Source of the DNA: an uncultured bacterium
GTDB taxonomy: Bacteria > Bacteroidota > Rhodothermia > Rhodothermales > UBA10348
Length of the DNA stretch: 64,000 nt
Assembly: GCA_943788505.1 (NCBI GenBank)
Contig: CALSQR010000001.1
Location: 1,116,001 to 1,180,000, forward strand
Direction of reading: 5' to 3'
Part shown: positions 1-64,000 of the stretch, in pieces
Layout: every line of letters begins with the position of its first letter
Numbering within the stretch: the first letter of the stretch is position 1
Notes under the pieces: model-generated
The model's input: only the letters and a program-made list of their open reading frames with translations
The model's database searches: none
What the model was told of the DNA's origin: nothing
Made by a program: the position numbers and the translations under genes

Positions 1-2
1 GC

Positions 3-1850
3 AGTCCAGACTTTGTGTATGAGTCCAAGGGGCGTTTGACGGACTACGGGTATGATGTTGAGATCAGATTGCCGTTCAAAAGCATTCGGTACCAAGGCTC
101 GTATACCCAAGACTGGGGATTCAACGTGATCCGTCGCATCCAGCACTCCGGCTACACCAGCACCTGGACGCCTTCCAAGCTCGACAATGCGTCATTTATG
201 TCGCAAAATGGTTCGATAACCAACCTGACAGACCTTCGAAGAGGACTTGTTCTCGATATCAACCCCGAGTTTACCGGCGGGGCAAGTCGACCTGCCGGTG
301 CCGATGCTTCTTTCAAAGAGGACTTTACTGACCCGCTAGGACTGAATGTTCGCTGGGGCATCTCCAGTAACCTGACGCTGAACGGCACATTAAATCCAGA
401 TTTTAGTCAAGTAGAAGCTGATGTCGCGCAGATAGAATTTGACCCCCGTCGCCAAGTGTTTTTCCCAGAAAAACGCCCCTTCTTCCTTGATGGTATCGAG
501 ATGTTTTCGTCTCCCACCAACTTGGTGTATACGCGAAGAATAGCTAATCCGCTTAGCGCTGCCAAGGTGACCGGCAAGACGGGCAGCACGAATGTGGCCT
601 TCCTGTCGGCGGTGGACAACAAGGAGCTACATTTGAGTGACCTAGACGCACGCTATTTTAACGCCGTCCGTGTCCGCCGGGACTTGTCCGGTCAGAATAC
701 GATTGGACTGGTCTATACGGACAAGGTCGATGGCAATCACTGGAACCGCGTCGCAGCGGTGGACGGTCGAATGACGTTCTCGGATATCTACTCCGTGACG
801 TGGCAAACTGGAATGAGCTTTACTGCGGATGAAGGCTCTACAATTAGCGCGCCCATGTGGAATATGAGCGCCTTGGCATCAGGCCGAAAATGGGGCGGCT
901 CCTTCAGTTCTACTGGATTCCACACCGACTTTAATTCAGAATCAGGGTTTATCCAGCGAACAGGAGTCGTTCACATCAACATGTCCCCTACCAGACGTTG
1001 GTTTGGGGCTGAGGGTCGTTTTGTTGAGTCGTACAGCCTGGGCATCTCTCTCGATGGCACCTGGGATTATGATCGCTTTACAAATGGAAATGGCCCTAAC
1101 GATCGTAAAATCCATTTCAATTCCAATTACAACTTCCGGGGTGGATGGTCTGGACTCACGTCTGTTTTCTACGAGTCATTTCTGATGCCAACCGGCCTGT
1201 ACGACAATTACGTGTTGGAAAATCCAGCCCAACCAGGGACGTACATCGGATATGAAGGCGTTGATCGGCTCATCAATCTTGGGTTCTGGTCCCGATTGGC
1301 AACACCCAGACTCAACAACTTTTCTGCGTCGCTCTTTGTGGTTGCCGGACTCGATGACAACTTCTACGAGTGGGCACGAGCAGACATCTACTTCTACACC
1401 CTGACGCTGAACTACCATCCGACGGATCAGCTGCGGGTCAACTTGCTCTATAATTATCAGCATTATATCCGTCATTCCGACAAAAGCACAGTGGCTCTTC
1501 GCCGCGTCCCGAGGCTCAAGGTCGAATACCAGCTCTCCCCTTCCCTTTTCGTGCGCCTCGTAGGGCAGTACAATTCGATGTTTGTCGACGAGCTTCGTGA
1601 CGACTCCCGAACAGATCAACCCATTCTGATTCGTAATCCATCAACGGGTGAACTCAGTCCCACCAGTAAACGCAGGACAAACAACCTCTCGGTCGATTGG
1701 CTGCTTTCCTATCGCCCCACGCCAGGCACTGTCCTCTTCTTGGGATATGGCAATTCATCCAGAGAACCGGATACGTTCCGTTTCCGCGATCTTCAGCGCC
1801 TGAATGATGGCCTCTTCTTTAAGCTGAGCTACCTGTTCAGGGTGAAGTAA
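3..1850 (+). CDS. DUF5916 outer-membrane protein, 5' end outside the window
   Basis: The reading frame is already open at base 3, so the true start lies upstream of the window; the GTG at 15 is just the first usable codon. About 615 residues are present. The first part carries the conserved segment rich in aromatic and acidic residues seen in DUF5916 proteins, including PEKRPFFLDG near residue 150, a hallmark of the family. The rest is alternating, aromatic-rich beta-strand sequence ending in LSYLFRVK, as expected for a C-terminal outer-membrane barrel. Family members usually have an N-terminal carbohydrate-binding-like domain, which would lie before base 1. The function is unknown; roles in surface binding or transport have been suggested. 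It is convergent with argH. Confidence 0.8.
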   Translation, partial: SPDFVYESKGRLTDYGYDVEIRLPFKSIRYQGSYTQDWGFNVIRRIQHSGYTSTWTPSKLDNASFMSQNGSITNLTDLRRGLVLDINPEFTGGASRPAGADASFKEDFTDPLGLNVRWGISSNLTLNGTLNPDFSQVEADVAQIEFDPRRQVFFPEKRPFFLDGIEMFSSPTNLVYTRRIANPLSAAKVTGKTGSTNVAFLSAVDNKELHLSDLDARYFNAVRVRRDLSGQNTIGLVYTDKVDGNHWNRVAAVDGRMTFSDIYSVTWQTGMSFTADEGSTISAPMWNMSALASGRKWGGSFSSTGFHTDFNSESGFIQRTGVVHINMSPTRRWFGAEGRFVESYSLGISLDGTWDYDRFTNGNGPNDRKIHFNSNYNFRGGWSGLTSVFYESFLMPTGLYDNYVLENPAQPGTYIGYEGVDRLINLGFWSRLATPRLNNFSASLFVVAGLDDNFYEWARADIYFYTLTLNYHPTDQLRVNLLYNYQHYIRHSDKSTVALRRVPRLKVEYQLSPSLFVRLVGQYNSMFVDELRDDSRTDQPILIRNPSTGELSPTSKRRTNNLSVDWLLSYRPTPGTVLFLGYGNSSREPDTFRFRDLQRLNDGLFFKLSYLFRVK

Positions 1851-1867
1851 CGCGCCAGCGCCCCTAG

Positions 1868-1919
1868 GCGCACCATAGCGCACCATAGCGCACCATGGCG
1901 TCTACCAATGCGCACCATA
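1868..1919. repeat. Short tandem repeat, 10-bp unit GCGCACCATA
   Basis: Units lie at 1868-1877, 1878-1887, 1888-1897 (last base G) and 1910-1919, the fourth being separated from the others by 12 bases. The array fills the gap between two convergent genes. No T-rich tract follows, so it is not an obvious terminator. It may be a small variable-number repeat. Confidence 0.8.
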
Positions 1920-1939
1920 GCGTTGGGCTCACCGGCAGA

Positions 1940-3262
1940 CTACTCCCCGCGAATCGCATCGAGCCGCTCGCGGACCGTATCTGATGATGTCTGGCCTGGG
2001 TTTCCATGCGTTGTATAAACGTCTGAAACGGGACGATCCGACTGCTCTTCCCATAGGTCATCACGACCGGCAACGTCTCGATACGCGGTCCGGAATGCAT
2101 CACCCCCTGCAACCCTCTCCATGGCTGCAGCCGTGGCAAACAGATCACTGGATCGGGCTTTTTCTATTCCTTCAGCATGGAAGGAAAGTCCGTTGACCAG
2201 CCCTGTAGCTGCCTGGGATAGATCTAACATCAGCAACACCGACTTCATGACGGATGCTTTCGTGATTTGTAGATCGCGGTGGTAGCCCGATGGAAGGTTG
2301 GCCGGAACGCCAAGCAAGACATGCATCTCCGCTGCAATACGGTGGAGCGAAGCCCGGGCCAACTCGGCGATGTCAGGGTTCTTTTTTTGCGGCATGATAC
2401 TGCTACCCGTCGTTAGTCCATCAGCCAAACGGACGAAGTCAAACTCTGAGGTGCTGTACAAGATGATATCAGACGCAAGGCGATTAATCGTCGCAGCCGC
2501 TTGAACGAGGGCGTGAACTGCTGCCAGTTCAAACTTTCCTCGACTTAATTGAACGGAGGTGACATTTTCTTGCACCCGCTCGAATCCCAGGTCCTCGGCG
2601 AGGGCCTCCCGATCAAGGTTTAGGTATGGGACGCCATAGCCGGCCGCGCTCCCGAGTGGCGATGCATTATTGAGATCCCGGGCCTGCGCCAGAATGCTCA
2701 TATCATCACAGAGCATCTCCGCATATCCCAGTGCCCATGCCGCTACGGTCGATGGCATCGCACGCTGCATGTGGGTGTAGCCAGGAAGAAACGTCTCCCG
2801 GTTGTCATCGGCTACGTCGGCCAGCGCCTCAGCCAAATCAGCCAAAGCAAAGGTGGTCTCATCGAGATGAGCTCTGAGCCAGAGGCGAAGGGCCACGATC
2901 ACCTGATCATTGCGCGAGCGACCTGTATGGATCTTCCGACCTGCTTCCGGGCTTTTTTCTGTCAGCAGTCGTTCGATAACGGTATGGCAATCTTCATCCT
3001 CCACCGTTACTACGACGTCGCCGCGTTCCCATGCCTGACCAATCTCTTGTAATCCTGCGGCCAGTTCATCGAGCTCATCTTCGGTGATGACACCAGCATT
3101 CATTAGCCCTGCGGCATGCGCCAGCGATGCCGCGGCATCGAAGGGTAATAGCATTTGATCCCAGAGAGGATCATCACCGACGGTAAAACGAGTGACCCAG
3201 TCCTGTGCGACAGGTCCCCCTGATCCCTTGTGCCAGATGGGGTTACTTCTTGAATCAGACAT
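1940..3262 (-). CDS. argH: Argininosuccinate lyase
   Basis: This is the last enzyme of arginine synthesis: it splits argininosuccinate into arginine and fumarate in the cytoplasm. The 440-residue protein has the family motifs HTGRSRNDQ (about 112-120), YTHMQ (about 162) and the fumarase/lyase signature GSSIMPQKKNP (about 286-296). A longer reading frame runs up to 3379. The ATG at 3262 is preferred because it gives a normal N-terminus (MSDSRSNPIW) and overlaps the argE stop by 8 bases (3255-3262), which suggests translational coupling. It is the last gene of the minus-strand arginine operon. No clear terminator is visible downstream, only the 10-bp repeat array. Confidence 0.95.
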   Translation of the reverse strand: MSDSRSNPIWHKGSGGPVAQDWVTRFTVGDDPLWDQMLLPFDAAASLAHAAGLMNAGVITEDELDELAAGLQEIGQAWERGDVVVTVEDEDCHTVIERLLTEKSPEAGRKIHTGRSRNDQVIVALRLWLRAHLDETTFALADLAEALADVADDNRETFLPGYTHMQRAMPSTVAAWALGYAEMLCDDMSILAQARDLNNASPLGSAAGYGVPYLNLDREALAEDLGFERVQENVTSVQLSRGKFELAAVHALVQAAATINRLASDIILYSTSEFDFVRLADGLTTGSSIMPQKKNPDIAELARASLHRIAAEMHVLLGVPANLPSGYHRDLQITKASVMKSVLLMLDLSQAATGLVNGLSFHAEGIEKARSSDLFATAAAMERVAGGDAFRTAYRDVAGRDDLWEEQSDRPVSDVYTTHGNPGQTSSDTVRERLDAIRGE

Positions 3263-4388
3263 GATTTTCTTGAAAATAAGCGGTGATGATAGCCTCGTAG
3301 AGGGCACAACTATCGTGCAACTCACGGGCTGAAATATGCTCTTTTGCCGTGTGAGACAAGCGGCTGTCCCCAGGACCAATCTTTACGGTCGGCAGATCCT
3401 TGACATGGATCCAGTCCGACATCGTAGGGGATCCGAACGCTTCGCTACCTGAATGACCTTTCAGGCACGCCCGAACGATAGCCGAGTCGAAAGCCGTCTC
3501 GGTAGGAACGAATCGACCTGAGTGAATGACCACATCAGATTCGAGGTGCTCGTCGAGCATCCCTGCAATCTCATCATGCGTATACGACGGCGTGGACCGG
3601 ATGTCGATCCATGAAGAGCACCGATCTGGTATCACATTGCGAGCGGTCCCCCCTTCGATCACGGTAACTGAATGAGTCGTTTCTCCTAGGAAAGGGTGAA
3701 CCCGATCAAACGTCCAGGATTCTAGTCGGGTGAGGTCACGCACCATTTTTGAGATCGCGTTATCCCCTTCCGATGCCCTTGCGGCGTGGGCAGAGCATCC
3801 CTTGGCGTCCAAACGGAGAATCAATAGTCCTTTCTGTGCCACACACGGCTGCATGTGAGTCGGTTCGCCGACCAACACCGCATCCATGCGTGGTAAATCT
3901 GGCAAGATGGCCTCAAGGCCGTTGTCCTGTCCGCCTGTCTCCTCGCAAATAGTAAATGCACCCATCAACCGGGTGCCGGGCGCGAGTGAGCCCGAGGCGT
4001 GCAGGCGACAAATAGCGCTGGCCATAGAAGCTACGCAGCCTTTTGCATCGACGCTGCCGCGCCCATAGATCAGGCCACCTTCGAGCGTTGGCTCAAACGC
4101 AGGAAAGGGATGATCTGCAGATGGTGGCACCACATCGAGATGCGAATTCAGAAGAAGCGTACGCGGATCAGCGTTTGAGTCCGAAGGCCCATCGACCGTC
4201 ACCAAAACGTTGTTACCCATCCGGACCGGGGTCAATCCGTTCAACACGAAATAACGCTCTAGAAAATCAGCTGCTTCCTCTTCCTCGTGGCTTAGTGAAG
4301 GAATCTCAACAAGGTCCCGGTGTAATCCAAGCACGTCGGAGGTCGCAAGGTCCCCTTCTAGTCCATCGTATATGGTCATTTCATTCAT
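3255..4388 (-). CDS. argE: M20-family N-acyl-ornithine/citrulline deacylase
   Basis: A zinc metallopeptidase of the ArgE/DapE/CPG2 family, 377 residues. Metal-ligand motifs are visible: H83-L-D85, D114 within GSVDAKG, and the E149-E150 pair in ICEETGG. Next to an argF'-type transcarbamylase it most likely removes the acyl group from N-acylcitrulline rather than from N-acylornithine. That substrate is inferred from context and cannot be read from the sequence. It starts 9 bases after the argB stop and overlaps argH by 8 bases. Confidence 0.88.
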   Translation of the reverse strand: MNEMTIYDGLEGDLATSDVLGLHRDLVEIPSLSHEEEEAADFLERYFVLNGLTPVRMGNNVLVTVDGPSDSNADPRTLLLNSHLDVVPPSADHPFPAFEPTLEGGLIYGRGSVDAKGCVASMASAICRLHASGSLAPGTRLMGAFTICEETGGQDNGLEAILPDLPRMDAVLVGEPTHMQPCVAQKGLLILRLDAKGCSAHAARASEGDNAISKMVRDLTRLESWTFDRVHPFLGETTHSVTVIEGGTARNVIPDRCSSWIDIRSTPSYTHDEIAGMLDEHLESDVVIHSGRFVPTETAFDSAIVRACLKGHSGSEAFGSPTMSDWIHVKDLPTVKIGPGDSRLSHTAKEHISARELHDSCALYEAIITAYFQENHV

Positions 4389-4397
4389 GCGATCGGG

Positions 4398-5177
4398 CTA
4401 CTTTAGAGGTGTTGAGAGAAGGCGTGTCGCACCAGAACGGTCGTTGATCGAGGTCAGGTCGGCTATCCAAACAGACTTGACGCCTTTATCAAGCGCTTTA
4501 AAGCCAATATCCGTCTTCACTTTCATCCCTCCGGCTATCCACCCCTCGTCTACGGCCCGATCGGCGGTTACACGATCTAGACGCTTCAAAAGCTGACCTT
4601 CGCGGTCGAGAACCCCACCCGAGCCAGTCAAAAGTAGAAGTTCTTCTGCGCCAAGAGCGAGCGCAATCTCCAGTGCTATGGTGTCAGCATTTATGTTGAA
4701 CAGGTCGCCTGATCGGTCAACACCCGGTGGGCAAAGAACGGGCACAACTCCTGCTTGAAGCAGCGCTGAAATGACAGTTGTGTCAGCTACTTCTGCATCC
4801 CCGACTTCACCAAAATCGACGTGCTCTCCGTCTACTGTCCAAGGCGGCCTACGTTGAACTGAAAGCGTTCCACCATCTGCTCCGCTAAGCCCGACGGCAC
4901 GAACTCCCACAGCGTGCGCTGCAGCCGTCAACTTTAGGTTTAATTCTCCTCGGATCACCCATTTCAGAATGTCCAAATCAAGAGGTGTTGTCACACGCCG
5001 TCCATGTACGATGGTAGGTGTATGTCCTAGTCGTTCGGCAAGCGCTGTCGTCTGCGGACCACCACCGTGAACAAGCACAACATCGGATGATGACTGCAAA
5101 CGCTCCACTTCCTGCCAAAAAGGCTGAAGGTCTCCATCTAGCAGGGCTCCACCTAACTTGATCACGGTCCGTTTCAT
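4398..5177 (-). CDS. argB: N-acetylglutamate kinase (amino-acid kinase family)
   Basis: It phosphorylates the gamma-carboxyl of N-acylglutamate, the second step of arginine synthesis. The 259-residue protein begins with the amino-acid-kinase signature KLGGALL (7-13) and has the substrate loop HGGGP near residue 38. The length matches the family (about 250-300). It lacks the long N-terminal helix associated with arginine-feedback-inhibited hexameric forms, so simple feedback inhibition by arginine is not suggested. The start overlaps the argF' stop by 4 bases (ATGA, 5174-5177). Confidence 0.9.
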   Translation of the reverse strand: MKRTVIKLGGALLDGDLQPFWQEVERLQSSSDVVLVHGGGPQTTALAERLGHTPTIVHGRRVTTPLDLDILKWVIRGELNLKLTAAAHAVGVRAVGLSGADGGTLSVQRRPPWTVDGEHVDFGEVGDAEVADTTVISALLQAGVVPVLCPPGVDRSGDLFNINADTIALEIALALGAEELLLLTGSGGVLDREGQLLKRLDRVTADRAVDEGWIAGGMKVKTDIGFKALDKGVKSVWIADLTSINDRSGATRLLSTPLK

Positions 5178-6226
5178 CTACCATCCCCGGCCGATTCTCC
5201 GTCTCGGAGGTTTCTATCCCGCAACAGCCAGTCAAGAATGGCCTTTTGAGCGTGCAATCGAAATTCCGCCTGATCAAGATGCAGGGAGGATTCGCCATCG
5301 AGCACGGCATCATCGACCACAACACCTCGTCTGACCGGGAGGCAATGCATGAACTGCCCCCCGTCCGTGAGCTGCATCGTCTCTGATGTGATGCGCCAAT
5401 CGGATTTTGATAAACGAAGATCGGCTTCTGACTCAGGGTCATCATATCTCCCGAATCCTCCCCATGCCTTCGCATAAATGACATGCGCGCCGTCAGCGGC
5501 GGCATTCTGGTCATCTGTTTCGCTGAAGCTGCCGCCCGCGGTCGTCGCCTGACGGCGCGCAGCATCGATCACGGATTCATCAAGTTCAAACCCATCGGGA
5601 CGAGCCAGCACGACATCCATTCCGAGCCGGGTTGCCATCAACAGCGTCGAATTGGGAACGGCCATGGGTAAAGGCTTCGGATGAGGCGCCCAACTCAAAA
5701 CAAACTTCTTGCCAGCCAGGTCTTCACCTTCACCAAAATGACGATGCAAAACCGTGGCATCTGCTAAGGCCTGACAGGGATGACGAGAGGCAGACTCTAG
5801 GTTGATCACTGGTACGGTAGATGATGCAGCAAATCGTGTGAGCAGAGCGTCTGAAACGTCGGCAGTTCGATCCGTACCCGAGGCAAATAAACGAACACCC
5901 AATACATGGCAATATCGGGACATAACCCCGACTGCTTCCCTGATGTGCTCCGCTTCATCGCCATTCATTGGACGGCCCTCATCCCATGCGAATCCCCATG
6001 TCCCGCTTCCAGGCGTCACCGTAACGGATCGTACACCCAACTCCGATGCAGCCAACTCCATCGACACGCGAGTTCGCAGCGAATCGTTGAAAAATACCAT
6101 GCCAAGCGCTGATCCGTCATGGCGGCCCCACGCCCGATCCCTCTCTTCTCCAAATGCCAATGCCTCCAGAATACATGCCTTCCAATCATCCTCCTCTACG
6201 TCGAGCCAGTCCAATAGATGGGTCAT
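5174..6226 (-). CDS. argF': N-acylornithine carbamoyltransferase (acetyl or succinyl)
   Basis: A transcarbamylase of 350 residues that transfers a carbamoyl group to an N-acylated ornithine. Visible motifs are the carbamoyl-phosphate loop NDSLRTR (47-53), HPCQ (149-152), WAPHPKPLP (179-187) and HCLPVRR (294-300). From memory, the WAPHP and HCLPVRR segments resemble the Bacteroides succinylornithine enzyme more than the Xanthomonas acetylornithine enzyme. The single loop position that distinguishes these two enzymes (Glu versus Pro) appears to be Ala80 here, so the acyl group cannot be assigned. It overlaps argD and argB by 4 bases each. Confidence 0.88.
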   Translation of the reverse strand: MTHLLDWLDVEEDDWKACILEALAFGEERDRAWGRHDGSALGMVFFNDSLRTRVSMELAASELGVRSVTVTPGSGTWGFAWDEGRPMNGDEAEHIREAVGVMSRYCHVLGVRLFASGTDRTADVSDALLTRFAASSTVPVINLESASRHPCQALADATVLHRHFGEGEDLAGKKFVLSWAPHPKPLPMAVPNSTLLMATRLGMDVVLARPDGFELDESVIDAARRQATTAGGSFSETDDQNAAADGAHVIYAKAWGGFGRYDDPESEADLRLSKSDWRITSETMQLTDGGQFMHCLPVRRGVVVDDAVLDGESSLHLDQAEFRLHAQKAILDWLLRDRNLRDGESAGDGR

Positions 6227-7416
6227 GCTACAACCTGTTCCATGACGAGGTCCAGGGCCTTAAAAAAGCCACTGATCTGTTCGTCGGAGACAACAGCTGG
6301 TGGCATGAGCCGCATGATGTTCGGATTGGCTGAGCCACCCGTAAGGATTCCCTCAGCGCGAAGTGCAGCGACAATGGGACCAACAGGTTGACCGAAATCT
6401 ATGCCCATCAGGCAGCCGGCTCCCTGGCATCGAAGCCCTCGCTGAACACATCCTTTTTCGAGTGCATCCCAAATCGCTAAAGCACGCTCTGAAAGGTGCT
6501 CTTCTTCAACTACCTGTAAGGCTGCATCAACGGCAGCCATAGCCAACATGCCACCGCCAAACGTGGTCCCTTGCTCCCCAGGATGCACCGTTGCTGCAAC
6601 TTCATCGCGTACGAGCACTGCGGCCACCGGTACTCCGCCGCCAAGGCTCTTTGCCAGTGTTATCATATCCGGCTTGATGCCCAACAGATCGGCATAGGTG
6701 AACGCTCCGGTGCGCCCTACGCCGGTCTGGACTTCATCCATGATGAACATGGCGCCGGTTTCACGGCAAGCAGATTCCAGCGCTTGGAAATATTCCACAG
6801 AGGCTGTCTTCATGCCGGACATGGACTGAATGGGCTCCACGATCACAGCGGCTGGTTTCTGCTCTAGAATTACCTTGCGCGCCTGCTCGGCATCGTCAAA
6901 AGGAACGAAGGTCACTGGACCGAAGGACTCTTCGTACCCAGAGCGATACTTACCCTCCCATGTGGCGGCAAGGCTCCCAAGCGTACGACCATGGAAATCC
7001 CCTTCCACGGCAACAATATTTGTTCGCCCGGTTGCCTTTCGGGCGATTTTCATCGCCACCTCATTTGCCTCCGTACCAGTACTTACAAAGAAGACAGTGT
7101 CCATCCCATCAGGAGCAAGACGCGCTAGCCGCTCTGATGCCTTTGCGCGTGCTGGAGAGTAGACCGCATTCGAATAAAACAGGATTTCATCTGCCTGTTG
7201 TTTAATGGCCGCCACCACTTTGGGGTGATTATGCCCCAAAAAAGCCACGCAATGGCCGCCGTACAGATCCAGATAGGTCCGTCCATCGGTGTCTGTCACC
7301 ATGGCGCCTTTCGCGCCTACAAGCGCGATCGGCCACTTGTTGTAGGTACCGAGCTGAGACCTGTTTTCCAGCTCCATCCATTCGGTAGTTGTCATGGTCG
7401 TAGGTGAGGATGTCAT
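6223..7416 (-). CDS. argD: Acetylornithine (N-acylornithine) aminotransferase, class III
   Basis: A PLP-dependent aminotransferase that converts N-acylglutamate semialdehyde to N-acylornithine. It has the class-III features GTEANEVAMKIAR, the DEVQTGVGRTG segment and the PLP-lysine motif TLAKSLGGG. The open frame extends to 7530, but residues before MTSSPTT are hydrophobic and lie partly inside argC, so the ATG at 7416 is preferred; 7395 (MTTTEWMELEN) is equally possible. This gives about 397 residues, normal for ArgD. The stop overlaps the argF' start (ATGA). Confidence 0.93.
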   Translation of the reverse strand: MTSSPTTMTTTEWMELENRSQLGTYNKWPIALVGAKGAMVTDTDGRTYLDLYGGHCVAFLGHNHPKVVAAIKQQADEILFYSNAVYSPARAKASERLARLAPDGMDTVFFVSTGTEANEVAMKIARKATGRTNIVAVEGDFHGRTLGSLAATWEGKYRSGYEESFGPVTFVPFDDAEQARKVILEQKPAAVIVEPIQSMSGMKTASVEYFQALESACRETGAMFIMDEVQTGVGRTGAFTYADLLGIKPDMITLAKSLGGGVPVAAVLVRDEVAATVHPGEQGTTFGGGMLAMAAVDAALQVVEEEHLSERALAIWDALEKGCVQRGLRCQGAGCLMGIDFGQPVGPIVAALRAEGILTGGSANPNIMRLMPPAVVSDEQISGFFKALDLVMEQVVA

Positions 7417-7471
7417 GTGAAAGAAAGTCGTGGAATAAATGACAAGGATGATCAAGAGATCCGCAATAGCA

Positions 7472-8509
7472 TTAACTAGTGGGAGCAGTTGCCGGATGAG
7501 CCACCAGACCATCCGTGTCTGACCAGCCAAAGGCTAAATTCATATTCTGAATTGCCTGAGAGGCCGCCCCCTTCATAAGGTTATCAATGGCGAAACCGAC
7601 TACTACATTGCGCCCCATGATCGTCCAACCTAGATCGGTGAACGGGGATCGGACGCTCCAGAGTAGCTCTGGCAACCGGCCCGGCCACAGACGGATCAAT
7701 GGCTTATCTGCATAGGCCGCTTCAAATTTTGCCGCCAAGGAAGCCGCAGCTTCCTCTGACTTAAATCGTACCTGAGCCGTACCCCAGATCCCTGCGGTCC
7801 ATGGACCGGAGACGGGGACGAAGGAAAAATCGACACCCTTAGCCATCATGCGAATTTCAGCTTCGTGCTGATGACGGAAAACCTTATACGCTCGCACATT
7901 TGCATCCCGATCGGGAAAGTGAGTCGTTGCCGAAGGGCGCGCGCCTGATCCGGAAGCGCCCGTTAACGCTGTCACCGAAACTGGGCCGGCTAGGGCGCTT
8001 TCCGAGGTTCCTCCAGCCGCCGACAAGGGAAAGAGCGCGAGGGAAATGGCAGTCGCAAAACAACCCGCATTGGCAATCAATGTGGTGCCAGGTGGCGGAG
8101 GACCAGTTAATTCAGGCATCCCGTACCAGGCATTTTCAAGAAGATCTGTGCGAGGATGATCGATACCATAGCGTTGCTTGTAGGTAGCCGCATCAGACAA
8201 TCTGAAGTCTGCGCTCATATCCACGATCAAGCCCTCATATCCTTTATCCCGCAATTGCCCAGCGGCAGCAGCTCCTTCACCGTGACCGGCAGCTACAAAT
8301 ACGACATCCAAGTCGGCGTAACTCGGCAATACTGCGTCGAATGCCAGCGAGCATCTCCCTGCCAATCCAGGGTGGGCATCGTGAACCGGCTTACCCGCAA
8401 AAGAGCGGCTGGTCGCGGACACAAGTTCCAGACCAGGGTGCTCCAGGACACGTTCTAGTAGAGACCGACCTACATAGCCGGCTGCGTGCAATACAGCGGT
8501 GCGTTTCAT
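7472..8509 (-). CDS. argC: N-acetyl-gamma-glutamyl-phosphate reductase
   Basis: A NADPH-dependent reductase of 345 residues making N-acylglutamate semialdehyde. The catalytic cysteine is C150 in NAGCFAT. The N-terminal dinucleotide motif reads HAAGYVG (8-14), where the usual form is GASGYTG, so the first glycine is replaced by histidine. The rest of the protein is typical. The start overlaps the upstream P-loop gene by 4 bases (8506-8509), so translation is probably coupled. Confidence 0.93.
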   Translation of the reverse strand: MKRTAVLHAAGYVGRSLLERVLEHPGLELVSATSRSFAGKPVHDAHPGLAGRCSLAFDAVLPSYADLDVVFVAAGHGEGAAAAGQLRDKGYEGLIVDMSADFRLSDAATYKQRYGIDHPRTDLLENAWYGMPELTGPPPPGTTLIANAGCFATAISLALFPLSAAGGTSESALAGPVSVTALTGASGSGARPSATTHFPDRDANVRAYKVFRHQHEAEIRMMAKGVDFSFVPVSGPWTAGIWGTAQVRFKSEEAAASLAAKFEAAYADKPLIRLWPGRLPELLWSVRSPFTDLGWTIMGRNVVVGFAIDNLMKGAASQAIQNMNLAFGWSDTDGLVAHPATAPTS

Positions 8510-9567
8510 GCGCTCGTTGCGGGCTTTTTCGGTGCGGTAAGTTTCGAGGCAACCCGATCGCCAAGGGCATTTGGGTCCTCACGGGCATTAATCGCAGTAA
8601 TACCCATTACTTGCTCAATGTACTGCTTCCCAACCCCGTTGTCCGTGACAGGTCCGGTGACAACTGTAATCTCTGCATGATAACGGTCCTTGAACAACTG
8701 CTGAGCAGCCCAGACCCCTGCCAAATCCACGGCGGCAACAATATGAGCGACGCAAAATTTCTGTAATTCCTTGTCCTGCAACAACTCATCGACACCGTAA
8801 TATCCAATGATCCCATCTCCAAGCTCGATTACGATTACATCAGGATCAGCTGTCTCGCTAAGGTGATGGATGAGGCCCTTCACGTAGGGCGCCATGGCTT
8901 TTGATGTCGAGCAAACGACACCGGCATCCGTAAAGGTTGCTGTAGCAATCGCTCCGTGACCTTCAATGAGGCGAACATCTCGCATCAAGCTAGCACCCGT
9001 CGCTTTGGCGGCAGCCACCCGGTACCCTTTGCGGGTTAAACGCTGAACAAGCTCACACGCAGCCCAGGTTTTGCCGGTATTCATTGCCGTACCCGAAATA
9101 AAGATCAGCTGTGCCGACTTCGTAAGGGAATCGACTTCGTGGAGCGCGTGATCCTGAAGGCGTGCATGGACCCACATTCCATCTTTTTCGACCATGGCTG
9201 CCCCAAGAACCTTCACTTTGAGTGCCGGGCCTAGGTCGGGATGATCACTAACGCAGGTCCCAATGATTCCGCCCATGTTCAACACATTGAGCGTATCCCC
9301 AGGAAGAATAGCGCGAGGTACCACACCAGAGTATCCCTTCAGGGCGCGGCGTTCACCAAGGACTCCAACAAAGACATCTCCTTTAGAGATTGTTCGGAAT
9401 TCTCCGTCAATGCACTCGATCTGATTATAGATCGCCTTTGATTCAAGGGCTTCAACAACAACACAATAGCCTTCCTGAGCTACCACATAGTCTGACAGCG
9501 AAGCATCCCGAACGAGGCCTGTTTTCGAGGCCGTAGAGGACACATACGTTACTTCTATCTTCTTCAT
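8506..9567 (-). CDS. Uncharacterised P-loop protein of the arginine operon (BioD/DUF1611-like)
   Basis: A 353-residue protein without a name I recognise. Residues 1-150 form a beta-rich, glycine-containing domain. Residues 152-345 form a P-loop domain with Walker A GTAMNTGKT (159-167), resembling the GTDTxVGKT loop of dethiobiotin synthetase. It also has a conserved-looking KATGASLMRD stretch (188-197) and DVIVIELGDG (243-252). Total length and P-loop position resemble DUF1611 proteins, one of which (DgcN) is reported to N-acetylate D-glutamate. It overlaps argG by 4 bases upstream and argC by 4 bases downstream, so it is made with the arginine enzymes. No argA, argJ or GNAT gene is in this operon, so a role in glutamate acylation is possible but unproven. 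A regulatory or amide-ligase role is also possible. Confidence 0.6.
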   Translation of the reverse strand: MKKIEVTYVSSTASKTGLVRDASLSDYVVAQEGYCVVVEALESKAIYNQIECIDGEFRTISKGDVFVGVLGERRALKGYSGVVPRAILPGDTLNVLNMGGIIGTCVSDHPDLGPALKVKVLGAAMVEKDGMWVHARLQDHALHEVDSLTKSAQLIFISGTAMNTGKTWAACELVQRLTRKGYRVAAAKATGASLMRDVRLIEGHGAIATATFTDAGVVCSTSKAMAPYVKGLIHHLSETADPDVIVIELGDGIIGYYGVDELLQDKELQKFCVAHIVAAVDLAGVWAAQQLFKDRYHAEITVVTGPVTDNGVGKQYIEQVMGITAINAREDPNALGDRVASKLTAPKKPATSA

Positions 9568-10799
9568 TTGTCCGTTGGGTTCTGGGAGTGAGCGGCACGT
9601 ACCCGATTAGTTAACAGAGACTGGACTCCAAGAATGCGAGCAAATCCTCTGGCATCGCGGCCATCCCAAAGATCATTTGATTCGCCGTACGTGGCGACCT
9701 TAGCATCGAACATCGAAAATGGGCTCGTACACCCTTCTACTAGCACATTTCCTTTAAACAAGGAAATTGTAACCTGGCCAGTTACAGTTTCCTGAGAGGA
9801 ATCGAGCAGCGCCTCAATATCGCGCATGACGGGATCGAAATACTGGGCTTCATGAACCATCATACCGTAGAAATCCCCAAGCTGCGCCTTGTGATACTGC
9901 TGCCAGCGCGACAGTACAATTTTTTCTAGCTCGCGATGAGCCGGAATCAGAATGGTAGCTGCAGGCGCTTGGAATCCCACCCGCCCTTTGATTCCTAGAA
10001 TCGTATCGCCAACATGAATGGCCCGCCCAATACCATGATCGGCACCAAGCTCGTTCAAGCGTTCTATCAAGTCCACAGGCGAGAGATGCTCCCCGTCGAG
10101 TGAGGTTGGAACGCCGTTGGTAAAACCAATGGAGAGAGTCACACCGTTGTCGGGTGCCTGCGCAGGAGAAGGGGTCGGCCACGCTTCGTCAGGAAGTGGA
10201 TCAGACGTTCCAAGGGTTTCCTTTCCTCCCACCGTAACGCCCCATAATCCGGTATTGATGGAATAGGTCGTAGTGGAATCTGACACCGAATACCCGCGGT
10301 CACGAAGCCAGCCAGATGTATATGCTCGGCTCAAGTTTCCGTCGCGGATAGGCGTCAGGATCTCGAGGTCATCTCCCAAAACCGCCAATGCAATGTCAAA
10401 ACGGATTTGATCGTTGCCTGCCCCAGTTGAGCCGTGTGCCACGGTGGATACGCCCAGCTCTCGCGCTTTCTCTACCAAGACCTGCGCCTGAACGACACGA
10501 TCGGGGCCTACACACAGAGGATACAGATCGCCTCGTAGTACATTACCCTTGATAAGAAACTGAATGGAACGCTGGAAAAGCGCGTCGCGTGCATCGATCA
10601 TTTGATGACTGACAGATCCCAATTCTTTGGCGCGCGCTGCAATGATATCGCACTCCTCATCGGAAATGCCTCCGGTATTGACCGTGACCGTGTGGACATC
10701 GCAACCGTGTTGTTCACGTAAGAACGGCACACAGAATGACGTATCAAGTCCACCACTGAAGGCAACGACGATGGACTCTATAGAAGAAGATGAAGGCAT
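9564..10799 (-). CDS. argG: Argininosuccinate synthase
   Basis: It joins citrulline and aspartate with ATP hydrolysis to AMP and PPi. The 411-residue protein opens with the N-type ATP-pyrophosphatase loop AFSGGLDTSF and contains the family segments STVAHGSTGAGNDQIRF and GRVGFQAPA. The length matches ArgG. It is the first enzyme gene of the arginine operon, about 130 bases after the stop of an arginine-rich leader ORF and 60 bases after an intrinsic terminator. This suggests control by attenuation. Confidence 0.95.
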   Translation of the reverse strand: MPSSSSIESIVVAFSGGLDTSFCVPFLREQHGCDVHTVTVNTGGISDEECDIIAARAKELGSVSHQMIDARDALFQRSIQFLIKGNVLRGDLYPLCVGPDRVVQAQVLVEKARELGVSTVAHGSTGAGNDQIRFDIALAVLGDDLEILTPIRDGNLSRAYTSGWLRDRGYSVSDSTTTYSINTGLWGVTVGGKETLGTSDPLPDEAWPTPSPAQAPDNGVTLSIGFTNGVPTSLDGEHLSPVDLIERLNELGADHGIGRAIHVGDTILGIKGRVGFQAPAATILIPAHRELEKIVLSRWQQYHKAQLGDFYGMMVHEAQYFDPVMRDIEALLDSSQETVTGQVTISLFKGNVLVEGCTSPFSMFDAKVATYGESNDLWDGRDARGFARILGVQSLLTNRVRAAHSQNPTDK

Positions 10800-10859
10800 A
10801 TGCTTCGTTGATTGGGCGAAAGAGCTCCGGAGGCTTCAGACCCCGAATTTCAAGGACAT

Positions 10860-10891
10860 AAAAAAAGCGTCGATCCTGTACGGACCGACGC
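10860..10891 (-). terminator. Intrinsic terminator / attenuator of the arginine operon
   Basis: On the minus strand a 10-bp stem (arms GCGTCGGTCC and GGATCGACGC, with one G-T pair) closes a GTACA loop and is followed directly by seven T. It lies between the arginine leader ORF and argG. Part of its 5' arm and loop (GGTCCGTAC) can instead pair with GTACGGTCC at the end of the leader ORF, giving a competing antiterminator. Confidence 0.8.
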
Positions 10892-10926
10892 AAACGAACG
10901 CAAAAGCTTTTCAATCAGCTTTCTTG

Positions 10927-11022
10927 TCACGCACGCGTGCACGGACCGTACTCCAATCGGAGCATGGTTCGGACTCGTCGCGAGTGACGGGTATCTGGCG
11001 CTTTGAACGTGCTGATTGACAT
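10927..11022 (-). CDS. Arginine-rich leader peptide of the arg operon (31 aa)
   Basis: An ORF too short for usual gene calling: ATG at 11022, TGA at 10927-10929, 31 residues. Arginine is at positions 12, 15, 16, 18, 22 and 30, with the cluster RHSRRVRTMLR at 12-22. Its last codons (Glu-Tyr-Gly-Pro) contain GTACGGTCC, which can pair with GGTCCGTAC in the terminator at 10860-10891. A ribosome stalled at the Arg cluster would leave that segment free to form the antiterminator. A ribosome reaching the stop would cover it and let the terminator form. That mechanism is inferred from the classic trp/his/ilv model. There is no Shine-Dalgarno sequence in front. Confidence 0.72.
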   Translation of the reverse strand: MSISTFKAPDTRHSRRVRTMLRLEYGPCTRA

Positions 11023-11030
11023 AGACGTAT

Positions 11031-11060
11031 AAAATAGAAGACGACATGCCTTCAAATCAA
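11031..11060 (-). promoter_or_regulatory. Candidate promoter of the arginine leader
   Basis: TTGATT (11060-11055) and TATTTT (11036-11031) are 18 bases apart just upstream of the leader ORF. This would start transcription almost at the leader ATG. Weak evidence; transcription could also come from padR. Confidence 0.35.
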
Positions 11061-11074
11061 GGCTCTGAGGCTGG

Positions 11075-11410
11075 TCAGGATGAATATTCTTTCAAAGAAG
11101 GCATGTCTTTCCACAGATTCTTTTGGTATTCCTTGGTGCGTTCAAGAATCCGAATACCTTTTGGGGTTAAGCGGTAATACACCCGTGGGCGTCCTCCCTG
11201 CTTTTTCTCTCCTTTAGCCGTCCGCTTCCGTATGTATGCCCGCTCGGCCAGTTGATCCAAGGATACCCACAGACTCCCGACGGTTACTTTTTTCTTTGCT
11301 CTCGAGACCAGTTCCTGTCGGATGGTAGTACTGTATGCATCCTCACCGAGGACCACGATGCATATCAGGAGGATTTCGTCGGCGCGTGAAAGCTGCTTTG
11401 CTGGAGGCAT
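11075..11410 (-). CDS. PadR-family winged-helix transcriptional regulator
   Basis: A small DNA-binding protein of 111 residues. The pattern LSRADEILLICIVVLGEDAYSTTIRQEL at the N-terminus (about 8-35), then VTVGSLWVSLDQLAERAYI and GGRPRVYYRLTPKGIRIL, is typical of the PadR winged helix. The C-terminal dimerisation helix is short. It sits between leuD and the arginine leader on the same strand, so it is well placed to act on one or both operons, but its ligand and target are unknown. An inverted repeat overlapping a -10-like box lies 36 bases upstream and may be its own operator. Confidence 0.85.
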   Translation of the reverse strand: MPPAKQLSRADEILLICIVVLGEDAYSTTIRQELVSRAKKKVTVGSLWVSLDQLAERAYIRKRTAKGEKKQGGRPRVYYRLTPKGIRILERTKEYQKNLWKDMPSLKEYSS

Positions 11411-11445
11411 CTTCGGCAGAAAAGGTCAATACAGATTCGAAAGAA

Positions 11446-11476
11446 GCGGATCAGAGTATAAAGAGAGTTCATCCGC
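11446..11476. promoter_or_regulatory. Inverted repeat over a -10-like box upstream of padR
   Basis: GCGGAT (11446-11451) and ATCCGC (11471-11476) flank 19 bases that hold TATACT on the minus strand. It could be an autoregulatory operator for the PadR protein. It is not the ATGT-N8-ACAT form known for PadR itself. Confidence 0.35.
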
Positions 11477-11519
11477 ACCAAGAATAACTAAAATATAGAC
11501 TCGGTAACCGCCGTGCTAA

Positions 11520-12080
11520 TTACTTCATGAATCCGGCCTGGCGGGCGTACTCAAAAACATTACCCGCTTTGAGAATATCGGCGATATCACCCAGCGGATT
11601 CAGAAGCCACTCTTCGCCAGCTTCTACATGGGTCAAAAGGCCTGCCCGAACATCGATCCGAATCTCGTCCCCCGTTCGGATGTGATCAACCAATCTCAGC
11701 CGTGATTCAAATGGGATGATAAAGCCACCATCCACGGCGTTTCGATAAAAAATACGCGCATAGGATTGGGCTACGACCGCTTTAGCCCCTGCGACCATGA
11801 GGGAGAACGGCGCATGCTCACGCGAAGAGCCACATCCGAAATTTGACCCGGCTATTACGATCCGGTATTCGCTTTCAAACATGTCATCGGGCGTGAACGG
11901 GAGGTTACCTTCGGGCAATCCTTGCTGATCCGTTGGCAGGCCGCTTAGCGCATATCGACCATATTGCTTTCGCTCGTCGGGTACCGTCATACTGTACACG
12001 AGATGTGCAGCTGGGATTATCTGATCCGTGTCGATGGAATCCCCCAACACGTACGCCTTTCCTTGAATGATGTCGTCCAT
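11520..12080 (-). CDS. leuD: 3-isopropylmalate dehydratase small subunit
   Basis: The swivelling small subunit of isopropylmalate isomerase, 186 residues. Family segments are DSIDTDQIIPA near the N-terminus and SNFGCGSSREHAP in the middle, which shapes the active site. The short form (about 160-190 residues) matches the type that partners the archaeal/bacterial LeuC2 class seen next door. It is the last gene of the branched-chain operon and lies 11 bases after leuC. Confidence 0.93.
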   Translation of the reverse strand: MDDIIQGKAYVLGDSIDTDQIIPAAHLVYSMTVPDERKQYGRYALSGLPTDQQGLPEGNLPFTPDDMFESEYRIVIAGSNFGCGSSREHAPFSLMVAGAKAVVAQSYARIFYRNAVDGGFIIPFESRLRLVDHIRTGDEIRIDVRAGLLTHVEAGEEWLLNPLGDIADILKAGNVFEYARQAGFMK

Positions 12081-12091
12081 TAATTCTTTCC

Positions 12092-13390
12092 TCAGGCCAG
12101 AACAGTTCGTGGATCAGTGATGGTGCCTTGAACGGCAGAAGCAGCAACGGTAAGCGGAGATGCTAAATAGACGGCTGACTGTTTCGAGCCCATCCTACCG
12201 GGGAAATTCCTGTTGGTAGTGGAAATCACAACTTCTGTGCCCTGCGTGCGACCAAAGGTGTCAATCGGTCCTCCCAAGCAGGCACCACATGAGGCATGCC
12301 CCATTTTACAACCGGCATCGACGAACACCTGCCACAACGTTTTACCGTTCAGCGTGCGCTCATGCATTTGCCTCGTGACCTCGGTGCTTGCGGGGACTAC
12401 GAACGTATCAATTCTGACTTCTTCCCCTTGAAGGATTTTGGCAGCTGCTTCAAAATCTTCCAACTTGCCTCCTGTACAGCTTCCGATATAGGCGCGGTCC
12501 AATTTCGTCCCAGCCACTTCGCTAACCGTCGCCCGATTGTCGGGACGATGAGGTTTCGCAACTACCGGCTCCATGTTTGAGACATCATAGACGCGTTCCT
12601 GCAGCCAGGCAGCATCTGGATCGGACCATACTGGGTCGAAAGGCCGGTCTGTCCTAGCGCGAACATGTTCAAAGGTTTTCTCATCCGCCGCAATGACACC
12701 ATTTTTACCTCCTGCTTCGATGGCCATGTTTGTAAGCGTCATCCGCTCTTCCATCGATAGGTCAAAAACGGCCTGACCATCGAATTCGAGGGCGCAGTAC
12801 GTTCCACCTTCGAACCCGACATCACCGATCACCGAAAGAATCAGGTCCTTTGCCATCAACCACGGCGGGAGCGTTCCTTCAAACACAAAGCGTAGCGTCT
12901 CAGGGACTTTGACCCAAATTTTACCGGTACCCATGATGAGCGCAGCATCCGTATTTCCGACTCCTGTCGAAAACATTCCAAACGCGCCGGACGTGCAGGA
13001 ATGGCTGTCCGTTCCAAAAAGAACCGTCCCGGGGCGATTGAATCCCTCTTCTGCCAAGGCTACATGACAGACTCCTTTGTACCTAGAGGTGCCCACATCG
13101 TAGTAATGAGGTAGATCATGCTGGGCAGCAAAATCACGAAGGATGTCAATATTGCGGCGTGCATGAGGGTCTTCCGTAAAGATATAGTGGTCCGGTAGGA
13201 TGACCAGCTTGTCCGGATCCCAGACCTTTGCATCTTCGCCGAACTCCCGCTTAAAAATGCCAATCGTTGGAGGCCCGCACACATCGTGCGTCATTAGGGT
13301 ATCCACATCAATCCAGATGTTCTCCCCAGGCGCGACTCGATCACGCCCTGCATTGCGGGCCAGTATTTTTTGCGTAATTGTCTGTCCCAT
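12092..13390 (-). CDS. leuC: 3-isopropylmalate dehydratase large subunit (short, LeuC2 type)
   Basis: The aconitase-family large subunit, 432 residues, which isomerises 2- to 3-isopropylmalate with a [4Fe-4S] cluster. Cluster cysteines are seen in GSCTGGKLEDF and in the ASCGACLGGP pair. The length and the FGTDSHSCTSGAFGMF segment fit the shorter class shared by archaea and many bacteria rather than the about 466-residue E. coli class. It starts 3 bases after the leuA stop. Confidence 0.94.
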   Translation of the reverse strand: MGQTITQKILARNAGRDRVAPGENIWIDVDTLMTHDVCGPPTIGIFKREFGEDAKVWDPDKLVILPDHYIFTEDPHARRNIDILRDFAAQHDLPHYYDVGTSRYKGVCHVALAEEGFNRPGTVLFGTDSHSCTSGAFGMFSTGVGNTDAALIMGTGKIWVKVPETLRFVFEGTLPPWLMAKDLILSVIGDVGFEGGTYCALEFDGQAVFDLSMEERMTLTNMAIEAGGKNGVIAADEKTFEHVRARTDRPFDPVWSDPDAAWLQERVYDVSNMEPVVAKPHRPDNRATVSEVAGTKLDRAYIGSCTGGKLEDFEAAAKILQGEEVRIDTFVVPASTEVTRQMHERTLNGKTLWQVFVDAGCKMGHASCGACLGGPIDTFGRTQGTEVVISTTNRNFPGRMGSKQSAVYLASPLTVAASAVQGTITDPRTVLA

Positions 13391-13393
13391 GGT

Positions 13394-15007
13394 TCAAGCT
13401 GTTCCGCTGTCAAATGCCTGCATAATGCCTGATCCTACAAACTGGATTGACTCTTCATCGGCGCGGTGAGCGGCCAAAGCGTTCAATGCATTCATGTAGG
13501 CTTCTGCTGAGGCGTGGATTACGTCCGTACTACTGGCTTTACCAGCGAAACAAGGCCCTCCATAACTTATCAATACGTTTACCTCACCGAACGCGTCAGC
13601 ACCTTCGGAAATAGACCTGATATTGTAGCTGATAAGATCGTGTCCTTCATTCACGGCGTGGTCGATAGCCCGATACAAAGAGTCGATGGGGCCATCGCCT
13701 GTGGCTGCTTTCTCCAGCACCTGATCGTTGCGCAGATTCACAATACGAACAGTTGCTTCGGGTTGCTTTCCTGACCCGACAGTCACGTGAAAATGCTCCA
13801 GTTTGTAGTGAGGTGTCGCAGGGAGGTTGGATTGTTGGTCGACCAGGCTATAAAGGTCGATGTCATTGATTTCTTTCTTCCGATCAGCCAGCGCAACAAA
13901 CATATCGTATACCAGCGCTCGATCAGCAATGGCAACATTAATACCTAGCTTTTCAAGGCGCGAAAACAAACCATGACGTCCTGAATGGCGTCCGAGGCGG
14001 ATAGCCTCTGGATTCTGGCCAACGTCTTCGGCTCGCATGATTTCATACGTCTCCCGATTTTTCAGTACCCCATCCTGGTGAATCCCGGCTTCATGACTGA
14101 AGGCATTCCTGCCCACAATTGCTTTGTTTGGCTGCACGACGAAACCAGTAAATGTCGAGACCATTTTTGATGTCTGGGAAAGCAATTTCGAGTTGATTGA
14201 TGTCTCAAGCTGGAAATGATCATTGCGTACGGCCAGCGCCATTACAACTTCCTCAAGGGATGCATTTCCTGCCCGCTCTCCAATTCCGTTGATAGTGCAT
14301 TCGATCTGACGTGCTCCTGCAAGTACGCCTGCCATTGAATTTCCTACTGCCAATCCAAGATCATCATGACAATGTGTGGAAAAAATGATCTCGTCGCCAG
14401 CCCCGCTGCACGTGATTACATGCTTGATCAATTCAGCATACTCATCTGAAATACAGTATCCGGTCGTGTCCGGAATATTGATCGTCGTTGCCCCTGCTTC
14501 AATAACCGCTTTGACCACTTCGCACAGAAAATCCAGGTCCGTGCGCCCTGCATCTTCAGCGCTAAATTCTACATCCTCCGTGAACGTTTGAGCGCGTTTT
14601 ACAGCGTCAACCGCCATCTTCTTTATCGTTTCTCGCTTTTCTTCAATCGTTTCTCCATATCGAGCATCTGCAAACTTACTCTTAAGATGGATATCGCTAG
14701 TAGCAATAAACGTGTGGATTCGTGTTTTCTTGCTGCCAGCAAGCGCTTGACCGGCGGCATCGATATCTCCACTTTTTGCTCTAGCTAACGCACAGACTAC
14801 AGGACCCGATACCTCCTCTGCAATCCTGCGTACTGCTTCAAACTGCGCCGGAGAGGAAATAGGAAATCCTGCCTCAATGACATCCACACCAAGTCGAGCC
14901 AGCTGATGGGCTATCTGGATCTTTTCGGGAATGGTCATGGCCGCGCCAGGCGCTTGCTCACCGTCGCGAAGAGTTGTGTCAAAAATGACGATTCTGTTTG
15001 TGCTCAT
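13394..15007 (-). CDS. leuA: 2-isopropylmalate synthase
   Basis: The first committed step to leucine: condensation of acetyl-CoA with 2-oxoisovalerate. The 537-residue protein has FDTTLRDGEQAPG (9-21), the metal-binding HCHDDLG and the GNASLEE segment of the TIM barrel. It also has the full C-terminal regulatory domain where leucine usually binds, so feedback inhibition is likely. It is 11 bases after leuB. Confidence 0.94.
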   Translation of the reverse strand: MSTNRIVIFDTTLRDGEQAPGAAMTIPEKIQIAHQLARLGVDVIEAGFPISSPAQFEAVRRIAEEVSGPVVCALARAKSGDIDAAGQALAGSKKTRIHTFIATSDIHLKSKFADARYGETIEEKRETIKKMAVDAVKRAQTFTEDVEFSAEDAGRTDLDFLCEVVKAVIEAGATTINIPDTTGYCISDEYAELIKHVITCSGAGDEIIFSTHCHDDLGLAVGNSMAGVLAGARQIECTINGIGERAGNASLEEVVMALAVRNDHFQLETSINSKLLSQTSKMVSTFTGFVVQPNKAIVGRNAFSHEAGIHQDGVLKNRETYEIMRAEDVGQNPEAIRLGRHSGRHGLFSRLEKLGINVAIADRALVYDMFVALADRKKEINDIDLYSLVDQQSNLPATPHYKLEHFHVTVGSGKQPEATVRIVNLRNDQVLEKAATGDGPIDSLYRAIDHAVNEGHDLISYNIRSISEGADAFGEVNVLISYGGPCFAGKASSTDVIHASAEAYMNALNALAAHRADEESIQFVGSGIMQAFDSGTA

Positions 15008-15018
15008 CGGAATTGGAT

Positions 15019-16101
15019 TCAGAAAGAAGGATGGAGTTCAGTGAACGCATCGAGCGCTTTAAGCACGTGATCCGTGAAATATGAAGTAGACACGCCAGGA
15101 TCTGACAAATCTGATGTAGAAATGCCCTTTTTCAGAGTTTGGTCTATGGCTTGACGAATGTCATTCGCAAGCTCTGATAATTGGAGTTCGTCGAACAGCA
15201 TGGCACCGCTCAACATGGCGGCCACCGGATTAGCCTTTCCCTGAGAGGCAATATCGGGAGCGCTTCCATGAACGGGCTCGAAAAGTGGTGTGTCGCCACC
15301 GAGAGACGCTGATGGCAGAAGACCGAGTGATCCTGACAATGTTGATGCTAAGTCGGAAAGGATGTCTCCGAACAGATTACCCGTGAGCAAAACATCGAAA
15401 GAGCGGGGGTCACGGACCAGCTGCATGGCAGCGTTGTCAACATACATATGTCTCAAAGAAACGTCTGGGTACTCCGCTACCTGAAGGCGGGTGACCCGTT
15501 CACGCCAAAGTCGCGACGATGCCAAGACGTTAGCTTTGTCAACCGAGGTGACATCGCCTCCTCGCATCTTTGCTTGATCAAATGCGATTCGTGCAATCCG
15601 ATCGATCTCGATAGCCGAATACCGCATAGTATCGAAGGACTCCTCGCTGCCATACTGACGGGGCTCTCCGAAATATATGCCCCCAGTCAGTTCTCTGACA
15701 ACGACCAGATCCGTTCCGGCGACTCGATCTGCCGGGAGCACGGACTGACTGGCCAGCGCAGCCGGCACCGAGACCGGTCTCAGATTCGCAAAAGCGCCGA
15801 GCTCCTTGCGTAGTCGCAAGAGACCTGATTCCGGGCGCAGATCGGGCGGTTGTTTATCCCACTTTGGTCCGCCAATGGCACCTAAGAGAATAGCATCGGC
15901 TGACTTACATGCCTTGAGCGTTGCATCCGGTAATGGGTTTCCGACATCGTCTATTGCAGCGCCTCCGAATGGCCTTTCCTCAAAACGTATATCCACATTT
16001 TTCCTTTTTGCCACTGACGTCATCACCTGCACGGCAGCAGATACGACCTCGGGCCCGATACCATCACCGGGAAGAAGTACAATGTGTATTGGATCACTCA
16101 T
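15019..16101 (-). CDS. leuB: 3-isopropylmalate dehydrogenase
   Basis: A NAD-dependent decarboxylating dehydrogenase of 360 residues, third step of leucine synthesis. Signature segments are LLPGDGIGPEVV, LLGAIGGPKWD, and the nucleotide/isopropylmalate motif TGNLFGDILSDLASTL. ELTGGIYFGEPR is typical of LeuB and argues against isocitrate or homoisocitrate dehydrogenase. It follows ilvC by 46 bases. Confidence 0.95.
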   Translation of the reverse strand: MSDPIHIVLLPGDGIGPEVVSAAVQVMTSVAKRKNVDIRFEERPFGGAAIDDVGNPLPDATLKACKSADAILLGAIGGPKWDKQPPDLRPESGLLRLRKELGAFANLRPVSVPAALASQSVLPADRVAGTDLVVVRELTGGIYFGEPRQYGSEESFDTMRYSAIEIDRIARIAFDQAKMRGGDVTSVDKANVLASSRLWRERVTRLQVAEYPDVSLRHMYVDNAAMQLVRDPRSFDVLLTGNLFGDILSDLASTLSGSLGLLPSASLGGDTPLFEPVHGSAPDIASQGKANPVAAMLSGAMLFDELQLSELANDIRQAIDQTLKKGISTSDLSDPGVSTSYFTDHVLKALDAFTELHPSF

Positions 16102-16147
16102 GCAACGGATCTACAAGGAATTTAGGATGGTGAATACTACGTCTGAT

Positions 16148-17185
16148 TCAGCTCCTGGCTGGGGCTGTTTGTTCAGGGGCTTCAGCTTGGTTGGTACGCA
16201 ACCACGACATCATACCGCGCAGTTTTTTTCCAATTGTTTCCATCGGATGAGTCACAGAGGCATTCCTTAGACGAGACATGTTGGGCCACCCTTGTTCACA
16301 CTCGTCAATCCACTCTTTGGCAAATGCACCGCTCTGAACCTCTCCGAGGATTTTTTTCATTTCTGCTTTTACGGTTTCTGTTATTACACGGCTACCGCGG
16401 GAATACCCACCATACTCGGCTGTGTCGGATACAGATTGGTTCATTGTCTGCAGTCCTCCTTCGTAGTACAGGTCTACGATTAGCTTCAATTCGTGTAGGC
16501 ACTCAAAATAGGCCAATTCCGGCGCATATCCTGCTTCGACCAGGGTTTCAAACCCGGCTTTAATAAGGGCCTCGCTTCCTCCGCACAAAACGGCCTGCTC
16601 ACCAAAGAGATCAGTTTCGGTTTCGTCCTTGAAATTGGTCTCAATAACACCGGCGCGAGTACCCCCAATGCCTTTTGCCCAGCTCAGGGCAAGATCCATT
16701 GTTTGCCCTGACGCATCTTGGGCCACCGCAACCAGACATGGCACGCCGCGACCTTCGCTAAACGTACGGCGAACCAGATGGCCTGGAGACTTAGGAGCCA
16801 CCATGAATACATCTACCCCTGCTGGAGGCTCGATTTGGCCGTAGTGAACATTGAACCCATGACCAAAGCCAAGCGCTTTTCCTGGCGTCATATGCTCCCG
16901 AATTTCAGCTTCATACACCTTCTTCTGATGCTGATCCGGAATCAAAATCATTACCACCTCGGCCCAGGCAGCTGCTTCTGAGACTGACATGACTGTCACG
17001 CCGTGCGCCTCAACTTCCGCCTTCGAGGGGGACCCTTCACGCAGACCAACAACAACTTGAACGCCACTTTCGTGCAGATTTAAGGAGTGAGCATGACCTT
17101 GGCTGCCGAAACCGATTACGGCTACGCGTCGGTTCTGAATTAGGCCGAGATCAGCGTCATAATGCATATTCATTGAGTCAGACAT
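16148..17185 (-). CDS. ilvC: Ketol-acid reductoisomerase, class I
   Basis: It converts acetolactate (or acetohydroxybutyrate) to the dihydroxy acid in valine/isoleucine synthesis. The 345-residue length is class I. The dinucleotide loop [12 protein letters not shown] starts at residue 25, and the arginine and serine in GLREGSPS suggest NADPH use. The metal-binding EXXXE-type residues lie in the helical C-terminal domain ([13 protein letters not shown]). The last about 15 residues form a loose alanine/proline tail. Confidence 0.95.
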
Positions 17186-17282
17186 TTTCTTCGTTGGTAT
17201 TGGATGCGGGATGTCCGTTGGATCCGGCGTCCTAATTAAGTGAGTAATGAGTGGCTGCTGGAGCCGCTGGGGCTGCTACACG

Positions 17283-17861
17283 TCAGTGTTCAAAAGCAAG
17301 GCGACGGCGCATAGCTACGCGTCCGCTTCGCGCCACCTCGGATAGGTCATAGTCCTTCAGTAAGCCGATGAAGGCGTTCACTTTCGCTGTCGGTCCGGTA
17401 ACCTCGAACGTCAGGCTGTCTGGAGTAATGTTGACTACGTTGGCTCGAAAGATGTCAACGACAGCCAAAATGGATGCTCGTTCTTCCGAATTACAGCGGA
17501 TCTTGACCAGACAAAGTTCACGCTCCACATGGTCTTCGTGGGTGACGTCATCCACTTCGAGTGTATCGATGAGACCGTGGAGCTGCTTGAGCACCTGCCC
17601 AATGATTCGATCATTTCCTGTAGTCACCAATGTGAGTCGGCTTTGGGAGGGGTCTCTTGCTTCCCCCACAGTTACGCTCTCCAGATTAAATCCTCTCTGA
17701 GAAAACAGATTAGCAACCCGGTTCAGCGCTCCGATGGTATTCTCTACCAAGACCGTAAGTACATGGCGGTGAACTGCGTCTTCGCCATCGGGATGGAGCG
17801 ATTCGCCTGCTGCCTGTTTGCGGAACAGCTGTTGGGGGGTAAAATGAGATGCTTCTTGCAT
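17283..17861 (-). CDS. ilvN: Acetolactate synthase small (regulatory) subunit
   Basis: A 192-residue protein with an N-terminal ACT domain (LVENTIGALNRVANLFSQRG, about 36-55) and the conserved C-terminal region of IlvN/IlvH. It binds the catalytic IlvB subunit and normally confers valine feedback inhibition. There are about 30 extra residues before the ACT domain, so a start farther downstream cannot be excluded. It is followed by 97 bases without a gene before ilvC. Confidence 0.92.
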   Translation of the reverse strand: MQEASHFTPQQLFRKQAAGESLHPDGEDAVHRHVLTVLVENTIGALNRVANLFSQRGFNLESVTVGEARDPSQSRLTLVTTGNDRIIGQVLKQLHGLIDTLEVDDVTHEDHVERELCLVKIRCNSEERASILAVVDIFRANVVNITPDSLTFEVTGPTAKVNAFIGLLKDYDLSEVARSGRVAMRRRLAFEH

Positions 17862-17905
17862 GGTGTTAGTTGGACGGGTGGGCCAAAATCAGTTTGTAAA
17901 GTGGC

Positions 17906-19693
17906 TCAGGCGCAGTCTTCAGGGCTAAAAACAGCCGTGATCATATCATCAGTAGCCGCCCCTGCCGGGACCATTGGAAAGACTTTTTCTTCTGTGATAA
18001 CCTTGAATTCCATGACTACAGGGCGATCCGTAACGGCCCAAGCAGCATCAAGTGTTTTTTCGATGTCTTCAGGGTCATCGCAGTAGAGACCTTCGCAACC
18101 AAACGCTTTCGCTAGTGCCACGAAATCCGGATTAGTAGGCTCTAGATGGGTATGGCTGTAACGTTCATCGTGAAACAGCTCCTGCCACTGCCTCACCATC
18201 CCAAGAAATGAGTTATTGAGAATGACCACCTTCAGCGGCAAACCGTGAGCGGCGGCGACTCCCAATTCTTGGATATTCATCATCACGCCCCCATCGCCAT
18301 TGATCGAGACAACGTCTCGTCCTGTCCCGCGTAATCCAAAGGCTGCGCCCATTGCAGCAGGAAGTGAGAATCCCATCGTCCCCAGCCCACCGGACGTGAT
18401 ATGGCTTCGAGGATTGACATAGGAATAGAATTGAGCGCCCCACATCTGATTCTGACCTACATCCGTGACGACCACTGCCTCGCCTTCGGTCCGATCTCTA
18501 ATGGCGCGGATAATCTCTTGTGGACGCAAAGCACCATCCCGTTCGAAGTCGAGGGGACATTCTTGCCTCCATGCATCAATCTGTGCGAGCCACTCTGGAT
18601 GATCATTCTCCTCGACCAAGGAGTCTAGTTGATCCAATACCAAGGACACATCACCTAGGATGGGGCAATCCACTGGTACGTTTTTCGATATGCACGCTGG
18701 ATCAATATCAATGTGAATGATTTTTGCGTGGGGTGCCCAAGCTTCAATCTTGCCCGTCACGCGATCATCAAAACGAGCGCCTACTGCAATCAACAAGTCT
18801 GTATTTTGGACTGCCTGGTTGGCATACCACGTCCCATGCATACCAAGCATACCTACCGAAAGGGGGTCGTTCTCTGGAAATGATCCAAGGCCGTGCAGGG
18901 TCGTCGTGACGGGGATATTAGCGCGACGAGCAATAGACGTCAGCTTCTCTGCTCCTCCTGATATGATTGTCCCCCCACCTACATAGAAAAGCGGTCTTTC
19001 AGCTTGCTGGATCATCTCTGCCGCTTTTTTGACCTGTCCAGAATTCCCTTTCCCTACGGTTGAATACCCTGGTATGGTGATACTGTCGGGATATCGAAAT
19101 GGAGCTCGTGCAGCCAAGATGTCTTTGGGCAGATCGACTACGACCGGGCCGGGGCGGCCTGTTCGAGCGATGTAGTACGCCTTTTTGACCGTAGCCGCCA
19201 AATCTCGCACGTCTCGAACCAGAAAACTGTGCTTCGTGATGCTACGCGTCACACCAATCGTGTCACATTCCTGAAAGGCATCGTTTCCAATCATCTTCGT
19301 TGGCACCTGACCGGTGAACACAACTATCGGGATCGAATCCATATAGGCGTCTGCGATACCCGTTACGCAATTGGTAGCTCCAGGTCCAGATGTGACTAGG
19401 ACGGTACCGACTTTACCTGTGGCTTTTGCATACCCTTCGGCTGCGTGCGTCCCTCCTTGTTCATGGCGGACAAGCACGTGTTCAAACGAAGGGTTAATTC
19501 GGTGCATCTCATCGTAAATCGCAATCACGGCTCCGCCGGGATGGCCGAACACGATCTCGACACCTTCCGCCTCCATGGAACGAATCAAAATCTCAGCACC
19601 CGTAGGAAGAGTTGGGGCAGCCATAGCTGCTGCCTTTGAGGGCTCGAGTTGCGAGTTCATTTGTTGCGATGTCGAAAGAGATGAGGATGACAT
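17906..19693 (-). CDS. ilvB: Acetolactate synthase large (catalytic) subunit
   Basis: A thiamine-diphosphate enzyme of 595 residues, condensing pyruvate with pyruvate or 2-oxobutyrate. The catalytic glutamate is in VRHEQGGTHAAEG. The ThDP-binding motif runs from GDGGVMMN to NNSFLGMVRQWQ, and the FAD region is present. The N-terminal about 30 residues (serine/glutamine-rich) are not conserved in the family. It lies 44 bases before ilvN and 41 bases after ilvD. Confidence 0.95.
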   Translation of the reverse strand: MSSSSLSTSQQMNSQLEPSKAAAMAAPTLPTGAEILIRSMEAEGVEIVFGHPGGAVIAIYDEMHRINPSFEHVLVRHEQGGTHAAEGYAKATGKVGTVLVTSGPGATNCVTGIADAYMDSIPIVVFTGQVPTKMIGNDAFQECDTIGVTRSITKHSFLVRDVRDLAATVKKAYYIARTGRPGPVVVDLPKDILAARAPFRYPDSITIPGYSTVGKGNSGQVKKAAEMIQQAERPLFYVGGGTIISGGAEKLTSIARRANIPVTTTLHGLGSFPENDPLSVGMLGMHGTWYANQAVQNTDLLIAVGARFDDRVTGKIEAWAPHAKIIHIDIDPACISKNVPVDCPILGDVSLVLDQLDSLVEENDHPEWLAQIDAWRQECPLDFERDGALRPQEIIRAIRDRTEGEAVVVTDVGQNQMWGAQFYSYVNPRSHITSGGLGTMGFSLPAAMGAAFGLRGTGRDVVSINGDGGVMMNIQELGVAAAHGLPLKVVILNNSFLGMVRQWQELFHDERYSHTHLEPTNPDFVALAKAFGCEGLYCDDPEDIEKTLDAAWAVTDRPVVMEFKVITEEKVFPMVPAGAATDDMITAVFSPEDCA

Positions 19694-19734
19694 GAGTTTT
19701 TCGTTCGGTTTGAACGGGTCGTTGGTTGTAAAAA

Positions 19735-21462
19735 TCAGACAGGATCTACCATGGCCTCGTAGGGCTGCTTCACGACGCCTGGAACGCGGAGAATGGCGCC
19801 GGTCGAGGCGCTGGTGACCATATGAGTGTATCGTTCGAGGTATCCACCTTTGATGCGTGGCTCAAAAGGAGGTAAGGCAGCTAATCGGCGCGCAGCTTCT
19901 TCGGCTTCGACATGCCAATGCACGCTGGATGTCTCAATGTCAAAGGATATCAGATCGCCGTCCTGAACAAGAGCAATAGGTCCACCGGCCGCTGCTTCAG
20001 GCGAACAATGCCCAACACATAGCCCTCGGGTTCCACCAGAGAATCGGCCGTCCGTGATCATGGCAACAGACGTATCGAGTCGCATACCGGCCAGCGCAGA
20101 GGTGGGCTGAAGCATCTCCGGCATTCCGGGTCCTCCACGAGGACCTTCATATCGGATGACTACCACAGATCCGGCCTCAAGAGTCCCGCTCAAAATGCCA
20201 TCGACTGCTTCATCCTGACTTTCGAACACCCGCGCCACGCCGGTAAATTGCATCATGCCTTCAGAGACCGCGCCCGTTTTGACCACGCTCCCCTCCGGTG
20301 CGAGGTTGCCTATCAAGACGCCCAATCCTCCTGTGGCGCGAAACGGATTGTCGGTGGACCGAATAATATCCGGGCGGTGGTTTTTTGCGCCTTTGAAAGT
20401 ATCTCCCATCGGGCGTCCCGTTACCGTTGGACGATCCGGGTGAAGGAGTCCTGCTCGGTTTAGCTCGGCAAGAATAGCGGGAATTCCTCCGGCTTTATCG
20501 ACATCCTCCATGTGGACATCAGGTATAGCTGGAGACACCTTGCATAGGTATGGCACTCGTTCGGACATCTGATTGATGCGATCAAGATCATAGTCTATAC
20601 CAGCTTCATGAGCCGCCGCCAATAGGTGAAGCACCGTATTGGTCGATCCTCCCATGGCCATATCAAGGGCGAAAGCATCGTCGAGAGCTTCCGGTGTAAA
20701 AATGTCCGATGGCTTGATGTCTCCGTCGGCCATCACCACAATGCGACGTGCTGCTTCGCGCGCTAGCTCATGTCGTTTGGGGTCGATGGCCAGAATGGAT
20801 CCGTTTCCTGGAAGCGCCAGGCCAATAACTTCCATAATGCAGTTCATGGAATTAGCGGTAAACATACCAGAACATGAGCCGCACGTTGGGCAGGCAAGGC
20901 GCTCGAGTGCGTCCAGACCTGCATAACCTAATTCCCCTTTACTGTGGCGGCCGACGCCTTCAAACACGGATACGAGGTCAATTTTTGTCCCGTCCTCCAG
21001 CTGGCCCGCTTTCATGGGACCACCGGAAACGAAGATGGTCGGCACGTTGCATCGTAGCGCACCCATCAGCATGCCCGGCACGATTTTATCGCAGTTTGGT
21101 AGGCAGATGATGGCGTCCAAGCAGTGGGCCCGAACAACCGTTTCAACCGAATCGGCGATCAACTCGCGCGATGGAAGCGAAAACCGCATACCCAAGTGGC
21201 CCATAGCGATACCGTCATCCACACCAATCGTATTGAACTCAAAGGGAACGCCACCCGCTTCTCGAACTGCTTCTTTTACGACTCGACCGAATTCCTGAAG
21301 ATGAACGTGACCCGGGATCAGGTCGATATACGAGTTACAGACCCCAATGAAAGGTCTGTCAAAGTCTTCGTCCGACTGGATCACGCCGGTGGCTCTCAAC
21401 AGACTCCGGTGAGGGGCCCGCTGGTAACCTTTGGTGATTGTATCGCTGTTCCGCTTTGCCAT
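19735..21462 (-). CDS. ilvD: Dihydroxy-acid dehydratase
   Basis: An iron-sulfur dehydratase making the 2-oxo acids for valine and isoleucine; 575 residues. Cluster cysteines are seen in [11 protein letters not shown] and [17 protein letters not shown]. The C-terminal [14 protein letters not shown] segment is also typical. It is the first structural gene of the operon. About 85 bases upstream ends a Leu/Val/Ile-rich leader ORF, and the spacer holds competing hairpins that could control its expression. Confidence 0.95.
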
Positions 21463-21481
21463 GAATGCTTTCGGTTTTTTC

Positions 21482-21618
21482 CGGGTTTGGTCAACCCGAT
21501 TTCGAAATGCAATTCCGCGATTAGCGGCGAAGGGTTGACCGGATGATTCAGCGTAGGAGTAGGCTGAGTAGAATGGACACTAGCACGGAGCTACTAATCA
21601 CGTGCACCACGAGGTCAA
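21482..21618 (-). promoter_or_regulatory. Four-segment attenuator-like RNA structure upstream of ilvD
   Basis: Read on the minus strand, segment 1 is TTGACC (21618-21613, inside the leader ORF), segment 2 GGTCAACCC (21540-21532), segment 3 GGGTTGACC (21497-21489) and segment 4 AACCCG (21487-21482). Segments 1:2, 2:3 and 3:4 are complementary, the 2:3 stem being a perfect 9 bp. This is the layout of a trp/ilv attenuator. However, no T-tract follows the 3:4 hairpin, so control may act on translation of ilvD or through Rho. Confidence 0.6.
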
Positions 21619-21712
21619 TCAAAAGGAGATCAGTGGGGACCTGAAGCACTACCGATCGGGAACGCAGGGTTGGCAAAGAAGAATGAATCATCTTGTTGCT
21701 CGATCGTGACAT
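21548..21712 (-). CDS. Branched-chain leader peptide of the ilv-leu operon (47 or 54 aa)
   Basis: A short ORF ending at TGA 21548-21550 with in-frame ATG codons at 21712 (54 residues) and 21691 (47 residues). In the 47-residue form, 13 Leu, 8 Val and 4 Ile make up 25 residues, with runs [12 protein letters not shown] and SILLSLLLR. This composition cannot be a soluble enzyme and would be short for a membrane protein; combined with its place before ilvD it matches ilv leader peptides. Pairing segments within and after it form an attenuator-like set. The ORF also resembles a single hydrophobic helix, so a small membrane peptide is the main alternative. Confidence 0.7.
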
Positions 21713-21813
21713 GATAGCGGACTGAGGTCCGAAGTTGTTCTAGTGCATCTTGATCTGACGGACTTCGAGGCGACCTAAACGTCGGTCGCGGCAAGAAGCC
21801 CGTTCTGGGCGAA

Positions 21814-21843
21814 ATGGTAGGGTTCCTATGCCTCTCCAGTCAA
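21814..21843 (-). promoter_or_regulatory. Candidate promoter of the ilv-leu operon
   Basis: TTGACT (21843-21838) and TACCAT (21819-21814), 18 bases apart; the extended TACCATTTCG also loosely fits the Bacteroidetes TAnnTTTG box. The predicted start is about 95 bases before the leader ATG. Confidence 0.45.
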
Positions 21844-22024
21844 CCATTTGGATCATGAAGAATTTGGAAGCGCTACCAAAAAAAGCCGTTTTTAGCTTGA
21901 TTTGGACGGTATTTGACACTGTTAACCACCGTTCCTCAGTATTAGAACGCGTATCTTACCTTCCAGCTCAAAGCCTCTGTACCTGATCAATTTTTTTCTC
22001 TCATCCTCCTATAATTCCGTTCTG

Positions 22025-23296
22025 ATGAGTCTTTTTCCTTCCGAAGAGTCCCAGCGACTGGACGCAGCCGACCCATTGGCTAGCTACCGTTTACGGTTTT
22101 CCATCCCAAAAATGCCCGATGGAACGGACACATTGTACCTATGTGGAAACTCCCTAGGCCTGCAATCGAAAGATGGCATAGATGCCTTACATGCAGTGGT
22201 AAAAGACTGGGCAGAGCTAGGTATCGAAGGCTATTTCACGGGGGATAATCCTTGGGTGGATTACGGCACAGAGTTGCGGGAGTCTGAAGCGCGCCTCGTC
22301 GGGGCCAAGCCGCTGGAAGTGGCCGTGATGAACTCGTTGACGGTAAACCTGAACCTGCTACTTCTGTCCTTCTACCGGCCCACGCCGGAGCGTCACAAGA
22401 TCATTATTGAAGATCATACGTTTCCTTCGGATCAATACGCGTTTCGCGAGCAAATTCGATTTCACGGATTCGATCCAGAGACGTCACTCGTGGTTTTAAA
22501 GCCGAGACCCGGAGAAGATTGGCATCGTACGGAAGACATTCTAGAAACGATTGCAAAGGAAGGGGCGGAAACAGCCCTAGTCATGATGGGAGGTGTTAAT
22601 TACTACACAGGGCAGTTCTTCGACATTGCGACCATCACCAAGGCCGGGCACGATGAGGGATGTACGGTTGGTTGGGACCTTGCACACGCCGCCGGCAATT
22701 TGCCGTTGCAGCTGCATGATTGGAATGTCGATTTTGCGGCATGGTGTCATTATAAATACCTGAACTCAGGACCGGCGGCACCGGGCGGAGCCTTCGTGCA
22801 CGAGCGCTTTGCCCACGCCACAGACCTACCCCGTTTGGCCGGCTGGTGGGGACACAATCGGTCGACCAGATTCCAGTGGGTAGATGAATTCGAACCTGAG
22901 CCCGGAGCCGTTGGGTGGCAAATGACCAACACGCCAGTTTTGTCTACTGCGCCTTTGAAAGGCTCTTTGACTATGTTTGACGAACTAGGTATGCCCGCCA
23001 TCCGGCAAAAATCCGTTAAGTTAACCGGCTACCTGTGGGAGTTGCTATCGCGGATTGAATCCGGATTCGACATTATGACCCCATCCGATCCATCGCAACG
23101 AGGCGCCCAACTATCGCTGCGGGTTCACGGGGACAATGGTCGAGTAGTATTCGACTATATAAAGGAGCGCGGCGTCATCTGTGACTGGCGTAATCCAAAC
23201 TGTATTCGGATTTCTCCAGCTCCGCTATACAACTCGTTTGACGATGTGAGGCGATTCGCAGAAATCTTCGATGAGGCGCTTCGCAGGGTTGGGTGA
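22025..23296 (+). CDS. kynU: Kynureninase
   Basis: A PLP enzyme that cleaves kynurenine or 3-hydroxykynurenine to (hydroxy)anthranilate and alanine. The 423-residue protein shows LYLCGNSLGLQ near the N-terminus, the GWDLAHAAGN aspartate motif and the PLP-lysine motif CHYKYLNSGP. No other kynurenine-pathway gene is nearby, so whether it serves tryptophan breakdown or NAD synthesis cannot be told here. It is divergent from the ilv-leu operon and followed by a likely terminator. Confidence 0.94.
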   Translation: MSLFPSEESQRLDAADPLASYRLRFSIPKMPDGTDTLYLCGNSLGLQSKDGIDALHAVVKDWAELGIEGYFTGDNPWVDYGTELRESEARLVGAKPLEVAVMNSLTVNLNLLLLSFYRPTPERHKIIIEDHTFPSDQYAFREQIRFHGFDPETSLVVLKPRPGEDWHRTEDILETIAKEGAETALVMMGGVNYYTGQFFDIATITKAGHDEGCTVGWDLAHAAGNLPLQLHDWNVDFAAWCHYKYLNSGPAAPGGAFVHERFAHATDLPRLAGWWGHNRSTRFQWVDEFEPEPGAVGWQMTNTPVLSTAPLKGSLTMFDELGMPAIRQKSVKLTGYLWELLSRIESGFDIMTPSDPSQRGAQLSLRVHGDNGRVVFDYIKERGVICDWRNPNCIRISPAPLYNSFDDVRRFAEIFDEALRRVG

Positions 23297-23322
23297 GAGG
23301 AGATTTTTTTGAAAAATATGGC

Positions 23323-23348
23323 CTGGAACCGCTTCCAGACGATTTTTT
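23323..23348 (+). terminator. Intrinsic terminator after kynU
   Basis: Stem CTGGAA (23323-23328) / TTCCAG (23333-23338) with a CCGC loop; six T begin four bases later. Confidence 0.6.
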
Positions 23349-23470
23349 ACACATGACAGGCGGGCCCTTTTCGGGATAAATGTGTACCAGAGTTTCCCGC
23401 CCCTTGCAACGAGCGTTGCTTCGTCTATCGCGCGTCAGCCCAAATATGGGCTTAACCCATTGCGGCCCTC

Positions 23471-25135
23471 ATGTGTTCAATACTCGCCTTCCTTGATATC
23501 ACGTCTCCAACGGACTCCCTCCGTGAACAAGCCCTCGAACTGAGTCGGAAATTGCGGCATCGTGGCCCAGACTGGTCGGGAATCCACGCGGACGACCATA
23601 CCATTCTGGCGCACGAGCGTCTTGCCATCGTCGACTTATTGCATGGCGCCCAGCCCCTCACAAGCCCCGACCATCGATACGTTCTGGCTGTGAACGGCGA
23701 GATATACAACCACCGAGAATTGCGTCGAGAGTTTTCCGAGTATGCATTCCAGACGGATTCGGACTGCGAGGTAATCATTCCGCTGCTCGCTTCCGAAGGA
23801 ACAGCTGGTCTTTCGCGGTTGAACGGTATTTTTGCTTTCGTCTTGTGGGACTCTCTACACAAACGCTACGTCATCGCCAGGGACCCTGTCGGAGTTATTC
23901 CTCTCTATGTGGGACATGACCCCGAAGGCCATCTGGTCGTGGCATCCGAGTTGAAGGCCCTTGAAGGAGCGTGTAACCGGTTTGAAGAATTCCTTCCTGG
24001 CCATGTTATTGACAGCAGCATCGGACGGGAGCCTATCAAATGGAGTGTCCGGGACTGGACCACCTACGATGATGTGGAAAACGGTCCCTCGGACCCGAGC
24101 ATTTTACGAGAGGCACTTTCCGCCGCTGTTCATCGGCAGATGATGAGTGATGTCCCCTTCGGCGTCCTCTTGTCGGGTGGATTGGATTCCTCTGTTATAG
24201 CTGCTTTAGCCTGCTCCTTCGAACAGGCACGCGTGGAAGATGATGATAAGACACGAGCATGGTGGCCTCGCATCCACTCGTTCGCGATTGGTCTCGAAGG
24301 AAGCCCGGATCTGGAAGCAGCACAGCATGTTGCTGACCATATAGGGAGCGTACATCACGGTTTCACCTTCACGATTCAAGAGGGTCTTGACGCACTCAGG
24401 GACGTTATTTATCACATCGAAACCTATGATGTGACGACCATCCGGGCATCGACCCCGATGTACCTTCTCGCGCGTCGAATTAAGGCCATGGGGATCAAGA
24501 TGGTCTTATCGGGAGAAGGAGCAGACGAGATTTTCGGCGGATATCTCTATTTTCACAAGGCGCCCAACGCGAAGGAGTTCCATGAGGAAACCGTCCGCAA
24601 GATCAACCGATTGCACCTGTTCGACTGCCTTCGTGCCAATAAAAGTATGGCAGCATGGGGCATCGAAGCCCGCGTCCCGTTTCTCGACCTGGAATTCCTA
24701 GACACAGCCATGCATCTGGCTCCATCATCAAAAATGATCCGTCCGGGTACGCTGGAAAAACAGATCCTTCGGGATGCGTTTGCCGACTTGCTCTCGGAAT
24801 CGATCACAAAACGTCAGAAAGAACAATTTTCAGATGGTGTGGGATACGGATGGATCGATCATTTGAAGGCTCATGCTGAAGAGCGAGTAACCGACAGCGA
24901 TATGGAACGGGCCTCTTTTCGCTTCCCGCTCAATACTCCTGACACCAAGGAAGGCTATTTCTACAGAACCATGTTTGAAGAGCACTTCGAATCGGAAAGT
25001 GCGGCTACATGCGTCCCAGGAGGTAAATCCGTTGCCTGCAGCACGCCAGAAGCACTGGCTTGGGATGCCTCATTCGCCGGGCAAGCCGATCCATCTGGAC
25101 GTGCCGTCAAAGGTATTCATGAGGACGCGTACTAG
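23471..25135 (+). CDS. asnB: Asparagine synthetase (glutamine-hydrolysing)
   Basis: Makes asparagine from aspartate, glutamine and ATP. The 554-residue protein has the N-terminal glutaminase nucleophile Cys2 (MCSILAF) and the glutaminase residues in HRGPDWSG. The synthetase domain carries the PPi loop LLSGGLDSS (about 233-241) and LSGEGADEIFGGY. The length equals that of the E. coli AsnB type (about 554). The stop lies only 22 bases from the probable full-length end of the convergent nth gene. Confidence 0.95.
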   Translation: MCSILAFLDITSPTDSLREQALELSRKLRHRGPDWSGIHADDHTILAHERLAIVDLLHGAQPLTSPDHRYVLAVNGEIYNHRELRREFSEYAFQTDSDCEVIIPLLASEGTAGLSRLNGIFAFVLWDSLHKRYVIARDPVGVIPLYVGHDPEGHLVVASELKALEGACNRFEEFLPGHVIDSSIGREPIKWSVRDWTTYDDVENGPSDPSILREALSAAVHRQMMSDVPFGVLLSGGLDSSVIAALACSFEQARVEDDDKTRAWWPRIHSFAIGLEGSPDLEAAQHVADHIGSVHHGFTFTIQEGLDALRDVIYHIETYDVTTIRASTPMYLLARRIKAMGIKMVLSGEGADEIFGGYLYFHKAPNAKEFHEETVRKINRLHLFDCLRANKSMAAWGIEARVPFLDLEFLDTAMHLAPSSKMIRPGTLEKQILRDAFADLLSESITKRQKEQFSDGVGYGWIDHLKAHAEERVTDSDMERASFRFPLNTPDTKEGYFYRTMFEEHFESESAATCVPGGKSVACSTPEALAWDASFAGQADPSGRAVKGIHEDAY

Positions 25136-25180
25136 ACCTAAAGCCGTGCCCTGCAGGTCAAATTCCTTCTTGGGGGCACA

Positions 25181-25218
25181 AGCCGCTGATCGGACACGTG
25201 TCACAAAGCGGCTTTTTT
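25181..25218 (+). terminator. Possible terminator after asnB, overlapping the nth 3' end
   Basis: AGCCGC (25181-25186) pairs with GCGGCT (25208-25213) around an internal GACACGTGTC palindrome, followed by six T. The same bases encode the iron-sulfur tail of nth on the other strand, so the pattern may be partly coincidental. Confidence 0.45.
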
Positions 25219-25785
25219 CGCGTCGCAAATAGCGCGGCCGTGCAAAATGATGGCGTGCCCCGAGAAGATCCACTCGTCCTTGGGAATCACGTTCATTAAA
25301 TCATTCTCCACCTTCACTGGATCAGTCTCTTTTGTCAGTCCCAGACGAAAGGCCAGTCGCTTGACGTGAGTATCCACCACGAAGCCTGACGCGATCCCAA
25401 ACCAGGTCCCAAGCACCACATTCGCCGTCTTTCGCGCCACGCCTGGCAATTTCAACAGATCATCCATGGTATTGGGGACGTTGCCACCATACTCGTTCAT
25501 GATCAGATTGGCTGATGCGAGAACGTTTTTCGCCTTATTCCGAAAAAATCCTGTCGATCTGATTTCCTCCATGAAGGTGTCCAGATCCGCGTTGGCAAAA
25601 TCAGCAACTGTTTTATACTTCGCGAAAAGGTGCTCTGTAACTTTGTTCACATTTACATCGGTCGTCTGAGCCGACATGATGGTTGCAAACAATAGTTCAT
25701 GGGCATTTGAGTGGTTCAAAGCGCAGTCAGCCCCGGGGTAGTACTCGTGGAGAATCGACAGAATAGTTTCAACGCGGTCGTTCAT
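25201..25785 (-). CDS. nth: Endonuclease III, frameshifted before the iron-sulfur motif
   Basis: A base-excision-repair glycosylase/AP lyase for oxidised pyrimidines. The start is set at the ATG at 25785; upstream codons of the longer open frame lie antisense to uvrC and do not look like Nth. The helix-hairpin-helix LPGVARKTANVVL carries catalytic K119, and D138 lies in VVDTH. The reading frame stops at residue 194, right after the first cluster cysteine C187. One base over, the DNA encodes KKPLCDTCPISGLCPQEGI, with the missing Cys-x2-Cys-x5-Cys, ending at 25158. A run of six A where five would keep the frame explains this. It is either a homopolymer error or a true mutation. Confidence 0.9.
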   Translation of the reverse strand: MNDRVETILSILHEYYPGADCALNHSNAHELLFATIMSAQTTDVNVNKVTEHLFAKYKTVADFANADLDTFMEEIRSTGFFRNKAKNVLASANLIMNEYGGNVPNTMDDLLKLPGVARKTANVVLGTWFGIASGFVVDTHVKRLAFRLGLTKETDPVKVENDLMNVIPKDEWIFSGHAIILHGRAICDAKKAAL

Positions 25786-25965
25786 TGTGGGGTCTAGAAT
25801 CTTGTGTGGGCTTGAAGCAGAGATAGTGCTTGATTGGAGTCCGCTTGAGCCATCCGGTTCCCTCGCCTTGGAATCCGCACGCCAATACCTGCACCCAGTC
25901 GCGCCCCCCGTCCTGAACCTTAGATCCCTGCACGGGTACACCTGATCGCCCAACAGAATCTGATA

Positions 25966-27810
25966 ATGCGCCCTGAACTCGAAGAAAAACTGGCCCGAAT
26001 CCCGAGACGACCGGGTGTATACCAGCACAAGGATGTGGCTGGAAAGGTGCTCTATGTAGGTAAAGCGAAGAATCTGCGCTCGCGGGTAAACTCCTATTTC
26101 CAGGCTAGTCGAAATCTGGATGGGCGGCTTCAGATCATGGTGTCGAAAATCCACGATGTTGAAGTCATCGTGACGGATACAGAAGTTGAGGCCTTGCTAC
26201 TTGAAAATAACCTAATCAAGAGCCTCAAGCCGCGCTATAATATTCTTCTGCGCGACGACAAGACCTATCCGTTCATCTGTATTAAGAACGAGCACTTCCC
26301 ACGAGTATTTCCGACTCGTAAACCGATCAAGGACGGCTCTCGCTACTTCGGCCCATATACCGACGTTCGCAGCATGAATATCATGCTCGATACCATTCGC
26401 TCGATTTTCAGGTTACGTACGTGCTCCCTAAGACTGGCACCTGAACCGATCGCGGCTGGAAAATTCGAGGTTTGCCTCCAGTATCATATAAAGAAATGTG
26501 ACGCACCCTGCGTAAGTCTTCAGTCCGCAGACAGCTACGCTTCGACCATAAAGCAGGTCGAGCAATTACTGAATGGCAAGACGGAAGGCTTGATTCGCCT
26601 TCTCAAGGACGAAATGAATCGTCTTGCAGAAGCAATGGATTTCGAGGAAGCTGCCAAGTTCAGAGATCAAGTGGCCGCGCTCGAGAAGTATGCAGAACGA
26701 CAAAAAGTCGTCAGTGGGGACATGGCTGACCGCGATCTATTTGCTTTATCGGTTAATAGAGAGGCCAATACCGCATGCGGGGCAGTTTTCCAGATGCGTG
26801 ATGGGAAGATTGTTGGGCGTCGCCATATCTATTTGACTCGCATCGATGAAACGCCAGAAGATGAATTGATGCAGGCGGTGGTTGAGCGGTATTACTCTGA
26901 GTCAACCTTCTTCCCGGACGAGGTTCTCATGTCGGTTGATTGCTCAGATCCGGATTTGTTGACAGAGCTATTACGAGAACGAAGAGGCTCCAAGGTCACG
27001 CTTCACGTGCCCCAACGAGGCGACAAAGCTGGCCTATTAGGCATCGTAACAAAGAATGCAGACCTGATGCTGACTGAGCATCTCATTGCGCGACAGAGGC
27101 AGGAGGAAGGGCGAGTGCCTCATGCAGTCGAAAAATTGATGAAAGACTTGTCCCTTCCGCGCTTGCCCCGACGGATTGAGTGCTTCGATGTCTCGCATCT
27201 CAGTGGGACAGACGTAGTTGCCTCATGCGTAGTTTTTATCGATGGCCAACCCAAGAAAAGCGAATACCGAACCTTCAAGGTTAGAACCGTTGGTGGCGGC
27301 CACTCTGATGACTTCCAATCTATGCGTGAAGTTGTGGCACGGCGCTATGCGAAAATGGCCGAAGAAAACGGCCCTTGGCCAGACTTATTAGTCATCGATG
27401 GTGGAAAGGGGCAGTTGTCCAGCGCTGTTTTTGCCCTCGATGAAGTCGAAGCTTACGGCAAATTTCCCGTGGTAGGGCTTGCTAAAAGGCTTGAAGAGGT
27501 GTTTTTCCCTGGAGACACAGATGCTGTATTCATATCGAAAGACAGCGCCTCCCTGCAGTTACTTCAGCGGGCCCGAAATGAAGCCCATCGTTTTGCCGTC
27601 ACGTTTCAACGGAAACTGCGGACCAAATCGACCCTTAAAACCGAATTGGAAGAAATTGAGGGTATCGGTCCCAAAACCTCCCGCAAACTCCTGCGCTCTT
27701 TCGGATCGATCAAACGGATCAAAGAGGCGAGTGAAGTGCAGATTGCCGAAGAAATTGGGCCTCATGCTGCACGATTGGTCGTCATGTATTTTGCTACAGC
27801 CAACGAGTGA
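25966..27810 (+). CDS. uvrC: Excinuclease ABC subunit C
   Basis: The nucleotide-excision-repair nuclease that makes both incisions. The 614-residue protein has the N-terminal GIY-YIG domain (PGVYQHKD...VLYVGKAKNLRSRV), a UVR motif near residue 220 (MDFEEAAKFRDQV), the RNase H-like endonuclease domain (IECFDVSHLSG...VIDGGKGQL) and C-terminal helix-hairpin-helix repeats (IEGIGPKTSRKLL). The length and order are normal. It is divergent from nth across 180 bases. Confidence 0.95.
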   Translation: MRPELEEKLARIPRRPGVYQHKDVAGKVLYVGKAKNLRSRVNSYFQASRNLDGRLQIMVSKIHDVEVIVTDTEVEALLLENNLIKSLKPRYNILLRDDKTYPFICIKNEHFPRVFPTRKPIKDGSRYFGPYTDVRSMNIMLDTIRSIFRLRTCSLRLAPEPIAAGKFEVCLQYHIKKCDAPCVSLQSADSYASTIKQVEQLLNGKTEGLIRLLKDEMNRLAEAMDFEEAAKFRDQVAALEKYAERQKVVSGDMADRDLFALSVNREANTACGAVFQMRDGKIVGRRHIYLTRIDETPEDELMQAVVERYYSESTFFPDEVLMSVDCSDPDLLTELLRERRGSKVTLHVPQRGDKAGLLGIVTKNADLMLTEHLIARQRQEEGRVPHAVEKLMKDLSLPRLPRRIECFDVSHLSGTDVVASCVVFIDGQPKKSEYRTFKVRTVGGGHSDDFQSMREVVARRYAKMAEENGPWPDLLVIDGGKGQLSSAVFALDEVEAYGKFPVVGLAKRLEEVFFPGDTDAVFISKDSASLQLLQRARNEAHRFAVTFQRKLRTKSTLKTELEEIEGIGPKTSRKLLRSFGSIKRIKEASEVQIAEEIGPHAARLVVMYFATANE

Positions 27811-27930
27811 TTCTCCAGTAGCGGACTGGACCGATCGAATTGAATGCTCTCTCTCGCCTTGACCATTCGATTAGAATTGGTGATGTTGGTAACGAACGAA
27901 CTCCCAACTCCCTAAAATCTGGTCGTCTCT

Positions 27931-28329
27931 ATGAAACGCTTACTGTCGATTATCGCAGGTGTAGTTGTTGGTGGCATCGTAGTAGGAATCGTTGAGTCTG
28001 TTGGACATTTAATCTGGCCTCCACCTCCGGGACTGGACATTACGAACCCCGATGATCTTGCACGGCTCATGGAAAGCATCCCTGCGGGAGCACTTGTCTT
28101 TGTAGTTCTGGGCTGGACATTGGGTGCGATCGCTGGCGGATTCACGGCCGGTAAAATTTCCGAAGACCCAACCTACTTACCTAGCATCTTTGCTGGAGGC
28201 ATTCTCATGACTCTCGGTATCGTAACGCTCTTCATGATACCTCATCCTGTATGGATGTGGATAATGGGAATAGTGCTTCCTGTACCCTGCGCATGGTGGG
28301 GCGGACGGTGGGCTGGAGTCAAGGAATAA
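27931..28329 (+). CDS. Small integral membrane protein
   Basis: 132 residues with about four hydrophobic segments: residues 5-24, 52-75, 85-103 and 108-124. Small-residue (Gly/Ala/Val) packing motifs such as GVVVGGIVVGIVES and GAIAGGFTAGK are visible, and a WPPPPG turn follows helix 1. I do not recognise a named family. It is co-directional with uvrC (120 bases after it) and with the DUF2461 gene that follows, with no functional hint from either. Confidence 0.6.
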   Translation: MKRLLSIIAGVVVGGIVVGIVESVGHLIWPPPPGLDITNPDDLARLMESIPAGALVFVVLGWTLGAIAGGFTAGKISEDPTYLPSIFAGGILMTLGIVTLFMIPHPVWMWIMGIVLPVPCAWWGGRWAGVKE

Positions 28330-28434
28330 GGGTAACAATCGACGCTGGTAGACACTTATCTATTGTGGGGCTAGGGATTGGCCGACGTCCATCCCGGTCC
28401 GCACCATGTAATCTTTGGGTTCTACCTCCGGAAA

Positions 28435-29127
28435 ATGTCTAATCCCTATCTGACAAAGGATTTGTTCGCCTTCCAACGCGAATTGAAGCAGAACAATAAT
28501 CGTGAGTGGTTCGAGGAGAACAAATGGCGTTATGAGCGGCACCTGAAGGAACCGTTATTGGATCTGATTGCCGATTTCGCACCGCTTTTGGCTCAAATCA
28601 GTCCGCACTATTTGGCGATACCCAAGACGGTTGGCGGTTCTCTCTTCCGAATTTACCGAGACATTAGGTTTTCGAACAACAAGACTCCCTACAAGACGGC
28701 TGCTGGCGTTCATTTTCGCCACAACTTGGGAAAAGACGTGCATAGCCATAGCCCTGGGTACTATCTCCATATTGAACCAGGAAATGTGTTTCTGGCGCTG
28801 GGCATTTGGCATCCTGATTCTGCGACGTTGCGAGCCATCCGGTCACGGATGATAGAACAGCAGGACCTTTGGGAAGATGTCCGAGACCATCCTGACTTTA
28901 CCAAACGCTTCTTGCTTCAAGGCACCTCGCTAAAGCGTGCACCAAAAGGAGTCGATCCTGAGCACCCTTTGATAGAGGACTTGAAGCGCAAAGACTTTAT
29001 AGCCGTTTCACCTGCATCAGAGGACGACGCATTGCGCCCAGATTTACTTCCCTGGATGGCATCGGTTTGGGAACAGGGAACACCACTCATGCGCTTCCTC
29101 ACGGGTGCACTCGAACAACCCTTTTAA
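28435..29127 (+). CDS. DUF2461 (TIGR02453) family protein
   Basis: A 230-residue cytoplasmic protein of unknown function. Hallmarks are FQRELKQNNNREWFEENK near the N-terminus, FRIYRDIRFSNNKTPYKTAA and the GYYLHIEPG segment. The ATG at 28435 (MSNPYLTKD) fits family N-termini; a TTG-initiated form from 28378 adds 19 poorly conserved residues. Family members are widespread in Bacteroidetes with no established activity. Confidence 0.85.
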   Translation: MSNPYLTKDLFAFQRELKQNNNREWFEENKWRYERHLKEPLLDLIADFAPLLAQISPHYLAIPKTVGGSLFRIYRDIRFSNNKTPYKTAAGVHFRHNLGKDVHSHSPGYYLHIEPGNVFLALGIWHPDSATLRAIRSRMIEQQDLWEDVRDHPDFTKRFLLQGTSLKRAPKGVDPEHPLIEDLKRKDFIAVSPASEDDALRPDLLPWMASVWEQGTPLMRFLTGALEQPF

Positions 29128-29202
29128 ACGCACCGGCCCATCGAAGACAGGCCTAGGGCGCGACCATTTTAATACCCTTCAACTTATCTATTTACAACCT
29201 TT

Positions 29203-29682
29203 ATGAGCAACGCTGTAGACATGCCCGAAGTTGGTGATAAAGCCCCTGATTTTTCGGGGATAACTCAGGACGGCTCAACTGTCTCTCTCTCAGATTTCGA
29301 TGGCAAGAAAGTCGTCCTTTACTTCTATCCGAGGGACAACACACCCGGATGTACGAAGCAAGCCTGCAACCTGCGTGATAACTATTCCGACTTGGGCAAC
29401 CATGGAATCTCCATTGTCGGAGTGTCAGATGACCCCGTCAACAAACATGCAGGCTTCGCGGACAAGTATGACCTCCCTTTCCCTCTAATCGCTGACACTG
29501 AACGAAGTGTAATGGTGGCATACGGCGCATATGGGCCTAAAAACATGTATGGCCGCATTTTTCAGGGCACCAAACGCACCACCTTTCTTATTGACGAGCA
29601 AGGAGTGATTGTGAAGGTCATTAAGAAACCTAAGACCGGAGACCACGCTGCAGAGATTATCAAGGGATTCGGGCTAAGCTAG
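29203..29682 (+). CDS. bcp: Thioredoxin-dependent thiol peroxidase (BCP-type peroxiredoxin)
   Basis: Reduces hydrogen and organic peroxides in the cytoplasm. The 159-residue protein has the peroxidatic cysteine in DNTPGCTKQAC, with the second cysteine five residues on, as in the two-cysteine BCP class. FYPRDNTPGCT is the PrxQ/BCP active-site signature, and RTTFLIDEQG is the usual C-terminal strand. Its 3' flank is the dnaA upstream region. Confidence 0.94.
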   Translation: MSNAVDMPEVGDKAPDFSGITQDGSTVSLSDFDGKKVVLYFYPRDNTPGCTKQACNLRDNYSDLGNHGISIVGVSDDPVNKHAGFADKYDLPFPLIADTERSVMVAYGAYGPKNMYGRIFQGTKRTTFLIDEQGVIVKVIKKPKTGDHAAEIIKGFGLS

Positions 29683-29779
29683 TAATCAGTTCAATGGGAA
29701 TTTTTGGGAATCGCCTCTGAGGACGCCTCAGGGCGCACCCAAAACCGGGATGGGAAAATCAAGGATAAACTGCCTGTTT

Positions 29780-29824
29780 TTTTCAACATTCGGGGTGTTG
29801 ATAAGAAGTGGGCGGAGTGGATAA
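29780..29824. promoter_or_regulatory. DnaA-box-like sites upstream of dnaA
   Basis: On the minus strand TTATCCACT (29816-29824, 8/9 to TTATCCACA) and TTATCAACA (29796-29804, 8/9 to TTATNCACA), spaced 20 bases apart. On the plus strand TTTTCAACA (29780-29788). These suggest DnaA autoregulation or a replication-origin element; neither is shown. Confidence 0.45.
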
Positions 29825-29922
29825 ATACGACTCGATTCGGCTTGCCCGGCGGGGTGTTCTCTGCCTACAATGGTGTCAGAAGAAAATATCCCATCCACCC
29901 GTTTTCGTACCGTATCTGATTG

Positions 29923-31446
29923 ATGGCTACACCATCTGAATTTTTGTGGCAAAGAAGCAAGGAAAAGCTGGCGAAGGACATCCCCACCCAACAGTTTCAG
30001 ACTTGGATTCACCCCGTTGACTTCGTTTCCTCTTCAGCAGCAGGAAATGGTATTCATGTCACCCTTTCGGTGCCATCTGAATTTCATCGTGATTGGATCG
30101 ATCGTGAGTTTAGTGACCTTCTTCTCGATGCTCTCTCCTCCGAATTGAACGAACACGTTTCCTTCTCTTTCATTACGCGAGCCGATGTTGCAGATGAAGT
30201 AGAGGTCGTGTCCGCGCAAGCATCATCGGCGAGACATCAGGCTTCAGAAAAGGTTGGTTCAGAGTCCTCAACTAAGAATCCTGCTCCTCGGCGTACGAAC
30301 AGACAGGGACATTCCTCTGCGTCAGCCCCGAGAAGCAATAAGTCACAGGCTGGAAAAGACGCTACTCCATTCGCCTTTCGTCCAGAAACGATTCCCGGTG
30401 CTCTGCCCCGAACACTAAATCCTCGCTATACGCTGGATACGTTCATCGAAGCAGATTGCAACCGGTTGGCCCGAAGTGCAGGTGTCGCGGTTGCCAAGCG
30501 GCCCGGAGCGACTAGCTTTAATCCGTTTCTGATCTATGGAAAGGTAGGTCTGGGTAAAACTCATCTTGCCCATGCCATCGGAAATGAGATTCTGGCGCAC
30601 CAGCCACGCGCTCAGGTATTGTATCTGACTAGCGAGGCGTTCACAAACTATTTTGTGTATGCCATCCAGAATAATACGTTGGGTGAATTCACTCATGCGT
30701 TTCGGCAAATTGATGTCCTGATTGTTGATGACATCCAATTTTTTGGTGGAAAGGAAAAAACGCAAGAGCAATTTTTTCACCTTTTCAATGAGCTGCATCA
30801 AGGTGGTAAACAAATCATTTTGTGTGCGGACCGCAGTCCAGCCGAAATAGCAGGAATAGAGGAGCGCCTCCTTTCTCGTTTTCGTTGGGGTCTGTCAGCC
30901 GATGTTCAGCCACCTGACCTGGAAACCAGAACGGCCATCTTGCGCCGCCATGCGCTCGAAAGCGGATTGGACCTCTCTGGAGAAGTGATTGACTATATCG
31001 CTTACAACGTGAAGGACAACATCCGGCTTCTTGAGGGTGCCTTCAATAAGCTTCTCGCTATGCAGCAGGTCACCCGCCGCGTGATCGATCTGAACTTTGT
31101 TCAGGAAGCGTTGCAGGATCTGATCGACAACAGAACGCGCAAAAGCATTTCAGCGTCTCAGATCAGAGATATCGTGGCGGAATACTTTACCATGGATCCC
31201 GATCTACTGATCGGCAAGAGCCGGAAACGCCCGATCGTTGATGCACGCCAGGTTGCTATGCACTTCTGTAAGCAGATGACACAGCATTCTCTGGAGGCCA
31301 TCGGTCGTCGTTTCGGAGGCAGGGATCACTCTACCGTGATTCATGCTTGCAAGGCAATCCAGGCCCGCATCGACACTGAACCTCGGTTTGTTGAGGATCT
31401 TGGTCGAATCGAACAGCTTTTGAAAAACCGGGTCCTCCATTCGTAG
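29923..31446 (+). CDS. dnaA: Chromosomal replication initiator protein DnaA
   Basis: An AAA+ ATPase that melts the replication origin. The 507-residue protein has domain I (SEFLWQRSKEKLAKDIPTQQ), a variable low-complexity linker (about 95-150), and an AAA+ core with Walker A KVGLGKTHL and Walker B LIVDDIQFF. The C-terminal DNA-binding signature is GRRFGGRDHSTVIHACKAI. The base before GLGKT is unusual: GKVGLGKT where GGVGLGKT is common. The ATG at 29923 is preferred over the TTG directly before it. dnaN and recF are not adjacent. Confidence 0.95.
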   Translation: MATPSEFLWQRSKEKLAKDIPTQQFQTWIHPVDFVSSSAAGNGIHVTLSVPSEFHRDWIDREFSDLLLDALSSELNEHVSFSFITRADVADEVEVVSAQASSARHQASEKVGSESSTKNPAPRRTNRQGHSSASAPRSNKSQAGKDATPFAFRPETIPGALPRTLNPRYTLDTFIEADCNRLARSAGVAVAKRPGATSFNPFLIYGKVGLGKTHLAHAIGNEILAHQPRAQVLYLTSEAFTNYFVYAIQNNTLGEFTHAFRQIDVLIVDDIQFFGGKEKTQEQFFHLFNELHQGGKQIILCADRSPAEIAGIEERLLSRFRWGLSADVQPPDLETRTAILRRHALESGLDLSGEVIDYIAYNVKDNIRLLEGAFNKLLAMQQVTRRVIDLNFVQEALQDLIDNRTRKSISASQIRDIVAEYFTMDPDLLIGKSRKRPIVDARQVAMHFCKQMTQHSLEAIGRRFGGRDHSTVIHACKAIQARIDTEPRFVEDLGRIEQLLKNRVLHS

Positions 31447-31498
31447 TCATGTTGGGCTGCGATAAAGGATGTATACCCCCCATCCCGGAAGCACATCA

Positions 31499-31885
31499 AT
31501 GAGTGAATCCAAACCTGTTCTATGCTCCATCGGTTGGTTTGACCTAACGGTGGACGATGCTCCGGCAATTCGTGATTTCTACTCTAACGTGGTAGGCTGG
31601 ACGGCTTCCCCGTTAAGCATGGGAGACTATGACGATTTCGTCATGGCGTCTCCGGCCGATGGCACCCTGGTTTCAGGGGTATGTCACGCCAGAGGACCTA
31701 ACGCTGACCTGCCAGCTCAATGGATTCTCTATGTCAACATTGAGGACATTGAAGCCTCAAGGGCGGCGTGTACAAAAATGGGTGGAGAGCTTCTCACTCC
31801 AGTTAAGATTGCTGCCGGGCATGGGTCCTACTGTGTAATCAAGGATCCTGCCGGAGCTGTTATGGCGCTCTTTCAGCCAGAATAA
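31499..31885 (+). CDS. VOC-family (glyoxalase-like) protein
   Basis: A 128-residue protein with two beta-alpha-beta-beta-beta repeats of the vicinal-oxygen-chelate fold: IGWFDLTVDDAPAIRDFYSNVVGW at the start and the second repeat from WILYVNIEDIEAS to VIKDPAGAVMALFQP. The C-terminal DPAGAVMALF pattern is typical. The substrate cannot be inferred. The ATG at 31499 follows dnaA by 52 bases and may be in the same transcript. Confidence 0.82.
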   Translation: MSESKPVLCSIGWFDLTVDDAPAIRDFYSNVVGWTASPLSMGDYDDFVMASPADGTLVSGVCHARGPNADLPAQWILYVNIEDIEASRAACTKMGGELLTPVKIAAGHGSYCVIKDPAGAVMALFQPE

Positions 31886-31973
31886 TCTGATTGGGGCCTG
31901 ATTTTCTCCCGCGCATGTGGCTAAGTCATCAGTCCAAAAAGAACGGCCCGCAATCCATTCGTACTGACAGCAT

Positions 31974-32831
31974 CTATTGGACTCGATGGACGCGTATCGC
32001 TGAATCAGTAAACTCGGTAGGCCGAACCGAATCGTCACCTGAGATTCCCACTTCTGCATCAAATTGCATTTCGCCATTGTCTACGAATTCCACGATGGCA
32101 TAGAGCGCCATGCCTTTTAGTGGCCCCGAGGTAAATGCATCTAGATCAAGTTTCATTGGTCTCACACTATCATCGAGCTGCCATCGGATTCCGTCGATTT
32201 TCAGACTCTCCCCCCCGATAGCAACCTGCCAGATAACCTCACTGTCTGGCATGAACTGGAAAAATTGCTCCGAACCGGATGAGTCCGTCCCGGTCCACTC
32301 CCCAATTATGGAGGACGGAGCCACCTCAACCAAGTCAATAAGCCGCTCATAATCTCCATCCTGCGTGGATCGGAGAGCTGAAGTAATCAGCGGAAAAAGA
32401 GAGCGCCAATACCACGTTGTGCCTTCAAACACAGTGGTCACATGCAACTCGGTTCCATTTTCAACAGGGGTCAACAGCATTCGCAGTTCACCGTCGAACA
32501 TAGACCCATCCATTGAAAGGCGAAATTCCTTTCCAAAATCGTACGTCAGTTTCTCCTGGTCGACGACTAACGTGTCCTTGCCACTTAGCATTCGAAGTCG
32601 AGAACGGCTGCCAACGTTTTCATCTCGTTGGAGCAGGGGATCAATCGAAACGAAACCTGTCATCCATAGCGAAAGCCTATCAGCGTCGGTCAATACGTGA
32701 AAAAGCGTGGCGGCATCTCTTGTCGTTTGCACGGTAGTTTGGACGCTAACCTTCGGCTTCAATAGTCCGAGAGAGAGGAAAGCTAGAAATGCGATAGCAA
32801 TAACAACCGCTACTATCCTAATGGTGCGCAT
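31974..32831 (-). CDS. Membrane-anchored SRPBCC protein with a C-terminal lipocalin-like domain
   Basis: 285 residues. An N-terminal hydrophobic segment (about 5-24) serves as signal or anchor. Residues about 30-165 resemble SRPBCC/polyketide-cyclase hydrophobic-ligand folds (TTRDAATLFHVLTDADRLSLWMTG). The C-terminal about 110 residues begin IIGEWTGTDSSG and end in a run like the TIGR03067 lipocalin-type domain (MQFDAEVGISGDDSVRPTEF). The fusion suggests a periplasmic lipid- or ligand-binding protein. No known name. Confidence 0.6.
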   Translation of the reverse strand: MRTIRIVAVVIAIAFLAFLSLGLLKPKVSVQTTVQTTRDAATLFHVLTDADRLSLWMTGFVSIDPLLQRDENVGSRSRLRMLSGKDTLVVDQEKLTYDFGKEFRLSMDGSMFDGELRMLLTPVENGTELHVTTVFEGTTWYWRSLFPLITSALRSTQDGDYERLIDLVEVAPSSIIGEWTGTDSSGSEQFFQFMPDSEVIWQVAIGGESLKIDGIRWQLDDSVRPMKLDLDAFTSGPLKGMALYAIVEFVDNGEMQFDAEVGISGDDSVRPTEFTDSAIRVHRVQ

Positions 32832-32886
32832 GAATAGATCGGATTATTGAAAAAAGAACCACAAAATGCATGATCAAACCTAGTGA

Positions 32887-34050
<1,164 letters not shown>

Positions 34051-34070
34051 GCGGATCCGGCTGATTTCAC

Positions 34071-34250
34071 TTTTCAACACCTTATCCACCTCCCCGCGGA
34101 TTACTGTTTTTGGACCATTTTTGCACCCAAAAACAACATCTATAAATTAACACTGATGCAAACCTATATTTTACAGGTACTTGTACAAATTACCCATTAC
34201 TTGTACTTCACATAATCTTCCGGAAACTGACGTTGTCAGCGTTTTCCACA
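34071..34250. promoter_or_regulatory. AT-rich convergent spacer with DnaA-box-like sites
   Basis: Holds TTTTCAACA (34071-34079), TTATCCACC (34082-34090) and TTTTCCACA (34242-34250, in the tag 3' end), around an AT-rich core at about 34100-34220. The boxes differ by one or two bases from TTATCCACA. It may be an origin element or DnaA titration site. Uncertain. Confidence 0.35.
34178..34206. repeat. Direct repeat TACTTGTAC, 20-bp spacing
   Basis: Copies at 34178-34186 and 34198-34206, exactly 20 bases apart (about two helical turns). Each copy holds GTAC half-palindromes. Located in the AT-rich spacer between mreB and tag. It could bind a dimeric protein. Confidence 0.6.
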
Positions 34251-34856
34251 CTTGATTAACAAACGACCTGCGTCCTCAATAGGTGCTTTTTTGCTCCGGA
34301 AGCAGGAAAGCAGGTGATCATCTACCATTCCGGTCGCTTGCATGAACGCATAAATGATCGTGGGGCCTACAAATCGAAAGCCACGTTTTTTTAGGTCTTT
34401 CGAAATCCGCACAGACAGGGGGGTTTGCGTAGGTATTTCTTGCATGGTTTGCGGATTGTTTTCAATGGGCGTCCCCTCGCTGAACGACCAGAAATAGTCA
34501 GAAAAGGATCCGAATGACCGCTGAACTTCTACCAATGCTCGGGCATTGGAAACGGTAGATGATATTTTAAGACGATTTCTAACGATCCCGGAATCTTTCA
34601 TCAAAGCAGCCTGCTCGTCCTCTGACATCGAGGCGACTTGCTGGGGGTCAAAACCTCTAAATGCCCTTCGATACCCTTCCCGTTTCCGTAGTATCGTGAT
34701 CCAAGAGAGCCCGGCTTGAGCACCCTCTAGCGTCAGCATCTCGAACAATTTTTGATCATCCCGAACAGGGACGCCCCATTCTTCATCGTGATAGGCAACG
34801 TACAATGGATCGGCACCACACCAGGCACATCGGGGTAGTTCAGCAGCGTCTTGCAT
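34236..34856 (-). CDS. tag: DNA-3-methyladenine glycosylase I
   Basis: Removes 3-methyladenine from DNA. The 206-residue protein starts with RCAWCGADPLYVAYHDEEWG, which holds the two N-terminal zinc cysteines, and continues with LEGAQAGLSWITILRKREGYRRAF and NRLKISSTVSNA. These are invariant features of Tag. The C-terminal zinc ligands H and C (DDHLLSCF) are present. Encoded on the minus strand, convergent with mreB. Confidence 0.94.
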   Translation of the reverse strand: MQDAAELPRCAWCGADPLYVAYHDEEWGVPVRDDQKLFEMLTLEGAQAGLSWITILRKREGYRRAFRGFDPQQVASMSEDEQAALMKDSGIVRNRLKISSTVSNARALVEVQRSFGSFSDYFWSFSEGTPIENNPQTMQEIPTQTPLSVRISKDLKKRGFRFVGPTIIYAFMQATGMVDDHLLSCFRSKKAPIEDAGRLLIKCGKR

Positions 34857-34963
34857 AGATGCAGGGAAAGAAAATGGAGGGAAAGAAAGATGCGATTAAA
34901 ACGTTGGGCAACGGGCTAAATGACCTGTAGCAAATGATACGCTGAGACGATGCCAGCCCTATG

Positions 34964-35905
34964 TCACATCGTAGACCGCTGGAAGAATGCGCCAGCGTTG
35001 CGGTCCCAAAACCACCAGTTTCCAGGTTCCAGAAGTACACCCCCCACCCACCGTTCTCTGATTGGCTTGCCCCATTCTTGATCCAATGTAAGACGCTGAT
35101 ATCCACTAGTAGTCAGCTCTATGCGTGCCGTTTGCGGTTTATCCTCTCCAGTGATCGAGAGTAATGCCTCATCGCCCTGAGCTATCTCATTCAGAAGTGC
35201 CATGAAGGAGCTATCTCCTAAGAATGCCGCCTCTTCCATTGCCGACGCCTCCCGGAATAACTGACCGAACGAAAGTGGGCCACCACGTAATCGGTTAAGG
35301 ACAAACGTTTCGATCCGGTCAAGTCCACTTTGCATGTCTGGGTACAATTCAATCCATCGATCTATAGTGGCCTTAGCGAAGGGCATTTCGATATCTCTCA
35401 TTGCTGCAAGCACGCAAGGATCAGGCGCTCTGAATGCATGCCACAATCGACTAGCCGTTTCCCTCATTGAAGGGTTGAGAGATTGCCGCTTAGGCCAAAG
35501 AGCCTGTAGAGCATCTGCATCATGCTCGGTCACGAATTCCTCTTCGCAAATCCACGTGACGCTGGCCATCTCAGGCAGCATGGAGATTACTTGCCAGAAT
35601 TGCAGCTGATCATACAGATCGTGCTCAAACCAGAGTACAATTTCTCGGTTGGTGACGGCATCCATTAATTGACGATCTCGATGTAGAAATCGATCCAATA
35701 CGTCTGCTTCCTCTTGCCATCCTTTCGAAGAGATAAACGCCGCCCGAATCGCTCGAAGCGATTCGTTATCATCCGTCCAAGGCACTGGGCCATCGTGCAG
35801 AACATCATCCCACGTGATGATATCAGCCGGAACGCCTGCTTCTTCCAGAGCGCGCCGAGCAGCGTCTCCATTTGTTACTATGAGCGGGCGCTCTGACTGT
35901 AGCAT
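34964..35905 (-). CDS. DUF1835 family protein
   Basis: 313 residues from the ATG at 35905 (MLQSERPLIVTNGDAA), matching the HVTNGD-type N-terminus of DUF1835; an upstream ATG at 35977 would add 24 residues. Conserved acidic/aromatic segments follow: ITWDDVLHDGPVPW, LWFEHDLYDQLQFWQVI and a C-terminal region (LDRIETFVLNRL...LTLDQEWGKPIRERW). The function is unknown. Divergent from the sugar dehydrogenase gene at 36056. Confidence 0.82.
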   Translation of the reverse strand: MLQSERPLIVTNGDAARRALEEAGVPADIITWDDVLHDGPVPWTDDNESLRAIRAAFISSKGWQEEADVLDRFLHRDRQLMDAVTNREIVLWFEHDLYDQLQFWQVISMLPEMASVTWICEEEFVTEHDADALQALWPKRQSLNPSMRETASRLWHAFRAPDPCVLAAMRDIEMPFAKATIDRWIELYPDMQSGLDRIETFVLNRLRGGPLSFGQLFREASAMEEAAFLGDSSFMALLNEIAQGDEALLSITGEDKPQTARIELTTSGYQRLTLDQEWGKPIRERWVGGVLLEPGNWWFWDRNAGAFFQRSTM

Positions 35906-36055
35906 GGTAAGTATTTCAACAGATTCATTGTAGGGTTGTGACGCCCTCAACTGCTCAGTGTTGCGTAGAGAATCCATTCCACATAGCTTGCCCCGAGCGG
36001 AGGGTTCGATGTCCTCTCACAAATCTCGTCTTCGACCATCAATCTGCATCGTCCT

Positions 36056-38116
36056 ATGCGCCTGCGAACCGTCATTCCGCTGGCAGGAATAATTATTCTC
36101 GCTGCTCTTTGGTTCATCGTATCACCCCCTCCCCAGGACCGGGTATTAGTTTTTTCCCATACCTCCTCCTTCCGTCATCAGCATATTCCAGTTGCCCAAC
36201 AGGTTTTTCAACGCTTGGGATCTGAATTGGGCGCTATTGTCGACACCACAGAAAACCCTGTCGATTTCAATGACGAGAATCTAGCCTCCTATGATGTCGT
36301 CGTTTTTCTGAGCACGACAGGAGACGTACTCAACGATAGTCAGCAAGTAGCTTTCCAACGCTTTATCCAGTCTGGCGGCGCCTATATGGGAATCCATGCA
36401 GCCAGTGACACAGAATATGAATGGCCTTGGTATGGACAGCTTGTGGGCGGCTATTTCACGGACCATCCTCATATTCAAGAAGCATCGCTCGACATTCTTC
36501 TACCTGACCATCCCGTTACTAAGCATTTACCGGCTCAATGGACCAGGACAGACGAGTGGTACAACATCCGATTTGTCAATGCTAACATCACGCCTCTGAT
36601 TAGCATCGATGAGACGACATATGACCCAGGAAACGATATTTCTGAGGGAGATTCTCATCCCTTGGTTTGGGAGCATTTTTTCGACGGTGGAGCCTCACTC
36701 TACATTCAGCCTGGGCACACAATTGAATCCTGGTCTGAAGACGCCTATCTGGAGATGGTCAAGTCGGGACTACAGAGGGTCCTTGATCCGACTAATCGGC
36801 CGGAAAAAGCCGCTAAACTCACGCCGCGCGAGTCTGATTTCACGCGCGAGGTGCTGATCGACAATCTGAATGAGCCCATGGAATTGGTTGCCTTGCCCGA
36901 TGGTAAGGTCCTTTTTACTCAGCGAGCAGGACTTTTACGCCTCTACAACCCAGAATCGTCAACCACGACTACAGCCGCCGAATTCGACGTGAGTTATGCG
37001 CTCGAAGATGGATTGCACGGAATCGCCGCGGATCCAAATTTCATCGACAACAATTGGCTCTATCTCTACTATTCCGATGCAGAGGAAACGTTGAATCGTG
37101 TTTCTCGCTTCACGTTTGACGGCTCTAAATTGGATATGTCATCAGAAGTGCCGCTCCTCGAAGTTCCCACTCAGCGGGTCGAATGCTGTCATGCAGGCGG
37201 CTCTCTCGCGTTTGGGCCGGACGGCTCGCTCTATCTTTCTACAGGCGACAATACCAACCCGTTTGCATCAGATGGATACTCTCCCTCTGATGAATCGCCG
37301 GGGCGAGCTCCGTGGGATGCACAAGGCACTAGCTCGAACAGCATGGATCTGAGAGGAAAGATCTTGCGCTTACGCCCCATGCCGGACGGATCCGTAGTTA
37401 TTCCGGAGGGAAATCTATTTCTCGATCCCTCCGAAGGGCGGCCAGAAATTTTTGTAATGGGTAATCGTAATCCGTTCAGATTGTCCGTGGATTCCAAAAC
37501 AGGCTGGCTGTATTGGGGAGAAATTGGCCCCGATGCATCGGATCCATCAGAGGAGCGTGGGCCACAGGGGTATGATGAAATCAACCAGGCACGAACGGCG
37601 GGCTATTTTGGCTGGCCACTATTCATTGCCGACAACAAGGCCTATCAGGACTGGGACTTTGCGCGCGAAAAGGGGAACGGCTGGTACGACCCTGCTTCTC
37701 CAGTCAATGATTCGCCCAACAATACTGGTGCTCGCGATCTGCCACCGGCTCAGCCAGCTTTCATCTGGTATCCCTACGGAAAATCCGTGGAGTTTCCGCT
37801 CTTCAAAGAAGGAGGTCGCAGCGCTATGGCTGGCCCTATTTTCCATGCAGAAGATCTTTCAGCGAGTTCCTTCCCCGACTATTTTGAGGGTAAGCTGTTC
37901 GTCTATGAATGGATGCGCAATCAAATCTATCTGGTAACCATGGATGAATCTGGAGCGCACCGATATATGGAACCCTTTCTCTCAGGCACAACCTGGAGCC
38001 GCCCAATGGACATGACATTCGGACAGGATGGTTCTCTGTATGTGCTCGAATACGGAACCGCCTGGAATATCCAGAATGAAGATGCCCGGCTTACCCGAAT
38101 CACTTATAACCGATGA
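36056..38116 (+). CDS. ThuA-domain / PQQ-type sugar dehydrogenase fusion, exported
   Basis: 686 residues with an N-terminal hydrophobic segment (about 6-23). Residues about 28-245 form a ThuA-like (glutamine-amidotransferase-fold) domain with HTSSFRHQHI, GGAYMGIHAA and a WEHFFDGG run. Residues about 255-686 form a six-bladed soluble glucose/sorbosone dehydrogenase propeller (REVLIDNLNEPMELVALPDG, NRNPFRLSVD, RSAMAGPIFH). This fusion is common in Bacteroidetes and Planctomycetes; it probably oxidises or binds sugars outside the cytoplasm. No haem CxxCH motif is present. The stop overlaps the next start by 4 bases. Confidence 0.85.
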   Translation: MRLRTVIPLAGIIILAALWFIVSPPPQDRVLVFSHTSSFRHQHIPVAQQVFQRLGSELGAIVDTTENPVDFNDENLASYDVVVFLSTTGDVLNDSQQVAFQRFIQSGGAYMGIHAASDTEYEWPWYGQLVGGYFTDHPHIQEASLDILLPDHPVTKHLPAQWTRTDEWYNIRFVNANITPLISIDETTYDPGNDISEGDSHPLVWEHFFDGGASLYIQPGHTIESWSEDAYLEMVKSGLQRVLDPTNRPEKAAKLTPRESDFTREVLIDNLNEPMELVALPDGKVLFTQRAGLLRLYNPESSTTTTAAEFDVSYALEDGLHGIAADPNFIDNNWLYLYYSDAEETLNRVSRFTFDGSKLDMSSEVPLLEVPTQRVECCHAGGSLAFGPDGSLYLSTGDNTNPFASDGYSPSDESPGRAPWDAQGTSSNSMDLRGKILRLRPMPDGSVVIPEGNLFLDPSEGRPEIFVMGNRNPFRLSVDSKTGWLYWGEIGPDASDPSEERGPQGYDEINQARTAGYFGWPLFIADNKAYQDWDFAREKGNGWYDPASPVNDSPNNTGARDLPPAQPAFIWYPYGKSVEFPLFKEGGRSAMAGPIFHAEDLSASSFPDYFEGKLFVYEWMRNQIYLVTMDESGAHRYMEPFLSGTTWSRPMDMTFGQDGSLYVLEYGTAWNIQNEDARLTRITYNR

Positions 38117-39075
38117 CCATGAACCGATTCTCTCTTTTGATCCTCACCTTTGCCCTCGCTGGGTGCACGGCGGAAACCGAAACGGGTCAGGTAACAAGAA
38201 CAGGTACTGTTGCTGTTCCTGGGGGTAATGTTTTTTATGAGATGTCTAATCCAGATGCCGACGGCATCCCACTCTTGTTGATCCATGGTGGTCCCGGTGG
38301 AACCAGTTGTGGATTTGGTTTGCTCGACGATCAGATTCTTGACCGGCCCGTGATTCGCTATGACCAACTTGAAACAGGGCGCTCCGAACGTCCTGGCTTA
38401 CGCGATCAGTGGAATATTGGCCACTCAGTCACAGAAATAGAAGCAATTCGTGCTCAATTAGGACTGGATAAGGTGCATCTGATGGGTTGGAGCTGGGGAG
38501 GCGCTGTTGCCGCGGAATACGTACTAGAGGGAGAACGTGAAGGCCTTGGCGCGGTGATCATGTCCGGTCCACTTCTCAGCACTCCTGCTTGGATTAATGA
38601 CGCAGCGGCGCTCTTAGCCACTATGCCTGAAGACCTACAGGACGTCATTCGCCAACATGAGGAGGCAGGGACGTATGACGATCCGCAATATGTAGCTGCC
38701 ACAGACTCTTTCTATGCGCGTTTTATGGATCCCATTGGCTATGATCCCATCCCTGAATGTGGGGGGGTATCAGGAAATATGGACGTCTACACCACGATGT
38801 GGGGGCCAACTGAATTCACAGCTACTGGCACTCTACTAGACTACGACCGCACTGATCGTCTCGGTGACATTGATGTCCCCGTTTTGATGATCGCAGGTGA
38901 ATTTGACGAGGCGCGCCCGGTCACACTACGTCAATTTGCAGACATGATGCCCGATGCAAAAGTTGAAGTTATTCCCGGAGCAGGACATGCAGCACCGGCA
39001 GAGCGTCCAGCAGACATCGCTCGTCTCATCAGCACCTTCCTTGCATCTGTGGAATCAGGTAGCGCAACCAATTGA
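38113..39075 (+). CDS. Lipoprotein alpha/beta hydrolase, prolyl-aminopeptidase-like
   Basis: 320 residues with a lipoprotein signal ending LALAGC (Cys about 18). The hydrolase core has the oxyanion motif LLIHGGPGGTSCGF, YDQLETGRSERP and the nucleophile elbow GWSWGG, all like proline iminopeptidase (S33). The acid is probably D in AGEFDEARP and the base H in GAGHAAPAERP. Removal of N-terminal proline from peptides is the likely activity; a broader aminopeptidase or ester hydrolase is possible. It overlaps the upstream gene by ATGA. ATG at 38119 is an alternative start. Confidence 0.8.
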   Translation: MTMNRFSLLILTFALAGCTAETETGQVTRTGTVAVPGGNVFYEMSNPDADGIPLLLIHGGPGGTSCGFGLLDDQILDRPVIRYDQLETGRSERPGLRDQWNIGHSVTEIEAIRAQLGLDKVHLMGWSWGGAVAAEYVLEGEREGLGAVIMSGPLLSTPAWINDAAALLATMPEDLQDVIRQHEEAGTYDDPQYVAATDSFYARFMDPIGYDPIPECGGVSGNMDVYTTMWGPTEFTATGTLLDYDRTDRLGDIDVPVLMIAGEFDEARPVTLRQFADMMPDAKVEVIPGAGHAAPAERPADIARLISTFLASVESGSATN

Positions 39076-39180
39076 TGGTAGTACACCGCCAGGGCCAACA
39101 AGGGCGTGATGACCTCAGACAACGCGGTGCCTTTCAGGAGCACGCCGCGAAGAATCATTGCAGCCTGGAACAAATCGTAC
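39072..39180 (-). pseudogene. Possible remnant of an ABC-2 type permease C-terminus
   Basis: In the 249-base gap between two plus-strand genes, the minus strand encodes a stretch with YDLFQAAMILRGVLLKG followed by TALSEVITPLLALAVY. This resembles the last helix region of ABC-2 family permeases (RGIFLKGxGLxxLWPxLLAL). There is no start and no remaining gene body. Weak; could be chance. Confidence 0.3.
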
Positions 39181-39324
39181 CGACTGCACGAAATTAGACC
39201 GTCGCTTTGACCGAATCGCTGGATATGTGATCTCCGAGATGGAACCACACGACCAGAACCTGTTTTCAGAACTCTCCATCTCAATAGTACCCCTAACGCA
39301 TCACGGTTCCGACCTTTTTGTTTC

Positions 39325-40473
39325 ATGCGACTACGACTGCTTCCATTTTTATTAATTCTACTTGTTGCACAGGCTCCAGCGGCACAAGCACAGCCATCCA
39401 GCATTTCCACCGAAATGGGAATGCTCCAAGTGGATGTAGTTGCAGATGGCTTGAACAACGTCTGGGGTATGGCCTTCCTCCCAAACTCAGACATGCTTGT
39501 AACTGAAAGAGACGGCCGTCTTAGGCTGATCCAAAACGGCCAGCTGCTGGATGATCCTATTTCTGGTACTCCCACGGTGTTTGCTGTAGGTCAGGGCGGC
39601 TTATTGGATGTGGCATTACATCCCGATTTTGCTTCCAACAACCTGGTCTACCTAACCTATACCAAGGAGACTGATGGAAATTCTACAACCGCCGTTGCTC
39701 GAGGAAAACTCGACGGAATGGCTCTACTAGATATTGAGGATATCTTTGTAGCCAATTCGCAAGGACGCGGACATTACGGATCTAGGCTTGTGTTTGATGA
39801 TCAGGGATATCTGTTCGTTTCCGTCGGAGACCGGCAAGCAAATCCTCGAAACGACCAGGCAAACCATCCATCTCAGGACATTACAAACCACCATGGGACC
39901 GTGAACCGCCTCCATGACGATGGACGGATTCCAGCAGATAACCCGTTTGTTGATGTCGCAGGAGCTGAGCCCTCCATTTGGAGCTATGGTCATCGAAACC
40001 CACAAGGAATGGTCTTCGACTCTGCCACTGGACGCCTCTGGATTAATGAACACGGCCCTCAGGGTGGAGACGAACTGAACCTTGTTCTTCCAGGCTTGAA
40101 CTATGGTTGGCCGGTTATCGGGTATGGCGTGAACTACGGAGGCGCAGACCTGCATGAGACATCGGCCAAAGATGGAATGGTCTTGCCTGCCCATTATTGG
40201 GTCCCTTCCATCGCTACGTCCGGACTGCTCATCTACTCTGGCGATCTTATTCCGGCCTGGACCGGCAATTTCTTCGTAGGTGGACTGAAAGGACAGCAAG
40301 TGGCTCGCCTAACCATGGACGGGGAAACTGTCATATCTGAAGAAACGCTCTATCAAGGCAATGGACGGATACGAGATATCCGCCAAGGGCCAGACGGAGC
40401 CATTTATCTTGGTATAGACGGAGATGCTGATGTCCCTGGTATTGTACGGCTTCGCCCGATAGACGCCAGATGA
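39325..40473 (+). CDS. PQQ-dependent aldose sugar dehydrogenase, exported
   Basis: 382 residues with a cleavable signal peptide (MRLRLLPFLLILLVAQAPAA, AQA cut near 23). The soluble glucose dehydrogenase-like propeller has VVADGLNNVWGMAFLPNSDML, the catalytic-histidine region RGHYGSRLVF, WSYGHRNPQGMVFD and EHGPQGGDELN. These match the YliI/aldose dehydrogenase family, which uses PQQ in the periplasm. No pqq synthesis genes are in this window. Confidence 0.9.
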   Translation: MRLRLLPFLLILLVAQAPAAQAQPSSISTEMGMLQVDVVADGLNNVWGMAFLPNSDMLVTERDGRLRLIQNGQLLDDPISGTPTVFAVGQGGLLDVALHPDFASNNLVYLTYTKETDGNSTTAVARGKLDGMALLDIEDIFVANSQGRGHYGSRLVFDDQGYLFVSVGDRQANPRNDQANHPSQDITNHHGTVNRLHDDGRIPADNPFVDVAGAEPSIWSYGHRNPQGMVFDSATGRLWINEHGPQGGDELNLVLPGLNYGWPVIGYGVNYGGADLHETSAKDGMVLPAHYWVPSIATSGLLIYSGDLIPAWTGNFFVGGLKGQQVARLTMDGETVISEETLYQGNGRIRDIRQGPDGAIYLGIDGDADVPGIVRLRPIDAR

Positions 40474-40520
40474 TTCCATCGCGTATCTTGACCTTCCTTT
40501 CCGACTAAACCGAAGCAGCC

Positions 40521-42341
40521 ATGTCAACTTTGCGTTCTGCCTTTCTTGCGACACTACTCCTATTGCTTTTTACCTGGAGTGCTACTGCTCAGACTCGCCC
40601 TGTCTTTGAGGACGGTATGGCCCAAGTAGTAGATGCCTTTGCTGATGAATCCGAATGGATCCGTGAAGAACTCTGGGTTGAAACCGAGTTTGATTCCGAT
40701 GGCAATGGCACCATGGACCGAGTTCACGTGGCTGTTGTGCGACAGGCTCAGACTGAAAGCGAAGGATTAAAAGTACCCGTCATTTATGGCTCCAGCCCCT
40801 ATTACTCCGGGACGGCTGGCCTCGCCGAGATCTTCTGGGATGTAAAACAAGAAGTGGGAGATCCTCCACCTCCGAAACCCAAATACGGTGGTTTTGAAGG
40901 GACAACCCGTCCTGGCATTTCAAACGGATATGTTGCTGACTGGCTTCCCCGCGGATTTGCTGTGGCTCATTCGGAATCTCCGGGTACCGGCATGTCGCAA
41001 GGATGCCCAACAGTTGGTGGAATCAATGAATCTCTTGCTCCGAAAGCCGTCATCGACTGGCTCAATGGACGAGCCAAAGGGTATACCCAGCCCGTTGGTG
41101 GAGAAGAGGTTGCAGCAGAATGGTCGACAGGTAATGTGGGAATGCATGGCACCTCCTACAACGGTACGCTGCCCCTAGCGGCAGCAACTACCGGCGTTGA
41201 CGGACTAAAGGCTATTATCCCCGTTGCTCCCAACACGTCATACTGGCATTACTACCGCTCTTATGGTCTCGTTCGGCATCCAGGTGGCTATCTAGGTGAG
41301 GACATTGATGTGCTATACGACTTTATCCATAGCCAGAAAACGGATCGCCGCGACTATTGCAATGACACCGTGCGCGATGGGGAAATGGCAGAAGGCCGGG
41401 ATCGCACCACAGGTGATTACAATGACTTCTGGGCAGGTCGCGACTATCTGAACGTAACTGATAAAATCGAAGCCGCCGTGCTCATGGCGCACGCGTTCAA
41501 CGACTGGAACGTGATGCCGGAACACAGTGTCCGAATCGTTGAGGCGCTCAAGGGCCAGGTACCTGTACAAATGTACTACCACCAAGGTGGTCACGGCGGC
41601 CCTCCTCCACTCGACATGATGAACAAGTGGTTCACTCGGTATCTATATGATGTGGAAAACGGTGTCGAAAATGATCCAAAGGCATGGATTGTGCGCGAGG
41701 GTGACGAGCGCCTAGAGCCAACACCGTATGCAGACTATCCTAATCCAGAATCCGAGAGTGTACGCCTCTATCCAACCTTGGGTGGACAATACACAGCTGA
41801 ATTAAGCCTAGATGTACCCGTTGAACAAGGAGTTGAATCGCTAGAAGACAATGTCTCCTTCTCTGGTAAAACCTTGGCTCAGGCTGAGTACACAAACCAC
41901 CGTTTGCTCTACGTTACTCCCGAGCTGACCGAAGACGTTCATCTTTCTGGAACGGCGACCATGAAAGTGCGCCTAGCAGCGAACAAACCTGCTGTCAATT
42001 TCAGCGTGTGGCTCGTTTCCCTTCCATGGACGGAAGGGCGACGTCCGCAGGGTGGCCTCATCACTCGCGGCTGGTTTGATCCGCAAAATCACTCTTCCAT
42101 GACTGACGGCGAACCGCTGATTCCTGGGGAATTCGTTGAGTTTGAATTCGATCTGCAGCCAGATGACCAAGTCATTGCCGCCGGACAAAAAATCGGATTG
42201 ATGATTATGTCTAGTGACAGGGACTTTACGCTTTGGCCGGCGCCCGGCTCTCAACTACAGGTTGATTTGAACGCTACCTCTATTGAATTGCCAATTGTCG
42301 GCGGCCGCGAGGCCCTCGAATCTCGCCTCGGAACCTGGTAG
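40521..42341 (+). CDS. Exported Xaa-Pro dipeptidyl-peptidase-like (CocE/NonD) hydrolase
   Basis: 606 residues with a signal peptide ([23 protein letters not shown]). The alpha/beta hydrolase part has the nucleophile motif GMHGTSYNG (Ser about 213), the acid in [12 protein letters not shown] and the base H in YHQGGHGG. The C-terminal jelly-roll domain typical of S15/CocE enzymes follows (from about 400, ending [20 protein letters not shown]). Close similarity in layout to PepX-type Xaa-Pro peptidases; esterase activity cannot be excluded. Confidence 0.85.
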
Positions 42342-42346
42342 ATCCA

Positions 42347-43381
42347 GTGAGAACTGACAAAGTCATTCATATCGTTTCGTGCCACGCCGAAGGAGAGGTT
42401 GGAGATGTCATCGTCGGTGGAGTACCTCCACCCCCCGGTGATACGATTTGGGAGCAGCGGACCTGGATTGAACAAGACGGCGCGCTGCGCGACTTCGTCC
42501 TGAATGAGCCCCGAGGGGGTGTATTTAGGCATGTGAACCTTCTGGTCCCGGCAAAACATCCGGACGCCCAGATGGGCTTCATTATCATGGAACCAGCTGA
42601 CACGCCTCCAATGTCGGGTTCCAACTCGATCTGCGTAGCAACCGTTCTTCTCGATTCCGGCATCCTCCCGATGAGCGAACCCGAAACAGAACTCACACTT
42701 GAGGCTCCAGGCGGACTTGTCCGCGTGCGCGCGACCTGTGCAAACGGGAAAGCAGAGCGCATCCGAATCACTAATGTGCCTTCGTTTGTGGATCGTCTGG
42801 ATGCCACGATCGAGGTCGAAGGTATTGGAACGCTCTCCGTAGACACGGCCTATGGCGGAGACAGCTTTGCTCTTGTCGATGCAAGCACATTGGGTTTCGA
42901 CTTGGTACCGGACGAAGCACTTGAGTTGGCGACGACGGGAATGCGGATCGTGTCAGCTGCCAACGAACAGCTCGGCTTTCACCATCCCGAGAATGCAGAC
43001 TGGCAACATCTCTCTTTTTGCCAATTCACTGGGCCGCTACGTACGGCCGGAAATGAGCTGTCCGGCACCAATGCAGTCGCGATTCGGCCTGGGAAAATTG
43101 ACCGTTCCCCGACAGGTACCGGCTGCTCTGCCCGGATGGCTGTTTTGCACGCGCGCGGAATTATGACGCCCGGAATGGTTTATCGGGCTCGGTCTATTAT
43201 TGGATCAGAGTTTGTTTGCGGGATAGAACAGGAAACACAGGTGGGTGACCAACCAGCTATTATCCCCACAGTCTCGGGACGAGCATGGATAACTGGAACG
43301 CATCAACACATGCTTGACCCGGGCGATCCATGGCCTCGAGGGTACCGTGTTGGAGATACGTGGCCCTCTCTCGGTGAGTGA
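42347..43381 (+). CDS. Proline racemase family protein, likely trans-3-hydroxy-L-proline dehydratase
   Basis: 344 residues from GTG at 42347, which is needed because the conserved [19 protein letters not shown] segment follows at once. [16 protein letters not shown] and [15 protein letters not shown] are typical of the hydroxyproline dehydratase branch. The position of the first catalytic Cys in proline racemase is Ser in [11 protein letters not shown]. At the second site the usual SPCGTGTSA reads SPTGTGCSA, so Cys and Thr appear exchanged. Dehydratase or epimerase activity on hydroxyprolines is more likely than proline racemisation. It is 5 bases after the Xaa-Pro hydrolase gene. Confidence 0.85.
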
Positions 43382-43504
43382 TTTTTCCTTGTAGGGTTTT
43401 TACCCACGTGCTTGGTGCTGACTCAACTACACGCCTGAGGGTTTCGACCGGACAACGGGGCGCGGCGGAGTAAGGTAACGTCATGGGAATCAGCACCTCA
43501 GATC

Positions 43505-45415
43505 ATGAATCCTACTCCAGACACAATTCCCGCACCCGCGGACGCAGACTCCGCGGGCCCCCAGGTCATCAGTTTGACCGACACGGTTGTTGAAATCGTG
43601 AGCGATGCCGGCGAAGGCGTACAGAAAGCAGGCGTGTCCTTTGCGACCGTCTCGGCCAAAATGGGCAACGGCATATGGACAGTGGAAATCATTCCCGCCG
43701 ATATTCAACCTCCATCCAGGGACCCTGCCGGGGCAAGTGGCATCCGAATCCGCTTAGGTACGCACGACATCTCCAATATGGGCGACAAGATCGATTTGAT
43801 CGTGGCGTTCAATGAACAATCCCTACTTGGTCGGCTGGATGTCGCGAATTTCGACCCCAATTGTCGGATTCTGCTTGAAAACAAGTGGCGAGAACACCCT
43901 GACCCCGGCATTCAGAAAGGATATATCGAGGTTGTGGACCGCTTAATCGAAGAGGGATATCAGATCTACGAAGTCCCACTTGAAGAACTGTGTGCCGAGC
44001 ATGTCGGCAACCCTCGACTGGGTAAGAACATGTACGTGCTCGGGATGCTTTGCTGGATGTATTCCAGAGATATGGATCTTGCCAGACAGCAGATCACTGA
44101 GATTTTCCGGCACAAGTCGCAGAAGATCATTGACAACAACATCGTGCTGTTGGATGCTGGATATGAGTGGGCCGCCAGCAATCTGGATTTCCGCTTCGAC
44201 ATTCCAGCCATCAAAACAGATGTCGATCGCGTCGTGATGAATGGTAATCAGGCAATCGCATTAGGTGTGATGGCCTCCGGCATGGAAATGTGTGCCATGT
44301 ACCCCATCACGCCAGCAACGTCAGCCTCTCACTTCTTGGCCGAAGCATTCGAAAGCGTTGGTGGAATGGTTCATCAGGCCGAAGACGAGATTGCTGCCTG
44401 TGCCGTTGCTATAGGTGCTTCCTATGCAGGCAAATGTGCCGTTACGATCACGAGTGGACCAGGAATGTCCCTGAAAACGGAATTGATGGGACTTGCGACG
44501 ATGGCCGAGATCCCCTTGGTGATGGTGAATGTGCAGCGAGGTGGACCTAGTACGGGACTGCCTACCAAAGTTGAACAAGGAGACCTTCTCGCTTCCATTT
44601 TCTCCACTCACGGAGATGCGCCAAAAGTGGTCATGGCTGTCGCTACAATAGAAGACTGCTTCTACTCGATCCTGACCGCCCGCAAGATTGCCGAAACATT
44701 TCGGATCCCGGTCATTGTCCTTTCGGATGCCAACTTGGCAACAGACCAGCAGCCATTCCCACGTCCTGAGTTTTCGAGCGAATGGTTGGCACCTCCCATC
44801 GACCAACGGCCCGTTCAAGAAGGCACAATGCCCTATGATTGGGACGAACGGACCGGTCTATCGCGTCGCATAATTCCGGGACAACCCGGAGGCACATTTA
44901 CGGTAACCGGACTGGCCCACACGCGCGATGGGAAAGTAGCCTACGCCCCCGACGTAAATCAGCACAGCATGGAACGGCGAAGCCGCAAGCTTGCTGCCTT
45001 ACAACAGACACTAAAAGCGCCAGAAGTCACTGGTGAACCCGAGGGCGATCTTCTGATCGTTGGGTGGGGAAGTACGAAAGGCGCTATCGATGAAGCAGTC
45101 GCCAATCTGCAAAAAGAAGGGCTAGCTGTTTCTTCCGTCCACCTCCGGTTCTTGCAGCCCATGGCGAGCGGCATTGGTGGCATCCTGCGTGGATTTAAAC
45201 GCGTGATGACAGTGGAAATTAACTACGCGGATGAGGTGGATGGTGACCTTATTAACGAAGACAACGAACGGTATTCAAACCTGGCCTGGTTGCTTCGAGC
45301 CCGCTACCTGATAGACATCCGCTCTTGGGCTACCGTCTATGGGACTCCGCTACGACCATCGGATATCGCAGGTCGCGCCCGCAAAGAACTTGAATCACTT
45401 GAAGTGGAGGCATAG
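43505..45415 (+). CDS. korA: 2-oxoacid:ferredoxin oxidoreductase, fused gamma-alpha subunit
   Basis: 636 residues. The first about 190 residues form the gamma domain (VSFATVSAKMGNGIWTVEIIP...RIRLGTHDISNMGDKIDLIV). The rest is the alpha subunit with YPITPATSASHFLAEAF, TSGPGMSLKTELMG and the RGGPSTGLPTKVEQGDL motif. The layout equals that of the KorAB enzymes of Bacteroidetes that oxidise 2-oxoglutarate (or run reductively) with CoA and ferredoxin. The partner korB starts 7 bases later but is broken, so enzyme activity from this locus is doubtful. Confidence 0.92.
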   Translation: MNPTPDTIPAPADADSAGPQVISLTDTVVEIVSDAGEGVQKAGVSFATVSAKMGNGIWTVEIIPADIQPPSRDPAGASGIRIRLGTHDISNMGDKIDLIVAFNEQSLLGRLDVANFDPNCRILLENKWREHPDPGIQKGYIEVVDRLIEEGYQIYEVPLEELCAEHVGNPRLGKNMYVLGMLCWMYSRDMDLARQQITEIFRHKSQKIIDNNIVLLDAGYEWAASNLDFRFDIPAIKTDVDRVVMNGNQAIALGVMASGMEMCAMYPITPATSASHFLAEAFESVGGMVHQAEDEIAACAVAIGASYAGKCAVTITSGPGMSLKTELMGLATMAEIPLVMVNVQRGGPSTGLPTKVEQGDLLASIFSTHGDAPKVVMAVATIEDCFYSILTARKIAETFRIPVIVLSDANLATDQQPFPRPEFSSEWLAPPIDQRPVQEGTMPYDWDERTGLSRRIIPGQPGGTFTVTGLAHTRDGKVAYAPDVNQHSMERRSRKLAALQQTLKAPEVTGEPEGDLLIVGWGSTKGAIDEAVANLQKEGLAVSSVHLRFLQPMASGIGGILRGFKRVMTVEINYADEVDGDLINEDNERYSNLAWLLRARYLIDIRSWATVYGTPLRPSDIAGRARKELESLEVEA

Positions 45416-45421
45416 GCTGTT

Positions 45422-45961
45422 ATGTTCGGACTCACAGAAGCTGCAACGGTCGATTACAGCCAAGAGCAGTATCAACTTGAAGATTACCAAAGTGGAAACC
45501 CACGTTGGTGTACTGGATGCGGCGACAATGCCATCCTGACCTCGGTTCAACGACTTTGCCGGGACGAGCAAATTCCGCCAGAAAAGGCTGTTTTTGTTTC
45601 CAGAATCGGATGTTCAAGCCGTTTCCCGCATTACATGGGCACCTATGGTTTCCATAGTCTTCATGGACGAGCATTACCGATTGCTCAGGGCGTAAAACTG
45701 CGTCGGCCAGACCTAAAAGTCTTCGTCAACATGGGCGATGGGGACTGCTGCTCCATCGGGACGGCTCCATTCGTCCAGGAAAATGCCCTGTTGGTGGACC
45801 GTCAATGGCAGAGGACATTGCGAGTATGCTCGGTATTGACGCTGGAAGCGAAGAACGTAAAATTGCTCGCCTGTTATGTGCCGGAGGATCTGATGTGGCT
45901 CTTCAGGCAGCCCATTATGAAGGCGCCGAATCGTGCAGAGCTGCTACCCAGCTTCCATTGA
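45422..45961 (+). pseudogene. korB: 2-oxoacid:ferredoxin oxidoreductase beta subunit, 5' part only
   Basis: The first 115 codons are clean KorB: GNPRWCTGCGDNAILTS with two cluster cysteines, FVSRIGCSSRFPHYMGTYGFHSLHGRALPIA, and the ThDP motif VNMGDGDCCSIGTA. Normal KorB then continues about 200 residues. Here the match ends at about 45767 and the open frame runs on as unrelated residues to a stop at 45961, because the DNA has switched to an rnfB-like fragment in another frame. The ThDP site is therefore incomplete and the product is unlikely to work. Confidence 0.85.
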
Positions 45962-45984
45962 TTGAACCCGGACATCTCCGGTAG
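45772..45984 (+). pseudogene. rnfB-like internal fragment, out of frame behind korB
   Basis: In the frame two bases on from korB, codons from about 45772 read a peptide with PGKCPVGGPSMAEDIASMLG, then EERKIARLLCAGGSDVALQA and YEGAESCRAA. This fits the middle of the RnfB iron-sulfur electron-transport subunit (Cys-Pro-x-Gly-Gly, IAxxLG, VAxxxCxG, YxGxxxCxAA). There is no start of its own and the cluster region that should follow CRAA is missing. A stop is at 45982. Confidence 0.6.
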
Positions 45985-46080
45985 TTCGGAAAACGCAGTA
46001 TCCAGGTCGGCAAGTGCTTTGAGAAGGGCCCGGTGGTCATTCTCCACCAGGTCGTTCATGGTATGTGCGGTTGAAGACAT
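45967..46080 (-). pseudogene. 5' fragment of a small cytoplasmic protein, perhaps hemerythrin-like
   Basis: On the minus strand an ATG at 46080 has a good Shine-Dalgarno sequence (GGAGGT at 46091-46086, five bases before). It opens MSSTAHTMNDLVENDHRALL and a helical stretch, which looks like the start of an HHE/hemerythrin-type helix (histidine and acidic residues). After about 37 residues the frame runs into the reverse strand of the rnfB fragment and loses its character. Its end may have been lost at the same junction. Confidence 0.4.
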
Positions 46081-46274
46081 GGAATACCTCCGGGCTCGAA
46101 TGAACGACTCGTTTGTCAGAGGCAGCAGGTCAAGCAAAGCAACAAACCGCCCCGACGAAACCTACTCGTTTGGCCGGACACACCCTGTAATGGAATTCCT
46201 CAACAGCCCGTACTGAAATTTCTGGGCCCGTGGGCGCAGCTTTTTCCTGGTCGCAGCTTTTTCCCGGGGGAAGC
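46081..46274. other. Non-coding scar with a 13-bp direct repeat
   Basis: No gene is supported here. CGCAGCTTTTTCC occurs at 46235-46247 and 46252-46264. A plus-strand open frame ends at 46216 with a tail reading GRTHPVMEFLNSPY, which could be the end of another lost gene. Confidence 0.4.
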
Positions 46275-47201
46275 TTACTCCTGGACGGCGGCAGCGACAC
46301 GAGTTCCTACCATCCACAAGGCATCTTCCTCAGTCCTGGCTTGAAATCCAGTCACCTGCCCATCCTCATCGAACGTGAATTCGAACATGTGCTCTAGTGT
46401 CTGGAATACCTCGCCATTCTCTATGAAACTCAAGTAAAAGATCCCATCAACTTGGGGTAAGGGTAATAACCCAACGCCAAACGGAAGACCAGGTCCAGAT
46501 GCGGACGTCTGCATGCTGATGGCAAAATTCCCATCTTCGTATGACATCTCCATATCGTACGTAAATGGCTCTGGCGTCCATGCGTACTCGCGGACTTCCG
46601 TCCGATACGTACCCAGATAAGGAGCGACCTCTTCTTCGGTGACCTGCATTTTCAATCGAGATTGAACGGCGATATCCATGCTGACCTCATGCGTTTCAAA
46701 GCGAAGACGCAAGGTCGTTCCCGTGGTACTGTTTTCTGGGAAATCAAACGTGAGAGTCTCGGTCAATGACGCAGTCGTGTCGGGCGTAACCCAAAATGTG
46801 ATTTCGTCCCCGTTTTTCTGAGGCTCGGGTAGGTGGAACTGTTTCCATTCCGGATCGAGAATAACTTCCCAATCGCCCGGGTCCACTACCATCCACATGG
46901 AATACTTGCCCGCGGGCACCTCGACACCATCAATAGTGATGTCCTTATTTACTTCCAGAATCGTAGCCCAATCAGCTCCCGGGGTCCAGATGTGCCCCCA
47001 CCAAATCTGACCACCAAACAACCCGGTCCGTCCTCGTAGGGCCGGACGAGAGTATTCAATGTCAATTGAAGTACCGTCAATGGTCTGAGATACCGAGCCC
47101 CTAGGGCTCAATGCAACTTGGGCATGGGCAAGATTGTCGTGAGCCATCGGGGCAACAAGAAAAAGCCCCGAGAGCGCAGCGGCCTGAAGAAATCGTTTCA
47201 T
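46275..47201 (-). CDS. Exported DUF2911 protein
   Basis: About 308 residues from ATG 47201 (MKRFLQAAALSGLFLVAP, signal cut near HAQ). DUF2911 hallmarks are SPRGSVSQTIDGTSIDIEYSRP, GRTGLFGG...WTPGADWATI and VPAGKYSMWMVVDPGDWEVIL. The C-terminal half (from about 185) carries an extra beta-rich domain of unknown role. The family is common in Bacteroidetes; no activity is known. It follows the Tat-signal protein with its start at or near that gene's stop. Confidence 0.88.
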   Translation of the reverse strand: MKRFLQAAALSGLFLVAPMAHDNLAHAQVALSPRGSVSQTIDGTSIDIEYSRPALRGRTGLFGGQIWWGHIWTPGADWATILEVNKDITIDGVEVPAGKYSMWMVVDPGDWEVILDPEWKQFHLPEPQKNGDEITFWVTPDTTASLTETLTFDFPENSTTGTTLRLRFETHEVSMDIAVQSRLKMQVTEEEVAPYLGTYRTEVREYAWTPEPFTYDMEMSYEDGNFAISMQTSASGPGLPFGVGLLPLPQVDGIFYLSFIENGEVFQTLEHMFEFTFDEDGQVTGFQARTEEDALWMVGTRVAAAVQE

Positions 47202-47212
47202 AAGTTCTGGGT

Positions 47213-47611
47213 TCAACCGAATCGAGCATCAATCGCCCGACGAATTTGATCGAGGGTCTGTCCCTCTTCGTTGCGACGATAGGCCAATTTGGACTCGCCT
47301 TGACAGATGGGACAACCGATTCCGCGTCCATCCTCGTAGAAGCAAGTAAGTAACGAACGATATCCAGGACGCACATGGCATCCACAGTGGCATCCGATGC
47401 CATCGGCCAAGTGAGGGATCTCACGAATCATGGCGACGACTTCCTTGGTCTCATCGGAAAGGCCTTTGATGAACTCATCCGAGACTACCAAAGAGGCATC
47501 AATACCCTCCCGTGGTTCTGGATGCTCGAAGCGGGCGAAGACTTTGGCAGGGACCAGACTCAGTCCAAGTCCTCCCAGAGTCAGCTTTACAAAGTCGCGT
47601 CGTGATTTCAT
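47213..47611 (-). CDS. Tat-exported PCYCGC-motif-like cysteine-rich protein
   Basis: 132 residues with a twin-arginine signal (KSRRDFVKLTLGGLGLSLVP). A cysteine cluster GIGCHCGCHVRPG is followed by LLTCFYEDGRG and GCPICQGE, giving six cysteines in about 40 residues. The spacing resembles proteins with the PCYCGC motif, although proline and tyrosine are replaced. It could bind a metal or an iron-sulfur centre in the periplasm. It lies immediately before the DUF2911 gene, so the two are probably cotranscribed. Confidence 0.7.
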   Translation of the reverse strand: MKSRRDFVKLTLGGLGLSLVPAKVFARFEHPEPREGIDASLVVSDEFIKGLSDETKEVVAMIREIPHLADGIGCHCGCHVRPGYRSLLTCFYEDGRGIGCPICQGESKLAYRRNEEGQTLDQIRRAIDARFG

Positions 47612-47694
47612 GTTGAATTACGAGTGGACTCAAAGAAGGACCAGCAGCATCACAACCCAAAGATTGCACGTGCTGATCGACTTTGACAAAGATA

Positions 47695-50073
47695 CTAAAT
47701 GTCGACCTCGCGTTTGCGTAGAAGGAAGAGCCCTTCTCCACGGCTGCTTACGGCGATAATTCCGCTCTTGAAATACGGATAATTACTCCAAGAACCACCA
47801 AAACCAGCTTCATCCTCACCGAACGGCACCGTGTCGAAGTGACCAATCTCTACCGGGTTGAGTGGATCAGCTACATCAATGATGCGCAGACCAGCCTGAT
47901 AGTTTGACTGGTACATGATGTTGTCCCGGATGTAAAGGTTGTGATCACTTGCCGGGTTGTCTAGGAAAAACTCCCTGGCAAGTACAGGGTCATCCAAGTC
48001 GCGGACATCCCAGATCAGCGTTCTAGTCTGCTCTGTTAGTCCGCCTACCTCATCTAATTCGTCATTCAGGAAGAAATAGTTGTGGTCCTCGGAAAGCCAT
48101 CCCTGGTGGGTATAGGCCTGATTCGGATACGAGGTGTAGGCTAAGGTGACAGGGTTGGATTTGTCCGTGACATCTCCAATTACAAACATGGTGCTGTTTG
48201 AATTGAAACAGATCTCGCGGCCGGTATAGTCGGCATCCTCACCATGATAAAGGACGCACTGAGAGTCATGCGTACCACCCGATTCCGGCAATGAGTAGCA
48301 GCCAGCAAACGTTGGGTTCTGCGGGTCCTGGACATTAATCATATGAAGCTGTCCTCCACAGGTCTCGCCACCTGAACGGTTGCCAACGGCATAAGCAAAG
48401 CCTGAATCCTCGTTGATCACCACATTGTGAGTGCTATTGGTACCGGCATAATGGGCGGTTTCCTTGAAGGTTACCGGCATATCTGCTAGCGAAACATCCC
48501 GTAATTGGCGGAGGTCGAAAATCTGCATTCCGTGTGCTTCAGCGCCATCGGCTACCACAAACGCATGATCTCGGTACACCTTAACATCCCGCCATCCGCT
48601 TCCAGGTGAACCTTCTGTCTTCAGCATCTCACCGACCCAAACTGGATGAGCAGGATCGGATATATCGACAAACGAAACACCTTCCGTTCGACCGATGATG
48701 ACCCATTCTTTTCCGGTTTCAGGATCTTCCCATCCCCAGATATCGGTCATCCCAACACCGCGCTCCGTAGAGAGGTCGCCGATATTCATGAAGGACACCA
48801 TGTCAACGTTATCGCAGGCAAATTCCCTCGCCGTTCCTTCCTCACATTCAATTTTTTCCCCTGAATACGAACTCAGCGCGTTGACGTCGCTGGCCAGAGT
48901 TGCCATTCCAGTCCACTCACCGCTTTCTGATAGTTCGAAGACGGAAGCAATACCAGCTTCAAAGTCTGCTCCTGGAGAGCCAATCACCGCTGCTCCGGCG
49001 GCGAAAGCTGCCCCCGTACCAAACCCAGGGCGAGCCCGCTCGTTTGGCGCATTTACCATAGTCAACGAATCGGACGCTAGATCGATGATCCAGCCAGCAC
49101 CGCGGGACGTGGCAAGCAGCAGGTTTTCATGGGTGGCCACACTACCACCAAAACCAAAAATACGCTGACCTTCCTCTACTACTGGCTCAATAGTCCGTTC
49201 TAGGCCGAACATGCCGCTGGACTGCTTGGCGTACACGTTTACTGTACCTATACCGTTAGCCTGCGGGGCACCAACATAGACCTTCCCATCAGCCGTCACC
49301 ATGGAAACGCCAAGACTTGAAGGACCTTCTGCAGATGGCGACAAGGACCCCATCTGCATCCAATAGCCGTGATTCATGAACACATAGACCAGACCCGCAC
49401 GCTCATTAGTTAGCGGGGCCGACACAAAAATATTGCCTTCATCTGCAGCTACGCTCATTCCGAATCCATCTCCTTCGTTAGCTGTGGCGGCAGACAATAC
49501 AGAGGACTCATTCCAGCCGTCCGACGTTTTCGAAAATACATGGGCTTGGCCCGTATTAGTCGTTCCGTCATAGGAGGTCACGACAATCTGATTTCCGGCC
49601 CGTGCAATATTACCTGTACGGTTTCCTGCGCGAGCATACGCACCGCCAAATTCTGCCCCTTCAGGAAGGGAGGATGGAACCAGCTTGCCTGTTTGCGACC
49701 AGGAACCATCCGCAAATGTGAAAACGTAGGCGGCTCCCATACCGGGCGCACCAACTACTACCATGTCATCCGACATGAAGACCGTACGACCAAAATCGTC
49801 CCCAACCATACCATCTGCAGCGCGAAGACGTGCACTTTCGACCCACTCTCCATCTGAATCTTTTTCGTAGATGTAGACGGAACTGGCGGGCTCATCACCA
49901 CGTGGCCAGCCAGTGGGCGCAGACCCAACAACAATTCGATGCCCATCAGCAGAAACGGTCCCACCAAATCCAAGGCCAGTGGCGCCCGGGCTGATATTCA
50001 TTTGTGCGTTAGATGACAAGGCCGTAGCCAAAATCACTGCCAAACACGTAAGTGCGTTGCGAAGGAATGTCAT
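47695..50073 (-). CDS. Choice-of-anchor B family protein (FG-GAP plus LVIVD-like repeats), secreted
   Basis: 792 residues from ATG 50073 (TFLRNALTCLAVILATALSSNAQ signal). The N-terminal about 400 residues are FG-GAP-like propeller repeats (RIVVGSAPTGW, MVVVGAPGMGAAYVF, KVYVGAPQANGIG). The C-terminal about 360 residues are the choice-of-anchor B region (FVDISDPAHPVWVGEM, HMINVQDPQNPTFAGCY, IIDVADPLNPVEIGHFD). The role is probably surface or extracellular; the ligand is unknown. Divergent from the AbgT transporter. Confidence 0.88.
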   Translation of the reverse strand: MTFLRNALTCLAVILATALSSNAQMNISPGATGLGFGGTVSADGHRIVVGSAPTGWPRGDEPASSVYIYEKDSDGEWVESARLRAADGMVGDDFGRTVFMSDDMVVVGAPGMGAAYVFTFADGSWSQTGKLVPSSLPEGAEFGGAYARAGNRTGNIARAGNQIVVTSYDGTTNTGQAHVFSKTSDGWNESSVLSAATANEGDGFGMSVAADEGNIFVSAPLTNERAGLVYVFMNHGYWMQMGSLSPSAEGPSSLGVSMVTADGKVYVGAPQANGIGTVNVYAKQSSGMFGLERTIEPVVEEGQRIFGFGGSVATHENLLLATSRGAGWIIDLASDSLTMVNAPNERARPGFGTGAAFAAGAAVIGSPGADFEAGIASVFELSESGEWTGMATLASDVNALSSYSGEKIECEEGTAREFACDNVDMVSFMNIGDLSTERGVGMTDIWGWEDPETGKEWVIIGRTEGVSFVDISDPAHPVWVGEMLKTEGSPGSGWRDVKVYRDHAFVVADGAEAHGMQIFDLRQLRDVSLADMPVTFKETAHYAGTNSTHNVVINEDSGFAYAVGNRSGGETCGGQLHMINVQDPQNPTFAGCYSLPESGGTHDSQCVLYHGEDADYTGREICFNSNSTMFVIGDVTDKSNPVTLAYTSYPNQAYTHQGWLSEDHNYFFLNDELDEVGGLTEQTRTLIWDVRDLDDPVLAREFFLDNPASDHNLYIRDNIMYQSNYQAGLRIIDVADPLNPVEIGHFDTVPFGEDEAGFGGSWSNYPYFKSGIIAVSSRGEGLFLLRKREVDI

Positions 50074-50301
50074 TATAGTCGGATTGATTGAATCCAAAAA
50101 AAGAATGTGGAATCTCGCATAACGCGACACTGCGCCTCGGGATTCTCCTAAATGGTGTGCAAAGGATTGAATTCACAGGACAAAAATATTGACCAATTAT
50201 CAGATTATTTCCAGTAAGCGTGCAGTTGTCCTTGATTTCGAATCATGTTTCACGGCATCTTTGGGGGTCTTGTGCCGCCCTCTCATTAATCTCCTATTGT
50301 T

Positions 50302-51852
50302 ATGGAAGCCGCTTCCCCCGCAGAGCAAGGATTCATCAACCGAGCTCTGAACCGCATTGAAGTCGTTGGCAATAAACTGCCAGACCCCTCGATGCTGTTT
50401 TTGATTTCCCTGATTGTCGTTTGGATCCTTTCTTGGCTGATGTCCGGGATTGAATTCAGCGAAATTGATCCTCGATCAGGCGTGCCAATCGTAATCAACA
50501 ATCTCCTTGCAGGGGATGCCATGGCTACCTTCCTCTCTCAAATGGTGACCATCTTCACGGGTTTTGCTCCCCTAGGCGTCGTGTTAGTCGCCATGCTCGG
50601 TGTGGGCGTTGCCGATGAGGCAGGATACTTCAACACGAGTATCAAGATGACCCTTAGTTGGACGCCCAAGGCGCTCATGACGCCGATGGTAGTATTCGTC
50701 GGCTTGATCAGTCACAGCGCTATCGATGCGGGCTATGTGCTTGTCATTCCGCTTGGTGGAATTATCTTCTATGCCGTTGGGCGCCATCCGATTGCGGGTA
50801 TCGCTGCCGCGTTTGCTGGTGTGTCGGGTGGTTTTAGCGCCAACCCGATTCCAGGCGCTCTGGACCCCTTGCTGCAAGGATTCACTCAGCCTGCCGCCCA
50901 GATCATCGACCCGAGCGTTCTCGTCAATCCGCTAGGTAACTACTTCTTTACCGGCATCTCGAGCATCCTCATTGTGGCTCTGGGATGGGCCATCACTGAT
51001 CTCATTGTTGAGCCGAGGCTCAATCGAACGACCCCCATTGATGACGACGCGGAAGGCAGTCCTCAGATGGATACCGTGGACCCCGTTGAGCGGAAAGGCT
51101 TCATCTGGTCAACCCTGACGCTTGTCGCTGGACTGGTTGTATTGGTGCTCGTTCTTCTTCCCGCCGACTCGCCCATGCGTGATGCAAGTGGGTCTCTGAA
51201 TTCGTTTTCAGCCCCAATCATGCAATCGATCGTTCCCTTGATATTTCTGCTATTCCTGATACCTGGCGTCGTGTTCGGGTACGTCACGGGCAAATTTCGA
51301 AATTCAAAGGATATGGTCGACGCCATGACCAAGTCGATGAACGGGATGTCATACTACATCGTTATGGCGTTTTTCTGTTCGCTGTTTGTTTATGCATTCG
51401 GTCAATCAAACATCGGCGCACTGCTGGCCTTGAAAGGCGCTGCCCTTCTGAAGGGTCTTGCGATGCCGGGAGGCGTAACGATCGTTGGAATCATCTTCCT
51501 GACAGCGTTTGTGAACCTGTTTGTCGGCTCTGCCTCGGCCAAGTGGGCGCTCCTCGCTCCAATCTTTGTGCCGATGCTCATGCAGGTCGGCATCTCTCCT
51601 GAGCTGACTCAAGCGGCGTATCGTGTAGGCGACTCCTCCTCAAACATTATCACGCCCTTGATGCCGTACTTCCCACTCGTCGTGGTGTACTGTCAGCGGT
51701 ATTTCAAGAAGACGGGTATCGGAACGCTAACATCGATCATGCTGCCCTACTCGGCGGTTTTCATCGTCGTGTGGGCCATCTTCCTGTTGATATTCTGGAG
51801 CATCGGTATTCCACTCGGACTGCAGGCTTCTTATACCTACCCACCAATGTAG
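50302..51852 (+). CDS. AbgT family transporter
   Basis: 516 residues with about 12 hydrophobic segments. Family features are NRIEVVGNKLPDPSMLFLI, GGFSANPIPGALDPLLQG, a second hairpin with FVNLFVGSASAKWALLAPIFVPM and the GDSSSNIITPLMPYFPLV motif. The family imports p-aminobenzoyl-glutamate or exports antifolates using the sodium or proton gradient. Substrate and direction are not deducible. It may take up folate breakdown products. It is followed by a strong bidirectional terminator. Confidence 0.93.
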   Translation: MEAASPAEQGFINRALNRIEVVGNKLPDPSMLFLISLIVVWILSWLMSGIEFSEIDPRSGVPIVINNLLAGDAMATFLSQMVTIFTGFAPLGVVLVAMLGVGVADEAGYFNTSIKMTLSWTPKALMTPMVVFVGLISHSAIDAGYVLVIPLGGIIFYAVGRHPIAGIAAAFAGVSGGFSANPIPGALDPLLQGFTQPAAQIIDPSVLVNPLGNYFFTGISSILIVALGWAITDLIVEPRLNRTTPIDDDAEGSPQMDTVDPVERKGFIWSTLTLVAGLVVLVLVLLPADSPMRDASGSLNSFSAPIMQSIVPLIFLLFLIPGVVFGYVTGKFRNSKDMVDAMTKSMNGMSYYIVMAFFCSLFVYAFGQSNIGALLALKGAALLKGLAMPGGVTIVGIIFLTAFVNLFVGSASAKWALLAPIFVPMLMQVGISPELTQAAYRVGDSSSNIITPLMPYFPLVVVYCQRYFKKTGIGTLTSIMLPYSAVFIVVWAIFLLIFWSIGIPLGLQASYTYPPM

Positions 51853-51897
51853 GTCGATCCATTAGCCTACTTACATGCTAGGTTCGATTTCAATCGG

Positions 51898-51934
51898 AAG
51901 GGCCGGGCTCGCCATTTGGCGAGCCCGGCCCTTT
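51898..51934. terminator. Strong bidirectional terminator
   Basis: A perfect 16-bp inverted repeat (51898-51913 and 51918-51933) with an ATTT loop, flanked by AA and TTT. Situated between the convergent abgT and S9 peptidase genes. Confidence 0.85.
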
Positions 51935-51970
51935 ATCATTGCGCACGGCTGGAAAACCAGATTCAGTTCA

Positions 51971-54847
51971 TCACTCCCCCTTGGCTGCTTTTTCTCTGGC
52001 TTCCTGAGCCTTTTTGGACTCAATCTCTTTCTCCAAGAAAGGAATGCCATCTGTGATCCACTTTGCTGGCTCGCGATCCCGGAGATAGAAATTGAACCAG
52101 TCGTGGGTCCGGTTGGCGTAGTCAAGCTGATTCTGCTTCAACCTTAGACCATGATTCTCACCATCGTACACGAGCAGCACAAATTCCTTCTGCAGGCGTC
52201 GCATAGTATTGTAGAGTTCAACGCCTTGATTAAAGTCCACCGCGCCATCCTCATCCCCAAAGGCAACCAGAAGCGGGGTGTTAATCTGCTCGGCATTGAA
52301 CACCGGCGAGTTCTGGATGAACTTCTCCATGTCCTCCCAATAAGGCTTCGGGAAACGTCCCTGACTGATTTCGAAGATGGTGGCATCTGTACCACCCGAA
52401 TTCCAGTACATCGAGTTGTACATGCTGATCATGTTAGTCAATGGGGCGCCTGCTACTGCAGCCGAAAAGACATCTGTCTGCGTGACAACAAACGATGTCT
52501 GGTACGCGCCCCACGAATGTCCCGTCAAACCGACACGCTCCGGATCTACCATCCCAGTGGCAACCACAGCTTCAACGGCAGGCACCAGCGCCTCGACGGC
52601 CGACATACCCGGATCCCTGAGTCGATACACAATGTCCGGTTCGAATACGAAGTATCCTTCTGAAGAGAAGCGGCGCTGATTGTAGGCGCTGGTTCTGCTT
52701 GGAACGGTGTAGCTGTGCAGGCTCTGACTACGAAGTTCGTAGATGTACACGATCATCGGGTACTGCTTGCCCGGCTCGTAATCCGCCGGATAGAGCAGTC
52801 TTCCTTGCAGAGGGACACCATTAGTATTCGTGAAATCAACCAGTTCTGTGTGACCCCACTTGTATTCGCTCTGCTGCGGATTCGTATCCGTCAGCTGAAT
52901 CGGATCACTGAACGAATCATCAACGGCATAAATATTGGGTGATTCGTCTGCCTTCTGCGTCATAAACGTGAATACATCGGCCTCTTTGGCTCGCCGTAAT
53001 CCACTAATCATCCGGGGCTCATAGACGAGCGCATCCAGCGTTCCTTCATCCTCACTCCTCCCCGGGTTTTGACGCCAGACATAGTAACCCGAGTCCTTGG
53101 TCATATCGCCGTAAGCGCTGAAATAAATCGGCGTACCTGCCATTAATGTTTCATTTTCAAAATCCACCCGGATTTGACGGAATCGCACTTTGTCTGCGGC
53201 TCCAAAGGTGAGTCTCTCGACGCCCTGACCATTGGCATTCACACGGTAAACATCATACTGATCGTAGAGCAAGACCGTTTCGTCTCCCTCTGACCATTGA
53301 GCGCTTCCAAAAGCCCGATCTGCTTCCCGCCCATAAATGGCCGTAAAGTCATTGAACTGAGTATCGATGTCTTCCGTCAGATTGGTGTGCGTTTCCTCTG
53401 CGATGGAATACGACCACCAGTCATTTGCGCGGAAGTACAGAGCAAACGCTCCATCGGGTGAGATGCTGACATTTTCGATGCGCTCAAGAACCATGTTGCG
53501 TTCACCCGATTCCGTGTCGTAAACGTATACGTCATTCCAACTTTCGCGGAGCGCCGGCTCATACGGTGTGGAGTCATAGCCAACAGCGTGATGCTGGTCT
53601 CCCGTCAGCGTAAGTGATCGAACATTGTCATCCGCGAGCTTCGCGAACGAATCACTCGCCAACGTCCATGCTGATAGGTACGTAAAGTCCTTATCTCGTC
53701 CTGCCATTACACCCTGACGCGGTTGAACGACTGGATCTTTCCAATGCCAGACATCCACACCTGGTGGGTCCAGATCCTTATCCAATTCTGAGATAGGTTT
53801 CGTTTCGTTCGCATCCTCCTCTTTGTCGTTTTCCTCATCTTCATCCCCCTCATCGGCATCTTCTCCGGCTTCGGCAAACTCTTCGTCGTCTGCTTCCGGC
53901 TCCTCATATCGGTCTTTCAAACCGAAAAACAACCTTGAACCATCTTCTGAAAAGCGAACGCCTCCTTCCGACCCAACACGATATCCTTCGGGGACATCAT
54001 CCCGCTCGGAAACAGCGAAAACCCGCATATCTCCCCCCGCATCAAGACCCGTGAACGCCATGATCACATGATCTGGGTAATCTTCCCCCATGCGCTCTCC
54101 TTCTTTCAAAAAGGCCAGATCATAAGAATCATCCCTCCACGTGAGGTCGCTAAAGACTTTCTCATCGCTATGCAGCACACGGAACGAGGAGCCAGCAAGG
54201 TCAATGAGCTGAACACCGTTTCCGAGTTTCTCAGACGCGTCAATGGTAACAGCCAGGAGGGCTCCTTCAGGACTGAATGCAAACTCTGAGACATTGCCCA
54301 CATTTTGATGGGTACCAGTCGCCAGGTTTCGGATTACCAGATCGGCTCCGCTGGACTCGCTGCCTTCTGGCTTGTACTTGCGCAATGCTAGGAAACTGCC
54401 ATCATCAGAAAACGAAACCGACTGAACGTGTTCAATGGTATCAACTTCAGCCGTTGTCAGATTCATGAGTCCCAGAGACAGCTCAACGCGCTTTTCCGCT
54501 TTTTCTAGCTTCTCTTCCTCCTCTTCCGAGATCCCAATAGCGAAAGCCAGCCATTGATTGTCATTAGAAAACATGGGGCGGGATCCGTACTGGAACGAAT
54601 GCACTTCTTCTCCGCCAACGCGGCGTACGTGCAACGTTGCGGGGCCTTCTACCTTGTTGATCATCCAGACAAACCAGGATCCATCCGAAGACAACGCATT
54701 GCTGCCTATTCGCTCCCACTGAGCGTAGTCTTCGAGCGTGAGATCCTTCTTTTGCGCAGTTGCTTGCTGCGACCCTAGGACCGGAACAAACAACCCTATA
54801 AACAGGATCGCTGTGATGATTTGACGAAAGGACATTGTAGCCTTCAT
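51971..54847 (-). CDS. Secreted S9-family prolyl oligopeptidase-type peptidase
   Basis: About 958 residues from ATG 54847 (or 54835) with a signal peptide (SFRQIITAILFIGLFVPVLG). The N-terminal part is a beta-propeller with WD40-like PD40 repeats. The C-terminal alpha/beta hydrolase domain has the nucleophile in GLTGHSWGAYQTSF, the acid in AFGDEDGAVDF and the base in YDGENHGL. A strongly acidic low-complexity stretch of about 38 residues (about 312-350) interrupts the propeller. It probably degrades peptides in the periplasm or outside the cell. The start lies 95 bases from the divergent hydrolase ORF. Confidence 0.9.
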   Translation of the reverse strand: MKATMSFRQIITAILFIGLFVPVLGSQQATAQKKDLTLEDYAQWERIGSNALSSDGSWFVWMINKVEGPATLHVRRVGGEEVHSFQYGSRPMFSNDNQWLAFAIGISEEEEEKLEKAEKRVELSLGLMNLTTAEVDTIEHVQSVSFSDDGSFLALRKYKPEGSESSGADLVIRNLATGTHQNVGNVSEFAFSPEGALLAVTIDASEKLGNGVQLIDLAGSSFRVLHSDEKVFSDLTWRDDSYDLAFLKEGERMGEDYPDHVIMAFTGLDAGGDMRVFAVSERDDVPEGYRVGSEGGVRFSEDGSRLFFGLKDRYEEPEADDEEFAEAGEDADEGDEDEENDKEEDANETKPISELDKDLDPPGVDVWHWKDPVVQPRQGVMAGRDKDFTYLSAWTLASDSFAKLADDNVRSLTLTGDQHHAVGYDSTPYEPALRESWNDVYVYDTESGERNMVLERIENVSISPDGAFALYFRANDWWSYSIAEETHTNLTEDIDTQFNDFTAIYGREADRAFGSAQWSEGDETVLLYDQYDVYRVNANGQGVERLTFGAADKVRFRQIRVDFENETLMAGTPIYFSAYGDMTKDSGYYVWRQNPGRSEDEGTLDALVYEPRMISGLRRAKEADVFTFMTQKADESPNIYAVDDSFSDPIQLTDTNPQQSEYKWGHTELVDFTNTNGVPLQGRLLYPADYEPGKQYPMIVYIYELRSQSLHSYTVPSRTSAYNQRRFSSEGYFVFEPDIVYRLRDPGMSAVEALVPAVEAVVATGMVDPERVGLTGHSWGAYQTSFVVTQTDVFSAAVAGAPLTNMISMYNSMYWNSGGTDATIFEISQGRFPKPYWEDMEKFIQNSPVFNAEQINTPLLVAFGDEDGAVDFNQGVELYNTMRRLQKEFVLLVYDGENHGLRLKQNQLDYANRTHDWFNFYLRDREPAKWITDGIPFLEKEIESKKAQEAREKAAKGE

Positions 54848-54986
54848 GAGCCGATTGGGATTGGTGAGGTGGCGTGTCGCAATAACACTCAGATTCGGGC
54901 CCGCAAAGGGAAATCGCAACCTCAATTAGGGATCTTTCCTTGTGATATATTCTGCTATGCCAAATCCCTCATTCTCAACCATCGTT

Positions 54987-55907
54987 ATGACCAGAATAGT
55001 ATCACTCGTGTGCCTGATCGGCTTTCTTTCGATTAGCTCTCCAAATGCATCGGCTCAAGATGGTCAAAGTGGCCCCATCACACAGGTTGTAATGCTTGGC
55101 ACCGGAACCCCAAATGCGGATCCTGATCGCTCTGGTCCCTCCGTTGCAATCGTCGTTGGTGATCAGCCTTACCTAGTGGACTTTGGCCCAGGAGTCGTGC
55201 GCCGCGCAGCCGCTGCTGCTAGGAATGGAATCACAGGACTGGAAGTCAATCGATTGAACCGAGCGTTCGTTACCCACCTTCACTCGGACCATACCGTTGG
55301 TTTCCCCGACCTGATCTTTACCCCATGGGTGCTAGAGAGGGACACACCGCTGGAAGTGTATGGGCCAGAGGGAATTGAGGATATGGCTAAACACATCCTG
55401 AAGGCCTATGAACAGGACATCAACATCCGTCTTTTCGGTTTGGAGCCCGCAAATAATCAAGGATGGCGCGTTGAGGCTCATGACGTGGAAGCCGGGGTGG
55501 TTTACCAGGATTCCTTGGTCACGGTGGAAGCATTCAACGTACCACACGGAAGTTGGCCAACGGCATTCGGATATCGCTTTACGACACCTGATCGGGTAAT
55601 CGTGATCTCGGGAGACACCGCGCAAAGTGATATCATTGCAGAAATGTGTCGAGGGTGCGATGTTCTTCTACACGAGGCTTATTCTGATTCGGCCTGGGAG
55701 AAAAGAACGCCCTTCTGGCAGAACTACCACGCGGGCTTCCATACCTCAGCCACTCAGGTAGGGGAGCTGGCGGCGCGAGCCAATCCGAAGCTTCTGGTGT
55801 TGTATCATCAACTAGAATGGAGTTCTTCACTAGACGAACTCTTAGCCGAAGTCAAATCACGATTTGATGGCAATGTCGTCAATGCAGTTGACCTCGGCGT
55901 GTATTGA
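54987..55907 (+). CDS. Exported metallo-beta-lactamase-fold hydrolase (RNase Z-like)
   Basis: 306 residues from ATG 54987 with a signal peptide (TRIVSLVCLIGFLSISSPNASAQ). The metal motif is HLHSDHTVG, with SGDT and further ligands H in LLHEAYSD and YHQLEW. VVMLGTGTPNADPDRSGPSVAI is like the RNase Z/AtsA-type subclass. As it is exported, tRNA processing is unlikely; an aryl-sulfatase-like or other ester hydrolase is more plausible. Confidence 0.85.
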   Translation: MTRIVSLVCLIGFLSISSPNASAQDGQSGPITQVVMLGTGTPNADPDRSGPSVAIVVGDQPYLVDFGPGVVRRAAAAARNGITGLEVNRLNRAFVTHLHSDHTVGFPDLIFTPWVLERDTPLEVYGPEGIEDMAKHILKAYEQDINIRLFGLEPANNQGWRVEAHDVEAGVVYQDSLVTVEAFNVPHGSWPTAFGYRFTTPDRVIVISGDTAQSDIIAEMCRGCDVLLHEAYSDSAWEKRTPFWQNYHAGFHTSATQVGELAARANPKLLVLYHQLEWSSSLDELLAEVKSRFDGNVVNAVDLGVY

Positions 55908-55928
55908 AATCAACTCCAGGAGGCCATC

Positions 55929-56357
55929 ATGGTTGACCCTCTCATTGGACTACTTCTCGGTATTTTGACTGGATGGGCCTTCGCTCGATTTACCCGAGCA
56001 AGAGGCAGCAAGGGCCGCGAACTACAGATTATTGGACTTCTAGTCGCTTCCATGATTTATGTGGTGATCGCGTTCGTCGAGGACGCACCCACATTAGCCG
56101 TCGTAATCGAAGCTTCTGGTGTTCTTGTTTTCGGCTTCTTTATCCTGCTATCCGCTTTACGCCACCCCTCGTGGTTGGCCTGGGGATGGATCTTGCATCC
56201 GGTCTGGGATCTGGCTTTTCATCCCCCGTTTGGAAGCTTCACGCATGCACCTGAGTGGTATGTATGGACCTGCTTGGCCTTTGATTTAGTGGTCGGCATC
56301 GCCATTCTAAAATCGACCACGGGACCAACTGCGGGATCATCGACAGAAACCGCTTGA
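55929..56357 (+). CDS. Small membrane protein, DUF6010-like
   Basis: 142 residues with four hydrophobic segments (3-20, 33-50, 57-77, 120-136) and the conserved-looking WLAWGWILHPVWDLAFH segment. This tryptophan/histidine pattern resembles DUF6010 proteins. A Shine-Dalgarno sequence AGGAGG at 55918-55923 supports the ATG at 55929. The function is unknown. Confidence 0.65.
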   Translation: MVDPLIGLLLGILTGWAFARFTRARGSKGRELQIIGLLVASMIYVVIAFVEDAPTLAVVIEASGVLVFGFFILLSALRHPSWLAWGWILHPVWDLAFHPPFGSFTHAPEWYVWTCLAFDLVVGIAILKSTTGPTAGSSTETA

Positions 56358-56372
56358 TGTGGAGCCTCAGAA

Positions 56373-56903
56373 ATGGACGTAATATCAACTGAGCGATTGA
56401 TCCTGCGGCATATGGAGGCCGGCGATGCCGCTTTTATCCTGGCCTTGCTCAACGATGCAGATTTCCTTCGCTTTATCGGCGACAAAGGCGTTCGGGATCT
56501 CGAAGGCGCGCTGGGATACATTCAGACTGCATGTCATGAGGCCTTTGAGCGGCACGGAATAGGGATGATGATGGTTGAGCGAACAGACACGGGGGCACAC
56601 GCGGGAATTTGCGGACTATTGAATCGCGATTACCTCGATAATCCAGACATCGGTTTTGCATTTGCCAAGGATCATCGCGGAGCTGGTCTGGCGAGCGAAG
56701 CTGTCCGTGCCACGCTTGAGCACGGTTTCGACTCACTCGGGTATTCTGTCCTTACTGCCATCACCGATCCAGAAAACACGGCGTCCCGACGATTATTGGA
56801 ACGAGCCGATATGGAATTTGTGGGCATGATGTCTGTCCCTCATGCTGAAACGGAGGTGTGCTATTATGAGCTAACCAAAGATGCAGCTGCAAATGAGCGT
56901 TGA
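56373..56903 (+). CDS. GNAT-family N-acetyltransferase (RimJ/RimL type)
   Basis: 176 residues. STERLILRHMEAGDAAFILALLNDADFL is the typical N-terminus; the acetyl-CoA loop is KDHRGAGLASEA and the C-terminal motif DPENTASRRLLERADMEFVG. The RimJ/L branch acetylates N-termini or amino groups of small molecules or proteins. The target is unknown. The stop overlaps the start of the following RDD remnant. Confidence 0.88.
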   Translation: MDVISTERLILRHMEAGDAAFILALLNDADFLRFIGDKGVRDLEGALGYIQTACHEAFERHGIGMMMVERTDTGAHAGICGLLNRDYLDNPDIGFAFAKDHRGAGLASEAVRATLEHGFDSLGYSVLTAITDPENTASRRLLERADMEFVGMMSVPHAETEVCYYELTKDAAANER

Positions 56904-57272
56904 GCAAATCGTCCAGCCATCATCCTCTAAAAAGGATTCCCCTCACTTGTTCGTACCGGCCAAACATGAGCGTGAAAAAGAACTTGCCGGTGTTGAGCTG
57001 GCAACGTTTAGACGGCGCTTGGCGGCCTTCTCGATTGACGGTCTGTTGATCGGGAGCCTCTTCTTAGCCTTCGTGATCGTTGGTGGCCTTTGGATGGCAT
57101 CAATGGGATGGATTGACCCGGACGATGACATTAACATTGGCCTGAATATGGACAATTGGTACAGCGTACTGATCCTAGCTGTCTATTTTGCAACAAGCCA
57201 CTACTGGACCGACGGGCAACACACGACAAGATCGCCGAAACCATCGTCATTCGAGAACACAAGAAACCATGA
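56893..57272 (+). pseudogene. RDD-family membrane protein with an internal out-of-frame deletion
   Basis: From ATG 56893 the frame reads an RDD-type start: ELATFRRRLAAFSIDGLLIGSLFL, a first helix, then VLILAVYFATSHYWTDGQ, the point where GQTPGK should follow. The two-bases-shifted frame encodes LLDRRATHDKIAETIVIREHKKP, the normal RDD C-terminus. Its TGA at 57270-57272 overlaps the ATG of the next gene. The middle (roughly 40-60 codons) is therefore missing at about 57200-57220. The single open frame to 57342 is not meaningful past residue about 105. Confidence 0.7.
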
Positions 57273-58210
57273 TCATCAGATCGCCTTTTCCTTCCTCGCT
57301 CATTCTATTGATGGCCATTACGATCGGGTGCGCGACTCCTGACCCGCAAAACAATGGGGTGGATAAGTCCACAAACGATCAACCGACGGCCTACTCGTTG
57401 GCGGGAGACCCGTTGTTTGCCCCCGAACCCGACAGTTCATTGCTGGCCGAGGTGGACAAGCGACGACAAGCCTGGGAAGAAGCCCCCATCGATGCAGACG
57501 CTAAGATCTGGTATGGTCGATTTCTTGCCTATGCGGGTCGCTATGATGAGGCCATCGATCTGTACTCGCAGGGCATGGACGAGCATCCTAATGATCCTAG
57601 ATTTCCGCGCCATCGAGGTCATCGCTACATCTCCATCAGGCAGTTAGATAACGCAATCAGCGATTTCGAGCACGCTGCCTCCATGATTGACGGCCAACCA
57701 AATGAAATCGAACCGGATGGTATGCCGAATGCCCGCGGAATCCCTGTCAGCACCTTACAGGGCAATATTTGGTACCACCTCGGGCTTTCCTATTATTTGA
57801 AGCACGACCTCGATAATGCGTTGCGTGCCTTTCAAAACGGTCTGGCGACAGCGGCCCTTCCGGACAATGTGGTTTCGACTACCCACTGGATCTACATGAT
57901 CCTCCAGAGAATGGGCAACGATGAGGCTGCGGAAGCTGCCCTTGAATCCATCACCCCAGACATGGACATCATCGAAAACACGGCCTATCACCGTTTGACG
58001 TTGCTGTACAAGGGGTTAGTCGAAGAATCGGAGCTGGTAGGAGAAGGCTCCGCGGGAGATGCCATCATGTACGGCATCGGTAATTGGCATCTGTATAACA
58101 ACCGCTCAGACCGAGCAAAGCAGGTCTTTGAGCAACTGCTTAACGAAGGTAATTGGGCTTCCTTTGGGTACATCGCCGCCGAATCTGACATGCTCCGCTA
58201 CTTTCAGTAG
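57269..58210 (+). CDS. TPR-containing lipoprotein
   Basis: 313 residues from ATG 57269. The signal ends LLMAITIGCATP, a lipobox with Cys about 21. TPR-like helices follow: IWYGRFLAYAGRYDEAIDLYSQG, HRYISIRQLDNAISDFEHA and YHLGLSYYLKHDLDNALRAFQNG. TPR repeats mediate protein-protein contacts. It is probably on the outer membrane or in the periplasm. The start overlaps the RDD remnant's authentic stop (ATGA), which supports this start over the upstream one at 57188. Confidence 0.82.
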   Translation: MIIRSPFPSSLILLMAITIGCATPDPQNNGVDKSTNDQPTAYSLAGDPLFAPEPDSSLLAEVDKRRQAWEEAPIDADAKIWYGRFLAYAGRYDEAIDLYSQGMDEHPNDPRFPRHRGHRYISIRQLDNAISDFEHAASMIDGQPNEIEPDGMPNARGIPVSTLQGNIWYHLGLSYYLKHDLDNALRAFQNGLATAALPDNVVSTTHWIYMILQRMGNDEAAEAALESITPDMDIIENTAYHRLTLLYKGLVEESELVGEGSAGDAIMYGIGNWHLYNNRSDRAKQVFEQLLNEGNWASFGYIAAESDMLRYFQ

Positions 58211-58250
58211 GCCGCTGCCTCTCGCGCCGCCCGATCGTTTCAGTCCCGGC

Positions 58251-60017
58251 CTATTCAATCAGAGTTGCTGACCAAACGATTTCTCCATCGACGATGGTCA
58301 TCAAGATGCGACCTTCGAGCAGGGAATCAGGAGCCTGTAAGCCCGTATTGAGTGGATCGATATCCATGACGGTCAGATCCGCCATCTTGCCAACCTCAAT
58401 CGTTCCCGTCACTGCTTCTCGTCCAGAAGCTCTGGCAGGCCAAACCGTATAGGCCCGCAACGCTTCTTCGGCAGTCACGGACTCTTCAGGATACCAACCA
58501 CCTTCAGGCGTTCCGTTTTTTTGTTTTCGGGTGATGGCAGCGTACATCCCGTAAAAGACTGACCAATCCGTCCCGGTAAAGTCCGAATTGAATAAAAGAA
58601 GTGCGCCTCCTTCTCGGAGCGACCGCCAAGCATACGCTCCTTTGATCCGTTCCGAGCCTACTCTTTCTTCTGCCCAAGGACTGTCTTCCACTGCATGTCC
58701 AGGCTCCATAGACGCCACTATACCCATCTCCCCAAAGCGTGACAGATCATCGGGATGGACGATTTGGGCATGTTCAATGCGATGGTGAACGCCGCGCGCG
58801 GCCGGATTCCTGGCCAACACCCTTTCATAAAAGTCGAGTACGTCTCGGTTTCCCTGGTCGCCGATAGCATGGATGCCGGCCTGGAATCCGGCCGCCATAA
58901 AAGCCTCTACAGCGTCAGGATCAAAGCCGTACTCGGCACCCGCAACGCCTCGTTCTCCGGGGGCGTCAGAGTAGTCGTCTATCAAGCGGGCTCCTCTCGA
59001 GCCAAGGGATCCATCGTAGTACGCCTTGATACCTCTAATCTGTAACCGAGATGTCAGATCGGTCGAGGGGCCTCGCTCTACCCACGCATCGACATCTGGT
59101 GCGCCAACAACACCGGCTGAAAGCATCACCTCTACTCGCATCGGCAGCTCATTCTCTTCTAACATTGCCTCATACACAGGTAAGTAGTCCGTCCGCACCC
59201 CCGCATGATGTGTTGATACAAAACCAGATTCCATCAACCGGTCCATTCCATATCGTAAAACACGTTTTCTCTGGTTGAGCGTCATGGCTGGAATAGCATC
59301 GTTGAGTAGGTCTGTTGCATTATTTAGCAACACTCCACTAAGGGATCCGTCTAAGCGCCGCACTAGAGTACCCCCCACCGGGTCAGCTAACGAAGCATCA
59401 ATCCCAGCCGCAGACAAAGCCGCTGCGTTGCCAAGCGTCCCAAAACCTCGAAGTCCTTTCAAAACTACAGGCGTTGTGGGATACATCCGGTCTAGGAAGG
59501 CCCGATCTGGAAGGGCATCGGCCCATTCGCCTTCATCCCATCCACTGCCTACTATCCACTCTCCCTCTGCCGCAGCGCTTACTTCGTTAAGTCGCACCTC
59601 AATGTCGGCTTCCGTCTGGGTCCCGATCAAGTTGACCTGCGCCGCTTTTTCTCCGATTTCGTGCAGGTGGCCATGGCTTTCAACCAGCCCCGGAACGATA
59701 TAGCCACCATCAAGATCTATAACTTTCGTTTCTGACCCAATCCAGGCATCAATATCTGTGGAGGATCCTACTTCAACGATAAGACCACCCCTCAAGGCAA
59801 TAGCATCCGCATCGGAATGCCAACCGCTTTCGTCGAAAGGAGCATCTCGCATAGGCCGACCAGAAAGGTCTGGGTCTGCCCATGTCATGGTATAGACATT
59901 CGCATTGACCAGCACGACATCTGCTGACAACTGATGAGATCGGGTAGCACACCCGGTCATCAATACCAGAAAACAAACGCACACGAAAAGTGCTTGAGGG
60001 ATTTTTCTCCAACGCAT
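58251..60017 (-). CDS. Amidohydrolase lipoprotein (YtcJ/DUF-type metal-dependent hydrolase)
   Basis: About 588 residues from ATG 60017 (alternatives at 60029 to 60056). Lipobox VLMTGC near residue 22. A metal-dependent TIM-barrel amidohydrolase: VPGLVESHGHLHEIGE supplies the HxH metal pair, YYDGSLGSRGARL and AGIHAIGDQGN the other ligands, and a D in FNSDFTGTDW. The pattern is that of the YtcJ family (formamidase-like, unknown substrates). The substrate cannot be told from context. Confidence 0.88.
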   Translation of the reverse strand: MRWRKIPQALFVCVCFLVLMTGCATRSHQLSADVVLVNANVYTMTWADPDLSGRPMRDAPFDESGWHSDADAIALRGGLIVEVGSSTDIDAWIGSETKVIDLDGGYIVPGLVESHGHLHEIGEKAAQVNLIGTQTEADIEVRLNEVSAAAEGEWIVGSGWDEGEWADALPDRAFLDRMYPTTPVVLKGLRGFGTLGNAAALSAAGIDASLADPVGGTLVRRLDGSLSGVLLNNATDLLNDAIPAMTLNQRKRVLRYGMDRLMESGFVSTHHAGVRTDYLPVYEAMLEENELPMRVEVMLSAGVVGAPDVDAWVERGPSTDLTSRLQIRGIKAYYDGSLGSRGARLIDDYSDAPGERGVAGAEYGFDPDAVEAFMAAGFQAGIHAIGDQGNRDVLDFYERVLARNPAARGVHHRIEHAQIVHPDDLSRFGEMGIVASMEPGHAVEDSPWAEERVGSERIKGAYAWRSLREGGALLLFNSDFTGTDWSVFYGMYAAITRKQKNGTPEGGWYPEESVTAEEALRAYTVWPARASGREAVTGTIEVGKMADLTVMDIDPLNTGLQAPDSLLEGRILMTIVDGEIVWSATLIE

Positions 60018-60180
60018 GAAGGGCTGCATCATCATGATAGTAGGTTTTGTATACATCGTACTTCCACCTCATTCGACACCTCATTCGACATTCTGAGATG
60101 GATCGCCGTATGATAGCGGAAACAGAGCACTCCTGACACTAACCCGACCAAGAACGGCGTCCATCATGTTCCCCGACTCC

Positions 60181-60657
60181 ATGAAACGAATTCTTCCGCT
60201 GCTGCTTCTTTTCCTACTTCCCGCCTCATCAAAAGCCCAAACTGCCGAGGCAACAATAAACACCGTCCTCGATGATATTCATCGACTGGCCTCGGAAGCA
60301 AATTTCGAGGGATACTTTGCTTTATACACGGACGATGCGGTGTTTCTCGGCACAGATGCATCAGAACGATGGACCATCGAGGAGTTCAAACAATACGCCA
60401 AGCCGGCATTCGATCGGGGATCAGGCTGGACCTACACACCTACTGAGCGACATGTCTTTATTTCCGAAGACGGAAACACGGCCTGGTTTGATGAGCGCCT
60501 TGAGAATGACGGGTTCGGTGAATGTCGCGGAACAGGCGCCCTAGTAAAGGAGGATGGCGTGTGGAAAGTGAGTCAATACAATCTCACGGTGCCCATTCCT
60601 AACGAACTCCTGAGAGATGTGGTCGCGCAGATCCGAGAGCAAGAATCGGATGGATAA
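60181..60657 (+). CDS. Exported NTF2/SnoaL-like protein
   Basis: 158 residues from ATG 60181 with a signal peptide (KRILPLLLLFLLPASSKAQ). The domain begins INTVLDDIHRLASEANFEGYFALYTDDAVFLGTDASERW and ends DGVWKVSQYNLTVPIP, typical of the nuclear-transport-factor-2-like (DUF4440/SnoaL-3) fold. A small ligand-binding or cyclase-like role is possible. The desaturase gene follows 28 bases on. Confidence 0.85.
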   Translation: MKRILPLLLLFLLPASSKAQTAEATINTVLDDIHRLASEANFEGYFALYTDDAVFLGTDASERWTIEEFKQYAKPAFDRGSGWTYTPTERHVFISEDGNTAWFDERLENDGFGECRGTGALVKEDGVWKVSQYNLTVPIPNELLRDVVAQIREQESDG

Positions 60658-60684
60658 CCGTTGAGCCGTATCTTGTCGGCTCAC

Positions 60685-61788
60685 ATGACTCCTTTTCCGA
60701 TGAGTGAACAGAAGATTCGATTTGCAGCTAAAGATGTCTCCGGGTTTATTCCTGAAGTGAAAGCCGAAGTGAATCGGTACTTCAAGGAAACTGGTAAATC
60801 AAAGCACGCTAATTGGCGGATGGTGCGTAATTCCGTAGTGGTACTACTCATGACGTGGGGCTCCTATGCTCTGATTATGACTGGGTGGTTCACTCCAATG
60901 CAGATGCTCATGCTGGCCATCTTGATGGGAATCGGAGCGGCGGGAGTAGGATTTGGCGTTGCCCACGATGCGTTGCACGGTGCATACACGTCAAACGACA
61001 CGATCAATAAGCTACTGGGGTACACTTTTGACCTGCTAGGCGCCAACGGGTATATGTGGAAGATCACTCATAATGTGATTCACCACACGTATACCAACAT
61101 TCCGGGCGTAGATGAGGACCTAGATGTCTCACCACTTGTACGACTTTCGCCAGAGTCCCCCCGCTATTCATTCCACCGCTTCCAGCAGTTTTTTGCGTTT
61201 CCAGCCTACAGCCTGGCAACTATTAACTGGTTGTTCGCCAAGGACTTCCAGCAGTTCATGAAGCGAGACATAGGCCCCTACAAGGACAAGCGTCACCCGA
61301 TGTCTGAAATTGTAACTTTGATTGTTACAAAAGCATTTGTCGTGTTCTATATGATCGTACTGCCGCTCATGGTTCTCGATCTGGCATGGTGGCAGTTCCT
61401 GATCGGATTCATGGCAATGCACATGACGGCTGGCCTGATTCTGGGTGTCATTTTCCAACTTGCTCATGTGGTCGAGGGCACCGAATATCTTGGGCCGGAT
61501 GACGATGGCAACATGGAACATGCGTGGCTGATTCACGAGATGCGCACTACCTCCAACTTTGCTCACTCGAACAAACTCCTGCAAGCTTACATCGGCGGAT
61601 TGAACTATCAGATCGAACATCATCTGTTTCCGCAGGTCTGTAGCATCCATTATCCGGAAATCGGTAAAATTGTTCGCGAAGTAGCTGCTCGCTATGACAT
61701 TCCTTATCACTATCACCCGACGCTGAGAGCAGCCATTCGGTCGCATTTGCACATGCTCAAAGAGTTGGGTCAACCCGTAGCCGCATGA
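60685..61788 (+). CDS. Membrane fatty acid desaturase (front-end/acyl-lipid type)
   Basis: 367 residues from ATG 60685 (or 60700). Three histidine boxes are visible: VAHDALHG, HNVIHHTYTN and QIEHHLFPQ. The Q/H-IEHH third box is typical of front-end and linoleoyl-type desaturases. Hydrophobic pairs flank the boxes at about 60-105, 165-190 and 220-260. No cytochrome-b5 domain is present. It probably unsaturates membrane lipid acyl chains, using ferredoxin-type electrons. The region from 61789 to 62121 holds no supported gene, only a 34-codon ORF (61980-62084) that I do not trust. Confidence 0.9.
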   Translation: MTPFPMSEQKIRFAAKDVSGFIPEVKAEVNRYFKETGKSKHANWRMVRNSVVVLLMTWGSYALIMTGWFTPMQMLMLAILMGIGAAGVGFGVAHDALHGAYTSNDTINKLLGYTFDLLGANGYMWKITHNVIHHTYTNIPGVDEDLDVSPLVRLSPESPRYSFHRFQQFFAFPAYSLATINWLFAKDFQQFMKRDIGPYKDKRHPMSEIVTLIVTKAFVVFYMIVLPLMVLDLAWWQFLIGFMAMHMTAGLILGVIFQLAHVVEGTEYLGPDDDGNMEHAWLIHEMRTTSNFAHSNKLLQAYIGGLNYQIEHHLFPQVCSIHYPEIGKIVREVAARYDIPYHYHPTLRAAIRSHLHMLKELGQPVAA

Positions 61789-62121
61789 ATCGGATCTCGT
61801 TCCAGTTCGAGACAGGTTTCAGCGTGACGCACCAGATAGATTGTTTTTGAGGTAATCGTATCTGTCCCACTTACCAAAAAGGATAACGAGAGTAAAAGTG
61901 GCAGAAAAAAGGAACGTGTCATAAAGGTTGATCGGCCATAAATGAGGCGTTTTACGGTTGGTTGACGGATTCTACACCATGAATCAGACGCATTGGATAT
62001 TGGTCAATTTGAGGGACATCTCCACTCTTATCAAATCGATGATTGAAATACATCAAAGAATCCTGACGCGGCTTTCTCCGTAAACAGAAGATTACCTCCT
62101 TCTCTCGACGACGACGAACCT

Positions 62122-62472
62122 ATGTGGGCATTTTCTTGGGTGCTAATTCCGATCGCAGGCATCTTAGCCGGGGCCTGGTCAGAGTGGCTCAAGTTCAAGG
62201 AAAAGCAGTCCAAACTGGGTGCTTCCACCGAGACGCTTGAAGCCTCTTTTGAGACACTTTCTAAAAAACTGGACGAGCAGAACCAAGAGTTAGTGTGCCG
62301 AATACAGAACTTGGAAGCAATTGTGACGAGCGCCGATTGGGACCAACTCACAGCTACCGAAAAGATGCCGTCGTCTTCCCTGCCTGGTTCAAACGAAATG
62401 CTCGAGCTTCCTAGTATGGAAGCAGAAATTGAAGATGAAGCCGCTCGCATCGCAAAAAGGCTCCGCTCTTGA
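62122..62472 (+). CDS. PspB-like membrane-anchored coiled-coil protein
   Basis: 116 residues. An N-terminal membrane segment (about 4-20, WVLIPIAGILAGAW) is followed by a heptad-like charged helix (about 24-75) containing CRIQNLEAIV close to the RIQALESIL element of phage-shock protein B. PspB tunes the PspA/PspC envelope-stress response. No pspA or pspC gene lies nearby, so the family call is tentative. The C-terminus is a unique acidic tail. Confidence 0.5.
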   Translation: MWAFSWVLIPIAGILAGAWSEWLKFKEKQSKLGASTETLEASFETLSKKLDEQNQELVCRIQNLEAIVTSADWDQLTATEKMPSSSLPGSNEMLELPSMEAEIEDEAARIAKRLRS

Positions 62473-62891
62473 TGACTACTTCTCCGGTCTGGTTGATTAC
62501 CCTAGCTTTTTTCGCGGCACTGTCCCCAATACGTTCCGGTACTGTTCAGTTTGAGGTTCATCATCCTGCGGCTTCCAATGCAGATATCCGGATCGCACTG
62601 TACGATTCCAAGACAACATGGCTCGAAGAGCCTGCTCACACAGCAATCGCTGCAGCGACAGACACCTTGACAATCGTACGATTCGCTGACGTTCCTGCCG
62701 GAATTTTCGGTGCTGCTGTTTACTTGGATGAAAACAGAAATGGCAAGCTAGATCGCAATCTAGTTGGATGGTTCAAAGAGCCGTTCGGTTTTTCACGCGA
62801 GGCAAGAGTACGATTAGGCCCACCCAAATGGGATGACGCTATATTCGAGGTGAATGACGAAGAGATCGTCCTAGAGGTCACCCTCGACTGA
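62472..62891 (+). CDS. Exported DUF2141 protein
   Basis: 139 residues from ATG 62472, which shares one base with the previous stop. Signal-like N-terminus (VWLITLAFFAALSPI). The body fits DUF2141: ADIRIALYDSKTTW, VRFADVPAGIFGAAVYLDENRNGKLDRN and WFKEPFGFSREARVRLGPPKWDDA. The family is periplasmic or secreted and often sits near carotenoid or lipid genes in Bacteroidetes. The function is unknown. Confidence 0.85.
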   Translation: MTTSPVWLITLAFFAALSPIRSGTVQFEVHHPAASNADIRIALYDSKTTWLEEPAHTAIAAATDTLTIVRFADVPAGIFGAAVYLDENRNGKLDRNLVGWFKEPFGFSREARVRLGPPKWDDAIFEVNDEEIVLEVTLD

Positions 62892-62896
62892 TCACG

Positions 62897-63553
62897 ATGA
62901 GCACCAAAAGCACTATTAGATATTCCCGCTACGCACTGCCCTTCCTTGATGCAGGATTCCGGGCTTACATGCGTCGCCATCTTACGGGTATCTACCAGGA
63001 GGGCTCGCTGCAGATCAACAGAGAGAGGTTGACCGTACTTATTTGCCAACACGTGAGCCTTTTCGACGGGTTTGCCGTTCGGCACATGGTGCAAGAAACC
63101 GGTACGCAGGACCGTGTAGTAACCATCATGCTCGATTCGCAACTGAAGCGGTACCCAGTTCTCAAGCTGGCAGGTGCGGTAGGTATTACTCCAGGATCTA
63201 TCCCCGCTGCTCGGAGCTTGAAGTCAATGATTCAAAATGAATTTAAACCGGCAGACATCGTGGTCCTGTTTCCGCAAGGCCGAATTGAAACTGTCGATGG
63301 AATGACGGATCGTTTCGCAACGGGATATCAGCATTTCGATCACTCCAACATCAAGACAGATTTTATTCCTGTCGCATTGTCTATCGAAGCTCTCGTTCAT
63401 CCCAAGCCCACCATGTTTATGAAATGCGGTAAACCTGTCGATGTACACCAGGCTGGTCAGGCCTTAGTTGATATATCGAGCAGCCTACGATCATGGTTGA
63501 TTCAGCACGGGGAATCTTCGGACACGGATTGGCCCGGGGAGCGACTGCTTTGA
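62897..63553 (+). CDS. PlsC-like acyltransferase
   Basis: 218 residues of the lysophospholipid acyltransferase superfamily. The catalytic HX4D motif is HVSLFD (about 52-57); the second block LFPQGRIE replaces the usual FPEGTRS. A short hydrophobic region precedes. The following gene starts with a one-base overlap and encodes a family-2 glycosyltransferase. The pair resembles CruD/CruC-type acyl-glycosyl carotenoid enzymes, but a role in lipid A or glycolipid acylation is equally possible. Confidence 0.75.
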   Translation: MSTKSTIRYSRYALPFLDAGFRAYMRRHLTGIYQEGSLQINRERLTVLICQHVSLFDGFAVRHMVQETGTQDRVVTIMLDSQLKRYPVLKLAGAVGITPGSIPAARSLKSMIQNEFKPADIVVLFPQGRIETVDGMTDRFATGYQHFDHSNIKTDFIPVALSIEALVHPKPTMFMKCGKPVDVHQAGQALVDISSSLRSWLIQHGESSDTDWPGERLL

Positions 63554-64000
63554 TGTCGTGGCTCCTATGGATAATGGTCAGCCTTCATGGATTGATGATC
63601 GTCAACGCCCTACTGAATGCTGCGAAGTTCAGCGCTCGACGAAGGGCCCGAGGTGGCCGTAGCCCGAGGCGAGTTTCCGTGCTCGTTCCCGCGCGGGATG
63701 AAGAACACAATCTCCCACGCCTGCTGACCTCATTCGAAAAGCAGGACCATCCTGATGCGGAAATGTTGGTTTATGATGACCAGTCAACCGATTCCACCTG
63801 GGATATTATCCAGGCAGCTAAGGATGACAGAATATGCGGAATCAAAGGCGGGCCTCTACCCGACGGTTGGGTGGGGAAGACGAACGGTTGCTATCGCCTC
63901 TCTCTTGAAGCTACGGGAGATGTGCTTCTCTTTATTGACGCTGATACGGAGTTTCAGCACCCTGCAGCTCTTCGCCATATGTGTGAGCGGTTCGAAGCGC
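63553..64000 (+). CDS. Family-2 glycosyltransferase, 3' end outside the window
   Basis: The first 149 residues of a gene cut by the window edge. A hydrophobic N-terminus (about 3-24) is followed by the GT2 fold: VSVLVPARDEEHNLPRLL, the first acidic site YDDQSTDST, then PLPDGWVGKTNGC and the DxD motif LFIDADTEF. The PLPDGWVGK segment is typical of carotenoid/hopanoid-type glycosyltransferases rather than polysaccharide synthases. It overlaps the upstream acyltransferase stop by one base (TGATG). Confidence 0.8.
   Translation, partial: MSWLLWIMVSLHGLMIVNALLNAAKFSARRRARGGRSPRRVSVLVPARDEEHNLPRLLTSFEKQDHPDAEMLVYDDQSTDSTWDIIQAAKDDRICGIKGGPLPDGWVGKTNGCYRLSLEATGDVLLFIDADTEFQHPAALRHMCERFEA

Follow-up and report, generated by a model that had tools for sequence, protein, structure and literature searches.

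The window, that is, the whole stretch of 64,000 nucleotides that was analyzed, carries an arginine operon on its minus strand, and all of the features given below lie on this strand. The first gene is argG (argininosuccinate synthase, 9564–10799, TIGR00032), which is followed by a gene for a DUF1611-like P-loop protein (8506–9567, a weak profile match below the cut-off), argC (7472–8509, TIGR01850), a gene for an argD-type acetylornithine transaminase (6223–7530, profile match), argF′ for N-acetylornithine carbamoyltransferase (5174–6226, NF003384) and argB (4398–5177, TIGR00761). An ArgE-like M20 deacetylase gene (3255–4388), probably a member of the operon, and argH (1940–3379), probably its last gene, were assigned from the sequence by eye. 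On the 5′ side, a PadR-like regulator ORF (11075–11410) directly precedes the leader described here; other genera of the family were likewise seen to have a PadR-like gene 5′ of argG.

Between these two genes, a leader ORF of 31 codons plus a stop codon (10927–11022; ATG at 11022, TGA at 10929–10927) encodes the peptide MSISTFKAPDTRHSRRVRTMLRLEYGPCTRA, with Arg at codons 12, 15, 16, 18, 22 and 30, five of them inside 11 codons. It is followed by an intrinsic terminator (10891–10860), GCGTCGGTCC GTACA GGATCGACGC, with a stem of 10 bp (−18.0 kcal/mol) and a run of seven T. Four regions can be distinguished in this leader. Region 1 is the Arg-codon cluster (CGT..CGA CGA..CGA..CGA, 10957–10989), which would form the 5′ side of a protector fold, and region 2 is the tail of the ORF (10934–10951). 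Region 3, the 5′ arm and loop of the terminator (10876–10891), is the alternative partner of region 2, and regions 3 and 4 together make the terminator (10860–10891). GTACGGTCC can pair with GGTCCGTAC over 6 bp and, beyond one mismatch, a further 2 bp; for the whole of the 2:3 duplex, the score is −21.1 kcal/mol. The Arg-rich ORF, the terminator stem and the competing pairing, all three of which had been pointed out in the initial annotation of this DNA, were thus found as described. The fold of the 163-nt leader was more stable than those of 200/200 dinucleotide shuffles (z −4.2), and the Arg density of the window ORF, taken alone, was marginal (p about 0.055).

To look at relatives, argG was chosen as the anchor and the DNA upstream of each copy was read, because a similarity search with the leader DNA found the terminator stretch only, and within the genus only. 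Arg leaders were defined as short ORFs that start with ATG and have at least 5 Arg within a stretch of 12 residues. Such a leader was found in 60 of the 86 Rhodothermales argG upstream regions, where 3.9 were expected from shuffles, and 49 of the 86 still had one at a threshold of at least 6 Arg in 12 (0.8 expected from shuffles). Examples are MTTTITSHTLRRRFRRVRSGHRSGYGIRTSAM from the same genus and, read directly, the leader MTRQPTLIAPTTRRRARRVRRLHIASTARPASQASDE of Salinibacter ruber DSM 13855 and the Arg core MQPVRPIRPVRRPRRPRGGGTGASCPVAVW of Rhodothermus marinus DSM 4252. The same arrangement was observed in five further families of the class (f17 to f21), several of them of low GC content. 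Among the outgroups, the threshold of at least 5 Arg was reached in 1/76 named genomes and in 0/20 other genomes of the phylum sample.

The distribution within the class has gaps. The Arg leader was found in 0/30 argG upstream regions of Balneolaceae (L198–L227), and it was not found in most of family f15, in genus g10 of family f1 or in two genera of family f2. The ArgG proteins of Balneolaceae share about 65% identity with ArgG from the phylum's other classes and about 50% with ArgG from Rhodothermales, which suggests that argG may have been replaced in this family. Where the leader is present, little of its sequence can be aligned between families, and the spacing, number and neighbors of its Arg residues differ widely. 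The conserved primary-sequence core is the terminator only, and the in-frame Arg cluster is conserved besides. The argument that the leader exceeds chance expectation is one from this conservation and not from the single window sequence.

A hairpin with a T-run was present between the ORF and argG in all 62 leader-bearing genomes analyzed, and the core of the terminator, GCGCTGGTTCC / GCGCTGATCC, was kept in nearly all leader-bearing relatives. The loop and the inner part of the 5′ arm vary by lineage, and the tail of the ORF varies in step, giving matched pairs of tail and arm such as CATACGGAA with TTCCGTATG, CAGATGG with CCATCTG, and GGAACCGGCGC with GCGCCGGTTCC. This correspondence was quantified by an alignment-free swap test, in which a pairing score was computed for each ORF tail with the terminator 5′ arm and loop of the same genome and, for comparison, with the arms and loops from other genera. 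In 25 genera of the order, own pairs averaged −17.91 and swapped pairs −14.15 kcal/mol; the values were −19.09 and −14.15 kcal/mol for 14 leaders outside the order, and −17.61 and −13.24 kcal/mol (sd 0.54) for 31 representatives, with 0/20,000 permutations in each of the three sets. The control segments, namely the spacer from the stop codon to the terminator and the Arg cluster scored against the arm, gave no gain for own pairs, which makes base composition an unlikely cause. These comparisons indicate that the predicted 2:3 antiterminator pairing is maintained by covariation. When the protector pairing 1:2 (the Arg cluster with its own ORF tail) was treated in the same way, the permutation counts in the order were 103/20000 (25 genera) and 1/20000 (all), and for the 14 leaders outside the order the test gave no support (6494/20000).

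The presence of this terminator bears on how the leader would act. Rho-dependent termination, mRNA decay or masking of the ribosome-binding site is the route taken by both known bacterial leaders with Arg codons (PMC6386406, PMC13009471), and the output here could in principle be one of these in place of intrinsic termination. This is highly unlikely, because the hairpin found in the 62 genomes is strong and has its T-run, and because its 5′ arm and loop covary with the ORF tail.

Furthermore, a clear preference for arginine was observed in the composition of the peptides. Of the 2,125 residues in the leaders of the order, 503 are Arg (24%) and 19 are Lys (<1%); for ordinary genes of the same loci, the R/K ratio is 2.7. 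Among changed codons in the Arg core, to which the count was limited since the ungapped alignment is poor beyond it, 51% of the changes at Arg sites and 17% of those at other sites were synonymous; as the aligned pairs lack independence and Arg has the greater degeneracy, the comparison is to be taken as supporting only. These counts point to arginine and not to charge. The choice of codon was also biased, CGA making up 45% of leader Arg codons vs 11% in ordinary genes, and CGG 6% vs 25%; leaders outside the order favor CGC and CGT. In this respect, the leaders offer a natural setting in which to study which Arg codons signal starvation.

These data also speak to the possibility that the nascent Arg-rich peptide itself is the sensor, arresting the ribosome on binding free arginine or a related metabolite, like the fungal arginine attenuator peptide or SpeFL. 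A peptide is indeed encoded, and its general type is conserved; Arg-rich peptides are able to slow ribosomes (PMC11805395). Nevertheless, the Arg residues change their spacing, number and neighbors widely from family to family, the changes at Arg sites are, within the limits just given, more often synonymous than elsewhere in the core, and an arrest on these codons at high arginine would leave region 2 exposed and activate the operon, which is the wrong sign for a biosynthetic operon. A peptide sensor is therefore considered quite improbable, and sensing of charged tRNA-Arg through the Arg codons is preferred.

The region upstream of the ORF was also informative. In most leaders, a TTGAC/TTGAT box is followed, after 17–18 nt, by a TAnnnT box lying 6–11 nt 5′ of the ATG (8 nt in 15 leaders and 10 nt in 14). 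The window has the promoter-like pair TTGATT-N18-TATTTT (11060–11031), in which the −35 hexamer (11055–11060) matches the TTGA(C/T) box of the leader-bearing genomes and the −10 hexamer (11031–11036) ends 8 nt 5′ of the leader ATG. With this spacing and the usual distance from box to start, the transcript would begin at the ATG or within a few nt of it, and in the window probably within about 2 nt. The promoter spacing implies that the leader mRNA would be leaderless, or nearly so, and translated without a Shine-Dalgarno sequence. This putative proximity of ORF start and transcript start had been missed in the initial annotation; if the mRNA is truly leaderless, attenuation would here be coupled to an initiation that uses no Shine-Dalgarno sequence. 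The promoter geometry likewise weighs against a reading without regulation, in which the upstream gene simply ends in an ordinary terminator and the ORF is there by chance. The PadR-like gene on the same strand and the near-chance Arg density in the window would suit such a reading, but an Arg cluster conserved between families, a promoter just 5′ of the ATG and the specific 2:3 matching leave it a negligible likelihood.

The effect of the ribosome's position was analyzed by folding in silico. At the stage at which region 3 has been made and the 3′ arm has not, the mean probability that region 3 pairs with upstream RNA was 0.74 with a ribosome on the Arg codons and 0.31 with a ribosome at the stop codon, a contrast that had the same direction in 25/25 genera and that partly reflects the larger amount of free upstream RNA in the first case. 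For the complete leader of the window, the antiterminator was the predicted minimum-energy fold when the ribosome was stalled at Arg15/Arg16 (CGA-CGA); the terminator formed in silico with the ribosome at the stop codon, and also with no ribosome. In many relatives, the equilibrium fold favored the terminator even with a stalled ribosome (mean 0.79 vs 0.93 at the stop codon), so that the switch in them must be kinetic. Since equilibrium folding failed to separate the stalled from the finished ribosome in these relatives, weight was given to the swap test and to the sequence in which events would occur.

Because of the Arg cluster, the terminator, the promoter geometry and the way in which region 2 matches region 3 lineage by lineage, we interpret the element as a putative ribosome-mediated transcription attenuator that would sense charged tRNA-Arg and control the arginine operon, with a probability of roughly 0.9. 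In this mechanism, RNA polymerase would begin at the leader ATG or a few nt from it, with the ribosome close behind. When arginine is ample, the ribosome would clear the Arg cluster, reach the stop codon and cover region 2; the 3:4 terminator would then form and transcription would end 5′ of argG. When arginine is low, the ribosome would stall on the CGA-CGA pair and cover region 1, leaving region 2 free to pair with the terminator 5′ arm and loop, so that the terminator would not form and the operon would be transcribed. The layout of ribosome-mediated attenuation had already been recognized in the initial annotation, and the argG upstream regions of relatives bore it out: Arg-codon clusters and covarying stems were kept in close and distant genomes, the pairing segments changing together, and neither a loss of leader and stems among close relatives nor a free replacement of the Arg codons by other residues was encountered.

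Arginine biosynthesis is usually under the control of the ArgR repressor. However, ArgR was not found in the source genome and is missing from nearly the whole class. Matches to PF01316 were obtained in 2/245 class genomes (G036 and G073). The match in G036 was rejected, being the helix-turn-helix of a transposase-like ORF, and the protein of G073, with both domains present, is the only true ArgR in the class sample (1/245). Its gene (L191, 2446–2898) lies directly 5′ of argG, no Arg leader was found there, and two exact TATGCGCATA palindromes were located upstream, where 0.11 were expected. The G073 argG is divergent, with only about 51% identity to the query argG, which is from the same order. 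This single case fits a scenario in which one control took over from the other. It is likely that an arginine-specific attenuator with a nearly leaderless ORF is ancestral to the class and takes the place of ArgR, and that it was displaced in G073 by an ArgR-linked arg operon. Most f15 genomes, genus g10 of f1 and the Balneolaceae have neither the leader nor ArgR. Individual argG loci without an Arg leader in genomes without ArgR include L041, L044, L169, L171 and L174 of f15, as well as L020 and L027.

Textbook attenuation is known for several amino acids, namely from the trp, his, leu, ilv, thr and phe operons in Proteobacteria. The leader described here shares with these classical attenuators a short ORF rich in codons for the end product and, 5′ of the first biosynthetic gene, an antiterminator (2:3) and an intrinsic terminator (3:4) that exclude each other, but it is arginine-specific, it comes from an unrelated class in which ArgR is almost absent, and its ATG would lie almost at the start of the transcript. 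In Actinobacteria, trp and other attenuators have been described, the arginine operons were explicitly reported to have no RNA element, and arginine elsewhere was listed only as T-box regulated (PMC1262725). An Arg-specific T-box, as cited there, is also an RNA leader sensing the charging of tRNA-Arg, but it binds the tRNA directly and has no leader peptide. The ArgR/ARG-box system acts on the same genes and responds to arginine, but through a protein repressor on DNA.

Leaders with Arg codons are known from two other bacterial systems. In the Salmonella speF leader orf34, ribosome pausing without arginine alters RNA folding and raises expression (PMC6386406). Consecutive Arg codons are common to both leaders, two in orf34 and a long cluster here, but orf34 serves a polyamine gene and acts by RNase G decay, access to the ribosome-binding site and Rho termination, with no intrinsic terminator. 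The HIRRT..H core of the SpeFL/orf34 family (PF10940; quoted in PMC6386406) was absent from our leader peptides, as judged by eye. The rbfL leader of Staphylococcus aureus also has an ORF with Arg codons, which senses arginine limitation, but it has two such codons and no terminator, and lowers a biofilm regulator by translational occlusion of the ribosome-binding site (PMC13009471). The initial annotation had named no well-described bacterial Arg attenuator of this kind; this stood for arginine biosynthesis, for which no earlier description was found in the open-licence literature, and needed qualification in that pausing at Arg codons is known from speF and rbfL, in other mechanisms and genes. 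The arginine attenuator is probably new, being classical in form and new in its amino acid and host group.

An Rfam search of the region gave nothing near threshold, and no match to a T-box covariance model was obtained up to E 5. A metabolite-binding riboswitch with an arginine aptamer and an incidental ORF would suit the strong structure of the leader, but with no Rfam match near any threshold, and an in-frame Arg cluster conserved in place of any primary-sequence core beyond the terminator, it is barely tenable beside the attenuator.

A conserved Arg attenuator in a class almost devoid of ArgR would mean that a core pathway is controlled by RNA and ribosome instead. The attenuator is testable in Rhodothermus marinus, for which genetic modification has been reported (PMC5822342). 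Additionally, a 54-codon ORF with an end rich in Leu, Ile and Val was observed elsewhere in the window (21712–21548), 5′ of ilvD at 21462. An inverted repeat that lacks a T-run, GGTCAACCC..GGGTTGACC, comes after it. The ORF has the appearance of a leader for branched-chain amino acids, whose output may be a different one.
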